Positions 1 through 64,000 of a DNA stretch of 64,000 nucleotides are shown here, piece by piece (positions within the stretch are counted from its first letter, which is position 1; every line of letters starts with the position of its first letter). Location: contig NZ_JAFBCZ010000010.1 of the NCBI RefSeq assembly GCF_016907925.1, forward strand, positions 62,001 to 126,000. Direction: 5' to 3'. Below the pieces are notes generated by a model, which did not search any database, was not told the origin of the DNA, and worked only from the letters and a program-made list of their open reading frames with translations. The stretch comes from Herpetosiphon giganteus. GTDB lineage: Bacteria; Chloroflexota; Chloroflexia; Chloroflexales; Herpetosiphonaceae. Both the position numbers and the translations under genes were made by a program.

Positions 1-16
1 TCAAGGCCAGGCTACT

Positions 17-2323
17 TTAGCGGCCAAGTAATTGATGAATCGTTTCGAGCAAGTTGCTTTGATCAAACTGGCTTTTGACGATATAGGCTTGTGCACCAGC
101 CAATAAGCCTTCACGCCGATCGCTATCACGGGCTAGGCTTGTGATAATGATAATTGGCAGTTGGCGCAAACGTTCATGGCCACGCACCCGACGGGTCAAC
201 TCAAAGCCAGTCAGCAACGGCATTTCAACATCGCTTACCAGCAGATCGTAGGAATTGAGGTTGAGCTTGTCAAGCGCATCTTGGCCGTTAATCGCGGTTT
301 CGACGATGTAGCCCGCCGATTGTAGCATCGAGCGTAGTAGTTCGCGGGTGGTAAACGAATCTTCGGCAACCAGCAATTTGGCTGGCTGACGTTTGCTGGG
401 CGCTGGCAAGGCCACTGGTTTGCCCCATTCGCGCGCCCGCGCCGCAATCGCCAACGGATTGAGCACTAGCACCAAACGCCCATCGGGCAGGGCAATGGCC
501 CCAGTGCATAAGCGCTGTTCGTTCAATAAGGCCCCCAGCGATTTGACCACAACTTCGCGTTCATCAACCAATTTATCGACGAGCAAGGCCAAAGGCCGAT
601 TGGCCGGCCCCAAAACCACCAGATTGGAAATATCCGATGGCTGCGGCAACGGTCCACGCTGCTCAAGCAATGGTGCCAGCGCCACAATGCTCACGCTCCG
701 TTCATCAACCCGCACGCTCGGGCGACCTTCGACCATTTGAATTTGCGCGCCCGAAACCCGCCGCCCACCCAAACAGGCGGTCGATGGCAAGGCATAGGTG
801 GTTCCAGCCACATCAAACAACAGCACCCGCGTGGTTAGCAAGGTAATTGGCAAAATCAGGGTGAAAGTCGTGCCTTGGCCCAGCACGGAATGCACATCAA
901 CCCGTCCGCCAACTTCACTCACAGCGGCGCGCACCACATCCATGCCCACGCCACGCCCAGAAACATCGGTGATGATTGCGCTGGTGGAAAAACCAGGCTG
1001 CCAGATTAACTCCAAAGCTTCTTCATCGCGCAACCGCGCAGCCGATTCAGTATCGATAATGCCGCGTTTAATGGCTGTTGCCCGAATCACCGCTGGATCA
1101 ATGCCACGGCCATCGTCGCTGATGATAATTTCAATCGTGCCACCCAACGAGCGTGCTTGCAAGCGCAAGGTCGCTTCAGCAGGCTTGTTGGTTTTAATTC
1201 GATCATCGGGCGTTTCAACCCCATGATCAAGCGCGTTGCGCACCAAATGCAGCAACGGATCAGCCATCAACTCGATCACTTTGCGGTCGGCCTCGGTGGT
1301 TTCGCCTTCGGTGATTAAGTTAACTTCTTTGCCCAACGAACGGGCTAATTCGCGCACTGCTCGCGGAATCGGCGCAAACAAACCAGCGACTGGCTGCAAG
1401 CGGGTCGCCATCACCTCGGCCTCAAGTTCATCGACCAAGGCTTCACTGGCGGCACTATGGCTGCTCCAACGCTCGCTGAGCAAGCGCAATTGGTTGCGGG
1501 TCGATTGAGCTAAATTTTGCAATTGGCTGGCGAGTTCGCTAGCCTCACGCCGTTGCTGAAAGGTCACGCGCTGACCAGTTAAACGCTCGCTCAGTTGTTG
1601 GCTCAGACGTTCGCTTTTGCTCAGCAATTTATCTAAGGCTTCAAGATCGGCCACATGCTCAAGATGCAACTGACGGGTAACGACCAACTCACCAGCCGTA
1701 TTCAATAAACGATCCAAGCGTGAAATTGGCACGCGCACTGTCGAACGCGTGGTATTGATCAGCTTTGGAGCTTCGCCCGTAGGTCTAGCTTTTTTCGGGG
1801 CTGGGGGCGCGACAACTGGGGCTGGCTCAGGCTTGGGTTGCTCAAGCACAACTGGCACTGGCTTGGGTTCTGGCTCAGCCACAGGCTCAACAATCGGCGC
1901 TGGCTTTTTGGCTGGTGGCGAAGTTGGCAGGCTTTCGCCAGCTGCTAATGCATTCAGTTGCTCGACCAACATATCGACATTGGGATCAGTCGGCGGCGGC
2001 TCATTGACGTTGGCATTCAAAGCCAACAGAACATCAACACTAGCCAGCAGCACATCGTTAATGCTCGCATTCATGGCCAGCATGCCACTGCGCAAAGCCG
2101 AAAGCAAGCTTTCCATCGAATGCGCCAAACGCCCCATATCGATTTGGCCAAGCATGCGGGCCGAGCCTTTGATCGTATGCGCCGCCCGAAAGATCGTATC
2201 AATCGCTTCGCGATCGCCTGGGTTTGACTCCAAGGCCAATAAGCCTGTGGTCAAGGCCCGCACATTCTCTTCAGTTTCTTCGCGAAACTGGCCAAAAAAT
2301 GCTGATAAATCAAAACCGCCCAT
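17..2323 (-). CDS. cheA: CheA-type hybrid chemotaxis histidine kinase with C-terminal receiver domain
   Basis: Cytoplasmic kinase of a chemosensory array, expected to autophosphorylate on its Hpt histidine in response to the MCP/CheW complex. In order: Hpt domain at about residues 5-110 with HTIKGSA (His49); a Pro/Ala/Glu-rich linker at 130-185; the dimerisation domain; a HATPase domain with an N box (LVRNALDHG) and G boxes (DDGRGIDP, GRGVGMDVV); a CheW-like regulatory domain; and a C-terminal receiver domain with the acidic AED, the phosphoacceptor in VSDVEMP and the conserved lysine in IVKSQ. At 768 residues it is long for CheA because of the receiver and linker. An AGGAG lies 7 bases before the ATG, and the MCP gene ends 15 bases upstream. 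It is the last gene of the operon visible here, and the window edge follows directly. The fused receiver could be a phosphate sink or output, since no separate CheY is seen. Confidence 0.95.
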   Translation of the reverse strand: MGGFDLSAFFGQFREETEENVRALTTGLLALESNPGDREAIDTIFRAAHTIKGSARMLGQIDMGRLAHSMESLLSALRSGMLAMNASINDVLLASVDVLLALNANVNEPPPTDPNVDMLVEQLNALAAGESLPTSPPAKKPAPIVEPVAEPEPKPVPVVLEQPKPEPAPVVAPPAPKKARPTGEAPKLINTTRSTVRVPISRLDRLLNTAGELVVTRQLHLEHVADLEALDKLLSKSERLSQQLSERLTGQRVTFQQRREASELASQLQNLAQSTRNQLRLLSERWSSHSAASEALVDELEAEVMATRLQPVAGLFAPIPRAVRELARSLGKEVNLITEGETTEADRKVIELMADPLLHLVRNALDHGVETPDDRIKTNKPAEATLRLQARSLGGTIEIIISDDGRGIDPAVIRATAIKRGIIDTESAARLRDEEALELIWQPGFSTSAIITDVSGRGVGMDVVRAAVSEVGGRVDVHSVLGQGTTFTLILPITLLTTRVLLFDVAGTTYALPSTACLGGRRVSGAQIQMVEGRPSVRVDERSVSIVALAPLLEQRGPLPQPSDISNLVVLGPANRPLALLVDKLVDEREVVVKSLGALLNEQRLCTGAIALPDGRLVLVLNPLAIAARAREWGKPVALPAPSKRQPAKLLVAEDSFTTRELLRSMLQSAGYIVETAINGQDALDKLNLNSYDLLVSDVEMPLLTGFELTRRVRGHERLRQLPIIIITSLARDSDRREGLLAGAQAYIVKSQFDQSNLLETIHQLLGR

Positions 2324-2338
2324 GCGATAGCTCCTCGC

Positions 2339-3841
2339 TTAGCGTGTATTGGCCTCGATGTTGACCAACGAATGCAAACGGTTTGCAATCGCGGTGAGTT
2401 TGGATGCTGCATCGGCAGTTTGGCGCGAACCAGCAGCGGTTTGACGTGAGACTTCGGCAATTTCACGCATGGTTTCGACAACTTGCTCCGATGCAGTTTG
2501 TTGCTGAGCAGTCGCTAGGCTAATTTCTTGGGCCAATTGGGCGGTATGTTCGCCCAACACCACAATCGAATCCATCTCTTGGCCTGCCCGATGCGCCAAG
2601 TTGACCCCTTGGACCACTTCTTTGACGCTTTCTTCGGTTGCCAACACTGAGGCATTGGTCGCAGCCTGAATTTCGGCAATCACATCTTTGACTTCGCGTG
2701 AAGCGGCCAAGGTACGGTTGGCCAAGCTTTTAACTTCGGCGGCAACTACCGCAAAGCGCCGACCATGCTCGCCAGCCCCAGCAGCTTCAATCGCCGCATT
2801 CAAAGCCAGCAGGTGGGTTTCATCGGAAACATCATCAATCAAGGCGATAATTTCGCTAATGTGATGCGAACGTTCGCCCAAGCTCAAGACCCGCGATGAA
2901 ACCTCTTGCACTCGTTGCTTAATCCGTTCCATGCCTTGAATCGCTTCATCAACCGATTGCTGGCCCATTGCCAACGAGGTTAAGGTTTGTTGGGCGGCAA
3001 TGCTCACTTGATCAGAGGCGCTAGCAATTTGGCGCGCGGTAAAGCCCAATTCTTCAATTGTTGATGAAACTTCGGCGACTGCCGAAGCTTGTTCAGTTGC
3101 GCCCGAAGCTTGTTGCTGCGAGGCTGCCGACAATTCGGTAGCAGCAAACGAAAGATCGGTGCCAAGCTCGATCTGCTGAATATTTTTCTCGATCAACTGC
3201 TCGTTGGCTCGCATCAAATCGGCAGTCCATTGCTCGCTTTTGAGCGAATATTCGGCCAAAGCTTTGCTGAAAATCGTGGTCAGCACAATCGTTGTCGCCA
3301 AACCCACAAAAAACAGCACCGCGCCAACGCCATACACGCCTGCATCACCAGCGGTCAACGTGCCTTCGGCAACCCTGAAGGAGCCAAGGTTATCTTTGAG
3401 CAGCAGCAACATGCCATAGGCAAAGGTGATCGAAATGCCATAGGCCACAATTTCGCGCCAGGTTGCTACCAAGCCAACGATAAACAGCATGACCAGCAAC
3501 AACGAAATGATCAGGCTTTGATCGATCCCGCCATAGCGCACGGCACATGCCAAAGCCGCCAGCGAAATCGTGCCAATCAGCACATAGGTGGCAATTTGTT
3601 CTTGGCCTTGGCGAATCATTCGCAGGCTAAAAAAGGCGATCAGCAAAATCGCGCCCATCGAAACAAACAGCACTCCGAGGGCATTCCACAATTGCGGATT
3701 ATTGCGCTCGTAGATCCACGCTACCAAGGTGACTAACAAAGGCACGACCAAAGCAGCCAAGGCAACAATCCGCATAATCACGCGGCGGCGATCAGCTAAA
3801 TTCGTAAAATCGAGTGAGAAAAGCGAACCTAAATTCGCCAT
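2339..3841 (-). CDS. Methyl-accepting chemotaxis protein with multi-pass membrane sensor region
   Basis: Chemoreceptor of 500 residues. The first 210 or so residues form about six or seven hydrophobic segments with almost no extracytoplasmic domain. No HAMP is obvious. The rest is the cytoplasmic coiled-coil signalling domain, with the hairpin tip LLALNAAIEAAGAGEHGRRF, a good match to the conserved MCP tip that binds CheA and CheW. The layout suggests it senses membrane state, redox or a small permeant signal rather than a periplasmic ligand (inference). I start at the ATG of MANLGSLF because a GGAG precedes it by about 8 bases. A longer frame would overlap the upstream cheW. It lies between cheW (22-base gap) and cheA (15-base gap) in one operon. 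Confidence 0.93.
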   Translation of the reverse strand: MANLGSLFSLDFTNLADRRRVIMRIVALAALVVPLLVTLVAWIYERNNPQLWNALGVLFVSMGAILLIAFFSLRMIRQGQEQIATYVLIGTISLAALACAVRYGGIDQSLIISLLLVMLFIVGLVATWREIVAYGISITFAYGMLLLLKDNLGSFRVAEGTLTAGDAGVYGVGAVLFFVGLATTIVLTTIFSKALAEYSLKSEQWTADLMRANEQLIEKNIQQIELGTDLSFAATELSAASQQQASGATEQASAVAEVSSTIEELGFTARQIASASDQVSIAAQQTLTSLAMGQQSVDEAIQGMERIKQRVQEVSSRVLSLGERSHHISEIIALIDDVSDETHLLALNAAIEAAGAGEHGRRFAVVAAEVKSLANRTLAASREVKDVIAEIQAATNASVLATEESVKEVVQGVNLAHRAGQEMDSIVVLGEHTAQLAQEISLATAQQQTASEQVVETMREIAEVSRQTAAGSRQTADAASKLTAIANRLHSLVNIEANTR

Positions 3842-3863
3842 GAGCAGACTCCTTGGCACTGGT

Positions 3864-4283
3864 CTAGCGCGTTGCGTGTACCAGCACAAACAGTTCGAGA
3901 TCAAGCATGAGGCATGGGCGTTCATCGAGCATAATAATGCCCAAAATGCTGGGGTCGAGCAAGCTATCGGAAACTAAACTTGGCAATGGTTGCACGGTCA
4001 GTGCGGCCCGAATCGGGTCGCCCAATTGATCAACGACTATGGCCAAGCTTGCTTGTCCAGCCACAAATAAGGCTAAGCGATTGGCTTGTTCGCCAATTGG
4101 CTGTTGCAGCCACTGATTTAAATCGATCACGTCGATTGGGTTGCCGTGTTGAATCACGCGGCGAATTGGCTGCCCGCTATTAGCAACATAATCCACGCCT
4201 ACCAAGGCGGTTTGGCGAATTAAGAGCGTTTGATCGCCAACACTCAGCGGATACAAATCGCTGACAACTGCTGGACTAACCAT
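3864..4283 (-). CDS. cheW: CheW-like adaptor protein (second copy)
   Basis: Single CheW-like domain of 139 residues, expected to couple the MCP to CheA. Typical features are the hydrophobic start (LYPLSVGDQTLLI), a central VIDLNQW segment in the place of the IDL motif of CheW, and a C-terminal strand IIMLDERPCLMLDLE. Its ATG lies inside the end of the preceding cheW (8-base overlap), which points to translational coupling. A longer in-frame start exists but would extend into the neighbouring gene. Two adjacent, divergent CheW proteins in one operon could build different contacts in the array (inference). Confidence 0.85.
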   Translation of the reverse strand: MVSPAVVSDLYPLSVGDQTLLIRQTALVGVDYVANSGQPIRRVIQHGNPIDVIDLNQWLQQPIGEQANRLALFVAGQASLAIVVDQLGDPIRAALTVQPLPSLVSDSLLDPSILGIIMLDERPCLMLDLELFVLVHATR

Positions 4284-4710
4284 TGTTGATCGACCCAAGC
4301 AGCGCCGCCAGATCAAGCCATGTTGCAAACCCAAACGGCGTTGGCAGCAAGCCTTTGCTGGCAACCGTGCCGCGATGCGGCGTTGGCTCGGCCAAACTTA
4401 AATCAAGCAGCAACATATCAAGCACCTGATCAACCGCAATTGCACAGTCAATCTGTTCGTGAACCAACAAAAAGCGGCTGCGGCGGGTTGGCGTAATTGG
4501 CTTCATGCCCAAGATTACCCGCATATCAACCGCTGTTAGCAACACGCCACGCTGATTGATAATGCCCATAATCGCCGCCGCCGTGCCGGGAATTCTGGTT
4601 GGCGTGCGCCAACGCTCGATGCCACGGGCTTGCTCGACTGGCAAGGCAAAGCGTTCTTGATCGAGGATAAAAACCACAAATTGCGCCAATTGATCCGCAA
4701 CTTGGCTCAC
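4276..4710 (-). CDS. cheW: CheW-like adaptor protein (first copy)
   Basis: CheW-domain protein of about 144 residues and the first gene of the chemosensory operon. It shows the family pattern: an N-terminal strand QFVVFILDQERFALPVEQ, the central IMGIINQRGVLLTAVDMR and a C-terminal FLLVHEQIDCAIAVDQV. I start at a GTG preceded by GGGGAGAG at good spacing. A TTG 57 bases further upstream is possible but adds residues that do not belong to the domain. A sigma70-like promoter lies about 110 bases upstream. It overlaps the next cheW by 8 bases. Confidence 0.85.
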   Translation of the reverse strand: MSQVADQLAQFVVFILDQERFALPVEQARGIERWRTPTRIPGTAAAIMGIINQRGVLLTAVDMRVILGMKPITPTRRSRFLLVHEQIDCAIAVDQVLDMLLLDLSLAEPTPHRGTVASKGLLPTPFGFATWLDLAALLGSINNG

Positions 4711-4816
4711 AGCAGGCTCTCCCCATGATTCAATGCTGGCATCCTTGGCCACATGCCAAGCAACCAACGATCAAATCATCACAAATGGCGCGTTCTAAAG
4801 CAGCAAATCGTAGCTT

Positions 4817-4846
4817 AGCATAGTCGCAAGGTAGCCCAACTGTCAA
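4817..4846 (-). promoter_or_regulatory. Sigma70-type promoter of the chemosensory operon
   Basis: Read on the minus strand there is TTGACA, an 18-base spacer and TATGCT. It points toward cheW and lies just outside the repeat-rich spacer. Assignment is by consensus match and position only. Confidence 0.6.
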
Positions 4847-4867
4847 GCGTACTAAACCAGCTAATTC

Positions 4868-5196
4868 AAGGATGAATTATGAAGGATGAGGGATGAAGAG
4901 CCACAGAACAAAGAACAAAGAACATAGAACATATGGATCAGGCTCTAGGCTATTGGCTATCGGAAGATTATTCGTGTCATTCGTGGAATTCGTGGCTAAG
5001 AACGTGTGGCTATTGGCTATGGGAACATAATCTGTGGTCATCTGTGTCAATCTGTGGCGAAAATGGTCTTCGCGATCTTCGCGGCCTTCGTGGTTTCAAG
5101 CTTCGTGCTCTTTGTACTCTTCGTGGATCAGCATTTAACGCATGGCTTTTGCCTTCTGACTTCGCCATCACATCCCCCATCCCTCATAATTCATAC
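4868..5196. repeat. Spacer island of short-period degenerate tandem repeats
   Basis: No gene is supported between the chemosensory promoter and the receiver gene. The stretch is a mosaic of tandem arrays with fixed periods. Four heptamers of GGATGAA type lie at 4870-4897 and four of AGAACAW type at 4905-4932. Three nonamers of ATTCGTGGN type lie at 4970-4996. Three ten-base ATCTGTGKNN units are near 5030-5060, and nine-base CTTCGTGGN units run on to about 5128. Periods that are not multiples of three, and the stops in every frame, argue against coding. Related arrays recur in other spacers of the window. Confidence 0.85.
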
Positions 5197-5201
5197 TTTT
5201 A

Positions 5202-5519
5202 TTACAACGTTTGTAATTGCGAGATCAAGTGCTGGCCTGTGATTGGCTTGGCAAGGCTTAGGCAGCCAGTTGTTTGCGGTTGGGGCAAATCGGTCAGCAG
5301 AATATAATTTTGATGATCGCCCCAGTTCAGCGTGTTGCTCTGTTCGTTCGAAATCGCTTCGTCAAGAATCACAAAGCGTGGTTGATATTGCTGATTCAAT
5401 TGTTCAGCCAGCAGCGAACTATCAGCTTCGTAGACTGTGTACCCTGCTCGACGAAGGTGATAGCGCATGAGTGTTCGGGTAATTTGATCAGGATCGACGA
5501 GCAAAACAGTCATTCGCAT
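5202..5519 (-). CDS. Stand-alone response regulator receiver domain protein
   Basis: About 105 residues forming a single receiver domain with no output domain. The acidic pair (VDPD), the phosphoacceptor aspartate (VILDEA), the conserved threonine (ILLTD) and the lysine (LAKP) are all recognisable. The usual Met-Pro after the phosphoacceptor is replaced by Glu-Ala. Such proteins act like CheY or Spo0F, by binding a partner. Here the likely partners are the neighbouring chemosensory or histidine kinases (inference). I start at the ATG (MRMTVLL) because AAGGA precedes it at useful spacing; one start upstream and one downstream are also possible. Confidence 0.8.
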   Translation of the reverse strand: MRMTVLLVDPDQITRTLMRYHLRRAGYTVYEADSSLLAEQLNQQYQPRFVILDEAISNEQSNTLNWGDHQNYILLTDLPQPQTTGCLSLAKPITGQHLISQLQTL

Positions 5520-5595
5520 ACAAAGCATCCTTATAGTGATGGATCAATTGGACAACCATCACCATCACTATAAGCACACAAGTTTACGAGTCAGA

Positions 5596-6306
5596 TTACA
5601 AGCCCCGCCGCGGTTGGACATCAAAGACGTAGCCCACTCCACGCACGGTTTTGAGGTAGATTGGCTTGGATGGGTTGTCCTCAAGTTTGGTGCGCAACGA
5701 GCGAATTCGCACCCATAACGATGATTGATCGCCTTCTTCGCCCAAACCCCAGGCCTTGCGCAACAAGGTTGTGGTGGCCACGGCCACAGTTGGGGTTTGC
5801 AGCAGTAAATACAATACCCGCAGCTCAATTGGCTCCAAAGGAATTGCTTCGCCCTTGCGCATCAGAATATGTTGACCGAAATTGACCGATAAATCTTCGT
5901 CTATCACAATCAACTCGCCTGGGTGTAAACCACCTTCATACGATTTAGTCAGCAGCTTGTTAACCCGCGCCCGCAGTTCTGGGTAGCGATAGGGCTTGGT
6001 CATATAATCGTCGGCGTGTTGCTCCAGCCCACGCACAGTCGTGGCTTCATCGGAAATCGAAGTTAGCATGATGATTGGAATTTCAACATAGCGGCGCAAA
6101 CGATCAGACAATTCAAATCCGGTCATGCCAGGCATCATCAAATCGAGAATCGCCAAATCGGGCCATGAACTTTCGACCATCGCCAGCGCCGATTGACCTG
6201 ATTCGGCGGCCATCACTTCAAAGCCATCGTTGAGCAAATTGCTCACTAAAGTCCGCCGAATAATCGTATCATCATCAACCACCAGAATCCGCCATCGTGC
6301 TGGCAT
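5596..6306 (-). CDS. OmpR/PhoB-family response regulator
   Basis: DNA-binding regulator of 236 residues, the normal family length. The N-terminal receiver has VVDDDT, the phosphoacceptor in LAILDLMMPGM, the threonine in IIMLTS and the lysine in MTKPYR. The C-terminal winged helix (about residues 135-232) has the RxxELRVLYLLL region and the terminal YLKTVRGVGYVFD signature of OmpR-type effector domains. An AAGGAG precedes its ATG. It starts 6 bases after the histidine kinase gene, so the two form a cognate pair (inference from linkage). Confidence 0.92.
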   Translation of the reverse strand: MPARWRILVVDDDTIIRRTLVSNLLNDGFEVMAAESGQSALAMVESSWPDLAILDLMMPGMTGFELSDRLRRYVEIPIIMLTSISDEATTVRGLEQHADDYMTKPYRYPELRARVNKLLTKSYEGGLHPGELIVIDEDLSVNFGQHILMRKGEAIPLEPIELRVLYLLLQTPTVAVATTTLLRKAWGLGEEGDQSSLWVRIRSLRTKLEDNPSKPIYLKTVRGVGYVFDVQPRRGL

Positions 6307-6312
6307 TGAGTC

Positions 6313-7908
6313 CTACTCCTTCCAAGGTAGTTGCAGGGTAACGGTCGTCCCCTTGCCTACTTGGCTATCAACGTCAATTGTGCCGCCATGAGCACCAACT
6401 GCTAAATTACAGAAGGTCAAGCCCAGCCCTGTGCCGCGCGACTGTGCAGCAGTCCGGCCTTGGTAAAATTTATCGAAAATATGCGGAATATCTTCGGCGG
6501 CAATGCCCTGCCCAGTATCGCTAACCAGCAGCGTAATCATTTTGTCCGCTTGATCAATCGTGCCAATCACGCGAATTGTACCGCCTGGCTTGGTCCATTT
6601 GATACCATTACTGACCAAATTGGCCAAAACGCGCACCATTTTATGCTCATCAAGCACCACCAATGGCGCAGCAGGCAGATTTAGCTCGAATGTTAGCTGT
6701 TGCTCAACCGTAATTGGCAGCACTTGCTCGCTCAGCAATTCGCCAATTCGCTCAAGGCTGGTGGTTTCTTGGCTCAGCACCAAGCGCCCAGCTTCAGCTT
6801 TGTAGACATCAAGCAAATCGTCGATTAGGCGTTGTTGGGCTGCGCCTGCCCGAAATCCAAGCTCGACAAACAATTTGCCATCGTCATCAAGTTGGGTCGT
6901 CATCAAGGCATCGAAGCAACCAACCATGCCCGCCAATGGCGCACGCAAGTCGTGAGTCAACATCTGAATAAACCCATCGCGGCTATCTTCGGCCTCACGC
7001 AGGCGTGTGTAAACTGCCGCGTTGGTCAGGGCAACGCTCAATTGATCAGTCAGGGCTTTGATCAAGGTTTCTAGCTCGGTCTTGAAGAAATTGCGCTGTG
7101 GATGGACCAAAATAAACACGCCGATAATTGTATTTTGGGCATAATTATGCAATGGCAAGGCCAGCGCTGAGCCAATTTCCTCGCGATCATCATAAAAATG
7201 TTTCCAGCGTGGATCGTTTTGGGCATCTTCGACAATTTGCACTTCGCCAGTGCGCAATGCATACGAGGCTAAGCCCTCGCGCAACACCGCTTCGATGGCT
7301 TGCTCGGCCTCTGCTGGCGGCAAATGTGGCCGAAACAGAATGCGCCGCCAAACCCGATTTTGGTCGTCTAGCAGCAAAACGCTGCCGCGGCTGGCTCCCA
7401 GCAGTTCGTTAATTGCATTCAAGGCTTCGGGCAACACCTGATCAATATCCAATGATCGGTGCAAGGTTTGCGAAACCCGATACAGAAAGCGCAGCCGTTC
7501 TTGTTCGCGGTGCAAGGCGCGGCGGGTATGCTTCAAGCGCAACAGCACGCGCATGCGCGCCAGCAATTCATCGCGATTCACCGGCTTAGTCACATAATCG
7601 TCAGCACCAAGATCCAAGCCCGTAACTGTGTCGGCGGTGGTTTGCTTGGCCGAAACAAAAATAATCGGGATAAACGGCAGATGGTTGCGCTCGCGAATTG
7701 CTTGCAGGGTTTGATAGCCATCCATCTCAGGCATCATTACGTCAAGCAAAATCAAATCGGGCACTTGCTGTTCGAGCATTTCCAAGGCTTCGAAGCCGCT
7801 GCGAGCACAGGCGGTTGCATAGCCAGCGCGTTCCAACATACGCTGTAACACCATCACATTGGTGGTTTGATCATCCACAATCAAAATTAGCTCGGGTGTT
7901 GCTTGCAT
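6313..7908 (-). CDS. Hybrid REC-GAF-histidine kinase
   Basis: Soluble sensor kinase of 531 residues. An N-terminal receiver (VDDQ, phosphoacceptor in LILLDVMMPEMDGY, lysine in VTKPVN) is followed by a short coiled coil, a GAF sensor domain at about 150-300, a HisKA domain with the phosphorylated histidine in LTHDLRAPL, and a HATPase with VLANLVSNGIKWT, DTGQGI and GTGLGL boxes. No membrane segment is visible, so it reads an internal signal or an upstream phosphorelay through its receiver. It lies 24 bases after the ABC-F gene and 6 bases before the OmpR-type regulator. Confidence 0.92.
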   Translation of the reverse strand: MQATPELILIVDDQTTNVMVLQRMLERAGYATACARSGFEALEMLEQQVPDLILLDVMMPEMDGYQTLQAIRERNHLPFIPIIFVSAKQTTADTVTGLDLGADDYVTKPVNRDELLARMRVLLRLKHTRRALHREQERLRFLYRVSQTLHRSLDIDQVLPEALNAINELLGASRGSVLLLDDQNRVWRRILFRPHLPPAEAEQAIEAVLREGLASYALRTGEVQIVEDAQNDPRWKHFYDDREEIGSALALPLHNYAQNTIIGVFILVHPQRNFFKTELETLIKALTDQLSVALTNAAVYTRLREAEDSRDGFIQMLTHDLRAPLAGMVGCFDALMTTQLDDDGKLFVELGFRAGAAQQRLIDDLLDVYKAEAGRLVLSQETTSLERIGELLSEQVLPITVEQQLTFELNLPAAPLVVLDEHKMVRVLANLVSNGIKWTKPGGTIRVIGTIDQADKMITLLVSDTGQGIAAEDIPHIFDKFYQGRTAAQSRGTGLGLTFCNLAVGAHGGTIDVDSQVGKGTTVTLQLPWKE

Positions 7909-7932
7909 TCCTGTGCTCCATATCTCTGAACA

Positions 7933-9813
7933 TTACGAAGCTGCGGCTAGCTCCGAAAGCTCCATCCAGCGTTCATAGCTTTGTTCTAAGGTTTGGCTAA
8001 CCTGCTCAAGCTCGCTGCTCAAGCGGTTATAGGCCTGATAATCGCTGCCTGCATTATTCAATGCCTCGTTGATTTCGGTTTGGCGGGCTTCCAAGCTGGC
8101 AATGGTTTTTTCCAGCTCGCTTAATTCGCGTTGTTGCTTAAAGCTTAGTTTACGCGGTTTTTCTTCGCGAGGGCGCTCTTGAGTTGACGATTTGGTTACA
8201 GCCTTGGCGCTGGCTTGCTCGCATTCGGAGGCCTCGCGATAGGCGCTGTAGTCGCCTGGGAAGTGGCGCACCTTGCCATCGCCCTCGAACACCAGCAAAT
8301 GATCAACCGTGTTATCGAGAAAGGCGCGATCGTGGGAAACCACAATCACTGCACCATTAAATTGCTCAATGTATTCTTCCAAAATTGCAATCGTCTGCAC
8401 ATCGAGATCGTTGCTTGGTTCGTCGAGCAGCAACACATTTGGGTTACGCATCAGGGTGCGCAATAAATACAAGCGCCGACGTTCGCCCCCAGACAAGCTG
8501 TGGATATAATCCCAGTGCTGGCTATTTGGAAACAAAAAGCGCTCAAGCATCTGGCTGGCGGTGCGCAACCCTTCGCCAGTTTGCACCAATTCTGCGCCAT
8601 CGCTCACATAATCGATCAGGCGTTGGTTGGGGTTAAGATCGCTGCTGCTTTGATCGTAATAGGCCACGTGGATGGTTTCGCCAACCACCAATTCGCCGCT
8701 ATCTGGCTGCAAACGCCCAGCAATTAAGTTAAGCAAGGTCGATTTGCCAACGCCGTTGGGGCCGATAATGCCCAAACGATCGTCACGAGTGAGCTGATAT
8801 TCAAAATTCTGCAATAAGGTTTTACCAGCAATTTGCTTATTCAGGCCATGCATTTCGATCAGCTTTTTGCCAAGCCGCCGCCCAGTTGATTCAAGCTCCA
8901 AGGTACCGCGTTCTTGGCGACGCTCTTGGTTGATCAAGGCATTGGCGCGATCGACGCGGGCTTGTTGTTTGGTGGTGCGGGCTTGCGCGCCTTGACGCAA
9001 CCAGGCCAATTCGCGGCGCACTTCGTTGCGATGATCAAGCTCGGCCTTGGCGCGTTGGCGTTCGCGCTCAATCCGCTCAGCTACAAAGCGCTCGTAATTG
9101 CCAGGATAGGAGTGCAATTGGCGATCTTCAAGCTCGATAATTGCCGTCACCACCCGATCCAAAAAGTAGCGATCGTGGGTGATCATCAATAATGCGCCTT
9201 GCAAATTGGCCAAATAGCCTTCGAGCCAAGCGACCGTGGTTGGGTCGATGTGGTTGGTGGGTTCGTCGAGAATCAACAAATCGGGCTTTTCGATCAGCAC
9301 CCGCGCCATGGCCACCCGCTTGCGTTGGCCACCAGAAAGCGTGCCAAGTTGGGCATCGAGCGTGGTAATGCCGAGCCGCGAAAGCACCGTGCGCGCGCTC
9401 AATTCGGTATCCCAAGCATCGAGCGTGGTCAGGCGTTCACTGAGTTCGGCAACGGCAGCCAGCGCTTTAGCATCGTTGGGGTTTTGCTCAAGTTGCAAGC
9501 TGGCGAGTGTATATTGGCTGAGCAAAGTTGCGCCTTCACCCGCCGCAGCATAGACATATTCAAGCACTGTTTGGTTGGCATCCATCGGCGGATCTTGAGC
9601 CAAATAGCCAACCCGACAATCTTTGCGCAAGGTTACGCGGCCAGTATCTGGTTGTTCTAAGCCAGCCGCAATTTTCAAGAGCGTTGATTTACCGCTGCCA
9701 TTGACCCCGATTAAGCCAATCCGATCGCCACTTGCTAAGCCCAAGGAAATATTTTCAAACAACACTTTAGGGCCATAGGCTTTGGAAACAGTTTCTAAAT
9801 TGATAATGTTCAT
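7933..9813 (-). CDS. ABC-F family ATPase (Uup-like)
   Basis: Soluble tandem ATPase of 626 residues without membrane segments. Both nucleotide-binding domains are complete: Walker A GVNGSGKST and GPNGVGKST, signature motifs LSGGQRKR and LSGGERRR, and Walker B ending in DEPTNHID and DEPSNDLD. The segment between them is the charged P-site-tRNA-interaction linker of ABC-F proteins. The C-terminal 70 or so residues are a coiled coil (KQQRELSELEKTIASLE), as in Uup. Family members act on ribosomes or nucleic acid rather than in transport. It starts 20 bases after the Ser/Thr kinase gene and seems co-transcribed with the signalling genes downstream. Uup is the best guess; other ABC-F subtypes are possible. 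Confidence 0.9.
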   Translation of the reverse strand: MNIINLETVSKAYGPKVLFENISLGLASGDRIGLIGVNGSGKSTLLKIAAGLEQPDTGRVTLRKDCRVGYLAQDPPMDANQTVLEYVYAAAGEGATLLSQYTLASLQLEQNPNDAKALAAVAELSERLTTLDAWDTELSARTVLSRLGITTLDAQLGTLSGGQRKRVAMARVLIEKPDLLILDEPTNHIDPTTVAWLEGYLANLQGALLMITHDRYFLDRVVTAIIELEDRQLHSYPGNYERFVAERIERERQRAKAELDHRNEVRRELAWLRQGAQARTTKQQARVDRANALINQERRQERGTLELESTGRRLGKKLIEMHGLNKQIAGKTLLQNFEYQLTRDDRLGIIGPNGVGKSTLLNLIAGRLQPDSGELVVGETIHVAYYDQSSSDLNPNQRLIDYVSDGAELVQTGEGLRTASQMLERFLFPNSQHWDYIHSLSGGERRRLYLLRTLMRNPNVLLLDEPSNDLDVQTIAILEEYIEQFNGAVIVVSHDRAFLDNTVDHLLVFEGDGKVRHFPGDYSAYREASECEQASAKAVTKSSTQERPREEKPRKLSFKQQRELSELEKTIASLEARQTEINEALNNAGSDYQAYNRLSSELEQVSQTLEQSYERWMELSELAAAS

Positions 9814-9833
9814 GGATTCCTAACACAACTAAT

Positions 9834-12419
9834 TTATGGTGCGACATCCTGCGCACATCGAAAACCAACATTAATATTGGCAAGCTCGGGGCGGAACGAA
9901 TTGCGGCCTGTCGTATGCGCCGACATCAAATCATCGAACCACGAGCCACCACGCAACACCCGCGAACCATCACCGCTAGGCAATTCTCGCCCATCATTGG
10001 GATGGTAAGGATAGGGAATATACAGTGATTGCGTCCATTCCCAGACATTGCCTGCAAGATCTAGTGTGCCATAGGGTCCAGCGTTTGGCAATGAACCAAC
10101 AGGCATAGTGCGGCCTGGCCCAAAATCTTTGATATTGAGCAAACTTGCATCAGCTTGGTCGCCCCACGGAAAAATCGTGCGTTGATCGCCACGGGCAGCA
10201 CGCTCCCACTCGGCCTCAGTTGGCAAGCGCTTGCCTCGCCAGTCGCAATAGCTGCGCGCATCATCCCAGGTTACATTGACCACTGGATGTTGGCTTAAAG
10301 AAATTGGCACGGTGCGCTCAGGTAGCCACAACGAAAGCCCAACCGGATCGAACGAGTTGGTTGGTACAGGACGAGCGGTGGCGCTGATAAATTCAGTATA
10401 AGCTTGGTTGGTCACTTCAGTATGGTCAAGGTAAAAGGCAGTCGTTGAAATGGGCGTTGATGGTTCTTCGTTCTGCAAGCCTTCCCAGCCATAAACCTGT
10501 TTGTAATGCGCCAAATCTTCTGCTGTCGCGCCCATCGTCCAGCGCCCGCCAGCAATAAAATCCATGCCTTCGGGCACATAAAAATTGGTAGTTACGCAGC
10601 GAAAGCCAATAATATTCAAGGGCAATTCGGGGTCGCGGCGTTCGCGCACAGCAGCGCGGGCATTCTCAGGGTTGGTGCCGCTAAAACTGCCACGCAGAAT
10701 CCGCGCACCAGGTTGGGTGGGCACTTCGCGGCCATCGCCAGCATTGTAGGGATAGGGAAAATCAAGGCTGCTTGTCCATTCCCACACATTGCCCGCCAAA
10801 TCGAGCACACCTTCGGGCGTTGCACCAGTGGGATAGCTACCAACTGCTTGGGTATCGCCAGCAACGCCAGCGCCCCACGCATTCAAACGGCTCGCATCCC
10901 ATTCGTTGCCCCACGGATAGCGGCGGCCTTCAGTGCCACGGGCAGCGCGCTCCCACTCGGCCTCGTTGGGCAGGCGCTTATTTTGGGCTTGGCAATAGGT
11001 TGCTGCTTGCTGCCAAGTCACATTGATCATTGGGTAATTGCTGTAGGCTTGGTTATCGTAATAATCAGTTACGGTCAACGAGCTACGATCTGCTGGCTCG
11101 CTACAGCGTTGTTGAGCAACACACTCGCGATAGGCGGCAACGCTGATCTCGGTGCGATCAATATAAAAGGTTGGCAAGTAGCCACGGCCAACTGGCCGCT
11201 CGTTGGGCGGGCCATCAGTGCTGCCAATCACAAACGTCCCAGCCGGAATCGCAACCATGCCTGGTGGCGCTGGCCCAATCACAACTGGCACAATTGGAGC
11301 CTCGGTTGGGGTTGCTGCTACAAGGCTCGGCGTGCTTTGGGCAACGCTGGTTGGCACAAGTTTGGTTTCAAATAGGCCGAAACTGCGGGCCAGCAAAAAG
11401 CCAATCACCCCTACGCTCACCAACGCCAACGCCAGCCACCACCAATTTGAGGCTTTAGATTTGGGCGTGATTGCTTGATGGATTACGGTGGCATCAGGCA
11501 GGGCAGCAACCTGAATTGGATTTAATGCCTGATCGACAGCAATTTGAAAATCGCGCATCGATTGAAAGCGATCATCAGGGTCGGGATGCATCGCGCGATG
11601 CAGGACATCGCTCAAGGCAGTTGGCACGGTTTCGCGCAAATTATGGGCTAATGGCGGGCGGGTACTTTCGCGTTTGGCAGGCTCAAAGCGGGTGATCAGT
11701 TCGTGAATCACCATCGCCAAGCTATAAATATCCGAGCGCTGGTCGGTTTGGCCAAAGCCATATTGCTCAGGCGGTGCATAGCCAGGCGTGCCATAAATCA
11801 CCGTATCGCCTTCTTGGCCATGCTTAAACAAGCGCGCAATCCCAAAATCGATCAAGGCAATGCGGCCATCAGGGCGGAGCATAATGTTGGGTGGCTTGAG
11901 ATCGCGATAGATAATCGGCGGATTTTGATTATGTAAATATTGCAGCACGTTGGTTAATTGGCGCATCCAATCGATCACCGTTTCCAAGGCCAATGGCTCG
12001 ATGCGGCCTTCCAACTCGGCGCGCAGGGTTTGGCCCTCGACATATTCCATCACCAAAAACTCGTTCTCAGTATGGCGGAATTGGTCGATAACCCGCGGTA
12101 AATTGGGGTGGCTCAAGCGAGCCAACAAGGCAGCCTCGCGCCGAAACTCGCCAATCGCCCGCTCCCAAGCATCGGTATCGCCTGGTTGGTGCAAGCCGGT
12201 CATCTCTTTGAGCGCAACAGGCGCATCACCAAGGCGGCGATCGGTCGCCAGATAGACCGCGCCCATGCCACCACGGGCCAAGGGCCGAATCACCACATAG
12301 CGATCAATTAAAATATCGCCATTGGCAAGGCGGCCAGTCCAACGGGGCAGACCAGCACCACACTTAGGGCAAAAACGTGCCCCAGTTTTCAATTCGGTTG
12401 AACAGCGTGGACAAACCAT
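9834..12419 (-). CDS. Membrane Ser/Thr protein kinase with N-terminal zinc ribbon and two extracytoplasmic FGE-sulfatase domains
   Basis: 861-residue fusion. A zinc ribbon (CPRC...CPKC, residues 3-20) leads into a Hanks-type kinase at about 40-300 with GRGGMG-like loop ARGGMGAVY, catalytic YRDLKPPN and DFGIAR. One membrane helix follows at about 325-347, and then two copies of the FGE/SUMF1 fold (about 385-625 and 628-861), each beginning PxGM and ending GFRC. The FGE domains should face outside. In both, the C-x4-C catalytic cysteines of true formylglycine-generating enzymes are missing from the equivalent segment before GFRC, so they are probably binding or structural modules (inference). 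It is the first gene of a run with ABC-F, a hybrid histidine kinase and an OmpR-type regulator. Confidence 0.93.
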   Translation of the reverse strand: MVCPRCSTELKTGARFCPKCGAGLPRWTGRLANGDILIDRYVVIRPLARGGMGAVYLATDRRLGDAPVALKEMTGLHQPGDTDAWERAIGEFRREAALLARLSHPNLPRVIDQFRHTENEFLVMEYVEGQTLRAELEGRIEPLALETVIDWMRQLTNVLQYLHNQNPPIIYRDLKPPNIMLRPDGRIALIDFGIARLFKHGQEGDTVIYGTPGYAPPEQYGFGQTDQRSDIYSLAMVIHELITRFEPAKRESTRPPLAHNLRETVPTALSDVLHRAMHPDPDDRFQSMRDFQIAVDQALNPIQVAALPDATVIHQAITPKSKASNWWWLALALVSVGVIGFLLARSFGLFETKLVPTSVAQSTPSLVAATPTEAPIVPVVIGPAPPGMVAIPAGTFVIGSTDGPPNERPVGRGYLPTFYIDRTEISVAAYRECVAQQRCSEPADRSSLTVTDYYDNQAYSNYPMINVTWQQAATYCQAQNKRLPNEAEWERAARGTEGRRYPWGNEWDASRLNAWGAGVAGDTQAVGSYPTGATPEGVLDLAGNVWEWTSSLDFPYPYNAGDGREVPTQPGARILRGSFSGTNPENARAAVRERRDPELPLNIIGFRCVTTNFYVPEGMDFIAGGRWTMGATAEDLAHYKQVYGWEGLQNEEPSTPISTTAFYLDHTEVTNQAYTEFISATARPVPTNSFDPVGLSLWLPERTVPISLSQHPVVNVTWDDARSYCDWRGKRLPTEAEWERAARGDQRTIFPWGDQADASLLNIKDFGPGRTMPVGSLPNAGPYGTLDLAGNVWEWTQSLYIPYPYHPNDGRELPSGDGSRVLRGGSWFDDLMSAHTTGRNSFRPELANINVGFRCAQDVAP

Positions 12420-12454
12420 GGATTACGCCTCGTGTGCAGCAGCAGTGTCATCCT

Positions 12455-12483
12455 ATTGTAGCATCTCGATCAAGCCATCTCAA
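12455..12483 (-). promoter_or_regulatory. Sigma70-type promoter of the kinase/ABC-F run
   Basis: On the minus strand TTGAGA, a 17-base spacer and TACAAT lie about 40 bases before the zinc-ribbon kinase start. This is a consensus match only. The rest of 12420-12694 shows nothing else I can support. Confidence 0.55.
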
Positions 12484-12694
12484 TCGTTAGAATCGGCTAT
12501 TTACCAAGCCTGCTACACTGAAAACCCTTGACACCCAAGCAATGCGGGGGATTCGCCTTGGATAGCCCAAGCCAATAGACAAACTTGTCTTTGTTGATCG
12601 CTGCTCGCAAGCGTTTGAGGTTAAAACTACTGCGTCTCAATGCTTAGCACAATTGAATGAGCACAATCTGGTCTAGCACTTCCATTTACGATCA

Positions 12695-12724
12695 TTGACT
12701 TATCGTTCCAACATGTGCTATACT
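12695..12724 (+). promoter_or_regulatory. Sigma70-type promoter of the TetR operon
   Basis: TTGACT, an 18-base spacer and TATACT. The predicted transcript would begin near 12731, just before AGGAG and the chosen tetR start. This also rules out the upstream in-frame start at 12715. Confidence 0.65.
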
Positions 12725-12753
12725 TCGCGACAAGCAGGAGTATGAGACGACTT

Positions 12754-13335
12754 ATGGCAGGAAAGAAAGCATTTGAGCCTCAACGGGTTCTCGAAAAAGC
12801 CATGAACGCCTTTTGGGAACGTGGTTATGAAGGGCTATCAATCGAAGATCTCGTCCAAGTTACGGGGATCGGGCGCGGTAGTCTCTATGGAACGTTTGGC
12901 GATAAACATGCGCTGTACCTAGCGGCACTTAATCAATATACTACCGCTATTAAAGCCCAAACTACGGCTATTTTGGCGCAAACTGGCTCACTCCAAGGTG
13001 TATTAGGCCAGCTTTTCCAAGCCCAGGTTGATGCCTTGCTGCACGACCCAGCGCGGCGTGGCTGTTTTTTGGTTAATGCATCATTAGAAATAGCTCCGCA
13101 TGATCATGCCGTTAACGAGATCATCCAGTCGGCATTAAACGAGTTCGAAGAAGCACTCTATCGGCTGCTGATCAAAGCGCAGGTTGCGGGGGAACTTTCG
13201 TGGCAACACGATCCCCATCAATTGGCGCATTTCTTGGTAGGAACCTTTATCAGCCTACGCGTGCTTGCGCGCAGCCAGCAGCAGCGGGGAATGCTCGACG
13301 ATATTGTAAAAACGGCTTTATCGATTTTCAACTAA
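12754..13335 (+). CDS. TetR/AcrR family transcriptional regulator
   Basis: 193 residues. The N-terminal DNA-binding domain shows the family pattern: VLEKAMNAFWERGYEGLSIE, then the helix-turn-helix LVQVTGIGRGSLYGTFGDKH. The C-terminal ligand-binding part fits the YxaF/TetR_C type by length and by the segment DPARRGCFLVNASLE. I start at MAGKKAFEP; a start four codons earlier sits too close to the AGGAG. Downstream, an oxidoreductase pair in the same direction makes it the likely local repressor. A 24-base palindrome directly after its stop is a candidate binding site. Confidence 0.9.
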   Translation: MAGKKAFEPQRVLEKAMNAFWERGYEGLSIEDLVQVTGIGRGSLYGTFGDKHALYLAALNQYTTAIKAQTTAILAQTGSLQGVLGQLFQAQVDALLHDPARRGCFLVNASLEIAPHDHAVNEIIQSALNEFEEALYRLLIKAQVAGELSWQHDPHQLAHFLVGTFISLRVLARSQQQRGMLDDIVKTALSIFN

Positions 13336-13349
13336 ATTTTTTTGGCTTC

Positions 13350-13373
13350 ATGTTTGAACGATTATTCAAACAT
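13350..13373. promoter_or_regulatory. Perfect palindrome, candidate TetR operator
   Basis: Arms ATGTTTGAA and TTCAAACAT are perfect complements around a 6-base centre, between tetR and the SDR gene. No T run follows, so it fits an operator better than a terminator. I found no second copy at the tetR promoter. Confidence 0.4.
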
Positions 13374-13397
13374 AGCTATTCATGAAGGAACAGATTA

Positions 13398-14207
13398 ATG
13401 ACATCGCAGCAAAAGGTCGTACTCATCACGGGCGCATCATCGGGGATTGGGCAAGCAACTGCGGAACTCTTGACAGCCAAAGGATTTCGGGTTTTCGGCA
13501 CGAGCCGCAACCCAATTTCACACAAGCATTCATTTACTTGGCTACCACTGGATGTCCGCTCGGATGATTCGGTAGATGCAGCGGTTCAATCGCTACTAGG
13601 CCAGACTGGACGGCTTGATATCCTCGTCAATAATGCAGGTTATGTGCAGTTTGGTGCGGTTGAGGAAAGTAGCATTGCCGATGCGCAAGCTCAGTTCGAC
13701 ACCAATCTGTTCGGTGTTATCCGCATGATCAAGGCGGTAATGCCGATTATGCGCCAGCAAGGAAGCGGACAGATTATCAATGTTAGCTCAATCGTTGGGC
13801 ATATTGCGCCGCCATATGGCGGCTTGTATAGCGCAAGCAAATTTGCCTTGGAAGGCCTGAGCGAATCTCTTAGTGCCGAGGTTCGGCAGTTCGGCGTGAG
13901 CGTCTCGCTGGTCGAGCCAAGCTACGTGAATACGCCGTTCGTTGCCCAATGGCCGACCACCGCGATTGACGACTATACCCCAGGTCGCCAAAGTGCTCAG
14001 CAAAGCCTTGTCACGAATGCCAAGAAAGGCATGGACCCTGGCGCAGTAGCCCGTGTGATCCTTCGCGCCGCAACGAGCAAGCCTCGTCTGCGCTATCCCG
14101 TTGGCGTAGATGGAACCATCGCCCTGATGCTCCAGCGTGTGCTTCCAGAGCCAGTATTTGAGGCGTTCAAACGCCGCCTGTTCAGTGGTGGCAAGACCGC
14201 TGCCTAG
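13398..14207 (+). CDS. Short-chain dehydrogenase/reductase (SDR)
   Basis: 269-residue classical SDR expected to use NAD(P)H for carbonyl/alcohol interconversion. It has the Rossmann glycine motif TGASSGIG, the NNAG motif, catalytic Ser in NVSSIVG and the YxxxK pair in YSASK. A GGA lies before the ATG. The substrate cannot be read from the sequence. It sits between a TetR regulator and an MDR-type reductase in one direction, so an inducible detoxification or redox operon is plausible (inference). Confidence 0.93.
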   Translation: MTSQQKVVLITGASSGIGQATAELLTAKGFRVFGTSRNPISHKHSFTWLPLDVRSDDSVDAAVQSLLGQTGRLDILVNNAGYVQFGAVEESSIADAQAQFDTNLFGVIRMIKAVMPIMRQQGSGQIINVSSIVGHIAPPYGGLYSASKFALEGLSESLSAEVRQFGVSVSLVEPSYVNTPFVAQWPTTAIDDYTPGRQSAQQSLVTNAKKGMDPGAVARVILRAATSKPRLRYPVGVDGTIALMLQRVLPEPVFEAFKRRLFSGGKTAA

Positions 14208-14231
14208 TCTATCAACTACGAACGGCAGCAC

Positions 14232-14260
14232 GCTGATGGGAAAACGAAATTCCCATCAGC
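14232..14260 (+). other. Perfect hairpin between the SDR and MDR genes
   Basis: Arms GCTGATGGGAA and TTCCCATCAGC pair over 11 bases around a 7-base loop. There is no T run after it, so it may be an mRNA-processing or stability element, or a weak terminator. Confidence 0.45.
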
Positions 14261-14292
14261 AGCGCCAGATACAACGATAGGAGCAACACATT

Positions 14293-15297
14293 ATGATGAA
14301 AGCCTTCTTCATCGAGCGCTATGGAAACAAGGATCGTGTGCAGGCTGGCGATCTGCCAATTCCAGAACTGCGGGATACTGATCTATTGATTCAGATCCAC
14401 GCCGCTGGAGTTAACCCGTTGGATAACAAAATTAGGGACGGCGCGTTCAAAGCTATCTTGCCATATCGCTTCCCGCTTATTTTGGGCAATGATGTCGCTG
14501 GAGTTGTGGTTAAGGTTGGATCAAAGGTACAGCGATTCAAGCTAGGCGATGAGGTTTATGCTCGGCCAGCTGCCGACCGGATTGGAACCTTTGCCGAATT
14601 CATTGCTATCAGCGAAGCTGATGTCGCGATCAAGCCCAAAAAGCTAAGCATGGCCGAAGCGGCTTCCTTTCCGTTGGTCGGCCTGACCGCTTGGCAAGCC
14701 TTGATCGAACAAGCACAGCTCAAAAAAGGCCAAAAAGTTTTCATTCAGGCCGGTTCTGGCGGGGTTGGGACAATTGCAATTCAGCTAGCCAAACATGTGG
14801 GGGCGATTGTCGCCACAACCACGAGCAAGGCAAATTTCGATTTTGTGAAGCGCCTTGGGGCCGATATTGTGATTGATTACAAGACCGAGGATTTCGAAAC
14901 AATCCTGAAGGACTATGATGTGGTCTTGAATAGTCAAGAGGGAGCGATCGTCGAAAAATCGCTTCGCGTACTAAAGCCTGGCGGAACGCTGATCTCGATT
15001 TCGGGACCACCTGATCCCGCGTTTGGTCAAGAAATTGGCGCGAAGTGGCCCGTTCGCATGCTTTTGCGCTTTTTGAGTTCTCGGATTCGCAAAAAAGCTC
15101 AACAACAGCAGGTACGCTATTCATTTCTGTTTATGCGGGCACACGGCGAGCAGCTCAGCGAACTTAGTTCGTTGATCGACGCTGGAACTATCAACCCCAT
15201 TGTGGATCGAAGTTTTGCTTTCGAAGCAACCAAAGAGGCCTTGGACTACGTAGAAACAGGCCGCGTAAAAGGCAAGGTCGTTATCACGATGCGCTAA
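14293..15297 (+). CDS. Medium-chain (MDR) NADP-dependent alcohol dehydrogenase / quinone reductase family
   Basis: 334 residues with the GroES-like N-terminal domain (HAAGVNPLDNKIRDG) and a Rossmann domain with QAGSGGVGTIAIQLAK. The cysteine and histidine ligands of zinc-dependent alcohol dehydrogenases are absent, so it belongs to the zinc-free quinone oxidoreductase-like group. An AGGAG lies 9 bases before the ATG. A second in-frame ATG follows directly. It is the last gene of the TetR operon. The substrate is unknown. Confidence 0.9.
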   Translation: MMKAFFIERYGNKDRVQAGDLPIPELRDTDLLIQIHAAGVNPLDNKIRDGAFKAILPYRFPLILGNDVAGVVVKVGSKVQRFKLGDEVYARPAADRIGTFAEFIAISEADVAIKPKKLSMAEAASFPLVGLTAWQALIEQAQLKKGQKVFIQAGSGGVGTIAIQLAKHVGAIVATTTSKANFDFVKRLGADIVIDYKTEDFETILKDYDVVLNSQEGAIVEKSLRVLKPGGTLISISGPPDPAFGQEIGAKWPVRMLLRFLSSRIRKKAQQQQVRYSFLFMRAHGEQLSELSSLIDAGTINPIVDRSFAFEATKEALDYVETGRVKGKVVITMR

Positions 15298-15614
15298 GTT
15301 GCGCTTCATTACGTTTTGGGAGATGGGAATGCTTTATCTATTAAATGATGCCCGTCAAGGTATCAGCATGGATTTTCATTCGATGGAGTATAGATTTTAA
15401 AACCCCAATCAATCGATCTAGTCCCCTGATCAAGATTGTATGCATCCGACGGAATAGCTTCTGGAGCGCCCCGAAAAGCAGGCTATTCCGTCGGATTGAA
15501 CCATTGGTGGTTGGCGCTAACTAGTAGGCCACGCGAAAACCACCTGATCGCGTGTCTCTCCTGGATAAACATTTACAACAATTAAAATCCCCCCGTGTGG
15601 GGGTCAAACGGCTG
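15298..15614. other. Gene-free spacer with two hairpins
   Basis: No coding potential is convincing here. It contains a long perfect foldback at 15444-15496, described separately. A small hairpin of five C and five G with loop GTGT lies at 15590-15603, just upstream of the promoter of the next gene. Confidence 0.5.
15444..15496. repeat. Perfect 15-base inverted repeat with 23-base loop
   Basis: Arms ATCCGACGGAATAGC and GCTATTCCGTCGGAT are exact complements. No T run follows on either side. It could be a terminator-like structure, a protein-binding site or a relic of a mobile element. The sequence does not decide. Confidence 0.6.
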
Positions 15615-15642
15615 TTGCATCACCCGTATGGCGTGCTATACT
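15615..15642 (+). promoter_or_regulatory. Sigma70-type promoter of the NarL-type two-component pair
   Basis: TTGCAT, a 16-base spacer and TATACT with the same TGCTATACTTC context as the tetR promoter. It ends about 40 bases before the kinase start. Confidence 0.55.
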
Positions 15643-15682
15643 TCAGATCTCAGAACTAGTACCATGATGGAAGGAAGTCCTT

Positions 15683-16696
15683 GTGGCTGATGCAGCAGCG
15701 TTACTTACCCAAGCACAGACCCAATTGGCGCATGCCTTGCAGGCCTTGCGAGGTGAGGCGGCGCAACTGCGCGAGCAACATACCGCAATCACCCAACAAG
15801 GACGCAAAATGTATCGCACTGCCGATGAACTTGCGGTACAACGAACCTTCGCCGAACAACTCAACACGCCAGCAGTTGGCCGTTTGCGCCAACAAGAAGC
15901 AGAGTTGCGCAGCAAAATGGCGGCGATCGATGCCGAAACGAGTGCCACTGCTGAAGCACTCAAACGCCTCGAACAGCTCATTCGCCAAATTGAGATGAGC
16001 AGCACCAGCCTCAGTGGCACAACCAGCATTGGCCAACAAAATGATCCGTGGGCCTTAGCCTTACGTGGTCAGATTGTCCAAGGCCGCGAAGACGAGCGCT
16101 TACGCCTGGCCCGTGAAGTCCACGATGGGCCAGCCCAAGTTTTAGCCAACGTCTTGATGGGCTTGGAACATGCCATGAATTTGCAGCAGGGTAATCCGGC
16201 CCAGCTTGAACCATTTTTAAACGAATTACGCAGCGCTGCTCGCCAAGGACTCCACGAAGTGCGCGGCTTTATCGCCGATTTGCGGCCAGGTGCGCTCGAC
16301 CAAGGTTTCCCCACCGCCTTGGCCGATTATGTCCAGAAATATCAACAAATTACCAAGGTCAAAGTCACAATTGACCTGCTCCACTGGCCAACCCGCCTTC
16401 CTGCTGAAGCTGAGATTGTGCTCTATCGGGTAACACAAGAAGCATTGCAGAATATTCACAAACATGCGCGCAATGCCAATGTTTTGATCCGCAGTGTGTT
16501 GCAAGGCAACCTGCTGATCGTCACCATCCGCGACGATGGCCCAGGCTTTGATCCACGTGAAGTTGTGCGGCGCTCTGGCAAAGAGAGTTGGGGATTGACC
16601 AGTATGCGCGAACGAGTCGCCTTACTTGGCGGAGATTTTGCCATTGCTTCACGCCTAGGGGCTGGCACTGAAGTGACCATCAGGATTAGCATCTAA
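15683..16696 (+). CDS. Cytoplasmic sensor histidine kinase, DegS/NarX (HisKA_3) type
   Basis: 337 residues starting at a GTG with AAGGAAG just upstream. Residues 1-110 are a long coiled coil without membrane segments, as in DegS-like sensors. The HisKA_3 domain has the phosphorylated histidine in REVHDGPAQVL. The HATPase has VTQEALQNIHKHA, RDDGPGFDP and WGLTSMRERV. The next gene, 22 bases downstream, is a NarL-type regulator, which is the normal partner of this kinase class. The signal is unknown and must be cytoplasmic. Confidence 0.93.
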   Translation: MADAAALLTQAQTQLAHALQALRGEAAQLREQHTAITQQGRKMYRTADELAVQRTFAEQLNTPAVGRLRQQEAELRSKMAAIDAETSATAEALKRLEQLIRQIEMSSTSLSGTTSIGQQNDPWALALRGQIVQGREDERLRLAREVHDGPAQVLANVLMGLEHAMNLQQGNPAQLEPFLNELRSAARQGLHEVRGFIADLRPGALDQGFPTALADYVQKYQQITKVKVTIDLLHWPTRLPAEAEIVLYRVTQEALQNIHKHARNANVLIRSVLQGNLLIVTIRDDGPGFDPREVVRRSGKESWGLTSMRERVALLGGDFAIASRLGAGTEVTIRISI

Positions 16697-16718
16697 GCTC
16701 ACCCAGAAGGAGATACCC

Positions 16719-17432
16719 ATGGAGCAAATTCGCGTTCTTATTATTGACGATCACCCGCTTTTTCGCCAAGGCATCTGCTGGAGCCTCGGCCAAGAAAAAG
16801 ATATTGAGGTGATCGGCCAAGCAGAAAATGGCGCTGAGGCGATTAAGCTCACCGAAACGCTCAACCCCAATGTTGTGCTCTTGGATATTAATTTACCAGG
16901 CTTGAATGGCTTGGAAGTTGCCCGCGTGCTCAAACGCCGCGCCCCACGCATGGGCATTATTGTGCTCAGCATTCACGACGACGATGAGCAATTGTTCAAT
17001 GCCATCAAGGCTGGCGCTGCTGCCTACGCGTCCAAGGAAATCGATCCCACCCAACTCGTGGGCATGATTCGCGATGTGGCCCATGGTCGCTATGTGATCA
17101 ACGAAAGCGTTATGTCAAAGCCACATGTCGCCACCCGCGTGCTCAACCAATTTCGCGAGCTTTCAAATGTTGCCAACAGCAGCGAAGATACCTCGGTGAT
17201 GTTTGCGCCCTTGACCAGCCGCGAAATTGAAATTCTCGATTGTATTGCCCGCGGCCTCTCCAACAAAGAGATTGCCAACCAACTTTCAATTAGCGGTCAA
17301 ACCGTCAAAAACCATATCACCTCAATTCTCAGCAAGCTCCAAGTCAACGACCGCACGATGGCTGTTATTCATGCTATTCAACAAGGTTGGATCAAACTAG
17401 GCTATGATGAAAGTCGCAGTCGCACCGCTTGA
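16719..17432 (+). CDS. NarL/FixJ-family response regulator
   Basis: 237 residues. The receiver has IIDDHP, the phosphoacceptor in VVLLDINLPGLNG and the lysine in YASKE. The C-terminal LuxR-type helix-turn-helix has LTSREIEILDCIARGLSNKE followed by VKNHI. AAGGAGA precedes the ATG. It is co-directional and close to the DegS-type kinase, so they are cognate by linkage. A GC-rich terminator follows about 50 bases downstream. Confidence 0.95.
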   Translation: MEQIRVLIIDDHPLFRQGICWSLGQEKDIEVIGQAENGAEAIKLTETLNPNVVLLDINLPGLNGLEVARVLKRRAPRMGIIVLSIHDDDEQLFNAIKAGAAAYASKEIDPTQLVGMIRDVAHGRYVINESVMSKPHVATRVLNQFRELSNVANSSEDTSVMFAPLTSREIEILDCIARGLSNKEIANQLSISGQTVKNHITSILSKLQVNDRTMAVIHAIQQGWIKLGYDESRSRTA

Positions 17433-17479
17433 CGAACAGACCGTCTCTCGGCTAAAGTTGGCCCATCGCTGGTAATTGG

Positions 17480-17510
17480 CAGCCTCGCTCCGGCGGGGCT
17501 GTTCTTTTTT
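17480..17510 (+). terminator. Intrinsic terminator between regulator and aminotransferase genes
   Basis: A nine-base stem (CAGCCTCGC with GCGGGGCTG, one G-U pair) with a TCCG loop is followed by TTCTTTTTT. It ends only about 10 bases before the start codon of the next gene and next to its G-rich ribosome-binding site. It therefore could act as an attenuator for that gene. Confidence 0.85.
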
Positions 17511-17520
17511 GGGGGGATTA

Positions 17521-18627
17521 ATGTCGATTGCATTTAACGATCTTGGACGGCATGTAGCCACAATGGAAGCAGAGATCGAGGCCGCCAGTCTGCGGGTGTT
17601 GCGCAGTGGCTGGTTTGTGCTTGGCCCAGAAGTTCGCGCCTTTGAAGCAGAATGGGCAGCCTATTGTGGCGCACGCCATTGCATCAGCCTCGCCACTGGC
17701 ACCGATGCCTTGATCTTGGGGCTACGCGCCTTGGGCTTGCAAGCAGGCGACGAAGTATTGACCGTGGCCAACGCAGGCAGCTACACAACCTTTGCCACCC
17801 ACACAGTTGGCGCAACCCCACGCTATGTCGATGTTGATCCACAGCACTACACGCTTGATCCAAGCCAATTGGCGGCTGCGATTACGCCCCGCACCAAAGT
17901 GATTGTGCCGGTGCACTTATATGGTCAAGTTGCCAACCTCGAAGCAATTATGGCAGTTGCCGCCGATCATCAGGTGCCGGTGATCGAAGATTGTGCGCAA
18001 GCCCATGGGGCGCGCTACCAAGGCCAGCACGTTGGCACGTTCGGCGCTTTAGCTACATTCTCATTCTACCCAACCAAAAATTTAGGCGCGTTGGGCGATG
18101 GCGGGGCTATTATCACCAACGACGATGCCCTGGCTGCCAAAATCAAACAATTGCGCACTTATGGCTGGGCCAGCAAATATCAAGTGACGCTTGAACATGG
18201 CACCAACAGCCGCCTCGATGAGTTGCAAGCTGCAATTTTACGGGTCAAATTAGCCCATCTTGATGCTCAAAATGCACGCCGCCAAGCCTTGGCAGCCCGC
18301 TACAATGCAGGCCTCGCTGCCACCCCAATCCAATGCCCACAGCTCGATGATGCTCAGCATGTGCAGCATTTGTATGTGGTGCGGGTTGCCGCCGAACAGC
18401 GTCAAGCCTTGCGCGAGCATTTACAAGCAGCAGGCATTGGCAGCGATATTCACTATCCAATTGCCGATCATCAGCAGCCAGCTTGGGCCGAGCGCTATCA
18501 GGATGTACATTTGCCCGTAACCGAAGCCCTCAGCGCCGAAATTCTGTCGTTGCCCTGCTACCCAGAGCTCAGCGATGCAGAGGTCGATCAGGTTATTAGC
18601 TGCATTCAAGCCTTTTTTGCCAAATAA
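17521..18627 (+). CDS. DegT/DnrJ/EryC1/StrS-family aminotransferase
   Basis: 368-residue PLP enzyme of the sugar aminotransferase family, typically transferring an amino group to a keto sugar nucleotide. The fold signature starts with FNDLGRHV; the cofactor region has SLATGTDALILGLRALG, the aspartate in VIEDCAQAHGA and the PLP lysine in FSFYPTKNLGALGDGG. I start at the ATG of MSIAFNDL behind GGGGGG; the longer frame would run through the terminator. No other sugar-biosynthesis gene is next to it, so the substrate is open. Confidence 0.92.
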   Translation: MSIAFNDLGRHVATMEAEIEAASLRVLRSGWFVLGPEVRAFEAEWAAYCGARHCISLATGTDALILGLRALGLQAGDEVLTVANAGSYTTFATHTVGATPRYVDVDPQHYTLDPSQLAAAITPRTKVIVPVHLYGQVANLEAIMAVAADHQVPVIEDCAQAHGARYQGQHVGTFGALATFSFYPTKNLGALGDGGAIITNDDALAAKIKQLRTYGWASKYQVTLEHGTNSRLDELQAAILRVKLAHLDAQNARRQALAARYNAGLAATPIQCPQLDDAQHVQHLYVVRVAAEQRQALREHLQAAGIGSDIHYPIADHQQPAWAERYQDVHLPVTEALSAEILSLPCYPELSDAEVDQVISCIQAFFAK

Positions 18628-18714
18628 CATCAGCATTAGGCAGGCAGCAGCCAACCAGCACTTCGCTATGGGTGCTGCTGCCGCTAAAACCTCAGTTCAA
18701 CCGCATGCGTCAAA

Positions 18715-18742
18715 TTGCCATCTCACCTATCCTGCGTATAAT
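18715..18742 (+). promoter_or_regulatory. Sigma70-type promoter of uppP
   Basis: TTGCCA, a 16-base spacer and a perfect TATAAT, about 55 bases before the uppP start. Confidence 0.65.
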
Positions 18743-18796
18743 GCAAATCGCTGGCCATCGGCTCGATGGCTATTTATTTGAACACAAGGATGAGCT

Positions 18797-19705
18797 ATGG
18801 CACAAACATCACTCGAACAAACCGACCTTTCGCCACGGCGCGAGGCCTTACAGCTGTGGATTCCCTTGGGAATTGTGCTGTTTTTGACCGTTGTCACCGC
18901 CTTTTTTCTAACTGGCCAATATCAAATTGCCGCTGGCAAGGGCATTGTGCAAGGCTTAGGCGAGCCATTGCCAATTTCATCGTCGGCGCATTTGATTGTT
19001 GTGCCATGGTTTTTCGATTGGCATGATCCTTTTTTCCAAACTCAAACCTTCGACGTGGCGCTGCATATGGGCACATTAATTGCGCTCTTGCTGTTTTTTT
19101 GGCGCGATTGGCTGAATTTGATTTTACACATGCATCAACCACGCAGCCAACAAGGCCAAATGTTTTGGTTTATCGTTTTGGCCTCAATTCCAGCAGGGAT
19201 TGTCGGCTTGCTACTCGATAGCTTGGCCGAAGAATATTTCATTGATAAATATTTGGTGATTGCCGCCACGATGAGCATTATGGGCGTTGTGCTGTATATT
19301 GCCGATCGCTTTGCGCCGCGCCGCTATGAACTAAGCGACCTCACGTGGAAACATGCCTTGCTAGTTGGTTGCGCCCAAGCCTTGGCTTTGATTCCTGGGG
19401 TTTCGCGCTCTGGCAGCACCATGACGATGGGTCGGGCTTTGGGCTTTACCCGCGAAACCGCGGCTCGTTTCTCGTTTTTGATGGCGATTCCGATTACCTT
19501 TGGGGCGGGCGTGCTCAAACTGCGCGATATTGATAGCTCGCAATTGACTGCACCCTTTTGGCTTGGGATTAGCGTCTCATTCGTGGTCGGTGCGTTGGCG
19601 GTTGGCTTCTTGCTGCGCTATGTTCGCACCAACTCGTTTTTGCCGTTCATCATTTATCGGCTGATCTTAGCAGCGGTCATTGTGGCCGTCTATGTAGCTC
19701 GCTAA
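18797..19705 (+). CDS. uppP: Undecaprenyl-diphosphatase (UppP/BacA)
   Basis: 302-residue integral membrane enzyme that removes a phosphate from undecaprenyl diphosphate to recycle the cell-wall lipid carrier. Both conserved active-site regions are present: GLGEPLPISSSAHL, a variant of the usual glutamate- and serine-rich motif, and GVSRSGSTMTMGRALG. About eight membrane helices are apparent. The N-terminus has about 20 extra polar residues before the first helix. AGGA precedes the ATG. The zinc-ribbon membrane protein follows 37 bases downstream. Confidence 0.95.
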   Translation: MAQTSLEQTDLSPRREALQLWIPLGIVLFLTVVTAFFLTGQYQIAAGKGIVQGLGEPLPISSSAHLIVVPWFFDWHDPFFQTQTFDVALHMGTLIALLLFFWRDWLNLILHMHQPRSQQGQMFWFIVLASIPAGIVGLLLDSLAEEYFIDKYLVIAATMSIMGVVLYIADRFAPRRYELSDLTWKHALLVGCAQALALIPGVSRSGSTMTMGRALGFTRETAARFSFLMAIPITFGAGVLKLRDIDSSQLTAPFWLGISVSFVVGALAVGFLLRYVRTNSFLPFIIYRLILAAVIVAVYVAR

Positions 19706-19742
19706 GCTGGTTGTTCTGGCCGAATTGATTGCAGGAGCACAC

Positions 19743-20435
19743 ATGATTTGTAGCGCGTGCCAAGCCCAAGTTCGCGATGGCGCTGAGCATTGTCAGGCCT
19801 GTGGAGCGAAAATCGTTCAAGCAGCAGCAACGCCAGCCACTGGACCATTGCCCCAAACCAAAGCCAGCAAACCACGGCGGCGCTGGGTTAAGTCGTGGTG
19901 GAGCTTTACGCTCGGCGTGTTGAGCACGGGCGTGATCTTGCCACTGGTCGCAATCATTGGCTTGTGGATTTTTGGTGGCACGAACCCAGCGCGCACGCCT
20001 TCAGCAGTGCCTGATCAGCGCCCAGACATTAGCGTTGATGTTGATCATAGCTATATCGAACAGGCAATTGCCACCAACCCTGATTTTCACAATCCGCTGG
20101 TGGTATTGGGCAATCATCCCAAGGGCGGCGTGGCCATGACCGTGACGCTTGGCTATGGTTTGCCCTTGGTTGGCGTGCAAACGATTCAGGCCCGAACTCA
20201 AATTGCCGCAATTGATGGCAACCTCGTGGTCACAACCGAGAGCGTTGGCTTGGGCAAAAATGGCGGGCTTGGCATTCCAGGTTCGTTTATCGAAAATATG
20301 CTTAGCTCAACCCTCAACCAAGAGATTGACAAACGGCTGCGCTCAAATCCGCAACTAGAGATCGCAATTATCAACACCAGCGCCAGCAATCAAGTGTTGC
20401 GGGTTGCCGCAATTATCAATACCAAGCCAAAGTAA
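19743..20435 (+). CDS. Zinc-ribbon, single-helix membrane protein of unknown function
   Basis: 230 residues. An N-terminal zinc ribbon (CSAC...CQAC at residues 3-22) is followed by a short basic linker, one membrane helix (about 55-80) and an extracytoplasmic domain of about 145 residues. That domain begins RPDISVDVDHSYIEQAI and resembles the lipid-binding LmeA/DUF2993 style of beta-rich repeat only loosely. I do not recognise the family. AGGAG lies 5 bases before the chosen ATG, which is why the longer frame was not used. It follows uppP in the same direction, which hints at an envelope role. Confidence 0.75.
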   Translation: MICSACQAQVRDGAEHCQACGAKIVQAAATPATGPLPQTKASKPRRRWVKSWWSFTLGVLSTGVILPLVAIIGLWIFGGTNPARTPSAVPDQRPDISVDVDHSYIEQAIATNPDFHNPLVVLGNHPKGGVAMTVTLGYGLPLVGVQTIQARTQIAAIDGNLVVTTESVGLGKNGGLGIPGSFIENMLSSTLNQEIDKRLRSNPQLEIAIINTSASNQVLRVAAIINTKPK

Positions 20436-20464
20436 AACCCTTGCTCAGCGTGGAGCCAAGGGTT
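20436..20464. terminator. Bidirectional terminator between convergent genes
   Basis: AACCCTTG and CAAGGGTT form an 8-base stem with an inner CTC/GAG extension. It lies exactly between the converging zinc-ribbon and I42-inhibitor genes. T runs are short. Confidence 0.55.
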
Positions 20465-20471
20465 GCGTTGC

Positions 20472-21065
20472 TTACTCGCTAATTTCAAGTTCAAGCACAA
20501 AGCGTTGATCTGGTTCGCCAGCCTCGAAGCCACGTTGATAGACCAACTCAAAGCTGCCTGAACCAACTTCGGCTGCTTGGAATGAGAAGGTTTCCGTACC
20601 ACCAGAGCCGGGCTTTGGATTCGGGTCGGTCGATTGATATTGGGCTTGACCTTGTTGCTCCAACAATTTGCTAGCATCAGGGCCAATGCTCCAACTATAG
20701 CCAGTGCTTGGGTTGCTAGCCAGCACAATTTGAATCCGATCGCCTTTTCTGAGCTTCAGCGTACGCTTGTTATCCTGCATCGTCAGTTCGTAAACGCGGA
20801 TATTCGCTTGATTTTGGGTCGTTGGGCCACACTCGCCGCGCTGAAAAGCCCATTCTTCACATTCGCTGCCATCAGGAAAGCCACAAAAACCAGTTTGATT
20901 GCCAGCAGCATCTTGGCGAATCGTCAGCGTGCCACCGTTCTCAGTACAAAATACTGAGGCTGGATTAGCCAGATCAAGCACTGGCGTTGCGCGATTTGCG
21001 CCACAAGCAATCAGCACACTCGCGATTAGCCCAACTCCCAAGCTCATCATTGATTGACGAATCAT
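20472..21065 (-). CDS. Lipoprotein with DUF333-like and chagasin (I42) protease-inhibitor domains
   Basis: 197 residues. A signal peptide ends in the lipobox VLIAC, so it is probably lipid-anchored. The first mature domain has the FCTENGGTLTIR...GFCGFPDGSECEEW pattern of the small cysteine-containing DUF333 domain. The second resembles I42 cysteine-protease inhibitors: loop NPSTGYSW, loop GSGGTE and a third loop YQRGFE in place of the usual RPW. The family blocks papain-like proteases, and the altered third loop may weaken or shift that specificity (inference). GGAG precedes the ATG. Confidence 0.85.
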   Translation of the reverse strand: MIRQSMMSLGVGLIASVLIACGANRATPVLDLANPASVFCTENGGTLTIRQDAAGNQTGFCGFPDGSECEEWAFQRGECGPTTQNQANIRVYELTMQDNKRTLKLRKGDRIQIVLASNPSTGYSWSIGPDASKLLEQQGQAQYQSTDPNPKPGSGGTETFSFQAAEVGSGSFELVYQRGFEAGEPDQRFVLELEISE

Positions 21066-21175
21066 CTCTATAGCTCCATTGCGATTAATTTCAGCTAAGC
21101 CTTATGGTGTGCAATTGCACGAGATTAACGCCGCTACCAGCAAGCTTGTTCCGCATTGGGCTAGCAAGCACAAGC

Positions 21176-21583
21176 TTAGCGCGCAGCTTGATCGATAATC
21201 CAAGCCCATTGTTCAGGGCTGCATGCCACCACCGAAAGCCGCGATTGGCGCACCAACATCCAATCGGCCAAGCTTGGCTCGGCTTTGATTTGGGCCAACG
21301 TAACTGCTTGTTTGAGCGCAACCACTGGCTCAATCTCGACCACCACATGCTTTGGGTTCTCGCTGGTTGGATCGGGATAGGCGCTGCGGCTCACTTGGGC
21401 GATCCCGACTGCGGCTCGCACATCGCCGCTATGATAGATCAAACATTGATCGTCAAGCTGCATGGCGCGCAAATTGATCAAGGCTTGGGCGTTGGTCACA
21501 CCATTCCAAACAGTAGAACCATCGCGTACCAAATCATCCCAACTAAACTCGTTTGGCTCAGTTTTGAGCAACCAATAGGCCAT
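21176..21583 (-). CDS. EVE domain protein
   Basis: 135 residues that form one EVE domain, a PUA-like fold that reads modified bases in nucleic acid. Characteristic pieces are YWLLKTEPNEFSWDDL at the start, WNGVTNAQAL, and DQCLIYHSGDVRAAVGIAQV. AAGGAG lies before the ATG. It stands alone between the inhibitor lipoprotein and the superoxide dismutase. No restriction or McrBC-like partner is nearby, so this is the housekeeping type. Confidence 0.93.
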   Translation of the reverse strand: MAYWLLKTEPNEFSWDDLVRDGSTVWNGVTNAQALINLRAMQLDDQCLIYHSGDVRAAVGIAQVSRSAYPDPTSENPKHVVVEIEPVVALKQAVTLAQIKAEPSLADWMLVRQSRLSVVACSPEQWAWIIDQAAR

Positions 21584-21605
21584 GGCAGCGGCTCCTTAAC
21601 TCAAA

Positions 21606-21633
21606 AGCACGGATGGTTTGAGCCATCCGTGCT
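21606..21633 (-). terminator. Terminator of the superoxide dismutase gene
   Basis: A perfect 11-base stem (AGCACGGATGG with CCATCCGTGCT) with a 6-base loop lies 21 bases after the sod stop. It is followed on the minus strand by TTTTGAG. Confidence 0.75.
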
Positions 21634-21654
21634 GAAACATACGCTTAATCAAGC

Positions 21655-22257
21655 TTACTTATCGTTTTCAGCGACCTTGTTCCAATCCAGCACGTCCCAC
21701 CAAGTTTTGATGTAGTCTGGGCGGCGATTTTGGTAGCGCAAGTAGTATGCGTGTTCCCAAACATCCAAGCCCAACAATGGAGTTTGACCTTCCATGACTG
21801 GTGAGTCTTGGTTAGCAGTGCTGGTTACGGCCAATTTTCCATCGGCATTGCGCACCAACCAAGCCCAGCCTGAGCCGAAGCGGGTGGTTGCAGCCTTAGC
21901 AAATTGTTCCTTGAAAGCATCCAACGAGCCAAACGTGGCGTTGATTTCTTCGCCAAGTTTGCCAGCTGGTTCGCCGCCACCGTTGGGGCTGAGGATATTC
22001 CAGAACAAGCTGTGGTTGGCGTGACCGCCACCATTGTTGCGCACAGCGGTACGAATATCTTCTGGCAAGCTGTTCAAATCGCTGATCAATTCGTGCACTG
22101 ATTTGCTTTGCAATTCGGGATACTTTTCCAAGGCAGCGTTGAGGTTGTTCACATAGGCAGCGTGGTGCTTGCCATGGTGAATTTCCATGGTTTGCGCATC
22201 GATTGCTTTTTCTAAGGCATCGGTTGCATACGGCAACGCTGGCAGTTCAAAAGCCAT
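21655..22257 (-). CDS. sodA: Superoxide dismutase, Fe/Mn family
   Basis: 200-residue cytoplasmic enzyme that converts superoxide to peroxide and oxygen. The metal ligands are all visible: the first histidine in [12 protein letters not shown], the second in [11 protein letters not shown], and the Asp and His in [18 protein letters not shown] and the wider pattern favour manganese, but metal use cannot be read with certainty. I start at [10 protein letters not shown] behind AAAGGAG. The longer frame adds unrelated residues. An extended -10 lies upstream and a strong terminator downstream, so it is monocistronic. Confidence 0.96.
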
Positions 22258-22322
22258 TGTATGGACTCCTTTTGAGCTCAATGATGCGTCTGTCGGCGCA
22301 TCAACACACGGTTCCCACATCT

Positions 22323-22331
22323 ATTGTAGCA
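22323..22331 (-). promoter_or_regulatory. Extended -10 element of sodA
   Basis: On the minus strand TGCTACAAT fits an extended -10. No convincing -35 is present at normal spacing. Confidence 0.45.
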
Positions 22332-22520
22332 GAAGTTAGGCCACGCTTGATGCCAATCTTGCGCACATTTGCGATTGGGGATCGGTTGTTGGGGATCGGG
22401 GATCGGGAACGGCGAAGAGCGCGAAGGGATGAGGGGTCAGGGGTCAACGAAACGGAACCACGAAGAGCGCGAAGAACACGAAGGGAGGTTTTAGCGCAGC
22501 GGCGCAGAGAAAATGAGGTT

Positions 22521-22928
22521 CTGGGCTAGCGAAAAATGCGTGGGTTTGGCGAAGAATCTGGAACTTGAACAAGTAACCGATCCCCGCCCCCTGGCCCCGA
22601 TCCCCAAGGCCGAAACCACGAAGAGCGCAAAGGGCGCGAAGGGGGATTTTAACGCAGCGGCGCAGAGCATATGAGGCTCTGGGCTTTGTGCTTTTTGTAC
22701 TGGTTCATTTCGTTAACGACGTTTTCCACTCATCCGCGGCGAAGGTAACCACAGGACGCATCCTCCCCTCGCCCGCGTTCAGTGGGAGAGGGGCTGGGGG
22801 TGAGGGCATGCTTCTGATTGTCAATCCAATCAACCATTACAGCTCTGGGCTAGCGAAAAATGCGTAGGTTTGGCGAAGAATCTGGAACTTGAACAAGTAA
22901 CCGATCCCCGCCCCCTGGCCCCGATCCC
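22521..22928 (+). repeat. Direct repeat of about 84 bases, two copies
   Basis: Copies at 22521-22606 and 22845-22928 are nearly identical (one G/A change seen), starting CTGGGCTAGCGAAAAATGCG and ending in a GATCCC-rich stretch. They lie on either side of the foldback element. Confidence 0.85.
22696..22841. mobile_element. MITE-like foldback element, partly decayed
   Basis: It starts TGTACTGGTTCATT and ends AATCAACCATTACA, a two-mismatch version of the inverted partner. The core contains CCCCTCGCCCGCGTTCAGTG and the GGGGGTGAGGGCATGC block shared with the better copy at 43338-43507. It is 146 bases long with no coding capacity. Confidence 0.6.
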
Positions 22929-23030
22929 TCGTTCGCAAGCACCCAATTGGCTAAAATGTGTTAAGCTTAATCCTAACGAAGATTAATCATGGGCAATCAC
23001 GATTGCCACCACCATAGATTTAGGAACTTC

Positions 23031-25556
23031 ATGAGCGAACAACGCCGTTTTCCCAAGCCCGAAGTGATGAGTCCAGCGGGCTATTGGCCGCAGTTGCACG
23101 CCGCAATCGAAGCAGGCGCAGATGCGGTTTATTTGGGCTTGAAACATTTTACCGCCCGCGCCAAGGTTGGTTTTACCCTCGGCGAATTGCCCGACGTGAT
23201 GCGGACATTGCATCAACGGGGCGTGCGCGGCTTTGTGACTTTCAACACCTTGGTGTTTGAGCACGAATTGCGCGAAGCCACCCGCTCATTGGCCGCCATC
23301 GCCGAAGCTGGAGCCGATGCGGTGATTGTGCAAGATATTGGCATCGCCCAACTTGCGCGCCAAATCGCACCCGAAATGGAGGTGCATGGCAGCACGCAGA
23401 TGAGCATCACCAGCGCCGAGGGCGTTGAGTTGGCCCGTAAATTTGGGGCCAATCGGGTTGTGCTGGCGCGCGAATTATCGCTCGATGAGATTGCCGCAAT
23501 TCGCCAAGCAACCGATTGCGAGCTTGAAATGTTCGTCCATGGCGCGCTGTGCGTCTCGTATTCTGGCCAATGTTTCTCCTCGGAAGCGTGGGGCGGACGC
23601 AGTGCCAATCGTGGCCAGTGCGCCCAAGCCTGCCGCTTGCCCTACCAAATGTTGGTCGATGGTAAGCACAAACCATTGGCCGATGCGCGCTATCTGCTTT
23701 CGCCAGGCGATTTATACGCAGTGCCCTTGATGCACGATATTATCAAATTGGGCATTTCATCGCTGAAAATCGAAGGCCGCTACAAAGATGCCGATTATGT
23801 GGCCTTGACCACCAGCGCCTATCGCAAAGCGGTTGATGAAGCCTGGGCCGGCTTGCCCTTGAGCATCACGCCCGCCGAAGAATTGCAATTAGAGCAAGTC
23901 TATTCGCGTGGCTTGGGCACGTTTTTCATCGGCGGAACCAATCACCAAACTGTGGTCAACGGTCGCGCACCGCGCCATCGCGGCGTGTTGATGGGCTATG
24001 TCAGCGATATTTATGGCGAACGGATTGTGCTCAAGCCGCATGAAAATCATACAATTGCCCCGCTCAAGGCTGGCGATGGCGTGGTGTTTGATGCAGCCAA
24101 TTGGCGCAGCCCCGAAGAACGCGAAGAAGGCGGGCGAATTTATGGCATCGAAGCATTGCCAACTGGCGAAATTGAGTTGCGCTTTGGCCCGCAAGCAATC
24201 AGAGCCAATCGGATTCGGGTTGGCGATTTGATTTGGCGCAGCCACGACCCTGAGCTTGATCGCGCTGCCAAACCATTTTTAGATGCCGCCGCGCCGGTTG
24301 CCAAACAACCGTTACACTTGCATGTCGTCGCCCACGAAGGCCAGCCCTTGCAATTAACCTGGACGCTTAGCAACCAGCCTCAATTGAGCGTAACGGTCCA
24401 ATCGCCAGAGCCATTACCACGCTCGCAAAACCGTGCCTTGACCAACGAATTTTTGTACGATCAAGCCAGCCGCTTGGGAAACACCGCCTATAGTTTGGCC
24501 GAAATGCAGGTTGATAGCAGCGGCCAGCCATTTGTGCCAAGCTCATTGCTGAATAATTTGCGCCGCCAAGCAATCGAACAACTCAGTGCCTTGCAAGCAG
24601 CCGCGCCAGTTCGCCAGATTCAAGCGCCGCTCGATGTTTTGGCGCAAGCCCAGCAAACCGTACAACCAGCAGCTAGCCCAACCAGCACGCCGCAATTGCA
24701 TATTTTGGTGCGCACGCCTGAGCAATTGCAAGCAGCCATAGCCGCCAAGCCCGCCAGCATCACGCTCGATTATTTGGAACTCTATGGGTTGAAGCCAGCA
24801 GTTGAATTGGTGCAATCGCATGGGATTCAAGCCCGCGTGGCCAGCCCACGGGTGCTCAAACCAAGCGAACAGCGCATCATTCACTTTTTGCTCAAACTTG
24901 GCTGCGAAATCGTGGTGCGTTCGACGGGCTTGCTCGAAGCGCTGCGCCACGAGCAACACCCAGCATTAATTGGTGATTTCAGCTTGAATGCTGCTAATAG
25001 CGTGACCGCCAATACGTTGCTTGAATTAGGCTTGGAGCGCATCACGCCAACCCACGATTTGAACGCGGCGCAGGTGACGGCTTTGGCGCAACAATTGGGC
25101 AGTGCCGCAATCGAAGTTATTGCCTATCAACATTTGCCCGTTTTCCACACCGAGCACTGCGTATTTTGCCGCTTCCTTTCGAATGGCACCAGCTTCAAAG
25201 ATTGCGGCCATCCTTGCGAGAAACATCGGGTCGAATTACGCGATCTGAATGGCCGCGCGCATCCGGTCATGGCCGATGTTGGCTGTCGCAATACAGTGTT
25301 TGGGGCAGAGGCTCAAACTGCGGTGGAGCATCTTGAGGAATGGCAGGCCGCTGGAATTGTGCATTATCGCTTGGAGTTTGTGCACGAAACCGCCGAACAA
25401 GTTGCAAGCGTGATCGCCGCCTTCGATCGAACGCTGCAAGGCCAGCAATCCAGCGCCGCCTTGGCCGAGCAATTGCGCAAAGCAGCGCCGCAAGGCATTA
25501 CCCAAGGCAGCTTGTTTATTCCCAACGATTACCTGCGCGTGCCGTTGATGCAGTAG
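23031..25556 (+). CDS. U32 family peptidase, RlhA-like
   Basis: 841 residues. The N-terminal part carries the U32 fold (PEVMSPAGYWPQLHAAIEAG, then AVYLGLKHFTARAK) and the U32 signature FVHGALCVSYSGQCFSSE with a following cysteine pair in GQCAQAC. The C-terminal part has a second cysteine cluster (HCVFCRFL...CGHPCEKH). Long U32 proteins of this type include RlhA, needed for hydroxylation of a 23S rRNA cytidine. The cysteines suggest an iron-sulfur centre. I start at MSEQRRF behind AGGAA, 14 codons inside the longest frame, whose start lacks a good ribosome-binding site. The precise substrate is not certain. Confidence 0.88.
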   Translation: MSEQRRFPKPEVMSPAGYWPQLHAAIEAGADAVYLGLKHFTARAKVGFTLGELPDVMRTLHQRGVRGFVTFNTLVFEHELREATRSLAAIAEAGADAVIVQDIGIAQLARQIAPEMEVHGSTQMSITSAEGVELARKFGANRVVLARELSLDEIAAIRQATDCELEMFVHGALCVSYSGQCFSSEAWGGRSANRGQCAQACRLPYQMLVDGKHKPLADARYLLSPGDLYAVPLMHDIIKLGISSLKIEGRYKDADYVALTTSAYRKAVDEAWAGLPLSITPAEELQLEQVYSRGLGTFFIGGTNHQTVVNGRAPRHRGVLMGYVSDIYGERIVLKPHENHTIAPLKAGDGVVFDAANWRSPEEREEGGRIYGIEALPTGEIELRFGPQAIRANRIRVGDLIWRSHDPELDRAAKPFLDAAAPVAKQPLHLHVVAHEGQPLQLTWTLSNQPQLSVTVQSPEPLPRSQNRALTNEFLYDQASRLGNTAYSLAEMQVDSSGQPFVPSSLLNNLRRQAIEQLSALQAAAPVRQIQAPLDVLAQAQQTVQPAASPTSTPQLHILVRTPEQLQAAIAAKPASITLDYLELYGLKPAVELVQSHGIQARVASPRVLKPSEQRIIHFLLKLGCEIVVRSTGLLEALRHEQHPALIGDFSLNAANSVTANTLLELGLERITPTHDLNAAQVTALAQQLGSAAIEVIAYQHLPVFHTEHCVFCRFLSNGTSFKDCGHPCEKHRVELRDLNGRAHPVMADVGCRNTVFGAEAQTAVEHLEEWQAAGIVHYRLEFVHETAEQVASVIAAFDRTLQGQQSSAALAEQLRKAAPQGITQGSLFIPNDYLRVPLMQ

Positions 25557-25610
25557 TTAGCGAGGGGTCGAGGGATTAGGGATCAGGGGCTGGGGATCGG
25601 GAATCAGGAA

Positions 25611-25640
25611 TGCGGGACTAGCACTAATGCTAGTCCCGCA
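25611..25640. terminator. Bidirectional terminator after the U32 gene
   Basis: A perfect 13-base stem (TGCGGGACTAGCA with TGCTAGTCCCGCA) with loop CTAA, between the convergent U32 and PhzF genes. Confidence 0.8.
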
Positions 25641-25657
25641 CTCTTTGTTCTCGCGAT

Positions 25658-26443
25658 TTAAATTTCAATCTTGCCTTCAAGATAAAAGACACACGAGCCA
25701 GCCAATTCAACGCGGTCGCCAACCAGCCGACAATTAATTTCGCCGCCCCGCTGCGAGGCTTGATAGGCGCGGAAACTGGTTTTAGCCAAGCGCTCGGCCC
25801 AATAGGGGGTTAATGCACAGTGGGCAGCACCAGTCACCGGATCTTCAGGGATGCCCTTGGCGGGTGCAAAATAGCGGCTGACAAAATCATAGCCCTGATC
25901 ACCAGCCGCAGTTACCACCACCCCACTGCGATCAAATTGGGCGATTGCCGCCAGATTTGGTTTTAGCTCACGCACAAGTTGGGCATGCTCAAGCAGCGCT
26001 GTATAATTAACTGCATCGCTCAGCACTTCAACTGGCATCACCCCCAAGGCTTCGGCCAAACCTGCTGGCAACTCAACCCGCTGCCATGGCCGAATTGGAA
26101 AATTCAGCACATAGCCATCGTCATTTTTGCGAACCATCAATAGCCCACTTTTAGATGAAAAGGTGACTTGGCTGCGAGTTGGCTCTAAACGCTCGATCAC
26201 CACCGCGGCACTTGCCAAGGTCGCATGGCCACACAGCGCCACCTCGGTGACTGGCGTAAACCAGCGAATTGCATATTGCTCGCCAGTCGGCACGATGAAG
26301 GCCGTTTCGGCCAAATTATTTTCGCTGGCAATCGCGTGTAACACCGCATCAGCAGGAAATTCATCAAACAGCACAACCGCCGCTGGGTTGCCTGCAAACC
26401 GCCGCGTCGTAAACGCATCAACTTGAAATATCGGCACGTGCAT
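25658..26443 (-). CDS. PhzF family isomerase/epimerase
   Basis: 261 residues of the PhzF/diaminopimelate-epimerase-like fold. The start VDAFTTRRFAGNPAAVVL, the glutamate in NNLAETAFIV (equivalent to the catalytic Glu of PhzF) and the C-terminal DPVTGAAHCAL glycine loop are all typical. AAGGA precedes the ATG. No other phenazine genes are nearby, so it is one of the many PhzF homologues of unknown substrate. Confidence 0.9.
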   Translation of the reverse strand: MHVPIFQVDAFTTRRFAGNPAAVVLFDEFPADAVLHAIASENNLAETAFIVPTGEQYAIRWFTPVTEVALCGHATLASAAVVIERLEPTRSQVTFSSKSGLLMVRKNDDGYVLNFPIRPWQRVELPAGLAEALGVMPVEVLSDAVNYTALLEHAQLVRELKPNLAAIAQFDRSGVVVTAAGDQGYDFVSRYFAPAKGIPEDPVTGAAHCALTPYWAERLAKTSFRAYQASQRGGEINCRLVGDRVELAGSCVFYLEGKIEI

Positions 26444-26485
26444 TATGAGATCCTTTGGGCAAAATGATGGCAGAAGCGAAGGAAT

Positions 26486-26541
26486 GGGGATCTGTTGTTG
26501 GGATCTGGGGATTGGTTATTGAGGGCTGGGAATCGGTCATT
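26486..26541 (-). repeat. Eight in-phase degenerate heptamers
   Basis: Consecutive units GGGGATC, TGTTGTT, GGGATCT, GGGGATT, GGTTATT, GAGGGCT, GGGAATC and GGTCATT keep an exact 7-base phase over 56 bases. A C-rich heptad stretch continues near 26580-26610. Confidence 0.8.
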
Positions 26542-26610
26542 GAAGCAGAAAATCGGCGACAGTTGTGCCAGCCAAGCCTGATCCCCGACCCCTAACCCCC
26601 GACCCCCAAC

Positions 26611-27495
26611 TTACAAATAGCGCTCGAAAAACTCGGCCACTCGTTTAACATAGGCTGGCCGATCGGCGAAATACGCGCCACAATGCGGCATATCTTCGAT
26701 AATCCAAAGTTCTTTGGGGCCTTGGGCAGCAGCGTGCAAATCGTAGGCATCAATCACCGGAATCACGGTATCGCCAGTGCAATGAATCACCAGCAAAGGC
26801 CGTTGCCCATAGCGAATCAAGGCCTCAATTGGCCGCACTGCTTCAAAGCGATAACCATAGCGGCGGGCCGTAATCTGGTCGGCCAACGCCCGCAACGGAC
26901 GCTGCGGCAATCGCCGATTAGCAAAGGCAAAATCAACCAAATTAGCCATTTCGGCAAAGCTGCTATCAGCAACGACCGCCTTGACTGCTGGTTGGTCGGC
27001 GCTGCCCAACAGGCTTACCGCCGCGCCCATCGAATAGCCAAGCACCCCAATTTGAGCCTCTGGCATGCGCTCTTGAACATAGTTGATTGCACCGTGCAAA
27101 TCGCCAACTTCGTGGTAGGCCAACGAACAAATTGAATCGTCGCTATCGCCACGCCCACGAAAATCAAAAATTAATACATTCATGCCAGCGCGCCACAAGC
27201 CTGAGCCAATACCCAGCAACTCATCTTTGCGCCCACGATGGCCATGGCAGCCAATCACAACCCGCTTACTTTCAGGCCGCGCCAGCCACCAAGCCCGAAT
27301 TTGCAAGCCATCGACCGAATTAAAGCGCACTTCTTCCCAATCAACGCCAGTTTCAAACGGCGTGAAGGCAAACAGGGTTTCCCGTTTGAGCGCGGCGGTC
27401 GGGCCGCTCAAACGATGAGCAGCATAGGCGGCAATGCCTGCGAGCGTACTAGCGGCGGCACTTAGGCCCGCCCCAACCAACAATTTGCGTTTCAT
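26611..27495 (-). CDS. Alpha/beta hydrolase with N-terminal signal anchor
   Basis: 294 residues. A hydrophobic N-terminal segment (residues 5-25) probably anchors or exports the protein. The fold shows the oxyanion region VVIGCHGHRGRKD, the nucleophile elbow GYSMGAA, an acid in CTGDTVIP and the histidine in MPHCG. It resembles the BAAT/dienelactone and Bem46-like hydrolases. The substrate is unknown. It starts 2 bases after the FHA-kinase stop codon, so the two genes are co-transcribed. Confidence 0.88.
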   Translation of the reverse strand: MKRKLLVGAGLSAAASTLAGIAAYAAHRLSGPTAALKRETLFAFTPFETGVDWEEVRFNSVDGLQIRAWWLARPESKRVVIGCHGHRGRKDELLGIGSGLWRAGMNVLIFDFRGRGDSDDSICSLAYHEVGDLHGAINYVQERMPEAQIGVLGYSMGAAVSLLGSADQPAVKAVVADSSFAEMANLVDFAFANRRLPQRPLRALADQITARRYGYRFEAVRPIEALIRYGQRPLLVIHCTGDTVIPVIDAYDLHAAAQGPKELWIIEDMPHCGAYFADRPAYVKRVAEFFERYL

Positions 27496-27497
27496 AA

Positions 27498-29069
27498 CTA
27501 CTCGATACTAAAGACCATCTCAACATCGCCAATCCGAATTCGGTCGCCGGGCCGCAGATGGTGCGGTTGATAGGCGGTCATCGGCACGCCGTTGATACTG
27601 GTGCCATTGATGCTGCCCAAATCAATTAATAAATGATGATCGCCCTGTTGCTCAATCACCGCGTGGCGACGGGAAGCTACGCCACGATCATGCTCAGCCA
27701 AATCGATCTCAGGATGATGATTTTGGGCTGGATCGCGCCGCCCAATGCGGCAAGGAAAATGGGTTAATGCTAATTCCCAAACCGCGCGCGGCGAGGTAAT
27801 CACCAATTTTGGCACAGCGCGCTTGATTGCCGCACCACAACCAGCGCAAAATCGCGCATTGGGCTTATTCATGCGCCCACATTGATCGCAAATTGGGCCA
27901 TTGGCCTGCGGTGGAGGCGACCACGCTGGAGTCTGAACTGGTGGAGCCCACGATGGCACCGCTTGCTGTGGCACTGGTTGCGGCACAGGCTGCGCCATCG
28001 GTTGTTGATAATTGGGCTGTTGCGGCGCACCCCAGGCTGGCGCAGGGTTTGGATTCGGATTGCCCCACGCTGGCGCAGGGTTTGGATTCGGATTGCCCCA
28101 CGCTGGCGCAGGGTTTGGATTACCCCAGGCTGGCGCTGGATTGGGATTCGGATTGCCCCACGCAGGATCAGGATTGTTAAACACTGGCGCTGGCGTTGGC
28201 ATCATCGTCGGATCATCAAGCTTATCGGGCACGATAACGCCGCGATCGACCGCCAACAAAGCTTGTTCAAACGAAGCCATGGTTTGAAAGCGCTTATCGC
28301 GATCCATCGCCATCGCCTTGATAATCACCTGTTCCATCTCCGGCGTAACCGATTGATTATGCCGAATCAACGAGCCATCTTTGGGGGTTTGCAAGGGCAC
28401 AGGCGGCAAATTGGTGAGCATATGCAGCAAAGTTGCGCCCAAAGCATAAATATCGGCGCGGGCATCAGTTTGGCCCTTGCCATATTGCTCTGGCGGCGCA
28501 TAGCCTGCCGAACCCATCGCCACCGTATCTTTGCTTTTATTGGTTTTGTAGGTACGCGCCACGCCAAAATCGATCAGCTTAATAATGCCCTCAGGCGTAA
28601 GCATCACATTTGGCGGCTTCATATCGCGGAAGATAATTGGCGGATTTTGGGTGTGCAAATAATTCAACACCCGCGCAATTTGAATTCCCCAATTGACCAC
28701 ATCGCGTTGAAAAAATGGCGCATTCGTTTCCCGCTGCTTATCTTCAAGCGTTTTGCCTTGCACAAACTCCATCACCAGCGTCGGGCGACCAGCCTGATCG
28801 AAAGAATCGATCACTTTGGGCAAGTTTGGATGATCGAGCGTTTGCAACAATTGCGATTCTTGGTCGAAAAGCTTGCGATTTTCGGCAATCTCCTCGGGAG
28901 CAGCCTCAACTGGTGGGCGCATCTCTTTTAATGCCCAGGTCGAGCCATCGCTCATGCGTTCACAGCGATAGACCGCGCCCATGCCGCCACGCCCGATGAG
29001 GCCGAGAATCCGATATTGATCACGTTGTCCTTGAAGTATCGTGCCATCAGGCAGCAAATCAGCAAACAC
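27498..29069 (-). CDS. Ser/Thr protein kinase with repeat linker, zinc ribbon and C-terminal FHA domain
   Basis: 523 residues, soluble. The Hanks-type kinase (about 20-275) has GRGGMGAVY, FRDMKPPN and DFGVAR. A Pro/Asn/Ala/Trp-rich linker holds several NPNPAPAWG units. A zinc ribbon follows (CDQC...CAGC), and then an FHA domain with the phosphothreonine-binding pieces GRRDP, SRRHA and GSINGTSING. FHA domains bind phosphothreonine, so the kinase could recruit its own product or a partner. The start is a GTG with GGAGAA upstream. It is co-transcribed with the alpha/beta hydrolase. Confidence 0.94.
   Translation of the reverse strand: MFADLLPDGTILQGQRDQYRILGLIGRGGMGAVYRCERMSDGSTWALKEMRPPVEAAPEEIAENRKLFDQESQLLQTLDHPNLPKVIDSFDQAGRPTLVMEFVQGKTLEDKQRETNAPFFQRDVVNWGIQIARVLNYLHTQNPPIIFRDMKPPNVMLTPEGIIKLIDFGVARTYKTNKSKDTVAMGSAGYAPPEQYGKGQTDARADIYALGATLLHMLTNLPPVPLQTPKDGSLIRHNQSVTPEMEQVIIKAMAMDRDKRFQTMASFEQALLAVDRGVIVPDKLDDPTMMPTPAPVFNNPDPAWGNPNPNPAPAWGNPNPAPAWGNPNPNPAPAWGNPNPNPAPAWGAPQQPNYQQPMAQPVPQPVPQQAVPSWAPPVQTPAWSPPPQANGPICDQCGRMNKPNARFCAGCGAAIKRAVPKLVITSPRAVWELALTHFPCRIGRRDPAQNHHPEIDLAEHDRGVASRRHAVIEQQGDHHLLIDLGSINGTSINGVPMTAYQPHHLRPGDRIRIGDVEMVFSIE
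28030..28162 (-). repeat. Coding minisatellite in the FHA kinase linker
   Basis: Four in-frame units beginning CCCCASGCTGGCGC, three of 33 bases and one of 27, lie at 28030-28155 and are followed by a partial unit. They encode the NPNPAPAWG-type repeats. Near identity suggests recent slippage. Confidence 0.85.
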
Positions 29070-29173
29070 AGTTTCTCCCGCCGCTACATGATTGCGTAGC
29101 TTGTATTATCAACGATTGATACGTCAAAAGTCAAAGGGTGGTAGCAACCATTAATCAAGAATTAAGCATTACG

Positions 29174-29935
29174 CTACGTTGCAAAGCGCCCAACATAGAC
29201 CGTTGTGGTGTATAAAAAGGCGATGTTGCCATCAACTTGATGCTCCTGCCATGCGTCGATCAGGCCTTGACGCAGGGCTTGGTAGCTTGGTTGCTCGGGC
29301 GTGGGCGTGTACGACGAGGAAAATGCGCGGCCAAGCAAGCTAGCTTGGTCAAAATATTGAGCATTTTGGGCGGTGTAGCAGGCTGGTTGCTGGCCGAAAA
29401 AGTCGCTAATTAGTTGCGGGTCGATGTTGGTATGTTTGACGCTCGAATAATCGGTGCCAAAACGGTGCAATAGGGCTTCGTATTGGCGCAAAAATGGCGT
29501 AGCATCAAGCGAACGTTGGTTCCAAATCAGCGCAACCCAGCCATCAGGCCGCAAAATGCGCTGCCATTCGCGGCGCGTAGCGTTTGGCTCAAACCAGTGG
29601 AAAGCTTGGGCAGCCGTAATCCAATTAACGCTCTGATCGGCTAAACCAGTGGCTTCAGCGCTGCCATCAACCACTTGAAAATTGGGATAGCGCTCACCAA
29701 GTTGCAAACTAGCTTCACGCATTGGTGCGTTTGGCTCAATGGCATAAACTGTTGCGCCATGCTCCAATAATTGCTCGCTCCAAATGCCCGTGCCAGCCCC
29801 AATATCGGCCACGATCGAGTTTGAGCCAAAGCCATGCTGCTGTTGCAATGGCCCAAAAATTTCGCGTGGATAGGTTGGGCGAAATTGCACATAATCGGCA
29901 ACTCGATTGCTAAACCGTTGACGGTTATCACTCAT
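29174..29935 (-). CDS. Class I SAM-dependent methyltransferase
   Basis: 253 residues of the Methyltransf_11 type. The SAM-binding motif is VADIGAGTGIWSEQL, followed by the acidic residue in YAIEPN and the DGSAEATGL segment. AAGGAG lies before the ATG. The substrate is not evident. The upstream membrane protein gene ends 23 bases away in the same direction. Confidence 0.9.
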   Translation of the reverse strand: MSDNRQRFSNRVADYVQFRPTYPREIFGPLQQQHGFGSNSIVADIGAGTGIWSEQLLEHGATVYAIEPNAPMREASLQLGERYPNFQVVDGSAEATGLADQSVNWITAAQAFHWFEPNATRREWQRILRPDGWVALIWNQRSLDATPFLRQYEALLHRFGTDYSSVKHTNIDPQLISDFFGQQPACYTAQNAQYFDQASLLGRAFSSSYTPTPEQPSYQALRQGLIDAWQEHQVDGNIAFLYTTTVYVGRFAT

Positions 29936-29958
29936 TGTCGGTCTCCTTCACACGATGC

Positions 29959-31698
29959 TTAGCTGCGAAAGCTATACCACCATTCAACTACCAGCAACGC
30001 CAACGCCAAGCCAATCAAAATTGGCCATAATGGCGTGCCTTGAGGTGCTAAGCGGTCGCCCTCTGGCTGAGCAATTTGACTGATTGTTGGTTGGCTTTGT
30101 TGCTGTAGATTCGATTCCTGGGGATCGCCAAAATTGACCGCAATGCCGCCGCGATTGCTGCCAACCACCCGATATAAACCAGCTTGGTTCAGCCGTTGAT
30201 CAAGCGCTTGAGCCTCGCCATCAGGGCGAGTTAATGGCGTATTCGGGGCAAAACTGCCGGCTGCCAGCTGTTCAGGCAACGATCCGCCAGTGAGGTTGTC
30301 AATGCTGGCGGCGGTCAGCAAGGGGAAGGCCAATTTGGCGCTGAGATTAGCATTATCCAAATTAAACAGCCAAACGATGGCGGCTTGCTCTTGCCACGTG
30401 CCACGCAGCACCAAAGGCAGTTGGGTATCGGTTTCAATCACGCTGGTCAAACCAGTTGGGATATTCTCGCGAGTCATTGGGCGACGACCGCCCCATTGCA
30501 CACTCGACAGATCGATGCCAGCAAAATCGGCATCAAGCACCGCGCTACTCGCCTGTTCGCCTAAAATGCTATCCTCGGTGAGCAAACGCTCGTCGCGCGG
30601 TGGATTGACAATCAACAGCGCACTGCTGGGCAATTGCTCAGGCAAAACGCCATTCAGCACCGTCAAATCAACCCGTTGATTGCTAACCCCCGTGCTCACG
30701 CTTAGCTCGATATTGGGTAAACTCCGCAGCATCCGTTCCAGCGGCGATGGGGTTAATGTTGCCAAATGCACCCGCAATGAGCCAGAGCGATCCAGCGACA
30801 CCAGCGCCCGATCATCAACTGCATAATCATCGTTGGGGCTAAGCTGTAATTCGGCCAACTCGCCTGCGCCCACTTCCCACGTTCGTTCCTCGCTGCCGCC
30901 AGGCTGAATCACGATGTTTTGCTCGGATTCCAGCTCGCCATCAAGCAACAGGGTCAAGGTTCTGGCTGCGGGCAAATCGCTAAAATTGGTCACGCGAGCA
31001 TACAATGCATTACGTTGGTTAGGCAAGCGACGACTGGCAAAGGTCACGATGCCGTTGTTGGCGGTGCTTTCGCCCAGCGTGCGCCATTCCAAGTCGGCGG
31101 CAACCGAGAGCGGCGTGCTGCTGGCAGGCAAAGCTCCATCGCTCAACACCAGCATTTGATTTTGGCGATCATTAGCGAGAGTGGCGTTGGCAATGCTCAG
31201 CGCTTGGCCCAGATCGGCGTTATTGCCAGCAGGCGCAAGCTCGGCCACAATTTGGCGCAATTGTTGGCGCTCTGCATAGCCGCCATAGCCCAACAAGCGG
31301 GCTTCACGGTTCAGCTCAACCAAAGCCACACTATCATCACGGCCCAAATCACCAAGCAGATCTTGGGTTTGTTGTTGGGCTTGGGCAAACGTGCCATTGG
31401 CCAGCATGCTCGAGGTGGTATCGAGGATAATCACCACATGACGCGGATCGTTGACTCCAAAAATCCATGTTGGTTGGGTCAAGCCTAAGGCCAAACATGC
31501 TGCAACTAAGAGGTGCAACGCCAACAAAAGGGTTAATGGCAATTTGCGTTGCTGGCGCTCAGGTGGTGGTTTGAGCGCCGCCCACAGCCGAATTGTGGGA
31601 ATGCGCAAGCGCTGACGGCGCTGCCGTACCATATGCAAAATTGCAATGATTGGCAACGAAATTAAGCCAATTAAGCCCAAGGGAACAAGCAAATTCAT
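29959..31698 (-). CDS. BatA/VWA-domain membrane protein
   Basis: About 579 residues. The N-terminus has the two-helix BatA pattern (NLLVPLGLIGLISLP, then QQRKLPLTLLLALHLLVA). A von Willebrand A domain follows with a MIDAS-like VIILDTTSSML. A long extracytoplasmic region and a C-terminal helix (LWPILIGLALALLVVEWW) complete it. It resembles proteins found with MoxR ATPases, although none is adjacent here. I start at MNLLVPLG; an upstream in-frame start adds a polar tail that does not fit a membrane N-terminus. Confidence 0.85.
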   Translation of the reverse strand: MNLLVPLGLIGLISLPIIAILHMVRQRRQRLRIPTIRLWAALKPPPERQQRKLPLTLLLALHLLVAACLALGLTQPTWIFGVNDPRHVVIILDTTSSMLANGTFAQAQQQTQDLLGDLGRDDSVALVELNREARLLGYGGYAERQQLRQIVAELAPAGNNADLGQALSIANATLANDRQNQMLVLSDGALPASSTPLSVAADLEWRTLGESTANNGIVTFASRRLPNQRNALYARVTNFSDLPAARTLTLLLDGELESEQNIVIQPGGSEERTWEVGAGELAELQLSPNDDYAVDDRALVSLDRSGSLRVHLATLTPSPLERMLRSLPNIELSVSTGVSNQRVDLTVLNGVLPEQLPSSALLIVNPPRDERLLTEDSILGEQASSAVLDADFAGIDLSSVQWGGRRPMTRENIPTGLTSVIETDTQLPLVLRGTWQEQAAIVWLFNLDNANLSAKLAFPLLTAASIDNLTGGSLPEQLAAGSFAPNTPLTRPDGEAQALDQRLNQAGLYRVVGSNRGGIAVNFGDPQESNLQQQSQPTISQIAQPEGDRLAPQGTPLWPILIGLALALLVVEWWYSFRS

Positions 31699-31758
31699 AA
31701 GGCTCGATGCTTCACAAGCATCTCGGTGCAGGCCCAGATGATTGCGCTGAATGAACAA

Positions 31759-31787
31759 ACAGCATGGTGATGATTGCACCATGCTGT
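31759..31787 (-). terminator. Hairpin after the MshEN protein gene
   Basis: A perfect 11-base stem (ACAGCATGGTG with CACCATGCTGT) with a 7-base loop, about 70 bases after the stop of the upstream minus-strand gene. The T run is poor. Confidence 0.6.
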
Positions 31788-31853
31788 CGTATTATAACGA
31801 GCTTTTGGGTCGCAGCGAAAGTAATGCAGAAGAAGAATGCTGCAATCCCAAGG

Positions 31854-32579
31854 CTAGCGCTGTGGTAATTCGCGCATAAAGGTTTGTTGTTGCTCATCGA
31901 TTGCGTGTTGCAATTGATTGCGCGAAAGCATGCCCGAAAGCACCAGCAACTCGCCAACCTGAAAATGCTGGCCGCGCACTTTCAAATCTGCTTGGCGCGC
32001 AATCACCTGATTCAGTTGGGTGCGCGTAATCAGGCCTTGTTCAATCAGATGTTCACCCAAGCGATTGACTGTGCTGGCTTGGCCACCTTGGGCCCGAGCC
32101 ATTTTTTGCACTTCCAAGACCTTGCCAAGCGCTTGGGTGGTCAGCCAGCGGCGGCGCAGCAAAATATCACCTAGCGGCACAATCCGGCCATAGCGGGCTT
32201 CTTGGGCTTGCTCGCTCAAGGCAGCCTCAAGCTGGATTTGCTTGATAAATTTTTGCTCAACCAAATATTCGCCCAAACGTTTGACCGCTGCAACCGATTT
32301 TTCAACGGGTGCGGCAGGCGGCGTTTGATCAACGACAACTTGCAAGCGCAAGAATTCCAAGCCCATGAGCGCTGCTTCGTTGGTTGGCTCAAGCTCCAGT
32401 ACCCGTTGCAAACAATCGCGGCGTTTTTCTGGCTCCTCCAAAACCCCGCTGAGCCACAGCCAAGCTGGCGCAAAATCGGGATCGTCATGAATAATTGAAA
32501 TTAATAAGCTGCGCCCCTCCTCCTTCCGGCCAGTGCTAATCGCAGCACGGGCGTGGGCAAAAAGCGTTTCGATGCTCAC
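31854..32579 (-). CDS. TPR-like protein with two MshEN (GspE N-terminal) domains
   Basis: About 241 residues. Residues 1-75 look like a tetratricopeptide pair (RSLLISIIHDDPDFAPAWLW). Two MshEN units follow, each with the signature RLGE(Y/H)L(V/I)EQ and helical QLxxxLxxQ segments. MshEN domains of MshE-type ATPases bind cyclic di-GMP, but no ATPase is fused here, so this could be a free c-di-GMP-responsive adaptor (inference). I start at the GTG of VSIETLF behind AAAGGA. A TTG five codons earlier is possible. It begins 17 bases after the flavoprotein gene. Confidence 0.8.
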   Translation of the reverse strand: MSIETLFAHARAAISTGRKEEGRSLLISIIHDDPDFAPAWLWLSGVLEEPEKRRDCLQRVLELEPTNEAALMGLEFLRLQVVVDQTPPAAPVEKSVAAVKRLGEYLVEQKFIKQIQLEAALSEQAQEARYGRIVPLGDILLRRRWLTTQALGKVLEVQKMARAQGGQASTVNRLGEHLIEQGLITRTQLNQVIARQADLKVRGQHFQVGELLVLSGMLSRNQLQHAIDEQQQTFMRELPQR

Positions 32580-32596
32580 AGAATGTCCTTTCAAGC

Positions 32597-33946
32597 TTAG
32601 CCTTTAGCCAATGCTTGGGCAGCAACCAAGAGTGGGTCCCACACCGATGAAAATGGGGGTGCATAACTTAGGTCTTGCCAAGCAAACTCATCTACCGTCA
32701 TTCTTCCCGCTAATGCCACCGCTACCACATCAACCCGCTTTGCCACATCGTCGTAGCCAATAATTTGGCCACCCAACAATGTGCCGTCGGCTGCATCGGC
32801 AACCAACTTAACCGTAATGGGCCGAGCATTGGGGTAATACCCCGCATGATCGGTCGAATGGATGATTTTGCTACGAACGTGGTAGCCATGGTGGAGAGCT
32901 TGCTCAACACTTAATCCAGTCGCGGCAATGTGTAAATCGGCAAATTTGGTCACCGATGTGCCAACAACGCCGCGAAATGGTCGCTCGTGGCCTGCGAGAA
33001 AGGCTCCGAGGGTTCGACCTTGTTTATTTGCAGTGGTGCCAAGCGGCATATACACTGGTTTATTTAAGATTCGATGATCAACGGTACAGCAATCGCCTGC
33101 GGCAAACACCCTATCGACGGTAGTACGCCCTACTTGGTCAATTTTGATCGCGCCAGCTTCGCCAAGCTCAGCGCCGCAGCTTTCAGCCAGTTCGCTATTG
33201 GGCTGCACGCCAGTGGCGATAATCACTAATTCGGCGGGATAATCGACCTTGCCAGCAACCACATGGGTCACTGTATCAGCCTTGCCTTCAAGACCTTCGA
33301 GCGCCGCGCCAAGCGCTAAATGTACGCCCGCAGCCTCAAGCCGTTCGATAATTTGGCTGCTCATATCGTCATCAAGCGAGCTTAAAACCGTTTTGCTCCG
33401 GTTGATTAAGGTCACGCTAATGCCCAAATCAAGCAACGCCTCGGCCATTTCAAGCCCAATATAACCAGCCCCAACCACCACCGCATGCTTCGGCTGTCGC
33501 TCGTTGATATAAGCTTGAATTGCTAAACCATCATGCATTGAGCGTAACCGAAAGACACCCTGTAGTTCAATCCCTCGTACTGGTGGACAATTGACCCGTG
33601 CGCCAGTTGCAATCACCAATCGATCAAAATGATCGTGGAATGTCGTATTCGTGGCCAAATTACGCACCGTCACTCGCCCAGCTGCCACATCAAGATCAGT
33701 CACTTCATGTTCGGTTTTCACGGTTACGCCATCGCGGGCAAATTGGGCTGGAGTACGGGCGATTAAGGCTTGATAATCGCTCACTGCGCCACTAATTAAG
33801 TAGGGCAAGCCACACGCCGAATAGGAAACATGCGCTTCACGACCATACACACAAATATCCAAATCTGGATTGGTGCGCTTGGCCTTGGCCGCAGCACTCG
33901 TTCCGGCGGCGACGGCTCCAATCACGATCACGCGCTCGCTAGCCAT
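32597..33946 (-). CDS. FAD-dependent pyridine nucleotide-disulfide oxidoreductase, CoA-disulfide reductase/NADH oxidase type
   Basis: 449 residues. The FAD-binding start VIVIGAVAAGTSAAAKA is followed by the redox cysteine in SYSACGLPY, the NAD-binding VVGAGYIGLEMAE and the FAD motif VFAAGDCC. A single active-site cysteine rather than a CxxxxC pair places it with CoA-disulfide reductases, NADH oxidases and persulfide reductases. The reaction could be thiol-disulfide or oxygen reduction. AAAGGAG precedes the ATG. It is followed by the MshEN gene. Confidence 0.92.
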   Translation of the reverse strand: MASERVIVIGAVAAGTSAAAKAKRTNPDLDICVYGREAHVSYSACGLPYLISGAVSDYQALIARTPAQFARDGVTVKTEHEVTDLDVAAGRVTVRNLATNTTFHDHFDRLVIATGARVNCPPVRGIELQGVFRLRSMHDGLAIQAYINERQPKHAVVVGAGYIGLEMAEALLDLGISVTLINRSKTVLSSLDDDMSSQIIERLEAAGVHLALGAALEGLEGKADTVTHVVAGKVDYPAELVIIATGVQPNSELAESCGAELGEAGAIKIDQVGRTTVDRVFAAGDCCTVDHRILNKPVYMPLGTTANKQGRTLGAFLAGHERPFRGVVGTSVTKFADLHIAATGLSVEQALHHGYHVRSKIIHSTDHAGYYPNARPITVKLVADAADGTLLGGQIIGYDDVAKRVDVVAVALAGRMTVDEFAWQDLSYAPPFSSVWDPLLVAAQALAKG

Positions 33947-34007
33947 TGCAGGCTCCTTTAGCTATGCTACTATTTGGACAGATTGTCACTAGCATGAGAC
34001 CTTGATT

Positions 34008-34784
34008 ATGCCACTAAGCTCAGCCAATAATCAACCACGTTTGCCAGCTCAACCCAATCGTTTGGGCGCATGGTTGGTCTATCGGGCACTCATTCGGCCA
34101 GCCTTGCGCAAAACCTTCGATCAAGTATTGCTCAACGTTGGGTCAGCCAGTGACATTTTGCGCAGCCGCGAGCCAATTTTGTGCTATGTGACCCATACAA
34201 GCTGGTGGGATGGGCATCTTGCCTTTGAGCTATTTCGCAACGTCTACCCACGCCGCCATTTTTTGATGATGGAAGAAGCGCAGCTCGCCCGTTATTTCTT
34301 CTTCCGCTGGTGTGGTTGCTTCTCGGTTAACCGCCAAGAACCGCGTGAGGCCCTGCGCTCAATACGCTACGCCAGCACCCAGCTTCAACACCACAGCCAC
34401 GCCTTAGTTTGGGTTTTTCCGCAGGGCCAAATTATACCGCCAGATCGCCGTCCGCTCCAATTGTTCCGCGGGGTTGCCGATATTGCTACTCGCACTGGCA
34501 ATCTGTGGTGTTTGCCAGTTGCTCTACGCTATGAATTTAGTGGCGAACAACGCCCAGTTGCCCTAATTCGTTGTGGCGAGCCAACCTGGGTCGATGCTGG
34601 CACAAGCCGCGAGCAACTGCAACCTCAATTAGAGCGCAATTTGACCAGCACCGCCGACCAACTCCGTGACGAGTGGAAGCAGCAAGATCTTGCCAATTTT
34701 CAATCAATTATGCAGGGCACAGCCTCAGTTAATCACCGCTTCGACCAAATTTTGGGGCCAATCGTGCGCTGGTGGCAACGATAA
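34008..34784 (+). CDS. PlsC-like 1-acylglycerol-3-phosphate acyltransferase family protein
   Basis: 258 residues. The acyltransferase motif HTSWWD (H-x4-D) is followed by a VNRQEPREALR region and a VFPQGQIIPP motif that fits block III of the family. No long membrane helix is obvious. The acceptor lipid is unknown. I start at the ATG of MPLSSANN, two codons inside the longest frame, which would use TTG. Confidence 0.87.
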   Translation: MPLSSANNQPRLPAQPNRLGAWLVYRALIRPALRKTFDQVLLNVGSASDILRSREPILCYVTHTSWWDGHLAFELFRNVYPRRHFLMMEEAQLARYFFFRWCGCFSVNRQEPREALRSIRYASTQLQHHSHALVWVFPQGQIIPPDRRPLQLFRGVADIATRTGNLWCLPVALRYEFSGEQRPVALIRCGEPTWVDAGTSREQLQPQLERNLTSTADQLRDEWKQQDLANFQSIMQGTASVNHRFDQILGPIVRWWQR

Positions 34785-34789
34785 GGATT

Positions 34790-35411
34790 GGGGGTCGGTT
34801 GTTGGGGGCTGGGGATCGGGATCAGCGACGAGCAACCACGAAGAACGCGAAGAACGCGAAGGGTTGGGGAGCAGTTGTTAGGGATGGAGGATCGGGATCA
34901 GGAACGAGCAACCGTGAAAAGTGCGAAGTACGCGAAACACACAACATTTGGGGTTAACGAAGCATAACAACAATCCAATACATACATATTTGGGGGTGCA
35001 GGGGGATGAAAACCCCCTGCGTTTCCCTCCGGCGGAGGGACGGAAGGGTGGCGAAAAAAGTGACGGGGTCAGGATTCAGTGATGAGCAACCACGAAGAAC
35101 GCGAAGGCTGAGGATAAACAAATTAATAATTCAGCAAGATCGCTTAACGCAGAGGCGCAGAGGAAAGGTGGTTATTGGCTGTTGGCTATGGGCTAGCAGA
35201 AACCAAATCCTAAAAATCTGTGCCAATCTGTGGCTAAAAAATAATGCTTCGTGTAATTCGTGCAATTCGTGGCTAAAACAGGAATTTGGCTATTGGCTGT
35301 TGGCTATGGACTAGCAGAAACCAAATCCTAAAAATCTGTGCCAATCTGTGGCTAAAAAATAATGCTTCGTGTAATTCGTGCAATTCGTGGCTAAAAACCT
35401 TCGTGGATTCA
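34790..35411. repeat. Spacer island of short-period repeats
   Basis: No gene is supported. Five in-phase heptamers (GGGGGTC, GGTTGTT, GGGGGCT, GGGGATC, GGGATCA) lie at 34790-34824. Nine-base CGAAGAACG units and a CTTAACGCAGAGG-type 20-mer at 35143-35162 are followed by a direct duplication. Small frames across it encode duplicated peptides and are artefacts of the repeat. Confidence 0.85.
35173..35396 (+). repeat. Direct repeat of 106 bases, two copies
   Basis: 35173-35278 and 35291-35396 are identical except for one visible change. Each is itself a mosaic of 7-base TTGGCTA units, ATCTGTGSC units and nine-base ATTCGTGSM units. The pair suggests recent segmental duplication. Confidence 0.9.
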
Positions 35412-36140
35412 TTAAATCCAAACTGCCTCAATCAATCGAGGCAACACCACATCGGCACTGCCCGCCAACGAATAGCTCGCAATCCCGCGCAATGGCATAT
35501 CAGGGTTAATTTCAATCACCGTCTTTTTGCGCCGCAACGCCCGATGCGGCAACGAAGCAATTGGCTCAACAATCGCCGATGTGCCAATCACCAAGGCCAC
35601 ATCGCTGCGATCAAAGGCATCTTTTGCCGCTTGCAGCATCGCCGCATCCAATAATTCGCCAAACCAGACAATATCGGGGCGCAACGGCGCACCACAAGTA
35701 GGGCAAATTGGCTGCTCGGCATCCCAATCTTCAACCAAGCGCCGTTCACGCGCGCAAATTGTGCGCGCTAAACTGCCATGCACCTCAAAAACATTGCTTG
35801 AGCCAGCCCGTTGATGCAAACTATCAATATTTTGGGTAAATAACTTAAATTCTGGCATCAATTGTTCAAGCTGGGCCACTGCATAATGGCCAGCGTTTGG
35901 TTGAGCCGCTTCGCATTGACGCTTCATCGTTTGATACACCTGAAAAACGCCAAACGGATCGCGCTCGAAGCCAGCCAAGGTTGCAACCTTATCAGGATCA
36001 TAGGCGGTCCAACGAGCATCGACAGCAGCACTACGATAGGTCGGAATTCCACTCGGCGCTGAAATTCCAGAGCCAGTTAATACAACCATTGATTGGGCTT
36101 GACGCAAATGGTGGATTAAATCAGCAGCAAATTCACTCAT
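35412..36140 (-). CDS. Sir2 family NAD-dependent protein deacylase
   Basis: 242 residues. The NAD-binding GSGISAPSGIPTYRS, TQNIDSLHQRAG and the catalytic histidine in EVHGSL are intact. It should remove acyl groups from lysine using NAD. The zinc site looks odd: the second pair CPTCG is present, but the first is ICARE, where the expected second cysteine is Glu. AAGGA lies before the ATG. It stands alone, divergent from a small unknown gene. Confidence 0.93.
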   Translation of the reverse strand: MSEFAADLIHHLRQAQSMVVLTGSGISAPSGIPTYRSAAVDARWTAYDPDKVATLAGFERDPFGVFQVYQTMKRQCEAAQPNAGHYAVAQLEQLMPEFKLFTQNIDSLHQRAGSSNVFEVHGSLARTICARERRLVEDWDAEQPICPTCGAPLRPDIVWFGELLDAAMLQAAKDAFDRSDVALVIGTSAIVEPIASLPHRALRRKKTVIEINPDMPLRGIASYSLAGSADVVLPRLIEAVWI

Positions 36141-36242
36141 TGATCAATATCCTTGCAACTCAATTAAAAGCACGCTTGTGCTATTTACTATGGTAGATTG
36201 TAAGAGTAAATCGTGGCTAGATAATCAAATTTTATTAACAGT

Positions 36243-36260
36243 TTATTATTTGCATAATAA
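36243..36260. promoter_or_regulatory. AT-rich inverted repeat in the divergent sir2 spacer
   Basis: TTATTAT and ATAATAA flank TTGC. It sits upstream of the promoter at 36277-36305 in an unusually AT-rich spacer of about 365 bases (36141-36505) that otherwise holds nothing I recognise. Confidence 0.35.
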
Positions 36261-36276
36261 TTTAGGCCAAAATCTA

Positions 36277-36305
36277 TTGAAATTCGGCTGCGAATGTCTT
36301 ACTAT
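36277..36305 (+). promoter_or_regulatory. Sigma70-type promoter of the small unknown gene
   Basis: TTGAAA, a 17-base spacer and TACTAT. About 200 bases of leader would precede the next start codon. Confidence 0.5.
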
Positions 36306-36505
36306 CATTAAGAGACAGATTTAGGGATGTTGATGCTCTTTAGCAACGCTTCACTTTTGCATTCGACTACTTGAGCAAATGGATTTTGTGCCTAGCTGTA
36401 CGTGATTGCGATTGCGTGCCGCTATTTTTATGATTTTGCCAATACCCACTGTGGTATTTGCCGATAAACGTCCTATCAATCCTTCATGCCAAAGGATCGC
36501 AGACC

Positions 36506-36814
36506 ATGCAAACCGAACGCGTTAAAAGCCGTGGGGTCTTGCTCAAAGTAGCAAGCCATATAGTCCAATTAGCCGTCATTGTCCGCGAAGCCGAAGGTAT
36601 CAACGATAACGATGCCTACATGGTTGCCGAACAAATTATTGATCATGTGAGTGCCTCGCATCAAGTGCCAAGCCAAGATTGCTGGCCGGTTCAGGTTGTC
36701 TGTCGCGCCTGGCAAGTGGTTGTGCAACATCAACCAAGCTGCCGTTGCCGCGGAGCCGATATGAATACCGTCGCCGATAAATTGGTTAAACTCGATTGGG
36801 TTGCCGTCAACTAA
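36506..36814 (+). CDS. Small protein of unknown function
   Basis: 102 residues starting MQTERVKSRG behind AAAGGA. I do not recognise it. It looks soluble, with a helical first half and a CRCRGADM segment near the end. The possible longer start adds 16 residues without a better ribosome-binding site. Codon use looks like that of the neighbours. It is followed by yifB in the same direction after about 100 bases. Confidence 0.6.
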   Translation: MQTERVKSRGVLLKVASHIVQLAVIVREAEGINDNDAYMVAEQIIDHVSASHQVPSQDCWPVQVVCRAWQVVVQHQPSCRCRGADMNTVADKLVKLDWVAVN

Positions 36815-36910
36815 CTTCGGCTAATTTCCTCAATTGCTCCAACTCCATGCCAAAAATCGCCAACATGCGGCTCTAGTTCCCGATAGCGTTATGTTACGGG
36901 AGGTATCATC

Positions 36911-38425
36911 ATGTTGGCGAAAGTTTGGAGTTGCGCCGTGGTTGGCCTCGATGGCGCGTTAGTCGAAGTCGAAGTTGATCTCAGTCGTGGTTTGCCGACG
37001 TTCACGATTGTAGGCTTGCCCGATACTGCCGTCCAAGAGGCCAAAGAGCGAGTCCGCGCCGCCGTGCGCAATAGTGGCGGTTCCTTCCCCGATAAACGGC
37101 TAACCGTCAATTTGGCTCCTGCTGATTTACGTAAAGCAGGCCCAGCCTACGATCTGCCCATTGCCGTGGGCATTTTGCTGGCCTCAGGCCAAATCGCTGC
37201 CGATGTCAGCCAGGCAATGTTTGTCGGTGAGCTATCGCTTGATGGAGCTTTACGCCATACCGATGGCATCTTGCCAATGGTCACAATTGCCCGCCGCGAA
37301 GGCTTGCAAACAGTTTATGTGCCACATTGCGATGCCGCCGAAGCCGCTTTGCTTGGCGATATGACGATTATTCCTGTGCGCTCCATCGTCGAGATTGCTG
37401 CTCATCTCAATGGCGAGCGCTATATCGCAGCCTACGAAGGCCAACCGCCAGCCCCAGAAAGCCTCAGCTATAGCGTCGATTTTGCCGATGTCAAAGGCCA
37501 AGAACACGTCAAACGGGCTTTAGAAGTTGCTGCTGCTGGTGGGCATAATGTTTTGATGAGCGGCCCGCCTGGCTCTGGCAAAACTTTACTAGCCCGCTGC
37601 GTACCCTCAATTTTGCCGCCGCTAAGCCTTGACGAAGCCTTGGATGTGACCAAAATTTATTCAGTCAAAGGCCTGTTGCCCAGCGATCTGCCCTTTATTC
37701 GCACGCGCCCATTTCGCTCACCGCATCACACAATTTCCAATGCTGGCCTCGTCGGTGGTGGCCGCACCCCGCAGCCAGGCGAGATTTCGTTGGCCCATCG
37801 GGGCGTGCTTTTTCTCGACGAGATGCCCGAATTTAGCCAACAAGTGCTCGAAGTCTTGCGCCAACCACTCGAAGATCATACGGTGGTGCTCAGTCGCGCC
37901 GCAGGCACGCTCACATTCCCGGCAAACTTCGTGCTAATAGGAGCCATGAACCCTTGCCCTTGTGGCTACTTAAGTGACCCTACCCGCCAATGCGTCTGCC
38001 CACCAGCCGCAATTGCTCGCTATCAAAAACGCATCTCTGGGCCATTACTCGATCGGATTGATATTCATATTGAAGTTCCACGGCTTGAATATGAAAAGCT
38101 TGCGAGTGTGCGTAGTAGCGAATCATCGGAGCAAATTCGCGAGCGCGTCGTGTTAGCGCGCCAACGCCAAGCAGAACGCTTTTGCAAGCAGTCAATCTTG
38201 ACCAATAGCGATATGGGGCCAGCCCAATTGCGCCAAGCCTGCGAGCTTGATGCCGCCAGCCAAAGCCTGATGAAAGCGGCTATGCGCCAATTACAGCTTT
38301 CAGCCCGCAGTTATCATCGGGTGCTTAAATTGGCCCGTACAATTGCCGATTTGGCCAATCTTGAGCAAATTCAACCAGCACATTTGGCCGAAGCGCTCCA
38401 ATATCGACCCCGCCGAACCGAATAA
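36911..38425 (+). CDS. yifB: YifB/ComM family Mg-chelatase-like AAA+ ATPase
   Basis: 504 residues, the usual length. The N-terminal Lon-like ChlI domain has VEVDLSRGLPTFTIVGLPD. The AAA+ core has Walker A GPPGSGKTLLARC, the FRSPHHTISNAGLVGGG motif typical of this family, Walker B LFLDEMPEF, and a C-terminal Mg_chelatase_C region with LSARSYHRVLKLARTIADL. ComM-type members are helicases that drive branch migration in natural transformation. GGGAGG precedes the ATG. No competence genes are in the window. Confidence 0.95.
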   Translation: MLAKVWSCAVVGLDGALVEVEVDLSRGLPTFTIVGLPDTAVQEAKERVRAAVRNSGGSFPDKRLTVNLAPADLRKAGPAYDLPIAVGILLASGQIAADVSQAMFVGELSLDGALRHTDGILPMVTIARREGLQTVYVPHCDAAEAALLGDMTIIPVRSIVEIAAHLNGERYIAAYEGQPPAPESLSYSVDFADVKGQEHVKRALEVAAAGGHNVLMSGPPGSGKTLLARCVPSILPPLSLDEALDVTKIYSVKGLLPSDLPFIRTRPFRSPHHTISNAGLVGGGRTPQPGEISLAHRGVLFLDEMPEFSQQVLEVLRQPLEDHTVVLSRAAGTLTFPANFVLIGAMNPCPCGYLSDPTRQCVCPPAAIARYQKRISGPLLDRIDIHIEVPRLEYEKLASVRSSESSEQIRERVVLARQRQAERFCKQSILTNSDMGPAQLRQACELDAASQSLMKAAMRQLQLSARSYHRVLKLARTIADLANLEQIQPAHLAEALQYRPRRTE

Positions 38426-38460
38426 CGGCTGGTGGTAACATCTGCTAACCAACACAGCGA

Positions 38461-38488
38461 TTGACATCACCCATCAGCCACGTACAAT
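38461..38488 (+). promoter_or_regulatory. Sigma70-type promoter of the ABC exporter gene
   Basis: TTGACA, a 16-base spacer and TACAAT, about 100 bases before the exporter start. Confidence 0.6.
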
Positions 38489-38591
38489 CATCATGAAACC
38501 GATCGATTGATCAATACGGCGCTTGCTGGTTGCTGGGCAAGCGTGTATATACGTGCCAATGATGCTATTTGTTGGCTGAAGGATGGACACG

Positions 38592-40388
38592 ATGCTGGCA
38601 CAAGCCCCGAAACAATTAAGTAATTTGCGTCATTTAGAGCTGCGACGCATGTTTCAGTATGTATATCCCTATCGCTGGCGCTTAGCAATCGCGCTGCTGT
38701 GTTTGGCAATTTCAAGCGGCATCGGCCTAATCATGCCGCTGGCAATTCGCAATTTGGTCGAAACAGTCAAAGATGCTTCAAGCACCAGCGCCTTGGATAA
38801 GGTTGCGCTGGGCTTAATGGGTGTGTTTATCGCCCAAATGGTGTTTAACTATATTCAAGGCTATTTTCTCACCTACGTTGGCGAACGCGCGGTTGCCGAT
38901 TTGCGGATTGAGGTTTATTCGCATTTGCAGCGGCTTTCGTTGGCCTTTTTTAGCGAACGCCGCGTCGGCGAATTAACTTCGCGCGTCACCAACGATGTAA
39001 CGGTCATTCAAGGCATTGGCACGAATGCGGTTGCAGCCTTTTTGCAAAATGGCATTACCTTCATCGGCAGCTTCATTATGATGATCAATCTCAGTTGGCA
39101 GCTGACCGCAATTACGCTGCTGCTGATTCCATTAATGATTGTGCTGGCGATTATTTATGGCCGCCGGATTCGCAATATGTCAACTGAAGTTCAGGATCGT
39201 ATGGCTGAAGCCTCGTCAGTACTTGAAGAAACCATCTCCGGCGTGCGCATTGTGCAATCATTTGCCCGCGAACCCTATGAAGTTGAGCGATTTAGCGGCG
39301 CAATTGAACATGCCTTCTCGGCCTCGATGCGGCGTACCAAAACCCGCGCCCAGTTTGTACCAATCGTTTCGTTTTCGGGCTTTGGAGCCTTGGTATTCGT
39401 GCTTTGGTTTGGTGGCCGCCAAGTTTTGAATGGTACGATGCAGCTTGGCGATTTGATCGCCTTCTTGTTGTATGCAGCGGTAATTGCTGGCTCGCTTGGC
39501 ACATTTACCAGCTTGTATAGCCAATTGCAAGAGGCGCTTGGCTCAACCGCACGGGTATTTGGCATTTTGGATACCGCACCTTCAATCGCTAGCAAAACCA
39601 ACGCCATCACCTTGCCACCAATCGAAGGCGAAATTTACCTTGAAGATGTTTCGTTCAATTATAGCGAAGGCAGTATGCCCGTTTTGAGCAATATTAATCT
39701 GCGGGTCGAGCCAGGCGAAGTGATGGCGATTGTCGGGCCAAGTGGCTCTGGCAAATCGACCTTAGTTAACTTGATTCCGCGTTTTTATGATGTTACCAAA
39801 GGGCGAATTACGGTTGATGGCTTTGATATTCGCGATGTTGATTTGCCGTCGTTGCGCTCGCAAATTGGGATTGTGCCGCAAGAAACCTTGCTATTTAGCG
39901 GCACGATTGCCGATAATATTCGCTATGGCAACCTCGATGCGCCGATGGAAGCAGTTATCGAAGCGGCCAAAGCAGCCAATGCTCACGACTTTATCAGCAA
40001 TTTCGAGGGTGGCTACGAATCAATCGTTGGCGAGCGGGGGATCAAACTCTCTGGTGGTCAACGCCAGCGCGTCGCGATTGCCCGAGCTTTGCTCAAAAAC
40101 CCACGCATCCTAATTTTGGATGAAGCGACCTCGGCGATGGATAGCGAATCGGAAGGCTTGGTGCAAGAGGCTTTAGAACGCTTGATGCAAGGCCGCACGA
40201 CCTTCGTGATTGCCCATCGGCTTTCGACCGTCAAAAATGCTACCAGAATTGCCGTGATTGAGCATGGCCGCGTAACAGAACTTGGCAGCCATAGCGAACT
40301 TTTGGCTCAAGCAGGCACGTATGCTCGCTTGTATCATTTACAATTTGAAACCAACGAAGCAGCCGCAACTGTGCTAACAGAGTATTAA
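38592..40388 (+). CDS. ABC exporter half-transporter (MsbA/multidrug type)
   Basis: 598 residues with the six-helix ABC membrane domain at about 35-320 and one nucleotide-binding domain. The latter has Walker A GPSGSGKSTLVNL, Q-loop VPQETLL, signature LSGGQRQRVAIARAL, Walker B ILILDEATSAMD and the H-loop IAHRLSTV. It acts as a homodimer or with a partner. The substrate could be lipid or drug. I start at the second ATG, which lies at proper spacing after GAAGG. Confidence 0.94.
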   Translation: MLAQAPKQLSNLRHLELRRMFQYVYPYRWRLAIALLCLAISSGIGLIMPLAIRNLVETVKDASSTSALDKVALGLMGVFIAQMVFNYIQGYFLTYVGERAVADLRIEVYSHLQRLSLAFFSERRVGELTSRVTNDVTVIQGIGTNAVAAFLQNGITFIGSFIMMINLSWQLTAITLLLIPLMIVLAIIYGRRIRNMSTEVQDRMAEASSVLEETISGVRIVQSFAREPYEVERFSGAIEHAFSASMRRTKTRAQFVPIVSFSGFGALVFVLWFGGRQVLNGTMQLGDLIAFLLYAAVIAGSLGTFTSLYSQLQEALGSTARVFGILDTAPSIASKTNAITLPPIEGEIYLEDVSFNYSEGSMPVLSNINLRVEPGEVMAIVGPSGSGKSTLVNLIPRFYDVTKGRITVDGFDIRDVDLPSLRSQIGIVPQETLLFSGTIADNIRYGNLDAPMEAVIEAAKAANAHDFISNFEGGYESIVGERGIKLSGGQRQRVAIARALLKNPRILILDEATSAMDSESEGLVQEALERLMQGRTTFVIAHRLSTVKNATRIAVIEHGRVTELGSHSELLAQAGTYARLYHLQFETNEAAATVLTEY

Positions 40389-40425
40389 AATTAAAAGGAT
40401 TAGACCAAAACAGGACGATCGAGGC

Positions 40426-40453
40426 TTGCCGTTAAGATAAGTTAGCGTATACT
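40426..40453 (+). promoter_or_regulatory. Sigma70-type promoter of lon
   Basis: TTGCCG, a 16-base spacer and TATACT. No heat-shock inverted repeat of the CIRCE type is seen. Confidence 0.5.
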
Positions 40454-40527
40454 ATAAAGACGTATTATGCTGCTTTTAACCCACTCTGTGTGGCCATTCT
40501 GCCACAGCGAAATGAGGGATTTTTGAT

Positions 40528-42960
40528 ATGACCCGAGAAAAAGACCGCCCTCGTACAGGAACCGAGCGCACTTTACCACTGGTGGTATTGGGCGAAATTG
40601 TGATCATGCCGCACATGACTGTGCCGCTCCAGGTTGGGCAGGGCAAGTCTTATCGGGCCATGGAACAAGCGATGGAAGATGATCAACATGTTTTGTTGAT
40701 CTTTGTTTCCGAGGCCGAAATTGAAGCCTACAAAGGCCACGAACCCCAACAATTACCCAATGTTGGCGTGGTCGCGCGCTTGGAAGATTTCTCCCAATTG
40801 CCCGATGGCACGGTAAAAATTGTCCTCGAAGGGATTACGCGCGCTGAGATTGTTGATTGTGTTCAGAGCGATCCCTTCTATCGCGTAGCCTGCCGCTACT
40901 TGCCAGATCAAGAACCAAAAGGCATCGAAGTTGATGCATTAATGGATACAGTCAAACAGCAAATTACTGAATTTGTCGATTATTTAGGCGAAATTCCCCA
41001 AGAAGCTGTTGCTTTTGTGCATCGAATTAACACGCCTGGCCACTTGGCCGACCTCGTGACCTACGGCCCTGCCTTCTCGTTCCAAGATCGCTTGGAATTG
41101 TTGAACGAGGCCGAACCATTGGCTCGCTTGAATCGGGTTCAAGTCATTTTGGCTCGCCAATTAGAGCTGTTGCGTTTGCGGGCCAAAATTCAATCAGATA
41201 CCAAAGAAGTGCTCGATCAAGGCCAAAAAGAGTATTTCTTGCGCGAACAAATGCGTGTTATCCGCCGTGAACTCGGCGAAGATGACGATGGCGATGATCC
41301 AATTGATGAATTGCGCCGCAAAGTCAATGAACTGAATGCCCCGCAATATGTCAAAGATCAAGCCTTGCACGAAATTAAGCGCTTGGCCCAACAAGGCATG
41401 AATTCGCCAGAAGCAGGCGTGATTCGCACCTACCTCGATTGGATTATTGCCCTGCCATGGAATGCCGATCAAGTTGCGGCAATTTCATTGGTGCAATCGC
41501 GCCAAGTGCTCGACGAAGATCATTATGGCTTGGAAAAAGTCAAAGAGCGGATTTTGGAATATCTGGCGGTGCGCAAGCTCGCTGGCAGCAAAATGCGTTC
41601 GCCAATCTTGTGCTTCGTTGGCCCTCCAGGCGTTGGTAAAACCAGCCTTGGCCGCTCAATTGCCCGCGCCTTGGATCGGCCATTCGTGCGCCAATCATTG
41701 GGTGGCGTGCACGATGAAGCCGAAATTCGCGGCCACCGCCGTACCTACATCGGTGCAATGCCAGGCCGAATTATTCAAGGCATGAAAACCGCCAAGTCGC
41801 GCCAAGCAGTCTTTATGCTGGACGAAATCGACAAGATTGGCAATGACTTCCGTGGTGACCCAACTTCGGCGCTGTTGGAAGTGCTTGATCCTGAGCAAAA
41901 TAACACCTTCTCAGATCACTATTTGGAAATTCCGTTTGATTTGAGCCAAGTCGTGTTTGTGGCAACCGCCAACCAACTTGAGCCAATTCCTGCGCCGCTA
42001 CGCGACCGGATGGAAATTATCGAGATTGGCGGCTACACCGAGGATGAAAAACTGGCGATTGCCCAAGGCTTCTTGTTGCCCAAGCAACGCGAGTTCCATG
42101 GCCTCGAAACCAGCCAATTAGAAGTGACTGATGCAGCAATCTTGAAGCTGATTCGCGAATATACCCGCGAAGCTGGCGTGCGCAACCTTGAGCGTGAAGT
42201 AGCGGCTCTGTGTCGCAAAATTGCCCGCAAGGTCGCTGAATCACAAGATGAGGAAGCACCACAAGAAGGCAAGAAGCGGCGCAAGAAGGCTAAAAAAGCC
42301 GAGCCAATTAAATTCTTGATTGATGCTGATGATGTGCCAACCTACCTTGGCCCAGAACATTTCAGCTTTGGCATGGCCGAAGTAGCCGACCAAGTTGGCG
42401 TAGCAACAGGCGTTGCTTGGACTCCAACCGGCGGCGATATTCTCTCATTCGAAGTCTTGCCATTGACTGGCAAAGGCGAATTGCGCCTAACTGGTCAATT
42501 GGGCGATGTGATGAAGGAATCGGCGCAAGCAGCAATGTCGTATGTGCGCTATCGGGCCAAAGAATTGGGCATCGAGCCAAATTACTTTGACGAGCACTCA
42601 ATTCACATTCACGTTCCCGAAGGCGCAGTGCCCAAGGATGGCCCTTCAGCAGGCATCACCTTAACGATTGCATTGATTTCGGCCATGACTGGACGAGCCG
42701 TGCGCCGTGACGTTGCCATGACTGGCGAAGTGACGCTGCGCGGGCGAGTTCTGCCAATTGGTGGCTTGAAAGAAAAAACCTTGGCAGCTCATCGCGCAGG
42801 CATCAAAACCTTCATTTTGCCCAAGGAAAACGCCAAAGATATTGTCGATCTGCCAGAAAAAGTGCGCCAAGATCTGCAATTGATTCCGGTCGAAACCATG
42901 GACGAAGTGCTGACAATTGCGCTAATGCCCTTTATTCGCCAAGACGTGATCGCCAGCTAA
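40528..42960 (+). CDS. lon: ATP-dependent protease Lon
   Basis: 810 residues. The N-terminal LON substrate-binding domain starts [15 protein letters not shown]. The AAA+ domain has [18 protein letters not shown], the [20 protein letters not shown] signature and [11 protein letters not shown]. The protease domain has the catalytic serine in [10 protein letters not shown] and the lysine in [11 protein letters not shown] Lys-rich insert ([11 protein letters not shown]) lies between them. It degrades misfolded and regulatory proteins in the cytosol. A strong terminator follows. Confidence 0.98.
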
Positions 42961-42980
42961 ATCAGGCTGACGTTCCATTC

Positions 42981-43019
42981 AACGCCCCTTTCCTTGTCAT
43001 GAGGAGAGGGGTGTTTTTA
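42981..43019 (+). terminator. Intrinsic terminator of lon
   Basis: AACGCCCCTTTCCT pairs with AGGAGAGGGGTGTT over 14 positions, with two G-U pairs and a 7-base loop, and is followed by a T tract. Confidence 0.9.
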
Positions 43020-43024
43020 TAAAA

Positions 43025-43557
43025 GGATGAAGGATGAGGGATGAAGGATGAAGAATGGAAACCACGAAGGGCGCGAAGAACGCGAAGTACATTTTAGCCA
43101 CAGATTGCCCAGATTATGAGGATTGGACTATAGACTATTGATCCACGAAGAGCACAAAGAGCACGAATGATGTTCCCAATAGCCCAAAGCCATTAGCCCA
43201 TAGCCTAATCTCTATTTTAGCCACAGATTCCACAGATTAGCTAGATTAGCTTCCCAAAGCCCAAAGCCATTAGCCCATAGCCTCATCCCTTTTTGCCTTC
43301 TGCCTTTTGATTTTTGACCTCATCCCTATGTTCTATGTGTACTGGTTCATTGCGTTAACGACGATTCCCCCTCACCCCCTAGCCCCCTCTCCCGTCGAAC
43401 AGGCGAGGGGGAACCGCTGAATCAGTGCTCCCCCTCGCCCGCGTTCAGTGGGAGAGGGGTTGGGGGTGAGGGCATGCACCTGGTTGCCAACCTAATGAAC
43501 CAGTACAGCTATACTCTATGTTCTTCTTCATCCTTCATCCCTCATATTTCATCCTTT
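43025..43557. repeat. Spacer island of short-period repeats between lon and nuoN
   Basis: No gene is supported. Four heptamers of GGATGAA type lie at 43025-43052, three nonamers of CACGAAGAG type at 43144-43170, and five heptamers (CCAATAG, CCCAAAG, CCATTAG, CCCATAG, CCTAATC) at 43176-43210. T-rich heptads near 43290-43320 lead to a foldback element, and more TTCATCC heptads lie close to the nuo terminator. Confidence 0.85.
43338..43507. mobile_element. MITE-like foldback element, best-preserved copy
   Basis: 170 bases bounded by perfect 14-base terminal inverted repeats (TGTACTGGTTCATT and AATGAACCAGTACA). Inside, a C-rich arm (CCCTCACCCCC...) pairs with the GGGAGAGGGGTTGGGGGTGA arm. A nested hairpin pairs GGCGAGGGGGA with TCCCCCTCGCC. 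No coding capacity and no clear target-site duplication. Copies in worse states lie at 22696-22841 and near 57478-57626. Confidence 0.75.
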
Positions 43558-43600
43558 AAAAAACGCTTCCCCCACAAACCCGTAGGTTCATGAGGGAAGC
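43558..43600 (-). terminator. Intrinsic terminator of the nuo operon
   Basis: On the minus strand GCTTCCC pairs with GGGAAGC, and then GTTTTTT follows. It lies about 20 bases after the nuoN stop. Confidence 0.8.
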
Positions 43601-43618
43601 AAGGGTTAGAACAGTGAA

Positions 43619-45094
43619 TTATTGGGCGACAGTCAAGACCAAGGCTTTGGCCAAATCGGTGAAGATGTTTGGGGCAATCCCAACCGCGACAATCCCAATG
43701 ACTGCGACGAGCACGCCCAGCGAGAGCGAAGCCGTGGCATAGGTTGGTTGTGGCTCGGTGGCTTCTGCATCGCGCATCCACATCGTCACAATCACCCGCA
43801 AGTAGAAGAAGGCCGAAACGACGCTGGTAATTACGCCGATAATCGCCAAATAATCAAGGTTGGCATCCCAGGCAGCGCGGAAAATGCCAAACTTGCTGGC
43901 AAAGCCTGCTGTTGGTGGCACGCCTGCCAACGAGAACATAAACACGGTCATCGCCAGTGCCAAGAGTGGGCTACGCTTGCCCAATCCACGCAGATCCTTC
44001 AGTTCAAACACGGGCATGCCGCGATTTTCCAAGGCAATCAGCACGGCAAACGCGCCAAGGTTGGTCAAGGTGTAGGCCAAAAGATAAACCGTGAAGGCGC
44101 TAATGCCTTTTTCGCTGGCAGCTAACACGCCGAGCAACATATAGCCAGCGTGCGCAATCGACGAATAGGCCAACATGCGCTTGAGGTTGCTTTGGGCAAC
44201 TGCCACGATATTGCCATAAACCATGGTTGCCGCTGCAAACAGGCCAAACAGCAATTGCCACTCTGGCTTGAGCGCAGGGAAGGCCACATTCAAGAAGCGC
44301 AACATGGCGGCGAACGCAGCACCTTTGGTCGCAACCGACATATAGGCGGTTACTGGCGTGGGCGCGCCTTCGTACACGTCAGGAGTCCAAGCGTGGAAGG
44401 GGAACATTGAAACCTTAAAGCCCAAGGCAATCAAGACAAAGCCAACCCCAGCCAACAAAATTGGATCATCAAGTGCTTTACCAGTGCTTTGCCAAGTGCT
44501 CAATTCGGTGGCAATTTGGGCTAGATTGGTTTTGCCAGTCATGCCATAAATCAAGGCGATGCCATAGACCAGAAAGCCCGCCGCAAAACCGCCAAGCAAC
44601 AGATATTTAATCGCTGCTTCGCCCGATTTGAATTGTGGCACGGCAAAACCGGTCAGCACATACAGCGCAATCGACAGCGTTTCAACCCCAATAAAGATCG
44701 TTACAAGGTCGGTTGCTTGAACCAAGAACAACATCCCAGAAGTTGCAAACAACACTAAGGGATAAAACTCGCCTTGGTTGAGATTTTGGCGTGGCATGTA
44801 ATCAAAGGCAATCAGCAAGGTCAATGCTGTACCTGCCAGCAAAATCCAATTTACTAACACCCCAAACTTATCAAACACCAACATGTCTGAAAAGCCTGAG
44901 ACAGTTGAGCCATAATCCAGCGCACCAAGCGCCGCAGTCACGCCCAGCCCAATCAGGCTTAGCGTGATCAAAACCCGCCGATCCGAGGTAAACATATCGA
45001 CAATCAAGACCAACATCGCCCAAATCATCAGGAATGCTGGCATGCCTAAGACTGTCCAGTTAATCTCCGGCGTGACAAATGTTAAATCATTCAT
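43619..45094 (-). CDS. nuoN: NADH-quinone oxidoreductase subunit N
   Basis: 491-residue multi-pass membrane subunit of complex I, one of three antiporter-like proton-channel modules. It has the family segment WTPDVYEGAPTPVTAYMSVATK and conserved lysines in membrane helices such as SNLKRMLAYSSIAHAGY. About 14 helices are apparent. It is the last gene of the operon and follows nuoM by 18 bases. Confidence 0.96.
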   Translation of the reverse strand: MNDLTFVTPEINWTVLGMPAFLMIWAMLVLIVDMFTSDRRVLITLSLIGLGVTAALGALDYGSTVSGFSDMLVFDKFGVLVNWILLAGTALTLLIAFDYMPRQNLNQGEFYPLVLFATSGMLFLVQATDLVTIFIGVETLSIALYVLTGFAVPQFKSGEAAIKYLLLGGFAAGFLVYGIALIYGMTGKTNLAQIATELSTWQSTGKALDDPILLAGVGFVLIALGFKVSMFPFHAWTPDVYEGAPTPVTAYMSVATKGAAFAAMLRFLNVAFPALKPEWQLLFGLFAAATMVYGNIVAVAQSNLKRMLAYSSIAHAGYMLLGVLAASEKGISAFTVYLLAYTLTNLGAFAVLIALENRGMPVFELKDLRGLGKRSPLLALAMTVFMFSLAGVPPTAGFASKFGIFRAAWDANLDYLAIIGVITSVVSAFFYLRVIVTMWMRDAEATEPQPTYATASLSLGVLVAVIGIVAVGIAPNIFTDLAKALVLTVAQ

Positions 45095-45112
45095 TCGAAC
45101 TCACGCTCCGTC

Positions 45113-46666
45113 TTATTGGCCAGCAATCAGTGGCGCAGCATTGGCAACGAAGGCTTCAAGCGCCTTGATCGTTGTTTCCATTGGGCGAGTAAAGTATGGC
45201 GAGTAGAGACCAATTACCAACATCAAGATACAGAGTGGCAACAAAATCGCTACTTCGCGGCGAGTCAAATCGCTCAGGTGTGGCGTGCGGCGTTCGCTAA
45301 ATGGCCCCGAAGCAATGCCTTGGAACATTTTGAGCAAATAGACCGCTGCCAAAATCACGCCAACTGCGGCAAACGCGGTAAACGTCCAGCCGATTGGCGA
45401 ATCGAATGCGCCGAGCATAATTAGGAATTCACCAACGAAGCCATTCAAGCCGGGCAAGCCGACAGAGGCCATCGTGGCAAATAATAGGAAGTAGACGAAC
45501 ACAGGCACAACTTTCCACAAACCGCCGTAATCGGCCAATTCGCGAGTGTGGGTGCGTTCGTAAACCATCCCAATCAGCAAGAATAATGCGCCAGTGCTCA
45601 ACCCGTGGTTGATCATTTGCAACACAGCGCCTTGCAAACCAACTTCATTCAGCGCGAAAATCCCCAACACGATAAAGCCCATGTGGCTGACTGATGAATA
45701 AGCCACCAGCTTCTTAATATCGCTTTGAGCATACGAAAGCACTGCGCCATAGATGATCCCAATCACTGCCAGCAAGGCAATGGGGCGTGCCCATTCTTGG
45801 GCAACTTGCGGGAACAACTGCACGCAGAAGCGAATCATGCCGTAGCCACCCATTTTCAGCAGCACCGCCGCCAGAATCACCGAACCAGCAGTTGGTGCTT
45901 CAACGTGGGCATCAGGCAGCCACGTGTGGACAGGCCACAATGGCACTTTGACCGCAAACGCTACGAAGAATGAGAGGAACAGCAATTTCAATTCGGTATC
46001 CGACAAGCCAAATTGATTGATATTGGCCATCAAGGTTTGCACTTGGAAGGCTGTATCGGTTGGCAAGCCTTGTTGCGCCAAATATTTATAATTGAGCAAG
46101 CCCAAGGCAATAATGCCAATCAACATAAACACCGAGGCAGCGAAGGTATACAAGAAGAACTTCACTGTGGCGTAAATGCGGCGCTTGCCACCCCAAATCC
46201 CAATCAAGAAATACATTGGAATCAGGGTGAATTCCCAGAAGATATAGAACAAGAACAGGTCTTGGGCCAGAAACACGCCCAACATGCCCGTTTCTTGCAA
46301 CAGAATCAGCATCAAGAAGTTGTTGGTTTTGTCTTCAACATTCCAGGCACTCCAAATTGCCAAAGGAGTGATGAAGGTTGTCAGCAGCACCAACCACAAA
46401 CTAATACCATCAAGACCCAACTCGTAGCGCACGCCCCAATCCGGAATCCAGCTGAAATATTCGTAGAACTGGAGTCCAGCGGCATCGTGCTTGAAATTGA
46501 ACAAAATTGGCAATGACACGGCGAAAACGAGTGTGCTCCAGCCCAAGGCAAAAATTCGGGCTGCTCCGCGTTGGCCGCGCATAAACGCCAGGATGATCGC
46601 ACCGACGGCAGGTAAAAACACCACCAGCGATAAGATCGTAAAACCTAAGTCGTTTGTATTCGTCAA
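45113..46666 (-). CDS. nuoM: NADH-quinone oxidoreductase subunit M
   Basis: 517-residue antiporter-like membrane subunit of complex I. It has LWPVHTWLPDAHVEAPTAGS, the lysine-containing SDIKKLVAYSSVSHMGF and the conserved glutamate near the N-terminal helices. It begins at a TTG, which is supported by AAGGAG 7 bases upstream. It lies between nuoL and nuoN. Confidence 0.96.
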   Translation of the reverse strand: MTNTNDLGFTILSLVVFLPAVGAIILAFMRGQRGAARIFALGWSTLVFAVSLPILFNFKHDAAGLQFYEYFSWIPDWGVRYELGLDGISLWLVLLTTFITPLAIWSAWNVEDKTNNFLMLILLQETGMLGVFLAQDLFLFYIFWEFTLIPMYFLIGIWGGKRRIYATVKFFLYTFAASVFMLIGIIALGLLNYKYLAQQGLPTDTAFQVQTLMANINQFGLSDTELKLLFLSFFVAFAVKVPLWPVHTWLPDAHVEAPTAGSVILAAVLLKMGGYGMIRFCVQLFPQVAQEWARPIALLAVIGIIYGAVLSYAQSDIKKLVAYSSVSHMGFIVLGIFALNEVGLQGAVLQMINHGLSTGALFLLIGMVYERTHTRELADYGGLWKVVPVFVYFLLFATMASVGLPGLNGFVGEFLIMLGAFDSPIGWTFTAFAAVGVILAAVYLLKMFQGIASGPFSERRTPHLSDLTRREVAILLPLCILMLVIGLYSPYFTRPMETTIKALEAFVANAAPLIAGQ

Positions 46667-46712
46667 GGGTTACTCCTTGTGAAGAAACAAGCCGGAGCCT
46701 GCGCTTCACGTC

Positions 46713-48764
46713 CTAGCGCAACGCAAAGAAGCCAAGCACGATCACCACACCGATCACAAACATCAGTGCATACGAGCGTACATAGCCCGATTGGAACGTT
46801 CGCAAGCCGCGACCCGACAAGCCGACAAGCTCTGCCGTGCCATTAACGATGCCATCAATAATTTTGACATCGAAGAACTTACCAAAGAAGCTGGCCAAAG
46901 CCTTGTAGGGCTTGACTAAAACAGCGTTATACAAGGCATCAAAGCCCCATTTTTCCTCAAGGATGGCGTAGAAATCGCCGCCCCAGTGGTGCAACAGGTC
47001 GCGTTGGTTGGGCTTGATGCGCTTGTGCTTGGCTGCCCAATTATAGAGGTAGAAGCCAGCTGCAAAGGCAAGCAAGCCTAAGATCGTCACAATTGCAGCG
47101 ATATTAAGGTGAAACTTGGCAGCTTCTTCTTCGACGATTGGCTCAAGCCACGTGGTTAATGGATGCCAGCCAGGCACGTTGATCAAACCGCTTGCCAAGG
47201 TCAACAAGGCCAAGCCGATCAACGGGGCAGTCATCCAACGGCTACTCTCGTGAGCGTGAATGTGTTGATCGCGTTGTTCGCCAAAGAAGACCATTGAGAT
47301 TTGGCGACCCATGTAGAACGAGGTTAACACCGCGCCCACAATCAACAATATGCCAACCGTACGATGATCGTGATCGAAGGCATGGCCAATAATTTCGTCT
47401 TTCGACCAGAAACCTGAAATCAACGGGAAGCCAATCAAGCCCATCGTCCCGACAATATAGGTCCAGAAGGTAGTGGGCATTTTCTTGCGTAGCCCGCCCA
47501 TTTTGCGCATATCTTGTTCGTTGCCAAAGCCGTGAATTACCGAGCCAGAGCCAAGGAACAAGAGCGCCTTGAAAATCCCGTGGGTTAGCAGGTGGAACAT
47601 CGCGGCAACGTATGCTCCCATGCCCACAGCCGCCACCATAAAGCCCAATTGCGAAACAGTCGAGAAGGCCAGCACCTTCTTGATGTCGTATTGACCGAGC
47701 GCAATCGAAGCCGCGACCAACGCCGTTGCAACCCCAATAAAGGTTACGGTGCTTTGGACAGATGGCGCTAATTCAAAGATTGGGTGGGTGCGGATCATCA
47801 AGTACACGCCAGCAGTAACCATGGTCGCGGCGTGAATCAAAGCTGAAACTGGGGTTGGGCCAGCCATTGCATCGGGCAACCAGACAAACAGCGGAATTTG
47901 CGCCGATTTCCCAGTTACACCAAGCAACAGCATAAAGGCAATTGCCCCAGCCGCCGTGTATTGCGTGCCCATAAAGAACGTGCTGTATTGTTGCAGCGAG
48001 AAGACCGTGCCTTGATCCAAGACTTCGCGGAAGATCAATGAATGCAAGAAGGTGCCATCGGGCTTACGCGCCAAGGCATAAATTGCAAACATCGCCATCA
48101 ACAAGCCAAAGTCGCCAACGCGGTTGGTCACAAAGGCTTTGACCGAAGCCCATGGTGGGTCGCGTTGTTCAAACCAGAAGCCAATCAGCAAGAACGAACA
48201 CAAGCCCACGCCTTCCCAACCTAAGAACAGCATCACAAAGTTGTTGCCCATCACGAGCATCAACATTGCCACAATAAACAGGTTGAGGTAGACGAAGAAA
48301 CGGGTCGGGCGTTCGTCGTGGCTCATATAGCCAATCGCATAGAGGTGAATCAACGTCCCTACGCCAGTGACCAAGAGCATCATCGTGACTGAAAGTTGGT
48401 CGATCAAAAAGCCGAAGGGGATTTTCAAATCGCCAAAGGCCATCCAGTTCCAATAGGTTACGTCAAACCAACGGTTATTTTCGCCCAACGTGGTTGGGGC
48501 AGGCATGCCCAGCAACTCAACGAGGGTTACCAAGGTCAGCACAAAGCCCAAACCAACCATCAAGCTCGCAATCAAGCCAGAGCGTTTTGAGGTTGGGTTA
48601 TCGCCGTGGCCGTGGTGCGCGTCAGCGTGGCCATGCCCGTGATCATGCCCGTGGTCGTGGTGAGCGTTGGCACGGCTACGCCGCAAATCGTTCAACCCCA
48701 ACAGGGTATTGATCACGACACCGAGCAGTGGCAGCAACGGCACAAGCCAAATTAATTCCGCCAT
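46713..48764 (-). CDS. nuoL: NADH-quinone oxidoreductase subunit L
   Basis: 683-residue antiporter-like subunit of complex I with the long C-terminal amphipathic arm. It shows PLFVWLPDAMAGPTPVSALIHAATMVTAG and the lysine helix QYDIKKVLAFSTVSQLGF. I start at MAELIWLVPLLP behind GGAG. An unusual histidine-rich loop lies at residues 35-55, between the first and second helices, with ten histidines in 19 residues. It is absent from typical NuoL as I know the family. Confidence 0.96.
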   Translation of the reverse strand: MAELIWLVPLLPLLGVVINTLLGLNDLRRSRANAHHDHGHDHGHGHADAHHGHGDNPTSKRSGLIASLMVGLGFVLTLVTLVELLGMPAPTTLGENNRWFDVTYWNWMAFGDLKIPFGFLIDQLSVTMMLLVTGVGTLIHLYAIGYMSHDERPTRFFVYLNLFIVAMLMLVMGNNFVMLFLGWEGVGLCSFLLIGFWFEQRDPPWASVKAFVTNRVGDFGLLMAMFAIYALARKPDGTFLHSLIFREVLDQGTVFSLQQYSTFFMGTQYTAAGAIAFMLLLGVTGKSAQIPLFVWLPDAMAGPTPVSALIHAATMVTAGVYLMIRTHPIFELAPSVQSTVTFIGVATALVAASIALGQYDIKKVLAFSTVSQLGFMVAAVGMGAYVAAMFHLLTHGIFKALLFLGSGSVIHGFGNEQDMRKMGGLRKKMPTTFWTYIVGTMGLIGFPLISGFWSKDEIIGHAFDHDHRTVGILLIVGAVLTSFYMGRQISMVFFGEQRDQHIHAHESSRWMTAPLIGLALLTLASGLINVPGWHPLTTWLEPIVEEEAAKFHLNIAAIVTILGLLAFAAGFYLYNWAAKHKRIKPNQRDLLHHWGGDFYAILEEKWGFDALYNAVLVKPYKALASFFGKFFDVKIIDGIVNGTAELVGLSGRGLRTFQSGYVRSYALMFVIGVVIVLGFFALR

Positions 48765-48806
48765 AAGTTCTCCAGTAGACACTTCGGCAAGGTGCAAGGC
48801 CGTTGC

Positions 48807-49109
48807 CTAGCCCTTGAGCGTATTCACATCATCGATGTTGGTGGTCTTTTTGGCACGGAAAATCGACACCAACAGCGCCAAACCAACTGCGACTTCTGCC
48901 GCAGCGACTGCAATCACAAAAAATGTCATAATTTGGCCATCGCTCTCAGCACGCGCGCGGCTAAACGCAATTAACGCCAAATTGGCCGAATTGAGCATCA
49001 ACTCAACCGACATAAACATGATGATTACGTTACGGCGCACCAAGACCCCAACGACCCCAATCGTAAACAGAATTGCACTCAGCAACACATAAGCATTGGT
49101 TGAAATCAC
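48807..49109 (-). CDS. nuoK: NADH-quinone oxidoreductase subunit K
   Basis: 100-residue, three-helix membrane subunit. It carries the two conserved glutamates ([16 protein letters not shown] and [11 protein letters not shown]) important for proton coupling. It starts with GTG overlapping the nuoJ stop by 4 bases (GTGA). Confidence 0.96.
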
Positions 49110-49630
49110 GATTGGCGCTCCTCGCGGGCAACCACCCGCCGACGGGTCAGCACAACTGTCCCGACTACTGCAATCAAGAGCAGAATAGAAATGACTTCAA
49201 AGGGCAAGAGATAGGTGCTGAACAATTTGGCGCTGATCGTGGTTGGTGCGCCAATATTGGTCGCATCAGCAACGGGAGCGTCGATCAGCTTAGTGCCACG
49301 ATAGGCCACATAGCCAATCTCGGCCAATAATGCCACCCCAAGGATGAGGCCAGCCGGCTTTTGCCAACCAATTTTCTCCTCGCCAAGCTCAGCATTTTCA
49401 GCGCCCAAAAGCATGATCACGAACAGGAAGAGCACCATAATCGCGCCAGCATAAACCGTCACTTGAACTGCACCGAGAAACGGCGCGCGCAGCAAAAAAT
49501 ATAAAATGGCGACCGAGCAGAAATTCAAAATCAAAAACAGCGCACTATGCACTGCATTGCTGCTCAGCACCATTGCCAAGGCTGCCCCCACCGCCACAAT
49601 GGCCGTGGTGATAAACAAAAATGTTTCCAT
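49106..49630 (-). CDS. nuoJ: NADH-quinone oxidoreductase subunit J
   Basis: 174-residue membrane subunit with about five helices and the conserved [20 protein letters not shown] segment. I start at the ATG of METFLF behind GGGAG. A GTG two codons earlier would touch the ribosome-binding site. It overlaps nuoK by 4 bases. It is separated from nuoI by about 180 bases of repeat-rich spacer, unusual inside a nuo operon. Confidence 0.95.
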
Positions 49631-49643
49631 GGACACTCCCAGA

Positions 49644-49806
49644 TAAAGGATGAAGGATGAGGGATGAATTCAAACCCCGTTGGCACGCCCTTCACACTTT
49701 GAACCGTTGGCTACCCTAAACTATAAAGTAGAAGCTTGGACGCTGAGGAAGCAAATTTAGCCTCGATTAGCCCATCCTTCATACTTCATCCTTCATACTT
49801 CATACC
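49644..49806. repeat. Heptad repeats between nuoI and nuoJ
   Basis: AAAGGATGAAGGATGAGGGA-type heptads lie near 49644-49670, and CATCCTT/CATACTT heptads near 49770-49806. The middle holds no gene. Confidence 0.75.
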
Positions 49807-49808
49807 TT

Positions 49809-50315
49809 TTATAGGTCTATTTGGGCCGGTGGGTTAAGTTGTTTGCCAGTTTGTTGCAAGACTGGTGGCACTTCGCCGTGGCCTTTATCGACCGGCACCA
49901 ACAACATATCTTGGGTGTAAATCGAGGCGCGGCGATCGTAGAAGGCTAATTCATATTGGTGCTCAAGCACAATTGCGTTGGTTGGGCAGGCATCTTCGCA
50001 ATAGCCACAAAAAATACAACGCAACATATTAATTTCATACACCGCCGCATGACGCTCGCCTGCAGAGCGTGGCTTAGCCGGATCGTTCTGGCCAGGCACA
50101 ACATAAATTGCATCAGCAGGACAAGCAGCAGCACACAGCGAACACCCAATACACCGCTCTAAACCATTAGCAAAACGCTTCAGTTCATGCCGCCCCCGGA
50201 AGCGCTCGCGGACAGGCCGTTTGACCTCAGGATATTCAACGGTCACAGGCTTTTTGAAGAGATATTTCGCCGTGGTTTTGAGACCCTTAAAATAGGCCAT
50301 CGTTCCTTTCAGCAT
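49809..50315 (-). CDS. nuoI: NADH-quinone oxidoreductase subunit I
   Basis: 168-residue peripheral-arm subunit with two 4Fe-4S ferredoxin motifs (CIGCSLCAAACP and CIFCGYCEDACP) that hand electrons toward the quinone site. GGA precedes the ATG; a second Met at residue 6 also has a possible ribosome-binding site. It is the first nuo gene here. No nuoA-H lie upstream, where a repeat island and a CobW gene follow. Confidence 0.95.
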   Translation of the reverse strand: MLKGTMAYFKGLKTTAKYLFKKPVTVEYPEVKRPVRERFRGRHELKRFANGLERCIGCSLCAAACPADAIYVVPGQNDPAKPRSAGERHAAVYEINMLRCIFCGYCEDACPTNAIVLEHQYELAFYDRRASIYTQDMLLVPVDKGHGEVPPVLQQTGKQLNPPAQIDL

Positions 50316-50459
50316 TGGCGATTCCTTTCTCGGTGCGTGACTCCCATGGCGTTCACGCCAAAACCGCCACTGTGCGTCAAGCGGCGGTGCAATGTTTTTC
50401 GAATCGGTGCCGTCGCGGGCGTGTTTATTTTATCACAATCTCTTGATAAGCCAAACAGG

Positions 50460-50806
50460 ATGAGAAAAGGATGAAGGACGAATTATGCGGGAGGAAATTA
50501 AGAACATAGAGCAGAGAACAGAGAACATAGGGCTAAGGATGAATTATGAATTATGCGGGAGGAAAAGAAGAACATAGAGCATAGGATAAGGATGAGGGAT
50601 GAAGGATGAAGGATGAAATACCAAATCAAAGGTCAAAAGTCAAAACTCAAAAGCGCGATCAAAAAAGGCTACTGGCTATCGCGAATGAATTTCATACGAG
50701 AAACCTTCCGATAGCCAAAAGCCTCTAGCCTATCGCCCTTCGTGGCCCTTCGCGCCCTTCGCGGTTTCCGTACTTCGTGGCCCTTCGTGTCCTTCGTGGA
50801 TCAAAA
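50460..50806. repeat. Spacer island of short-period repeats upstream of nuoI
   Basis: The gene-free interval between cobW and nuoI holds AGAACAT/AGAACAG heptads and GGATGAA heptads at 50590-50617. Three YTCAAAA heptads at 50632-50652 are followed by AGCCAAA heptads, and nine-base CCTTCGTGG units end next to the cobW stop. Positions 50316-50459 show nothing I recognise. Confidence 0.85.
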
Positions 50807-50807
50807 C

Positions 50808-52016
50808 CTAGCCAACGATTTCTTGCTCGTTCCAACCTGCAAACGGATCATCGATTTGCCAAAATTTGGCTGGTTGCTGCCATTCTTGATCTGTCAGTAA
50901 ACAAGCATCCAATTGCTGTTGCAACCAAGCCTGATCAAAATCTTGGCCAATAAAGACTAATTCCTGGCGACGATCGCCAACGTGTTCATCCCACAAGGCC
51001 TCAATTTCAGCTCGTTCCTCGGCGGTTTCCGGCCACTCGCTTTGATCGCTATCGGCCCACCATTCGCCAGCAGGCTCGACGCGACAATTTTGACCAGCCT
51101 GCGAGAGCAGGCCAGCAGTTGTTGGCTGCGAAATCACCCAAAAGAAACCTTTGGCCCGAATCACGCCATGCCAATCGCTATTCACAAAGTCCCAAAAGCG
51201 TTGGGCCGAAAATGGTCGGCGTGCCCGATAAACCCAACTGTGAATGCCATATTCCTCAGTTTCGGGCGTGTGCTCACCGCGTAATTCGGCCAGCCAGCCA
51301 GGCGCAGCACTCGCTTGATCAAAATCAAACAAACCAGTATTGAGAATTGCGGCGAGCGGCACATTGCCATGAGTTGCATGCACAATTTGAGCCTGCGGAT
51401 TAAGCGTGCTCAATAATTCGTGCAAATGGGTTAGCTCTTCAGCACGAATCAAATCGGTTTTGTTAATCACCAACACATTGCAAAACTCAACCTGATCGAT
51501 CAACAGATCAACCAAGGTGCGTTCGTCAGCCTCATCAATTGCCAAATCGCGGTCGCGCAAATCGTGAGCAGCATTGAAATCGTGCAAAAAATTAAGTGCA
51601 TCAACTACCGTCACCAGCGTATCGAGTTTGGCAATTTCAGCCAAACTCACCCCCGATTCATCCTCGAAAGTAAAGGTTTCGGCCACAGGCAAGGGTTCGG
51701 AGATTCCTGTTGATTCGATCAGCAGATAATCGAAACGCCCAGCGCGAGCCAATTTACCAACTTCAAGCAGCAAATCTTCACGCAAGGTACAGCAAATACA
51801 ACCATTGCTAAGCTCGACCAATTGTTCTTCAACCCGATTGAGCGCCAGCTCGCCATGGCCCACCAAGCGCGCATCGATATTCACTTCGCTCATATCATTA
51901 ACGATCACGGCCACCCGCAGCCCTTGGCGATTGGCCAAAATATGATTAAGTAAGGTGGTTTTTCCTGCCCCGAGAAAGCCCGAAAGCACAGTTACTGGAA
52001 GCGGCAACTTCGACAT
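50808..52016 (-). CDS. CobW/COG0523 family GTPase, putative zinc metallochaperone
   Basis: 402 residues. Walker [16 protein letters not shown], the metal-binding CxCC motif in [12 protein letters not shown], Walker B-type [14 protein letters not shown], and a C-terminal CobW_C domain. COG0523 proteins deliver zinc or other metals to client enzymes using GTP. I start at [13 protein letters not shown] behind AAGGATTA. A Fur/Zur-like palindrome lies about 25-40 bases upstream, which supports a zinc-starvation role (inference). Confidence 0.93.
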
Positions 52017-52040
52017 GAAGTATAATCCTTGTTTATTTAT

Positions 52041-52055
52041 TGATACCAAGTATCA
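52041..52055. promoter_or_regulatory. Candidate Zur/Fur-type operator upstream of cobW
   Basis: TGATACCAAGTATCA is a perfect 6-3-6 palindrome with the TGATA...TATCA outline of Fur-family boxes. No regulator gene is in the window. Confidence 0.45.
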
Positions 52056-52088
52056 TTATAATCGATTTTTGAATTCGTCAAGCAACAT

Positions 52089-52117
52089 TTGACAAAACCC
52101 GCCAATTAGGCTATACT
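52089..52117 (+). promoter_or_regulatory. Promoter of the tRNA-Asn pair
   Basis: TTGACA, a 17-base spacer and TATACT, the strongest sigma70 match in the window. It lies 44 bases before the first tRNA. Confidence 0.8.
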
Positions 52118-52160
52118 TCAGCACTGTTGAACGGCAAAATTGCCGAAAGCAAACAAATAA

Positions 52161-52236
52161 TCCCTGATAGCTCAGTTGGTAGAGCAATTGACTGTTAATC
52201 AATGGGTCCTAGGTTCGAGTCCTAGTCAGGGAGCCA
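52161..52236 (+). tRNA. tRNA-Asn (GTT), first copy
   Basis: Complete 76-base cloverleaf with encoded CCA. Acceptor TCCCTGA pairs with TCAGGGA, the anticodon stem is ATTGA/TCAAT with loop CTGTTAA (anticodon GTT), and the T arm is CTAGG/CCTAG around TTCGAGT. Confidence 0.97.
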
Positions 52237-52256
52237 CTTCTTTTGACAATTGATAA

Positions 52257-52332
52257 TCCCTGATAGCTCAGTTGGTAGAGCGGTTGACTGTTAATCAGCA
52301 TGTCCTAGGTTCGAGTCCTAGTCAGGGAGCCA
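52257..52332 (+). tRNA. tRNA-Asn (GTT), second copy
   Basis: 76 bases, 20 bases after the first copy and co-transcribed with it. It differs only in the anticodon stem (GTTGA/TCAGC) and variable loop. The anticodon GTT and the encoded CCA are intact. Confidence 0.97.
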
Positions 52333-52337
52333 CAACC

Positions 52338-52373
52338 ATAAACACCCATCTGAGATTTCAGATGGGTGTTTAT
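52338..52373 (+). terminator. Terminator of the tRNA operon
   Basis: A perfect 16-base stem (ATAAACACCCATCTGA and its complement) with loop GATT; the stem itself ends in a T-rich tail. Confidence 0.9.
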
Positions 52374-52554
52374 CATTTAATAAATCCACGCTTTATCACG
52401 CAATAGCTTCGCCAAATTCATGCCCAACAATCAGCCATCTGACGATTGCGGTACACTATAACCCAGCATTATTCTCAATTATCAAAGACTCTTGGGGTTT
52501 CGCTGACGAGCATTTAATGGGTGAATCGTTAGCTCGGACTAATGAAAGGATACT

Positions 52555-53472
52555 ATGAAGCAGGCTGTTGGAGATTCAGCGGTTTCTTCGCCAAGCCATA
52601 ACCCCGATCCAGCGGCCAATCGCCAACGCTGGTTTGGAATTACGGCCATGATCATCTCGGCAATGGCCTTTGGTTGGCTGGGAGTGTTTGCGCGGCTAGC
52701 CTACGACGATGGCACTGAGCCAATTACGGTCTTATGTTTGCGATTCACTATCGCTGCAATTGTGATGCATGGCATGCTGCGCCTGCGCGGTGAACGGCTC
52801 CCACGGGGCAAGCTGCTAATTGGCTTAATCTTGTTGGGCGGGATTGGTTATGTAGGCCAGTCGCTTGCCTATTTTGTGGCGCTCACCATGGCCTCGGCAG
52901 GCTTGGTTGCCGTATTGCTCTACCTCTATCCTGGACTGGTTACGCTGCTCGCCGTGGTGTTCTTCAAGGAACGCTTGACTACATGGAAACTGCTAGCCTT
53001 GACGCTTGCCTTGGCTGGCACAGCGTTGGCAATCGGCCCGATCGGTGGCGGCAAGCCACTTGGCATCATGCTTGGCATCGCTGCAGCGGTGATCTACGCC
53101 ATCTATATCACAGTGGGCAGCCAAATTACCGCCAGCGCTGGAGCTATTCCCGCATCGACGGTCATTATGAGCGCAGCGGCGGTCGTGTATACAGGCATTA
53201 TGCTGGCTCGCGGCCCAGTCTGGCCAGCAAGTATCAACGGCTGGCTGGCAATTGTCGGTATTGCGCTGGTTGCCACCGTGCTGGCAATTGTGATGTTCTT
53301 TGTTGGGCTTGAACGGATTGGCCCAACCGCCGCCTCAACGATCTCTGCATTGGAGCCGTTGGTTTCGGTTGGCGCAGCGGTTGTTGTGCTCCACGAGCCA
53401 ATTAGCATCTGGCAACTTGGTGGTGGCCTGCTGATTCTGACTGCGGTTGTGTTGTTGGCACGCAATTCGTAG
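52555..53472 (+). CDS. EamA/DMT family transporter
   Basis: 305 residues with about ten membrane helices arranged as two EamA repeats. The ends of the repeats show VVFFKERLTTWKLLALTLALAG and AAVVVLHEPISIWQLGGGLL, both typical. It is probably an exporter of amino acids or metabolites. AAGGA precedes the ATG. It is monocistronic, downstream of the tRNA terminator. Confidence 0.92.
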   Translation: MKQAVGDSAVSSPSHNPDPAANRQRWFGITAMIISAMAFGWLGVFARLAYDDGTEPITVLCLRFTIAAIVMHGMLRLRGERLPRGKLLIGLILLGGIGYVGQSLAYFVALTMASAGLVAVLLYLYPGLVTLLAVVFFKERLTTWKLLALTLALAGTALAIGPIGGGKPLGIMLGIAAAVIYAIYITVGSQITASAGAIPASTVIMSAAAVVYTGIMLARGPVWPASINGWLAIVGIALVATVLAIVMFFVGLERIGPTAASTISALEPLVSVGAAVVVLHEPISIWQLGGGLLILTAVVLLARNS

Positions 53473-53527
53473 ACATATCTGCTGCCTAACTAAAACCAAG
53501 CACCATTATTCGCGCTAGTTTAAACGC

Positions 53528-53559
53528 AGAGCGATCGATAGCGAACCATCGATCGCTCT
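53528..53559. terminator. Bidirectional hairpin between convergent genes
   Basis: A perfect 12-base stem (AGAGCGATCGAT with ATCGATCGCTCT) and 8-base loop, between the transporter and secreted-protein genes. T runs are weak. Confidence 0.6.
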
Positions 53560-53621
53560 ATTGATTAATGAAGCATCATGATCGCAATGCTCCATCAATG
53601 TTTAGGCCAATTTGATGACCA

Positions 53622-54863
53622 CTATTCAGAGCGGCCTACAAATGGCAAATACAATTTCCAACTTAGCGGAGTTATAGTCGGCGATGTGATGGTGACGGTT
53701 GTTGTTGGAGTGCTGGTTGGTGTGGTGCTGGTTGGCGTGGTTGATGGTGGAGTGCTGGTTGGCGTAGTAGTGGTTGCCGTCACGCTCGGTGGAGTGGTTG
53801 CAGTTGGCGTGATGGTTAAGGTCGGCGTAATCGTGACAATTGGTGTGATGCTTACGGTTGGCGTTACAGTTGGAGTAATCGTTGCCGTCGGCGTTACGGT
53901 TGCGGTTGGAATGATGGTTGCCGTCGGCGTTACGGTTGCCGTTGGCGTAACCGTTGCGGTTGGAAGGATGGTCGCGGTCGGCGTGATGGTTGCCGTCGGT
54001 GTGACCGTTGCCGTCGGCGTGATGGTTGCGGTTGGGGTAAAAGTAGGAACGAGCGTAGCAGTTGCTGTTGGATCAGGAAAGCCAGTAAACAAGATTATGT
54101 ATAGGGCACTATTTGCCCCTATATTGCGCGCATCACTGGACAGAAAATTGAAATCGGTTTGCCCATTAACGTTGCGATAATAGCCATAGTTTGGCGCAGC
54201 TAACGGTACCGAACCAGCGGCAAAGGCAGGAGCACCTGCACCACCACGAATTGCTGGGGTCAGATTTGTCGTATCAACAAGGCCCGCACCGCTATCACCA
54301 CGAATATTGATCGTCACACCATGGTTGTTGATGCCACTTAAGGTCAGCGGATCAGTCAATGGAACAGTGACATCATAAACAAGATTAGCACCTAGGCTAC
54401 CGCCCCCAAGATCAAAACTGAGTAAACCGCCAACTGGGGTTGTAAACACCCGTGTATTGGTAGCATTAAAACTATCCCAAAATTGAATCCGAACTTCAAT
54501 TTTAGTATAGGTGGTTGCTGAGAGCGAGACCAGCCCAAACTGGAGTGCTGTAATATCGCTTGCTGATGCCAAATTGAATGCTTGCCCGATATAGGTGCGA
54601 GGTGCAGTCGCCGCACCGATAAAATTATTAGCCCCAGTAATAGTATCGAAGATTGGCGTAACTGCCTGCGGCGGACGAGCACTCGTCAGCAACGAGCCGC
54701 CATGTTTAAGTTGAGTTGATGCAGTATCAGGCGCAACTTCAGGCAAGCCTTGGGCCTGACGAGTAGCGCTGGTTGTCGTTGGCGAAACTGCCAAGCCGGC
54801 AAGCAGCGCTAACAAACACCCAACAGCACTCAAAATTCCCAACTGGCGATGGATTCGATTCAT
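53622..54863 (-). CDS. Secreted protein with Thr-Pro stalk and YLP-type C-terminus
   Basis: 413 residues. A signal peptide (LGILSAVGCLLALLAGLAV) leads to a beta-rich domain of about 210 residues that I do not recognise. A stalk of about 130 residues follows, made of TPTA/TPTATI-type repeats. The protein ends WKLYLPFVGRSE. Chloroflexota surface proteins often end in a short YLP-hydrophobic-basic tail after a Thr-Pro stalk; that statement is from memory. The tail may be a sorting or anchoring signal (inference). GGAGG precedes the ATG at good spacing. Confidence 0.88.
   Translation of the reverse strand: MNRIHRQLGILSAVGCLLALLAGLAVSPTTTSATRQAQGLPEVAPDTASTQLKHGGSLLTSARPPQAVTPIFDTITGANNFIGAATAPRTYIGQAFNLASASDITALQFGLVSLSATTYTKIEVRIQFWDSFNATNTRVFTTPVGGLLSFDLGGGSLGANLVYDVTVPLTDPLTLSGINNHGVTINIRGDSGAGLVDTTNLTPAIRGGAGAPAFAAGSVPLAAPNYGYYRNVNGQTDFNFLSSDARNIGANSALYIILFTGFPDPTATATLVPTFTPTATITPTATVTPTATITPTATILPTATVTPTATVTPTATIIPTATVTPTATITPTVTPTVSITPIVTITPTLTITPTATTPPSVTATTTTPTSTPPSTTPTSTTPTSTPTTTVTITSPTITPLSWKLYLPFVGRSE
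53690..54070 (-). repeat. Coding repeat of the Thr-Pro stalk
   Basis: A tandem array with 12- and 24-base periods encoding TPTA-type units. The opposite strand gives a spurious Val-Gly-rich frame. Confidence 0.85.
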
Positions 54864-55020
54864 GGATACCTCCTATATCGCATGGTACCTAGCTTCAGCC
54901 GAAGCCAGCTAGCTAACTAGCAATGATGAGACCACAGAATCAATAGCATACGCGCAGCATTGACCATAAGCTCCTGCTAGGAGGCATCAATTCCAACTAA
55001 TTGGACTGCTCTCACTGAGA

Positions 55021-56070
55021 TTAAATTGGGCTATAACGCCATAGATGCACCGTACAACCACGCAACGAGGCCGCTAAATAGCTGCCGCTTGGATCCCATT
55101 CAAGGATGAATGGAATCATGATCGCTCTTCCGCCAACGTCCGCAACGTCAGTTATAACCGTTGCGAGATGTTTCCCATGGCGATCCCAACATTGAATCTG
55201 ATTATTCCAGGCTGCGATCGCCAAGAAATCGCCACTTGGATGCCATGCGAAAGCCATTACGAGCGCATTCAATTCAATGCCGATGCTCTGACCATTCAAA
55301 TTGCGTATTTGGAGTTTGGTTTGATTGGCTTGGGCTAAAACAGTGCCATCTGGCGACCAGCCAAAACAGCGGCCATGTTCCCACTCCCGTTGATCACTGT
55401 CCAGTTCCCATTGATCAAGCATTTGGCCTGCGCGATCTATCAAGAGCACTGTGAATTGGGTTCGAAGCGCAAACATTCGCGAACTAGGATGCCAAACAAT
55501 TTCAAGCACCCTGCTACTTTGGCGAGGTTTGATGCTCGTTTGCGTCACGAGTTGGCCATTCCGCTGCCAAATACGCAACTCAATGACATTTAAGGTGGAT
55601 TGGTTCCAGGCAGCTACCAGATATTCGCCATCCGCCGACCAAGCTAGATTATCCTTAAACTCTTCTGGCGCTAGATTCTGACCAAGCCCATAACTCGTAG
55701 CACTCGCTAAATCCCATACTTGCCAAAAATTCTGTTTGGCGCTATAGCTGACTACTTGGGGATAGACTGGATTCCAGGCCATGCGCGAGCCTAGTATTTG
55801 ACGGATCAAACGACCATGTGGATTCCATAATTGAATAACATTGGTTCGCACTGCTAGCAATGTGCCATTCAGCACCCATTGCAGTTCCTCCACATAGCTC
55901 TGGCACTTTAATTTAGTTTGCAATTGACCATCAGCATTCCAAATTGTCACATCATGGCGTTTTTTGTAATCTAAGGTTGAGCCAGTTGCTAATAGCGCCT
56001 GATGGGGATGCCATGCGATTGGATTTGGCGTATAGCCCCATTTACCACATTGCCGATGATAGTTAATCAT
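55021..56070 (-). CDS. WD40-like beta-propeller protein
   Basis: 349 residues with about seven blade repeats. Each shows a W-x-P-x-G/S pattern followed by LA and a W-x-R/H-x-G turn, such as AWHPHQALLATGS and GWSPDGTVLAQAN. No signal peptide is visible, so it is probably a cytosolic scaffold. AAGGA precedes the ATG. No partner is evident. Confidence 0.85.
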   Translation of the reverse strand: MINYHRQCGKWGYTPNPIAWHPHQALLATGSTLDYKKRHDVTIWNADGQLQTKLKCQSYVEELQWVLNGTLLAVRTNVIQLWNPHGRLIRQILGSRMAWNPVYPQVVSYSAKQNFWQVWDLASATSYGLGQNLAPEEFKDNLAWSADGEYLVAAWNQSTLNVIELRIWQRNGQLVTQTSIKPRQSSRVLEIVWHPSSRMFALRTQFTVLLIDRAGQMLDQWELDSDQREWEHGRCFGWSPDGTVLAQANQTKLQIRNLNGQSIGIELNALVMAFAWHPSGDFLAIAAWNNQIQCWDRHGKHLATVITDVADVGGRAIMIPFILEWDPSGSYLAASLRGCTVHLWRYSPI

Positions 56071-56156
56071 TATCGCAATCCTTAAAATTTGCAGCCTTGA
56101 TTATAATGTGAGGAAGATTGAGTAGTTGTAGCGCTGATTATAAGGCGAGGAAATCA

Positions 56157-56648
56157 ATGCAGCACCCTACGTGGCAGATTAATACGCATCAACAAACATG
56201 GTATGTGCGTTGGCAACCCGCCGATAGCGAGCCAGCAGGCAACGCTCATGGCTCAGCTGGCATTTGCCTCACGCCTGAACGCCAAATTGTAGTGGTGAGC
56301 CAAAATGGCCGTGATTGGGATGTGCCAGCAGGCCGCAGCGAAGTGGGCGAATCGTGGGCAGCAACCTTGCAGCGTGAAGTGGCCGAAGAAGCATGTGCGA
56401 TGGTTCAAAGCGCCAGCTTATTGGGCTTTTGCCAAAGCCAATGTTTGGCTGGAACAGAACAAGGACTCATTTTAGTCCGAGCGTTTTGGCTGGCCCAGGT
56501 TACAATCCAAGCATGGCAGCCACAATTCGAAATGATTGAACGCCGGATTATTGCTCTAAGCGAAATTTGGGGCTACCTGCCACAGGCCTATCTACCAGTA
56601 TATCGCCATGTATTGCAGGTAGCCTCATTGTTTATTGAAGTCGATTAG
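56157..56648 (+). CDS. Nudix hydrolase
   Basis: 163 residues. The Nudix box is present as GRSEVGE then REVAEEACA, matching GX5EX7REUXEEXGU except that the late glycine is cysteine. The catalytic glutamates are kept. It should hydrolyse a nucleoside-diphosphate-linked compound; the substrate is unknown. I start at MQHPTWQ behind GAGGAAA. Confidence 0.88.
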   Translation: MQHPTWQINTHQQTWYVRWQPADSEPAGNAHGSAGICLTPERQIVVVSQNGRDWDVPAGRSEVGESWAATLQREVAEEACAMVQSASLLGFCQSQCLAGTEQGLILVRAFWLAQVTIQAWQPQFEMIERRIIALSEIWGYLPQAYLPVYRHVLQVASLFIEVD

Positions 56649-56681
56649 ATTAAGTGTTCCGCTCAGCACTAGCCATCGAAT

Positions 56682-57359
56682 TTAGCGCATCCAGCGACTA
56701 AAACTCAACTCCCATACGACGATTAAATTATTCAATTGAGATAGTAATAAGCTCACTACAATAAATGTAAGACAGCGAAACAGCACATATACTTGAATTT
56801 TCCGAGTATAGATTAAACCAAAGCCATAGCTAAATAATCCTAGCAGCATAAGCACTGGCAGTAGATTCCATCCTTTTGATAACCAGTACAATAAAGGAAT
56901 CGATACGACTGTAATCATTATCATTTTGACCAGCATATATTCAGGTTGAAGTGGTAATGTCGATTGGCTAATATGTTTAAACAAAATTGTGATAAAACCA
57001 AACGATGATACGATTACGAATATTATTGTTATCAATAGAGGTAACAATCTTGCAGTTGTTGATGCATTAATAAACATAGACGATGTATAAAATGGTATTA
57101 GTAAACTCAGTGAGAAAAATAAATTTCTCCAGCCATACGTTTTACGATCAAAATCAATCGTATCAATCATCTCTGGCAAATGATCAAGCCCATAGCCGAA
57201 AAAGATAACTCCTGCAAAGATAAGTAGCTTTAGAAATAATACCCAATTTGAGGCTACTAATATTGAAGTCGGCAACATAATCATCCCAAGGATGATACAT
57301 GGCAAGGATAGAATCAAGAAAAGGTACGGGCGTGGTTGGTTAATTAAACGCTTGAACAT
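56682..57359 (-). CDS. Multi-pass membrane protein of unknown function
   Basis: 225 residues with about seven hydrophobic segments. I do not recognise the family. Its codons are clearly more AT-rich than those of the neighbours, which may mean recent acquisition or weak constraint. AGGAG precedes the ATG. It converges with the Nudix gene with only about 30 bases between them. Confidence 0.7.
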   Translation of the reverse strand: MFKRLINQPRPYLFLILSLPCIILGMIMLPTSILVASNWVLFLKLLIFAGVIFFGYGLDHLPEMIDTIDFDRKTYGWRNLFFSLSLLIPFYTSSMFINASTTARLLPLLITIIFVIVSSFGFITILFKHISQSTLPLQPEYMLVKMIMITVVSIPLLYWLSKGWNLLPVLMLLGLFSYGFGLIYTRKIQVYVLFRCLTFIVVSLLLSQLNNLIVVWELSFSRWMR

Positions 57360-57477
57360 ACGTTCTCCTCAGTAAATCAGCTGATTAGTTGGATAATATT
57401 CTCAGTAAACCCCTGCTACTACGTGCAGCGTGGCTTAAGGTTCCATAAATTCCCAAAACCTAGATTCTAACCCTAAT

Positions 57478-57626
57478 GTTACATTGGATGGGCAAGCAGT
57501 GGCATGCCCTCACCCCCAGCCCCGCTCCCACTGAACGCGGGCGAGGGGAGCACAGAATTGTGGTTCCCCTGCGTCCGTTCGACAGGCACGGGGGTGAGAG
57601 GAAATCAGTGGTTAAGTGATGTACTA
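57478..57626. mobile_element. MITE-like foldback element, strongly decayed and inverted
   Basis: The reverse complement shares the GGCATGCCCTCACCCCCAGC block and the CACTGAACGCGGGCGAGGGG core with the copy at 43338-43507. The ends are only loosely like the terminal repeats. T-rich and CATCCTT heptads fill the rest of the spacer up to 57838. Positions 57360-57477 hold nothing I recognise. Confidence 0.5.
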
Positions 57627-57838
57627 TTATATCTAACGCCTATGCTCTTTTGCTTCTGATTTTTGGCTGCCTCCCTCATCCTTCATCTTTTGCATTGGCC
57701 CAGAGTGGCTCAAATTATTCTTTCCCAAAGCCAATAGACAATAGCCAATAGACTGATCCCTTTTTCCTTCTGATTTTTGACTTTTGCTTTGGCATTTCAT
57801 CCTTCATCCCTCATCCTTCATCCTTTCAAAATTGCCCC

Positions 57839-57870
57839 TTGACTCTATAGCATAGTATAGGGTTTATGCT
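57839..57870 (+). promoter_or_regulatory. MerR-type promoter with overlong spacer
   Basis: TTGACT and TATGCT (or TTATGC) are 20 (or 19) bases apart. The spacer contains the imperfect dyad CTATAGCATAGTATAG. Overlong spacers with an internal dyad are the hallmark of promoters twisted open by MerR-family activators. Confidence 0.75.
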
Positions 57871-57893
57871 AGGCATCAGAAAGGATTTGAGCG

Positions 57894-58304
57894 ATGCAAA
57901 TAGGTCAAGTAGCCCGCCGCTGTGGCGTAAGTGTCCAAACTGTCCGTTTGTATGAACGCATGGGCCTGATCGAAACCGCCCAACGCCGCGAATCAGGCTA
58001 TCGCGATTATGCGGGCACTGTGATTGCGCGCATTTTGGCAATCAAGCAAGGTCAAGCACTTGGCTTTAGTTTGCGCGAAATGGGCATGTTTCTGCAACTC
58101 AGCCCGCAAACCACCGAGCAAGCGTTGATTGAGCAATTCGTTGAGCAAAAAGTGCAGCAAATTGAGCAAACGATTCAACAGTTTCAACGTTTGCGCTTGG
58201 CGCTCGAAGAATTTGCCGCTCGTTCCGCCGACGACCCACGCGAATGCCCAGTTATTTATGCTTTGGCCGAGATGGCCTGTGTACAAGGAGTTTCTGATGC
58301 CTAG
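57894..58304 (+). CDS. MerR family transcriptional regulator
   Basis: 136 residues. The N-terminal winged helix has IGQVARRCGVSVQTVRLYERMGLI and GYRDY. A dimerisation coiled coil follows. The C-terminus has only two cysteines (CPVIYALAEMAC), spaced differently from the mercury or copper sensors, so the effector is unknown. AAAGGA precedes the ATG. It should control its own promoter and the overlapping downstream gene. Confidence 0.92.
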   Translation: MQIGQVARRCGVSVQTVRLYERMGLIETAQRRESGYRDYAGTVIARILAIKQGQALGFSLREMGMFLQLSPQTTEQALIEQFVEQKVQQIEQTIQQFQRLRLALEEFAARSADDPRECPVIYALAEMACVQGVSDA

Positions 58305-58692
58305 AACAACCCAAAGTTTACGCTGGTTTGGTTGGTATGCGCTTAGCACTGGTCTGTTGGCGGCGCTCGCGCCAAATCTTATTTTGGGGCTTTTTGGCTT
58401 GCCAGCAACTAGCGAAGTTTGGCCACGGGTGGCGGGCATGCTCATTGGCTTTATCGGCGTATTGCACATGAATGTTAGCCCAATCAATCTGCAACGCTAT
58501 GCCTTAGCGACGGTGGTGTTGCGGCTCAGCGTGCCATTGATCTTTGGTTGGTGGGTCATCAGAGGGCTTGGGCCATGGCAATTGCTGTTTTTTGCTGGCG
58601 CTGATGTGGTTGGGGCACTGGCAACCTTGTGGGGCTTGCGGGTTGATCAACAAACGGGCAATTCACGCCAAACTAGCGCAATTGCCCGCTAA
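58297..58692 (+). CDS. Small four-helix membrane protein of unknown function
   Basis: 131 residues with about four hydrophobic segments. It overlaps the merR end by 8 bases and has AAGGAG before its ATG, so it is translationally coupled to the regulator. It is probably the regulated output, for example a membrane-stress or efflux protein (inference). I do not recognise the family with confidence. Confidence 0.8.
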   Translation: MPRTTQSLRWFGWYALSTGLLAALAPNLILGLFGLPATSEVWPRVAGMLIGFIGVLHMNVSPINLQRYALATVVLRLSVPLIFGWWVIRGLGPWQLLFFAGADVVGALATLWGLRVDQQTGNSRQTSAIAR

Positions 58693-58697
58693 AAAAG

Positions 58698-59960
58698 CTA
58701 ATCGCGAACGTGGCCAGCGCCGCGCACAATCCATTTATACGAGGTCAATTCGCGCAAGGCCATCGGGCCGCGAGCATGCAATTTTTGGGTGCTGATCGCA
58801 ATTTCAGCGCCCAAGCCCAATTGCGAGCCATCGGTGAAACGGGTTGAAGAATTGGCATACACGACCGCCGAATCAACTTCATTCAAAAAGCGCTCGATTG
58901 CCGTTGGGTCTTGCGACAAAATCGTGTCGGAATGGTCGGTTCCATGCTGATCGATGTGCTCAAGCGCTTGATCAAGCCCATCAACTACCCGCACTGCCAA
59001 GATTAATGCCGAAAATTCTTGGCCAAAATCATCAGGCTGGGCCGCGACTAACTGCCAATCGCTACTACCAGCCTCGCGCAAAATCGCCAAGGATTCAGGA
59101 TCGCAGCGCAATTCGACGTTGTGCTCTTGCAAGGCAGCACCCAAACGTGGCAAGATTTTAGCGGCTGCGCTGCGTTCAATCAACAAGGTTTCAAGCGAAT
59201 TGCAGACACTTGGACGTTGCACTTTGGCATTGACAATGATCGGCACAACTTGATCGAGCGGCGCAGTATGGTCAACATAGGCATGGCAAACGCCAATTCC
59301 GCCAGTAATTACCGGAATCGTGGCCGTTTGGCGACAAAAATCGTGCAAGCCTGAGCCACCACGCGGAATAATCATATCGACGTAGCGATCCAATGTCAGC
59401 AAGCCACGAACCAATTCACGATCAGGATTATCGATCAATTGCAAGGCATCAGCGGGCAAATCGACGCGTTCTAAGGCGCGGCGCAAGGCCTGCACTAACG
59501 CTGCTGCCGAACGGGTAATCTCCTTGCCGCCACGCAAAATCACCGCGCTACCAGCTTTGATGCACAAAGCAGCCACATCGGCGGTGACATTTGGCCGCGC
59601 CTCGTAAATTACGCCGACCACGCCCAACGGCACGCGCCGCTTTTCAATGCGCAAGCCATTGGGCAGCACGCCTTGCTCAAAAACCTCGCCAACCGGATCG
59701 GGCAACACTGCCACGGTGCGCACATCGTTGGCAATTGCTTCGAGCCGTTGCTCATTGAGCAGTAAACGGTCAAGCAAAGCTGGAGTTAAGCCAGCCTCGC
59801 GACCAAGCCGCATATCAGCAGCATTAGCCGAAAGAATCGATTCACGATCAAGGCTTAGTTCTTCGGCCATCGCTTCAACGGCTGCATTGCGTTGCGCCGT
59901 AGTTGTGCGGGCCAATAATCGGGCTGCCAGCTTTGCGCGCTGACCCATTGCCTCAAGCAT
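58698..59960 (-). CDS. proA: Gamma-glutamyl phosphate reductase
   Basis: 420-residue NADPH-dependent enzyme of the second step of proline synthesis. It has [25 protein letters not shown] and the catalytic cysteine in [15 protein letters not shown] start at MLEAMGQ because AGGAG lies at good spacing; an ATG 5 codons earlier overlaps that site. The kinase proB is nearby, separated by a histidine phosphatase. Confidence 0.96.
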
Positions 59961-59985
59961 TTGGAGACTCCTCATTGACTAGCCA

Positions 59986-60681
59986 TCATAACTCGCCGAG
60001 TGGTGCTGCTGGATGATCTTCACCTTCGAGATCGCCTTCGAGTTGCCAGCGCACTGCTGCATGCAAATGCACAGCATCGTTGTAGCCGCCCAAAAACCAG
60101 CGCACCTGCCCACCCCGCTGATGCTGATACCAATGAGTCAAGGATGTATTGGTCACTTCTAGGTCAACATTCGGTTGCTCGCTGCGGGTATGTGGCCAAA
60201 AATAGCTTAATGATGATTCTATCACCCAACCATGGCAAACAATCACAATCGTTGCATCGGGATTGGCATTCAGCACCCGTTCAAAATTGGTGTGGGTGCG
60301 CAGGCAGAAGCTTTGCCACGTTTCGCCACCTGGTGATAAGGGCTTGCGCAAATCAAAATCAAATTTGCCATAGCGTTGATTATATTCTTTCCAGCTTAGG
60401 CCATCGGCCTCGCCAACATTGAACTCGCAAAATGTCTCATCGTAGAGCAAGGGTTGGGCAAAAGCGGGCCCAATAATCTCGGCGGTTTGCATCGCCCGTG
60501 GCATCGTACTACAAATAAACAGATCGGGCACGATTTCGCGGGTTGCGATCAGCCGATCGCGCAAATGTTCAGCTTGTTGCACGCCTAAATCGGTTAAACC
60601 GCGATCACCTTTAATGCCACCAATAATTGGCTCGACATTCACCACAGCCTGTCCGTGGCGAATCAAATATAGTTTAGCCAT
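59986..60681 (-). CDS. Histidine phosphatase family protein (phosphoglycerate mutase-like)
   Basis: 231 residues. The phosphohistidine is in LIRHGQA, with the arginine in ICSTMPRAMQTAE, the acid in EFNVGEADGLSW and the second histidine in IVCHGWVI. The substrate is unknown. It lies between proB and proA on the same strand. Its start codon and AAAGGGG site form one end of a 61-base tandem duplication. Confidence 0.9.
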   Translation of the reverse strand: MAKLYLIRHGQAVVNVEPIIGGIKGDRGLTDLGVQQAEHLRDRLIATREIVPDLFICSTMPRAMQTAEIIGPAFAQPLLYDETFCEFNVGEADGLSWKEYNQRYGKFDFDLRKPLSPGGETWQSFCLRTHTNFERVLNANPDATIVIVCHGWVIESSLSYFWPHTRSEQPNVDLEVTNTSLTHWYQHQRGGQVRWFLGGYNDAVHLHAAVRWQLEGDLEGEDHPAAPLGEL

Positions 60682-60799
60682 AAAACCCCTTTATAGAATT
60701 ATGAAGGATGAATTATGAGGGATGAAATACTTCTTCAACCATAAAACCCCTTTATAGAATTATGAAGGATGAATTATGAGGGATGAAATACTTTTTCAG
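60678..60799. repeat. Tandem duplication of 61 bases at the phosphatase start
   Basis: Two nearly identical 61-base units, 60678-60738 and 60739-60799. Each carries, on the minus strand, heptads of GGATGAA type, an AAAGGGG ribosome-binding site and an ATG. The upstream copy opens a nine-codon frame that stops inside the heptads. Confidence 0.9.
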
Positions 60800-60902
60800 C
60801 CATTCACACCCTATTTATTAAAGAATGAAGGATGAATTTCATTGCTCACATATTCACACCTTTTTAGAAATAAGCAATAATTCAAAGCCACAAAAATCCT
60901 AT

Positions 60903-60937
60903 CCCTCATCCCTCATCCCTCATCCCTCATCCCTCAT
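60903..60937 (-). repeat. Five exact CCCTCAT heptamers overlapping the proB 3' end
   Basis: Perfect tandem units on the plus strand. The proB stop codon at 60927-60929 and its last codons lie inside the array. Confidence 0.95.
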
Positions 60938-62036
60938 CCTTAACAAAGGCTACCATATCATCGCGGTGAATGACTTCATCGCCGTAGGAATAGCCGAGGA
61001 TATGTTCGATGTCGCTGGTGCGCGAGCCTTTGATTTGGGCAACTTCGTGGGCAGCGTATTGGCATAAGCCACAGGCAATCGCCTGCCCATCAGGTGAGAC
61101 AATCGCCACGGTTTGGCCGCGTCGCCAATCACCCTCGACCGCTATAATTCCTGCTGGCAACAGGCTACGGCCTTGCTGAGTGAGGGCTTGCACCGCCCCA
61201 GCATCAACCGCAATATGCGCTTGGCGCACGCGCTCAGCCATAATCCAACGCTTGCGGCTCTCCAAGCGGGTACTGACTGGTCGAAAGCGCGTGCCAATAC
61301 TCTCGCCAGCGGCCAAACGCAACAGCACATCAGGCTCGTTGCCAGCAGCAATGATCATGCTTGTGCCAGCCCGCGTGGCTAATTCGGCAGCCTGAATTTT
61401 GGTGAACATCCCGCCAGTGCCCCGATGCGAGCCAGCCGCCCCAGCCAAGGCATAGACTTGTTCGGTTACCATTGCCACATCGTCGATTAACTGAGCTTCG
61501 GGGTTATGGCGCGGATCGGCGCTATACAAGCCAGCAATATCGCTCAAAATGACCAAAAGCTGAGCATCGACCAAATTTGCCACCAACGCCGAGAGCGTAT
61601 CGTTATCGCCAACCCGAATCTCATCAACCGCCACTGCATCGTTTTCGTTGATAATCGGCAGCACGCCAATTTCCAAACAGGTTAATAAGGTTGCGCGGGC
61701 ATTGAGGTAGCGCACCCGATCGCGCAGATCGGCGCGGGTCAGCAGGGTTTGGGCAACTGGCACATCGTAAATTTCAAATAATTGGCCATAGATATGCATT
61801 AATCGACCTTGGCCAACCGCCGCCAAGGCCTGTTTGTGGGTCAATTCGCGTCGCCGTTTGGGAAAGCCCAAGCGCTCCCAACCTGCTAATACCGCCCCCG
61901 AGGAAACCAACACGACTTCATGACCAGCAGTGCGCAAGTGGGCCATCTGACGGGCCAAATCGACCATGCGTGGGCGCTGTAAACGGTCAGTGCCATCGGT
62001 CAAAACGCTGGTGCCAAGTTTAATTACAATTCGCAT
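60927..62036 (-). CDS. proB: Glutamate 5-kinase
   Basis: 369 residues. The amino-acid-kinase domain has IVIKLGTSVLTDG, VLVSSGAVLAG, the NENDAV segment and a GTGGMFTKIQAAELA loop. A C-terminal PUA domain follows. It makes gamma-glutamyl phosphate for proline synthesis. The last residues (KDEG) and the stop are read from a heptamer array, so the natural end may have been replaced. proA lies downstream. Confidence 0.95.
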   Translation of the reverse strand: MRIVIKLGTSVLTDGTDRLQRPRMVDLARQMAHLRTAGHEVVLVSSGAVLAGWERLGFPKRRRELTHKQALAAVGQGRLMHIYGQLFEIYDVPVAQTLLTRADLRDRVRYLNARATLLTCLEIGVLPIINENDAVAVDEIRVGDNDTLSALVANLVDAQLLVILSDIAGLYSADPRHNPEAQLIDDVAMVTEQVYALAGAAGSHRGTGGMFTKIQAAELATRAGTSMIIAAGNEPDVLLRLAAGESIGTRFRPVSTRLESRKRWIMAERVRQAHIAVDAGAVQALTQQGRSLLPAGIIAVEGDWRRGQTVAIVSPDGQAIACGLCQYAAHEVAQIKGSRTSDIEHILGYSYGDEVIHRDDMVAFVKDEG

Positions 62037-62124
62037 AGCAAGCTCTATTCATCAAGATTATTACCAAGAGCTATTTTAACGCAGAGTTTATGATGCCAAA
62101 TATAGTTCATAGCAAAAAAGACCA

Positions 62125-62688
62125 TTTAACGCAGAGGCGCAGAGTTTATCATGCCAAATTTGCAGCAAATATGTATCTAGCTCCGTACGATAGCATATTT
62201 CATTCAAGGGGTTTTATATGCATGAAAACTTTCTTAGTGCCCAAATTGTTGATGCTGCGGTCACAGTTCATCGTGAACTTGGCGGACCTGGATTACTAGA
62301 ACGGGTCTATGAAGAAGCATTGATCTACGAATTAACATCAAGAAATTTAATGATTGAACAACAAAAGAGCATTCCAATTATCTATCGCGATAAGCATTTA
62401 AACACATCATTACGCCTTGATCTAATCGTTGAATCATTAATTATCATCGAAATTAAAGCTGTTGCTGAATATAATGCCATTTATTCGGCCCAACTTCTAA
62501 CTTATCTACGTCTTTGTAAATTACGCTTGGGTTTAGTTCTAAATTTTGGTCAATGTTATATGCGTGATGGAATTCATCGAGTAATTAATCAAAAAGCATT
62601 ATCTCAATCATCAAAAAAATCGTAGCAAAGCGTTAATTTCAATTTTTTAATAAACCTAATCTCTCAATCTCTGCGCCTCTGCGTTAAA
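62125..62688. mobile_element. Possible GxxExxY cassette bounded by 20-base inverted repeats
   Basis: TTTAACGCAGAGGCGCAGAG at 62125-62144 faces its exact reverse complement at 62669-62688. Between them lies one complete gene. Near copies of the 20-mer also lie at 22490, 22648 and 35143. A shorter direct repeat with the same CGCAGAG start lies at about 62075-62100. No target duplication or recombinase is seen. Confidence 0.5.
62218..62625 (+). CDS. GxxExxY protein (PD-(D/E)xK nuclease-like)
   Basis: 135 residues. The family motif GxxExxY is present as G25-LL-E28-RV-Y31. LRLDLIVES followed by IIEIKAV gives the D...ExK core of the PD-(D/E)xK nuclease fold. Function is unknown. AAGGGG precedes the ATG. 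It is much more AT-rich than its neighbours, which suggests transfer. It sits inside an inverted-repeat frame. Confidence 0.9.
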   Translation: MHENFLSAQIVDAAVTVHRELGGPGLLERVYEEALIYELTSRNLMIEQQKSIPIIYRDKHLNTSLRLDLIVESLIIIEIKAVAEYNAIYSAQLLTYLRLCKLRLGLVLNFGQCYMRDGIHRVINQKALSQSSKKS

Positions 62689-62722
62689 AACAGGCCACAG
62701 AGCAAAATACTCCATGGCCTGT
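62685..62722 (-). terminator. Terminator of secA
   Basis: On the minus strand ACAGGCCA and TGGCCTGT form an 8-base stem followed by TTTTTAACGC. The T run is part of the 20-base CGCAGAGG repeat. Confidence 0.6.
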
Positions 62723-62748
62723 AGGAATACATTCGTTATGTCAAATGC

Positions 62749-64000
62749 TTATTTTTTGCCAACAGCTTGCGCGTGGGTATGTTTGACCGCCAAAATTGCT
62801 TCAAGCTCGGCTTCTTTGCCTGGCAAGCCATGGCATGCTTTGAACTTCTTGCCGCTATCGCAAGGGCAAGGGTCATTGCGTCCGATTTTGATAATAATGC
62901 GGCGGGCTGGAGCAGCTTGACCAGCAGCATTGCTGACGCGGCGTGCAGCCCCACCAACCCCCCGTTTGGCTGGCTTGGGTGCTTCTTCAGTAGCGTTTTC
63001 TGAGCCACCAGCGGTTTGGGCCATTGCCAAACGAGCTTCCATTTCTAGCTCAACTTGGCGCAAGCGCACTTGCCAGTTGGCTGCATCGGTGAAGAAGTTG
63101 TAGACAATTCGGTTTTGAATGTTGCCTTTGAGTTCATCGAACATCTTATAGGCTTCGCGCTTGAAAGCCACCAACGGATCTTGTTGAGCAATCGCCACGT
63201 TGCCAATCCCTTGGCGCAATTCATCAACCGCCGTCAGATAATCGATCCATTCGCGATCGATTGCGCCGAGCATTTCTTGGCGCTCGAAGTGGGCAAAGAA
63301 GGCTTCGGGGCCGCTAACACCAGGAATTGGCTGCACACCACGTTGCAACAAACCAGTGTATTGGGTTGCCAACTCTTGGCCCAAGCGATTGTAGGCTTCT
63401 TCGACAACATCGGTCGCAATTTCGCCAATTTCATCAGCTTGGCGGCCTTTGAAACGAGCAGCCAATTCAGTTTCTTGGGCTTTGAGTTGCGGCACAATCG
63501 CATACAACTGGCGCAAGAAACCTTCCATATCTGGCTGATCAAGCTCTTTGTTATCGAGGAAATCTTCGACATGGGCTTCAATTTCGTCAACCACCATCTC
63601 AAGGATGCGGTCGCCCATATCTTCGCCGCCAAGAATCGCATGGCGGTCGGCGTAGATAACTTCGCGTTGTTTGTTCACCACGTCGTCGTATTCGACCACA
63701 TGTTTACGCACATCGAAGTTATAGCCTTCAACCCGCGTTTGCGCGCTTTCGATGGCTTTATCGAGCAAGCCCGATTCGAGTGGCAATTCTTCCTCGCCAT
63801 CAGACATCCGTTCCATCAAGCGCTTGATTGTGTCGATGCGCCCGAAGCGGGTCATCAATTCGTCTTCCAGCGAGATGAAGAAGCGCGATGAACCAGGGTC
63901 GCCCTGACGGCCAGCCCGACCACGCAACTGATTGTCGATCCGGCGGGCTTCGTGGCGCTCAGTGCCAATGATGTGCAAGCCGCCAGCGTCCATCACCGCT
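62749..64000 (-). CDS. secA: Preprotein translocase ATPase SecA, C-terminal part (cut by window end)
   Basis: The frame is open to the window edge. It holds the end of the second nucleotide-binding domain ([31 protein letters not shown] is the region at the 5' side), the helical scaffold and the C-terminal zinc-binding SEC-C motif [14 protein letters not shown], which contacts SecB and ribosomes. About 417 of the usual 850-1000 residues are visible. SecA drives secretion through SecYEG. Confidence 0.97.

Follow-up and report, generated by a model that had tools for sequence, protein, structure and literature searches.

Among the described systems in which a gene is tied to a short dispersed repeat, the closest is that of RAYT (TnpA-REP) and REPINs. 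Each flavour of repeat has one gene and several flavours can share a genome, as with the three RAYTs that each stand beside their own REPIN type (PMC3116915), and the repeats are found next to the gene as well as in short dispersed intergenic copies. A small gene between inverted repeats also characterizes the intervening sequences of 23S rRNA that carry S23p (TIGR02436) genes, and tandem GACAGAT heptamers precede the S23p gene of Coxiella (PMC4990558). The TAACTGA heptamers of Beggiatoaceae and cyanobacteria are short tandem units dispersed in spacers, with no protein assigned (PMC4679880).

The locus described here, a GxxExxY gene of Herpetosiphon giganteus framed by inverted arrays, shares with RAYT/REPIN a repeat flavour specific to the neighbouring gene, the presence of several flavours in one genome, and repeats located both beside the gene and in dispersed intergenic copies. 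Unlike the RAYT, which is an HUH Y1 tyrosine transposase, the GxxExxY protein is of the PD-(D/E)xK type; its repeat consists of ~7-bp units arrayed at 8–11 bp spacing, whereas a REP is a palindrome, doubled into REPIN hairpins; and the gene-bearing unit is swapped as a block at fixed sites. By analogy, the GxxExxY system would work like RAYT/REPIN from unrelated parts, having neither the RAYT protein nor the palindrome. As in insertion sequences, terminal inverted repeats frame the sole gene of the element. The S23p protein is unrelated to GxxExxY, the arrays of which are not strict heptamers and bear no sign of RNA-stem selection; the TAACTGA repeats, being heptamers, resemble the TIGR02436 pairing described below rather than that of GxxExxY. 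In literature outside subscription journals, no function or repeat association was found for TIGR04256 or PF13366, and searches on GxxExxY, PDDEXK_3 and the repeat strings gave nothing relevant.

The window gene and its terminal arrays

The window is the whole stretch of 64,000 nucleotides that was analysed. Its GxxExxY gene (62218–62625, + strand) is an intact open reading frame of 135 residues with a PD-(D/E)xK fold, flanked by frames that we take to be proB and secA. The left terminal array, read toward the gene, occupies positions 62125–62147 (+) and consists of a T-rich head followed by two CGCAGAG units, with a 21-bp core common to the dispersed copies; the right one (62666–62688, −) is its inverse. 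The earlier note had placed this gene, with its PD-(D/E)xK core, between the 20-mer TTTAACGCAGAGGCGCAGAG and its exact inverse, and both copies are indeed exact, at 62125–62144 (+) and 62669–62688 (−), with the inverted arms reaching 23 nt at 96% identity. The 20-mer has five matches in the window and none in each of 100 dinucleotide shuffles, which rules out the inverted copies as a product of chance. A further partial left end (62074–62101, +) comprises TTTTAACGCAGAG (62074–62086) and then TTTATGATGCCAAAT, a repeat of the sequence following the main left array, and forms with the latter a 22-nt direct repeat at 95% identity and a spacing of 58.

Family, active site, and fold of the protein

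Judged by profile search, the window protein is a clear full-length member of the TIGR04256 (131.4 bits, cut-off 35, profile positions 3–115 of 116) and PF13366 PDDEXK_3 (125.8 bits, cut-off 22) family. Residues E28 (of GxxExxY), D68, E78, K80, Q92, and Y96 are conserved among 21–62 relatives, and the predicted catalytic set, consisting of E28, D68, E78-x-K80, and Q92/Y96, is intact. The best structural match of the AlphaFold2 model (pLDDT 93) is Cas4 SSO0001 (Foldseek E 8e-4; Z 9.2 over 102 residues, rmsd 4.1). Lambda exonuclease, Hjc, and MGME1 come next, depending on the ranking. Because the PD-(D/E)xK fold often gives Z values in this middle range, we read no more from these matches than membership of the superfamily and a residue pattern of the Cas4/exonuclease type. 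With Cas4, lambda exonuclease, and MGME1 the modelled protein shares both the fold and the D...ExK...QxxxY pattern, whereas it is much smaller than members of the Cas4 branch and has no cysteine at conserved positions to hold an Fe-S cluster. No cas genes were noted beside the GxxExxY gene in the window. With these active-site residues in the right fold, the protein is predicted to be a PD-(D/E)xK nuclease.

The dN/dS ratio of ~0.1 in two Herpetosiphon GxxExxY pairs shows, at the level of codon substitutions, a gene under purifying selection. Searches for relatives of the window protein in the PDB by sequence, for a defence role with PADLOC, and for a phage family with PHROG returned no match. 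Four GxxExxY loci from viral contigs are also framed by arrays, and may be host DNA.

Linkage of gene and arrays across phyla

Eighty GTDB loci were picked by protein similarity alone. Their record titles name Bacteroidota, Chloroflexota, Planctomycetota, Acidobacteriota, Verrucomicrobiota, Pseudomonadota, Cyanobacteriota, Ignavibacteria, Elusimicrobiota, Cloacimonadota, Chlamydiota, Bacillota, and others, as well as the archaeal Methanosarcinales, so that the sample spans more than a dozen phyla. Nearly all of these loci carry inverted arrays of a ~7-bp unit on both sides of the gene, mostly within 100 bp of it. A motif-free score, which reverse-complements the right flank, compares it with the left one, and was not chosen after viewing the sequences, is 17.4 at 74 GTDB loci and 8.6 at 222 control placements on the same contigs (p=5e-27), and exceeds the 95% level of the controls at 60 of the 74. 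Inward-pointing unit pairs reach 12–13 per kb within 100 bp of the gene, compared with ~0.1 per kb beyond 500 bp. The strict two-sided pattern, designed after looking at the sequences, is present at 43 of 72 loci and in 0.25% of 800 control placements; the seven loci that fail it on both sides have off-pattern arrays visible by eye. Clear arrays are missing at a few GxxExxY loci (L049, L287). A single-gap array pattern proved too lax in 30 mixed genomes, with high reversed-read controls in several. At L083 (685–1217), a 154-residue frame that is not GxxExxY (MSSKFLIEELFSASVIRSGQLVDLEYTENTG...) lies between matched inverted arrays.

The spacing of the units is 8–11 bp, with a mode of 9. The outermost unit is usually preceded by C and the later ones mostly by A or G; the arrays therefore have polarity, with their heads outward.

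The linkage of gene and array is general and strong across phyla. As the earlier note suggested, strings resembling CGCAGAG do lie beside GxxExxY genes of other phyla, the flanking inverted repeats that it proposed to look for occur far above chance, and the contrary expectation, that such genes elsewhere would lack them, is clearly contradicted across the GTDB loci. The link is real, and larger than the earlier reader thought.

The closeness of the arrays to the gene on both sides, together with the location of 30 of 43 GxxExxY genes within co-directional gene strings, could also be explained if the arrays were operators or insulators of the gene and the dispersed copies regulatory sites, spread or secondary. 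This is improbable, since downstream arrays equal upstream ones down to the letters of the spacers (e.g., at L089), a match that one promoter does not need, and since the elements change hands as a block and the genome has hundreds of copies in other spacers. Insertion in the direction of the surrounding gene strings would equally suit a role at the level of RNA, with the two arrays pairing as a transcript stem that is excised by RNase III, leaving the insertion neutral in operons; the rRNA intervening sequences with S23p genes are excised in this manner (PMC4990558). Solo arrays are unable to form such a stem, and, where paired arrays differ, changes compatible with G-U pairing are not favoured (155 vs 167, p=0.54), making this explanation highly improbable. 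Selection for an RNA stem in the arrays is rejected on the same counts, and the lack of RNA-pairing bias argues for recognition as DNA.

Inverted heptamer arrays frame TIGR02436 genes, which encode four-helix-bundle (S23p-like) proteins (L189–L218, 41 relatives). The flank score is above the 95% level of the controls at 23 of 25 of these loci (p=5e-13), and an internal period of 7 is seen in 21 of 22. TIGR02436 with its heptamer arrays is a second pairing of protein and array, parallel to that of GxxExxY, and the heptamer arrays of the window fit it.

One gene, one array type

The pairing was analysed in 21 genomes with at least two GxxExxY genes each (70 genes). Left arrays score 20.5 against their own right arrays and 8.55 against the arrays of paralogs in the same genome. 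For 65 of the 70 left arrays the best match is their own right array, compared with 21 expected, and none of 20,000 permutations reaches the total; it is thus not simply that arrays are common in multi-gene genomes. Between genomes, array similarity climbs with protein identity, from ~7 below 40% identity to 15.1 above 80%, as a descriptive trend uncorrected for phylogeny. Tests of array against protein are significant over all 80 loci (0/2000 permutations) and over 22 Chloroflexota relatives (1/2000), and a Mantel test on consensus units of 58 closely related GTDB proteins is not significant (r=0.05, 345/2000 permutations reaching the value).

Dispersed gene-less copies

The H. giganteus genome (G000; 6.16 Mb in 85 contigs) carries three GxxExxY genes. 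The 17-mer AACGCAGAGGCGCAGAG occurs in it 262 times at no more than one mismatch, the reversed-pattern control giving none; arrays exceed genes by ~100 to 1. Together with the pairing of own arrays, these copies bear out the earlier proposal of a nuclease-like gene linked to its own dispersed repeat. Thirty aligned copies share a conserved core of ~21 bp, TTTTAACGCAGAGGCGCAGAG, outside which their sequences are unrelated. Most copies are 21-mers that stand singly and are not palindromic; the first ~100 listed include ~11 close pairs, none of them head-to-head. In the window, the near copies of TTTAACGCAGAGGCGCAGAG noted earlier in three other spacer islands are located at 22490–22509 (two mismatches), 22648–22667 (one), and 35143–35162 (one), all on the + strand, with 7- and 9-base arrays beside them as described. 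The array search further identified a CACGAAG-family array at 22459–22483 (+) and a CACGAATT-family array at 35248–35271 (−), of the families that frame the paralogs L001 and L002 of the same genome, respectively. Dispersed arrays of all three families occur across the window and across 0.7 Mb drawn from four Herpetosiphon genomes; the reversed-read controls gave 0. No decayed GxxExxY remnants were detected by HMM at the sister window sites or at 30 dispersed-copy loci.

The spacers of the window near 22400–22900, 34780–35400, 43020–43560, and 50500–50800, as well as L004–L033, contain several array families in a recurring mosaic order, in which the heads of two different families often abut, such as CTTCGTGGATCA beside TTTTTAACGCAGAGG. 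Beyond the window, an insert of ~300 bp made of repeats of the CCCCTCTCCC...GGGAGAGGGG type (G000:C10:158920–159230) is absent from three sister genomes, so that a further dispersed family has a clean filled/empty pair. The window also contains, at 52157–52333, tandem repeats of period 96 of a tRNA-like sequence that includes CTGTTAATC and is probably Asn.

Gene presence and repeat number in relatives

The window-type gene is absent from five sister genomes, yet these keep the 17-mer (266 copies in G004, 260 in G005, and 93–126 in G001–G003). The window site of G001 retains TTTTAACGCAGAGGCGC at its left and CTCTGCGTTAAAA at its right, around an interval that lacks the gene. In the simplest reading, the gene is ancestral in the genus and was lost in most lines, the repeats outlasting it; alternatively, the window-type gene may have re-entered. 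Across 41 relatives, gene-bearing genomes are richer in general-pattern arrays (Mann–Whitney p=4e-4; 0.008 without the genus), with exceptions both ways. The objection that the distribution of the 20-mer might be unrelated to the gene thus holds in part, for the five gene-less sister genomes, but not for the array counts of the wider set. Gene and repeat do not correspond one to one.

Two of the exceptions, G036 and G028, have many arrays and no TIGR04256 gene, as might be expected if the arrays belonged to another, transposase-driven system of which GxxExxY was merely a frequent cargo. Such a relationship is scarcely credible, given that matched inverted array pairs of gene size (250–1400 bp apart) bracket almost only GxxExxY (38 of 43 in the GTDB loci, four of five in 0.7 Mb of Herpetosiphon), that array similarity rises with protein identity, and that the elements examined showed no gene besides GxxExxY.

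In G056 (Blastocatellia), dispersed hairpins of ~130 bp (L321–L340) contain two arrays that are placed head to head and closely resemble those of the GxxExxY gene L253, and several of these hairpins have outer ends like GTGTCCTGATTT / AAATCAGGACACTA; by analogy, these hairpins may be regarded as a REPIN-like form.

Block exchange and empty sites

Comparison of 60-bp windows at the suf site of G002 and G003 reveals an element mostly 40–70% identical within flanks that are mostly 82–100% identical, with the breaks in identity falling at the arrays, whereas between G002 and G004 the element is ~98% identical and the more distant flanks are ~92% identical. At the nuo site, gene and arrays occur in a CACGAATT version (G000, G004) and a CACAGATT version (G001, G002, G003, G005), which occupy one place in otherwise nearly identical DNA and cut across the grouping seen elsewhere, where G000, G004, and G005 cluster. 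On these alignments, gene and arrays are swapped as one block between Herpetosiphon genomes. Clean empty sites, the search for which had been proposed earlier, were found in a betaproteobacterial family at trpE/trpG. The element is present in L291 and L307, and in their close relatives L292–L294, L298, L299, L303, and L306 the gap from stop to start is ~11–15 bp and array-free. No target-site duplication was recognised at trpE/trpG, where the spacer is too short and diverged to show one firmly. Comparison of ~93%-identical genomes gave no clean solo-array insertion, their spacer indels resembling slippage between repeats.

In L291 the GxxExxY frame can begin at an ATGA that overlaps the trpE stop and then reads through the left array; in both L291 and L307 part of the predicted N-terminus is array sequence read in frame, which in L291 gives HHRDTETQRE. 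Annotators should be warned of such cases, and N-terminal peptides of this kind in databases may mark elements. Operon junctions are reused across lineages, with L094, L112, L129, and L137 at trpE/trpG and L050 and L097 apparently at carA/carB. The carA/carB cases, in different phyla and with different arrays, suggest repeated independent insertion.

The block replacement at the suf and nuo sites would fit gap repair between arrays and, like the excess of arrays over genes and the presence of both inverted heads at the gene-less window site of G001, could be explained by homing, in which arrays pre-exist, the nuclease cuts gene-less array sites, and repair copies the cassette in, while the arrays spread otherwise. 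We consider homing unlikely, since the empty trpE/trpG sites are array-free, so that the arrays come with the gene; since the two nuo versions differ in their arrays, which is not simply expected at a shared site; and since every paralog has its own array pair.

Proposed mechanism

The gene and its two inverted arrays probably constitute one mobile unit, a nuclease-like gene with array ends, to which the gene-less solo arrays are related. This proposal draws on the linkage of gene and arrays, the match between the two arrays of each gene, the block swap, the clean empty sites, the dispersed copies with the same core, and purifying selection; binding and cutting of the arrays by the protein, and the spread of solo arrays by this route, we infer. 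The element would consist of a small Cas4/lambda-exonuclease-like gene with array ends, their T-rich heads pointing outward. Each GxxExxY lineage would own an array sequence, array and protein traveling together, and solo arrays would be gene-less relatives of the element ends, as REPs/REPINs are of RAYT transposases. The protein most likely recognises the repeated ~7-bp units at both ends and cuts at or near them; host repair would then copy the element, or the array alone, into intergenic DNA, and patches copied in the course of this repair may give rise to solo arrays. The spread by cut-and-repair that the earlier note suggested may thus take place.

More tentatively, and with real doubt, we can speculate that minimal Cas4-like nuclease units in more than a dozen phyla, of bacteria as well as archaea, spread both themselves and intergenic array patches of a few tens of bases, the nuclease having no known transposase partner, and that TIGR02436 units do likewise with heptamers.

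Implications

Strings such as CCACAGAGACACAGAG, as well as CACGAAG arrays, are dispersed in the genomes of many phyla, and no assigned cause was found for either. The GxxExxY family looks like a key to such widespread, unexplained bacterial repeats. With an array tied to a specific nuclease gene, there is a protein to test, a sequence that it would target, and, in sister genomes with and without the gene, a set of natural controls. If the proposal is true, repeats would here be spread independently of RAYT/REP and by an unrelated enzyme, and GxxExxY and TIGR02436 units together would explain a large part of the short repeats in many environmental genomes. If the nuclease were shown to recognise the arrays, the system would merit the name of a new class.
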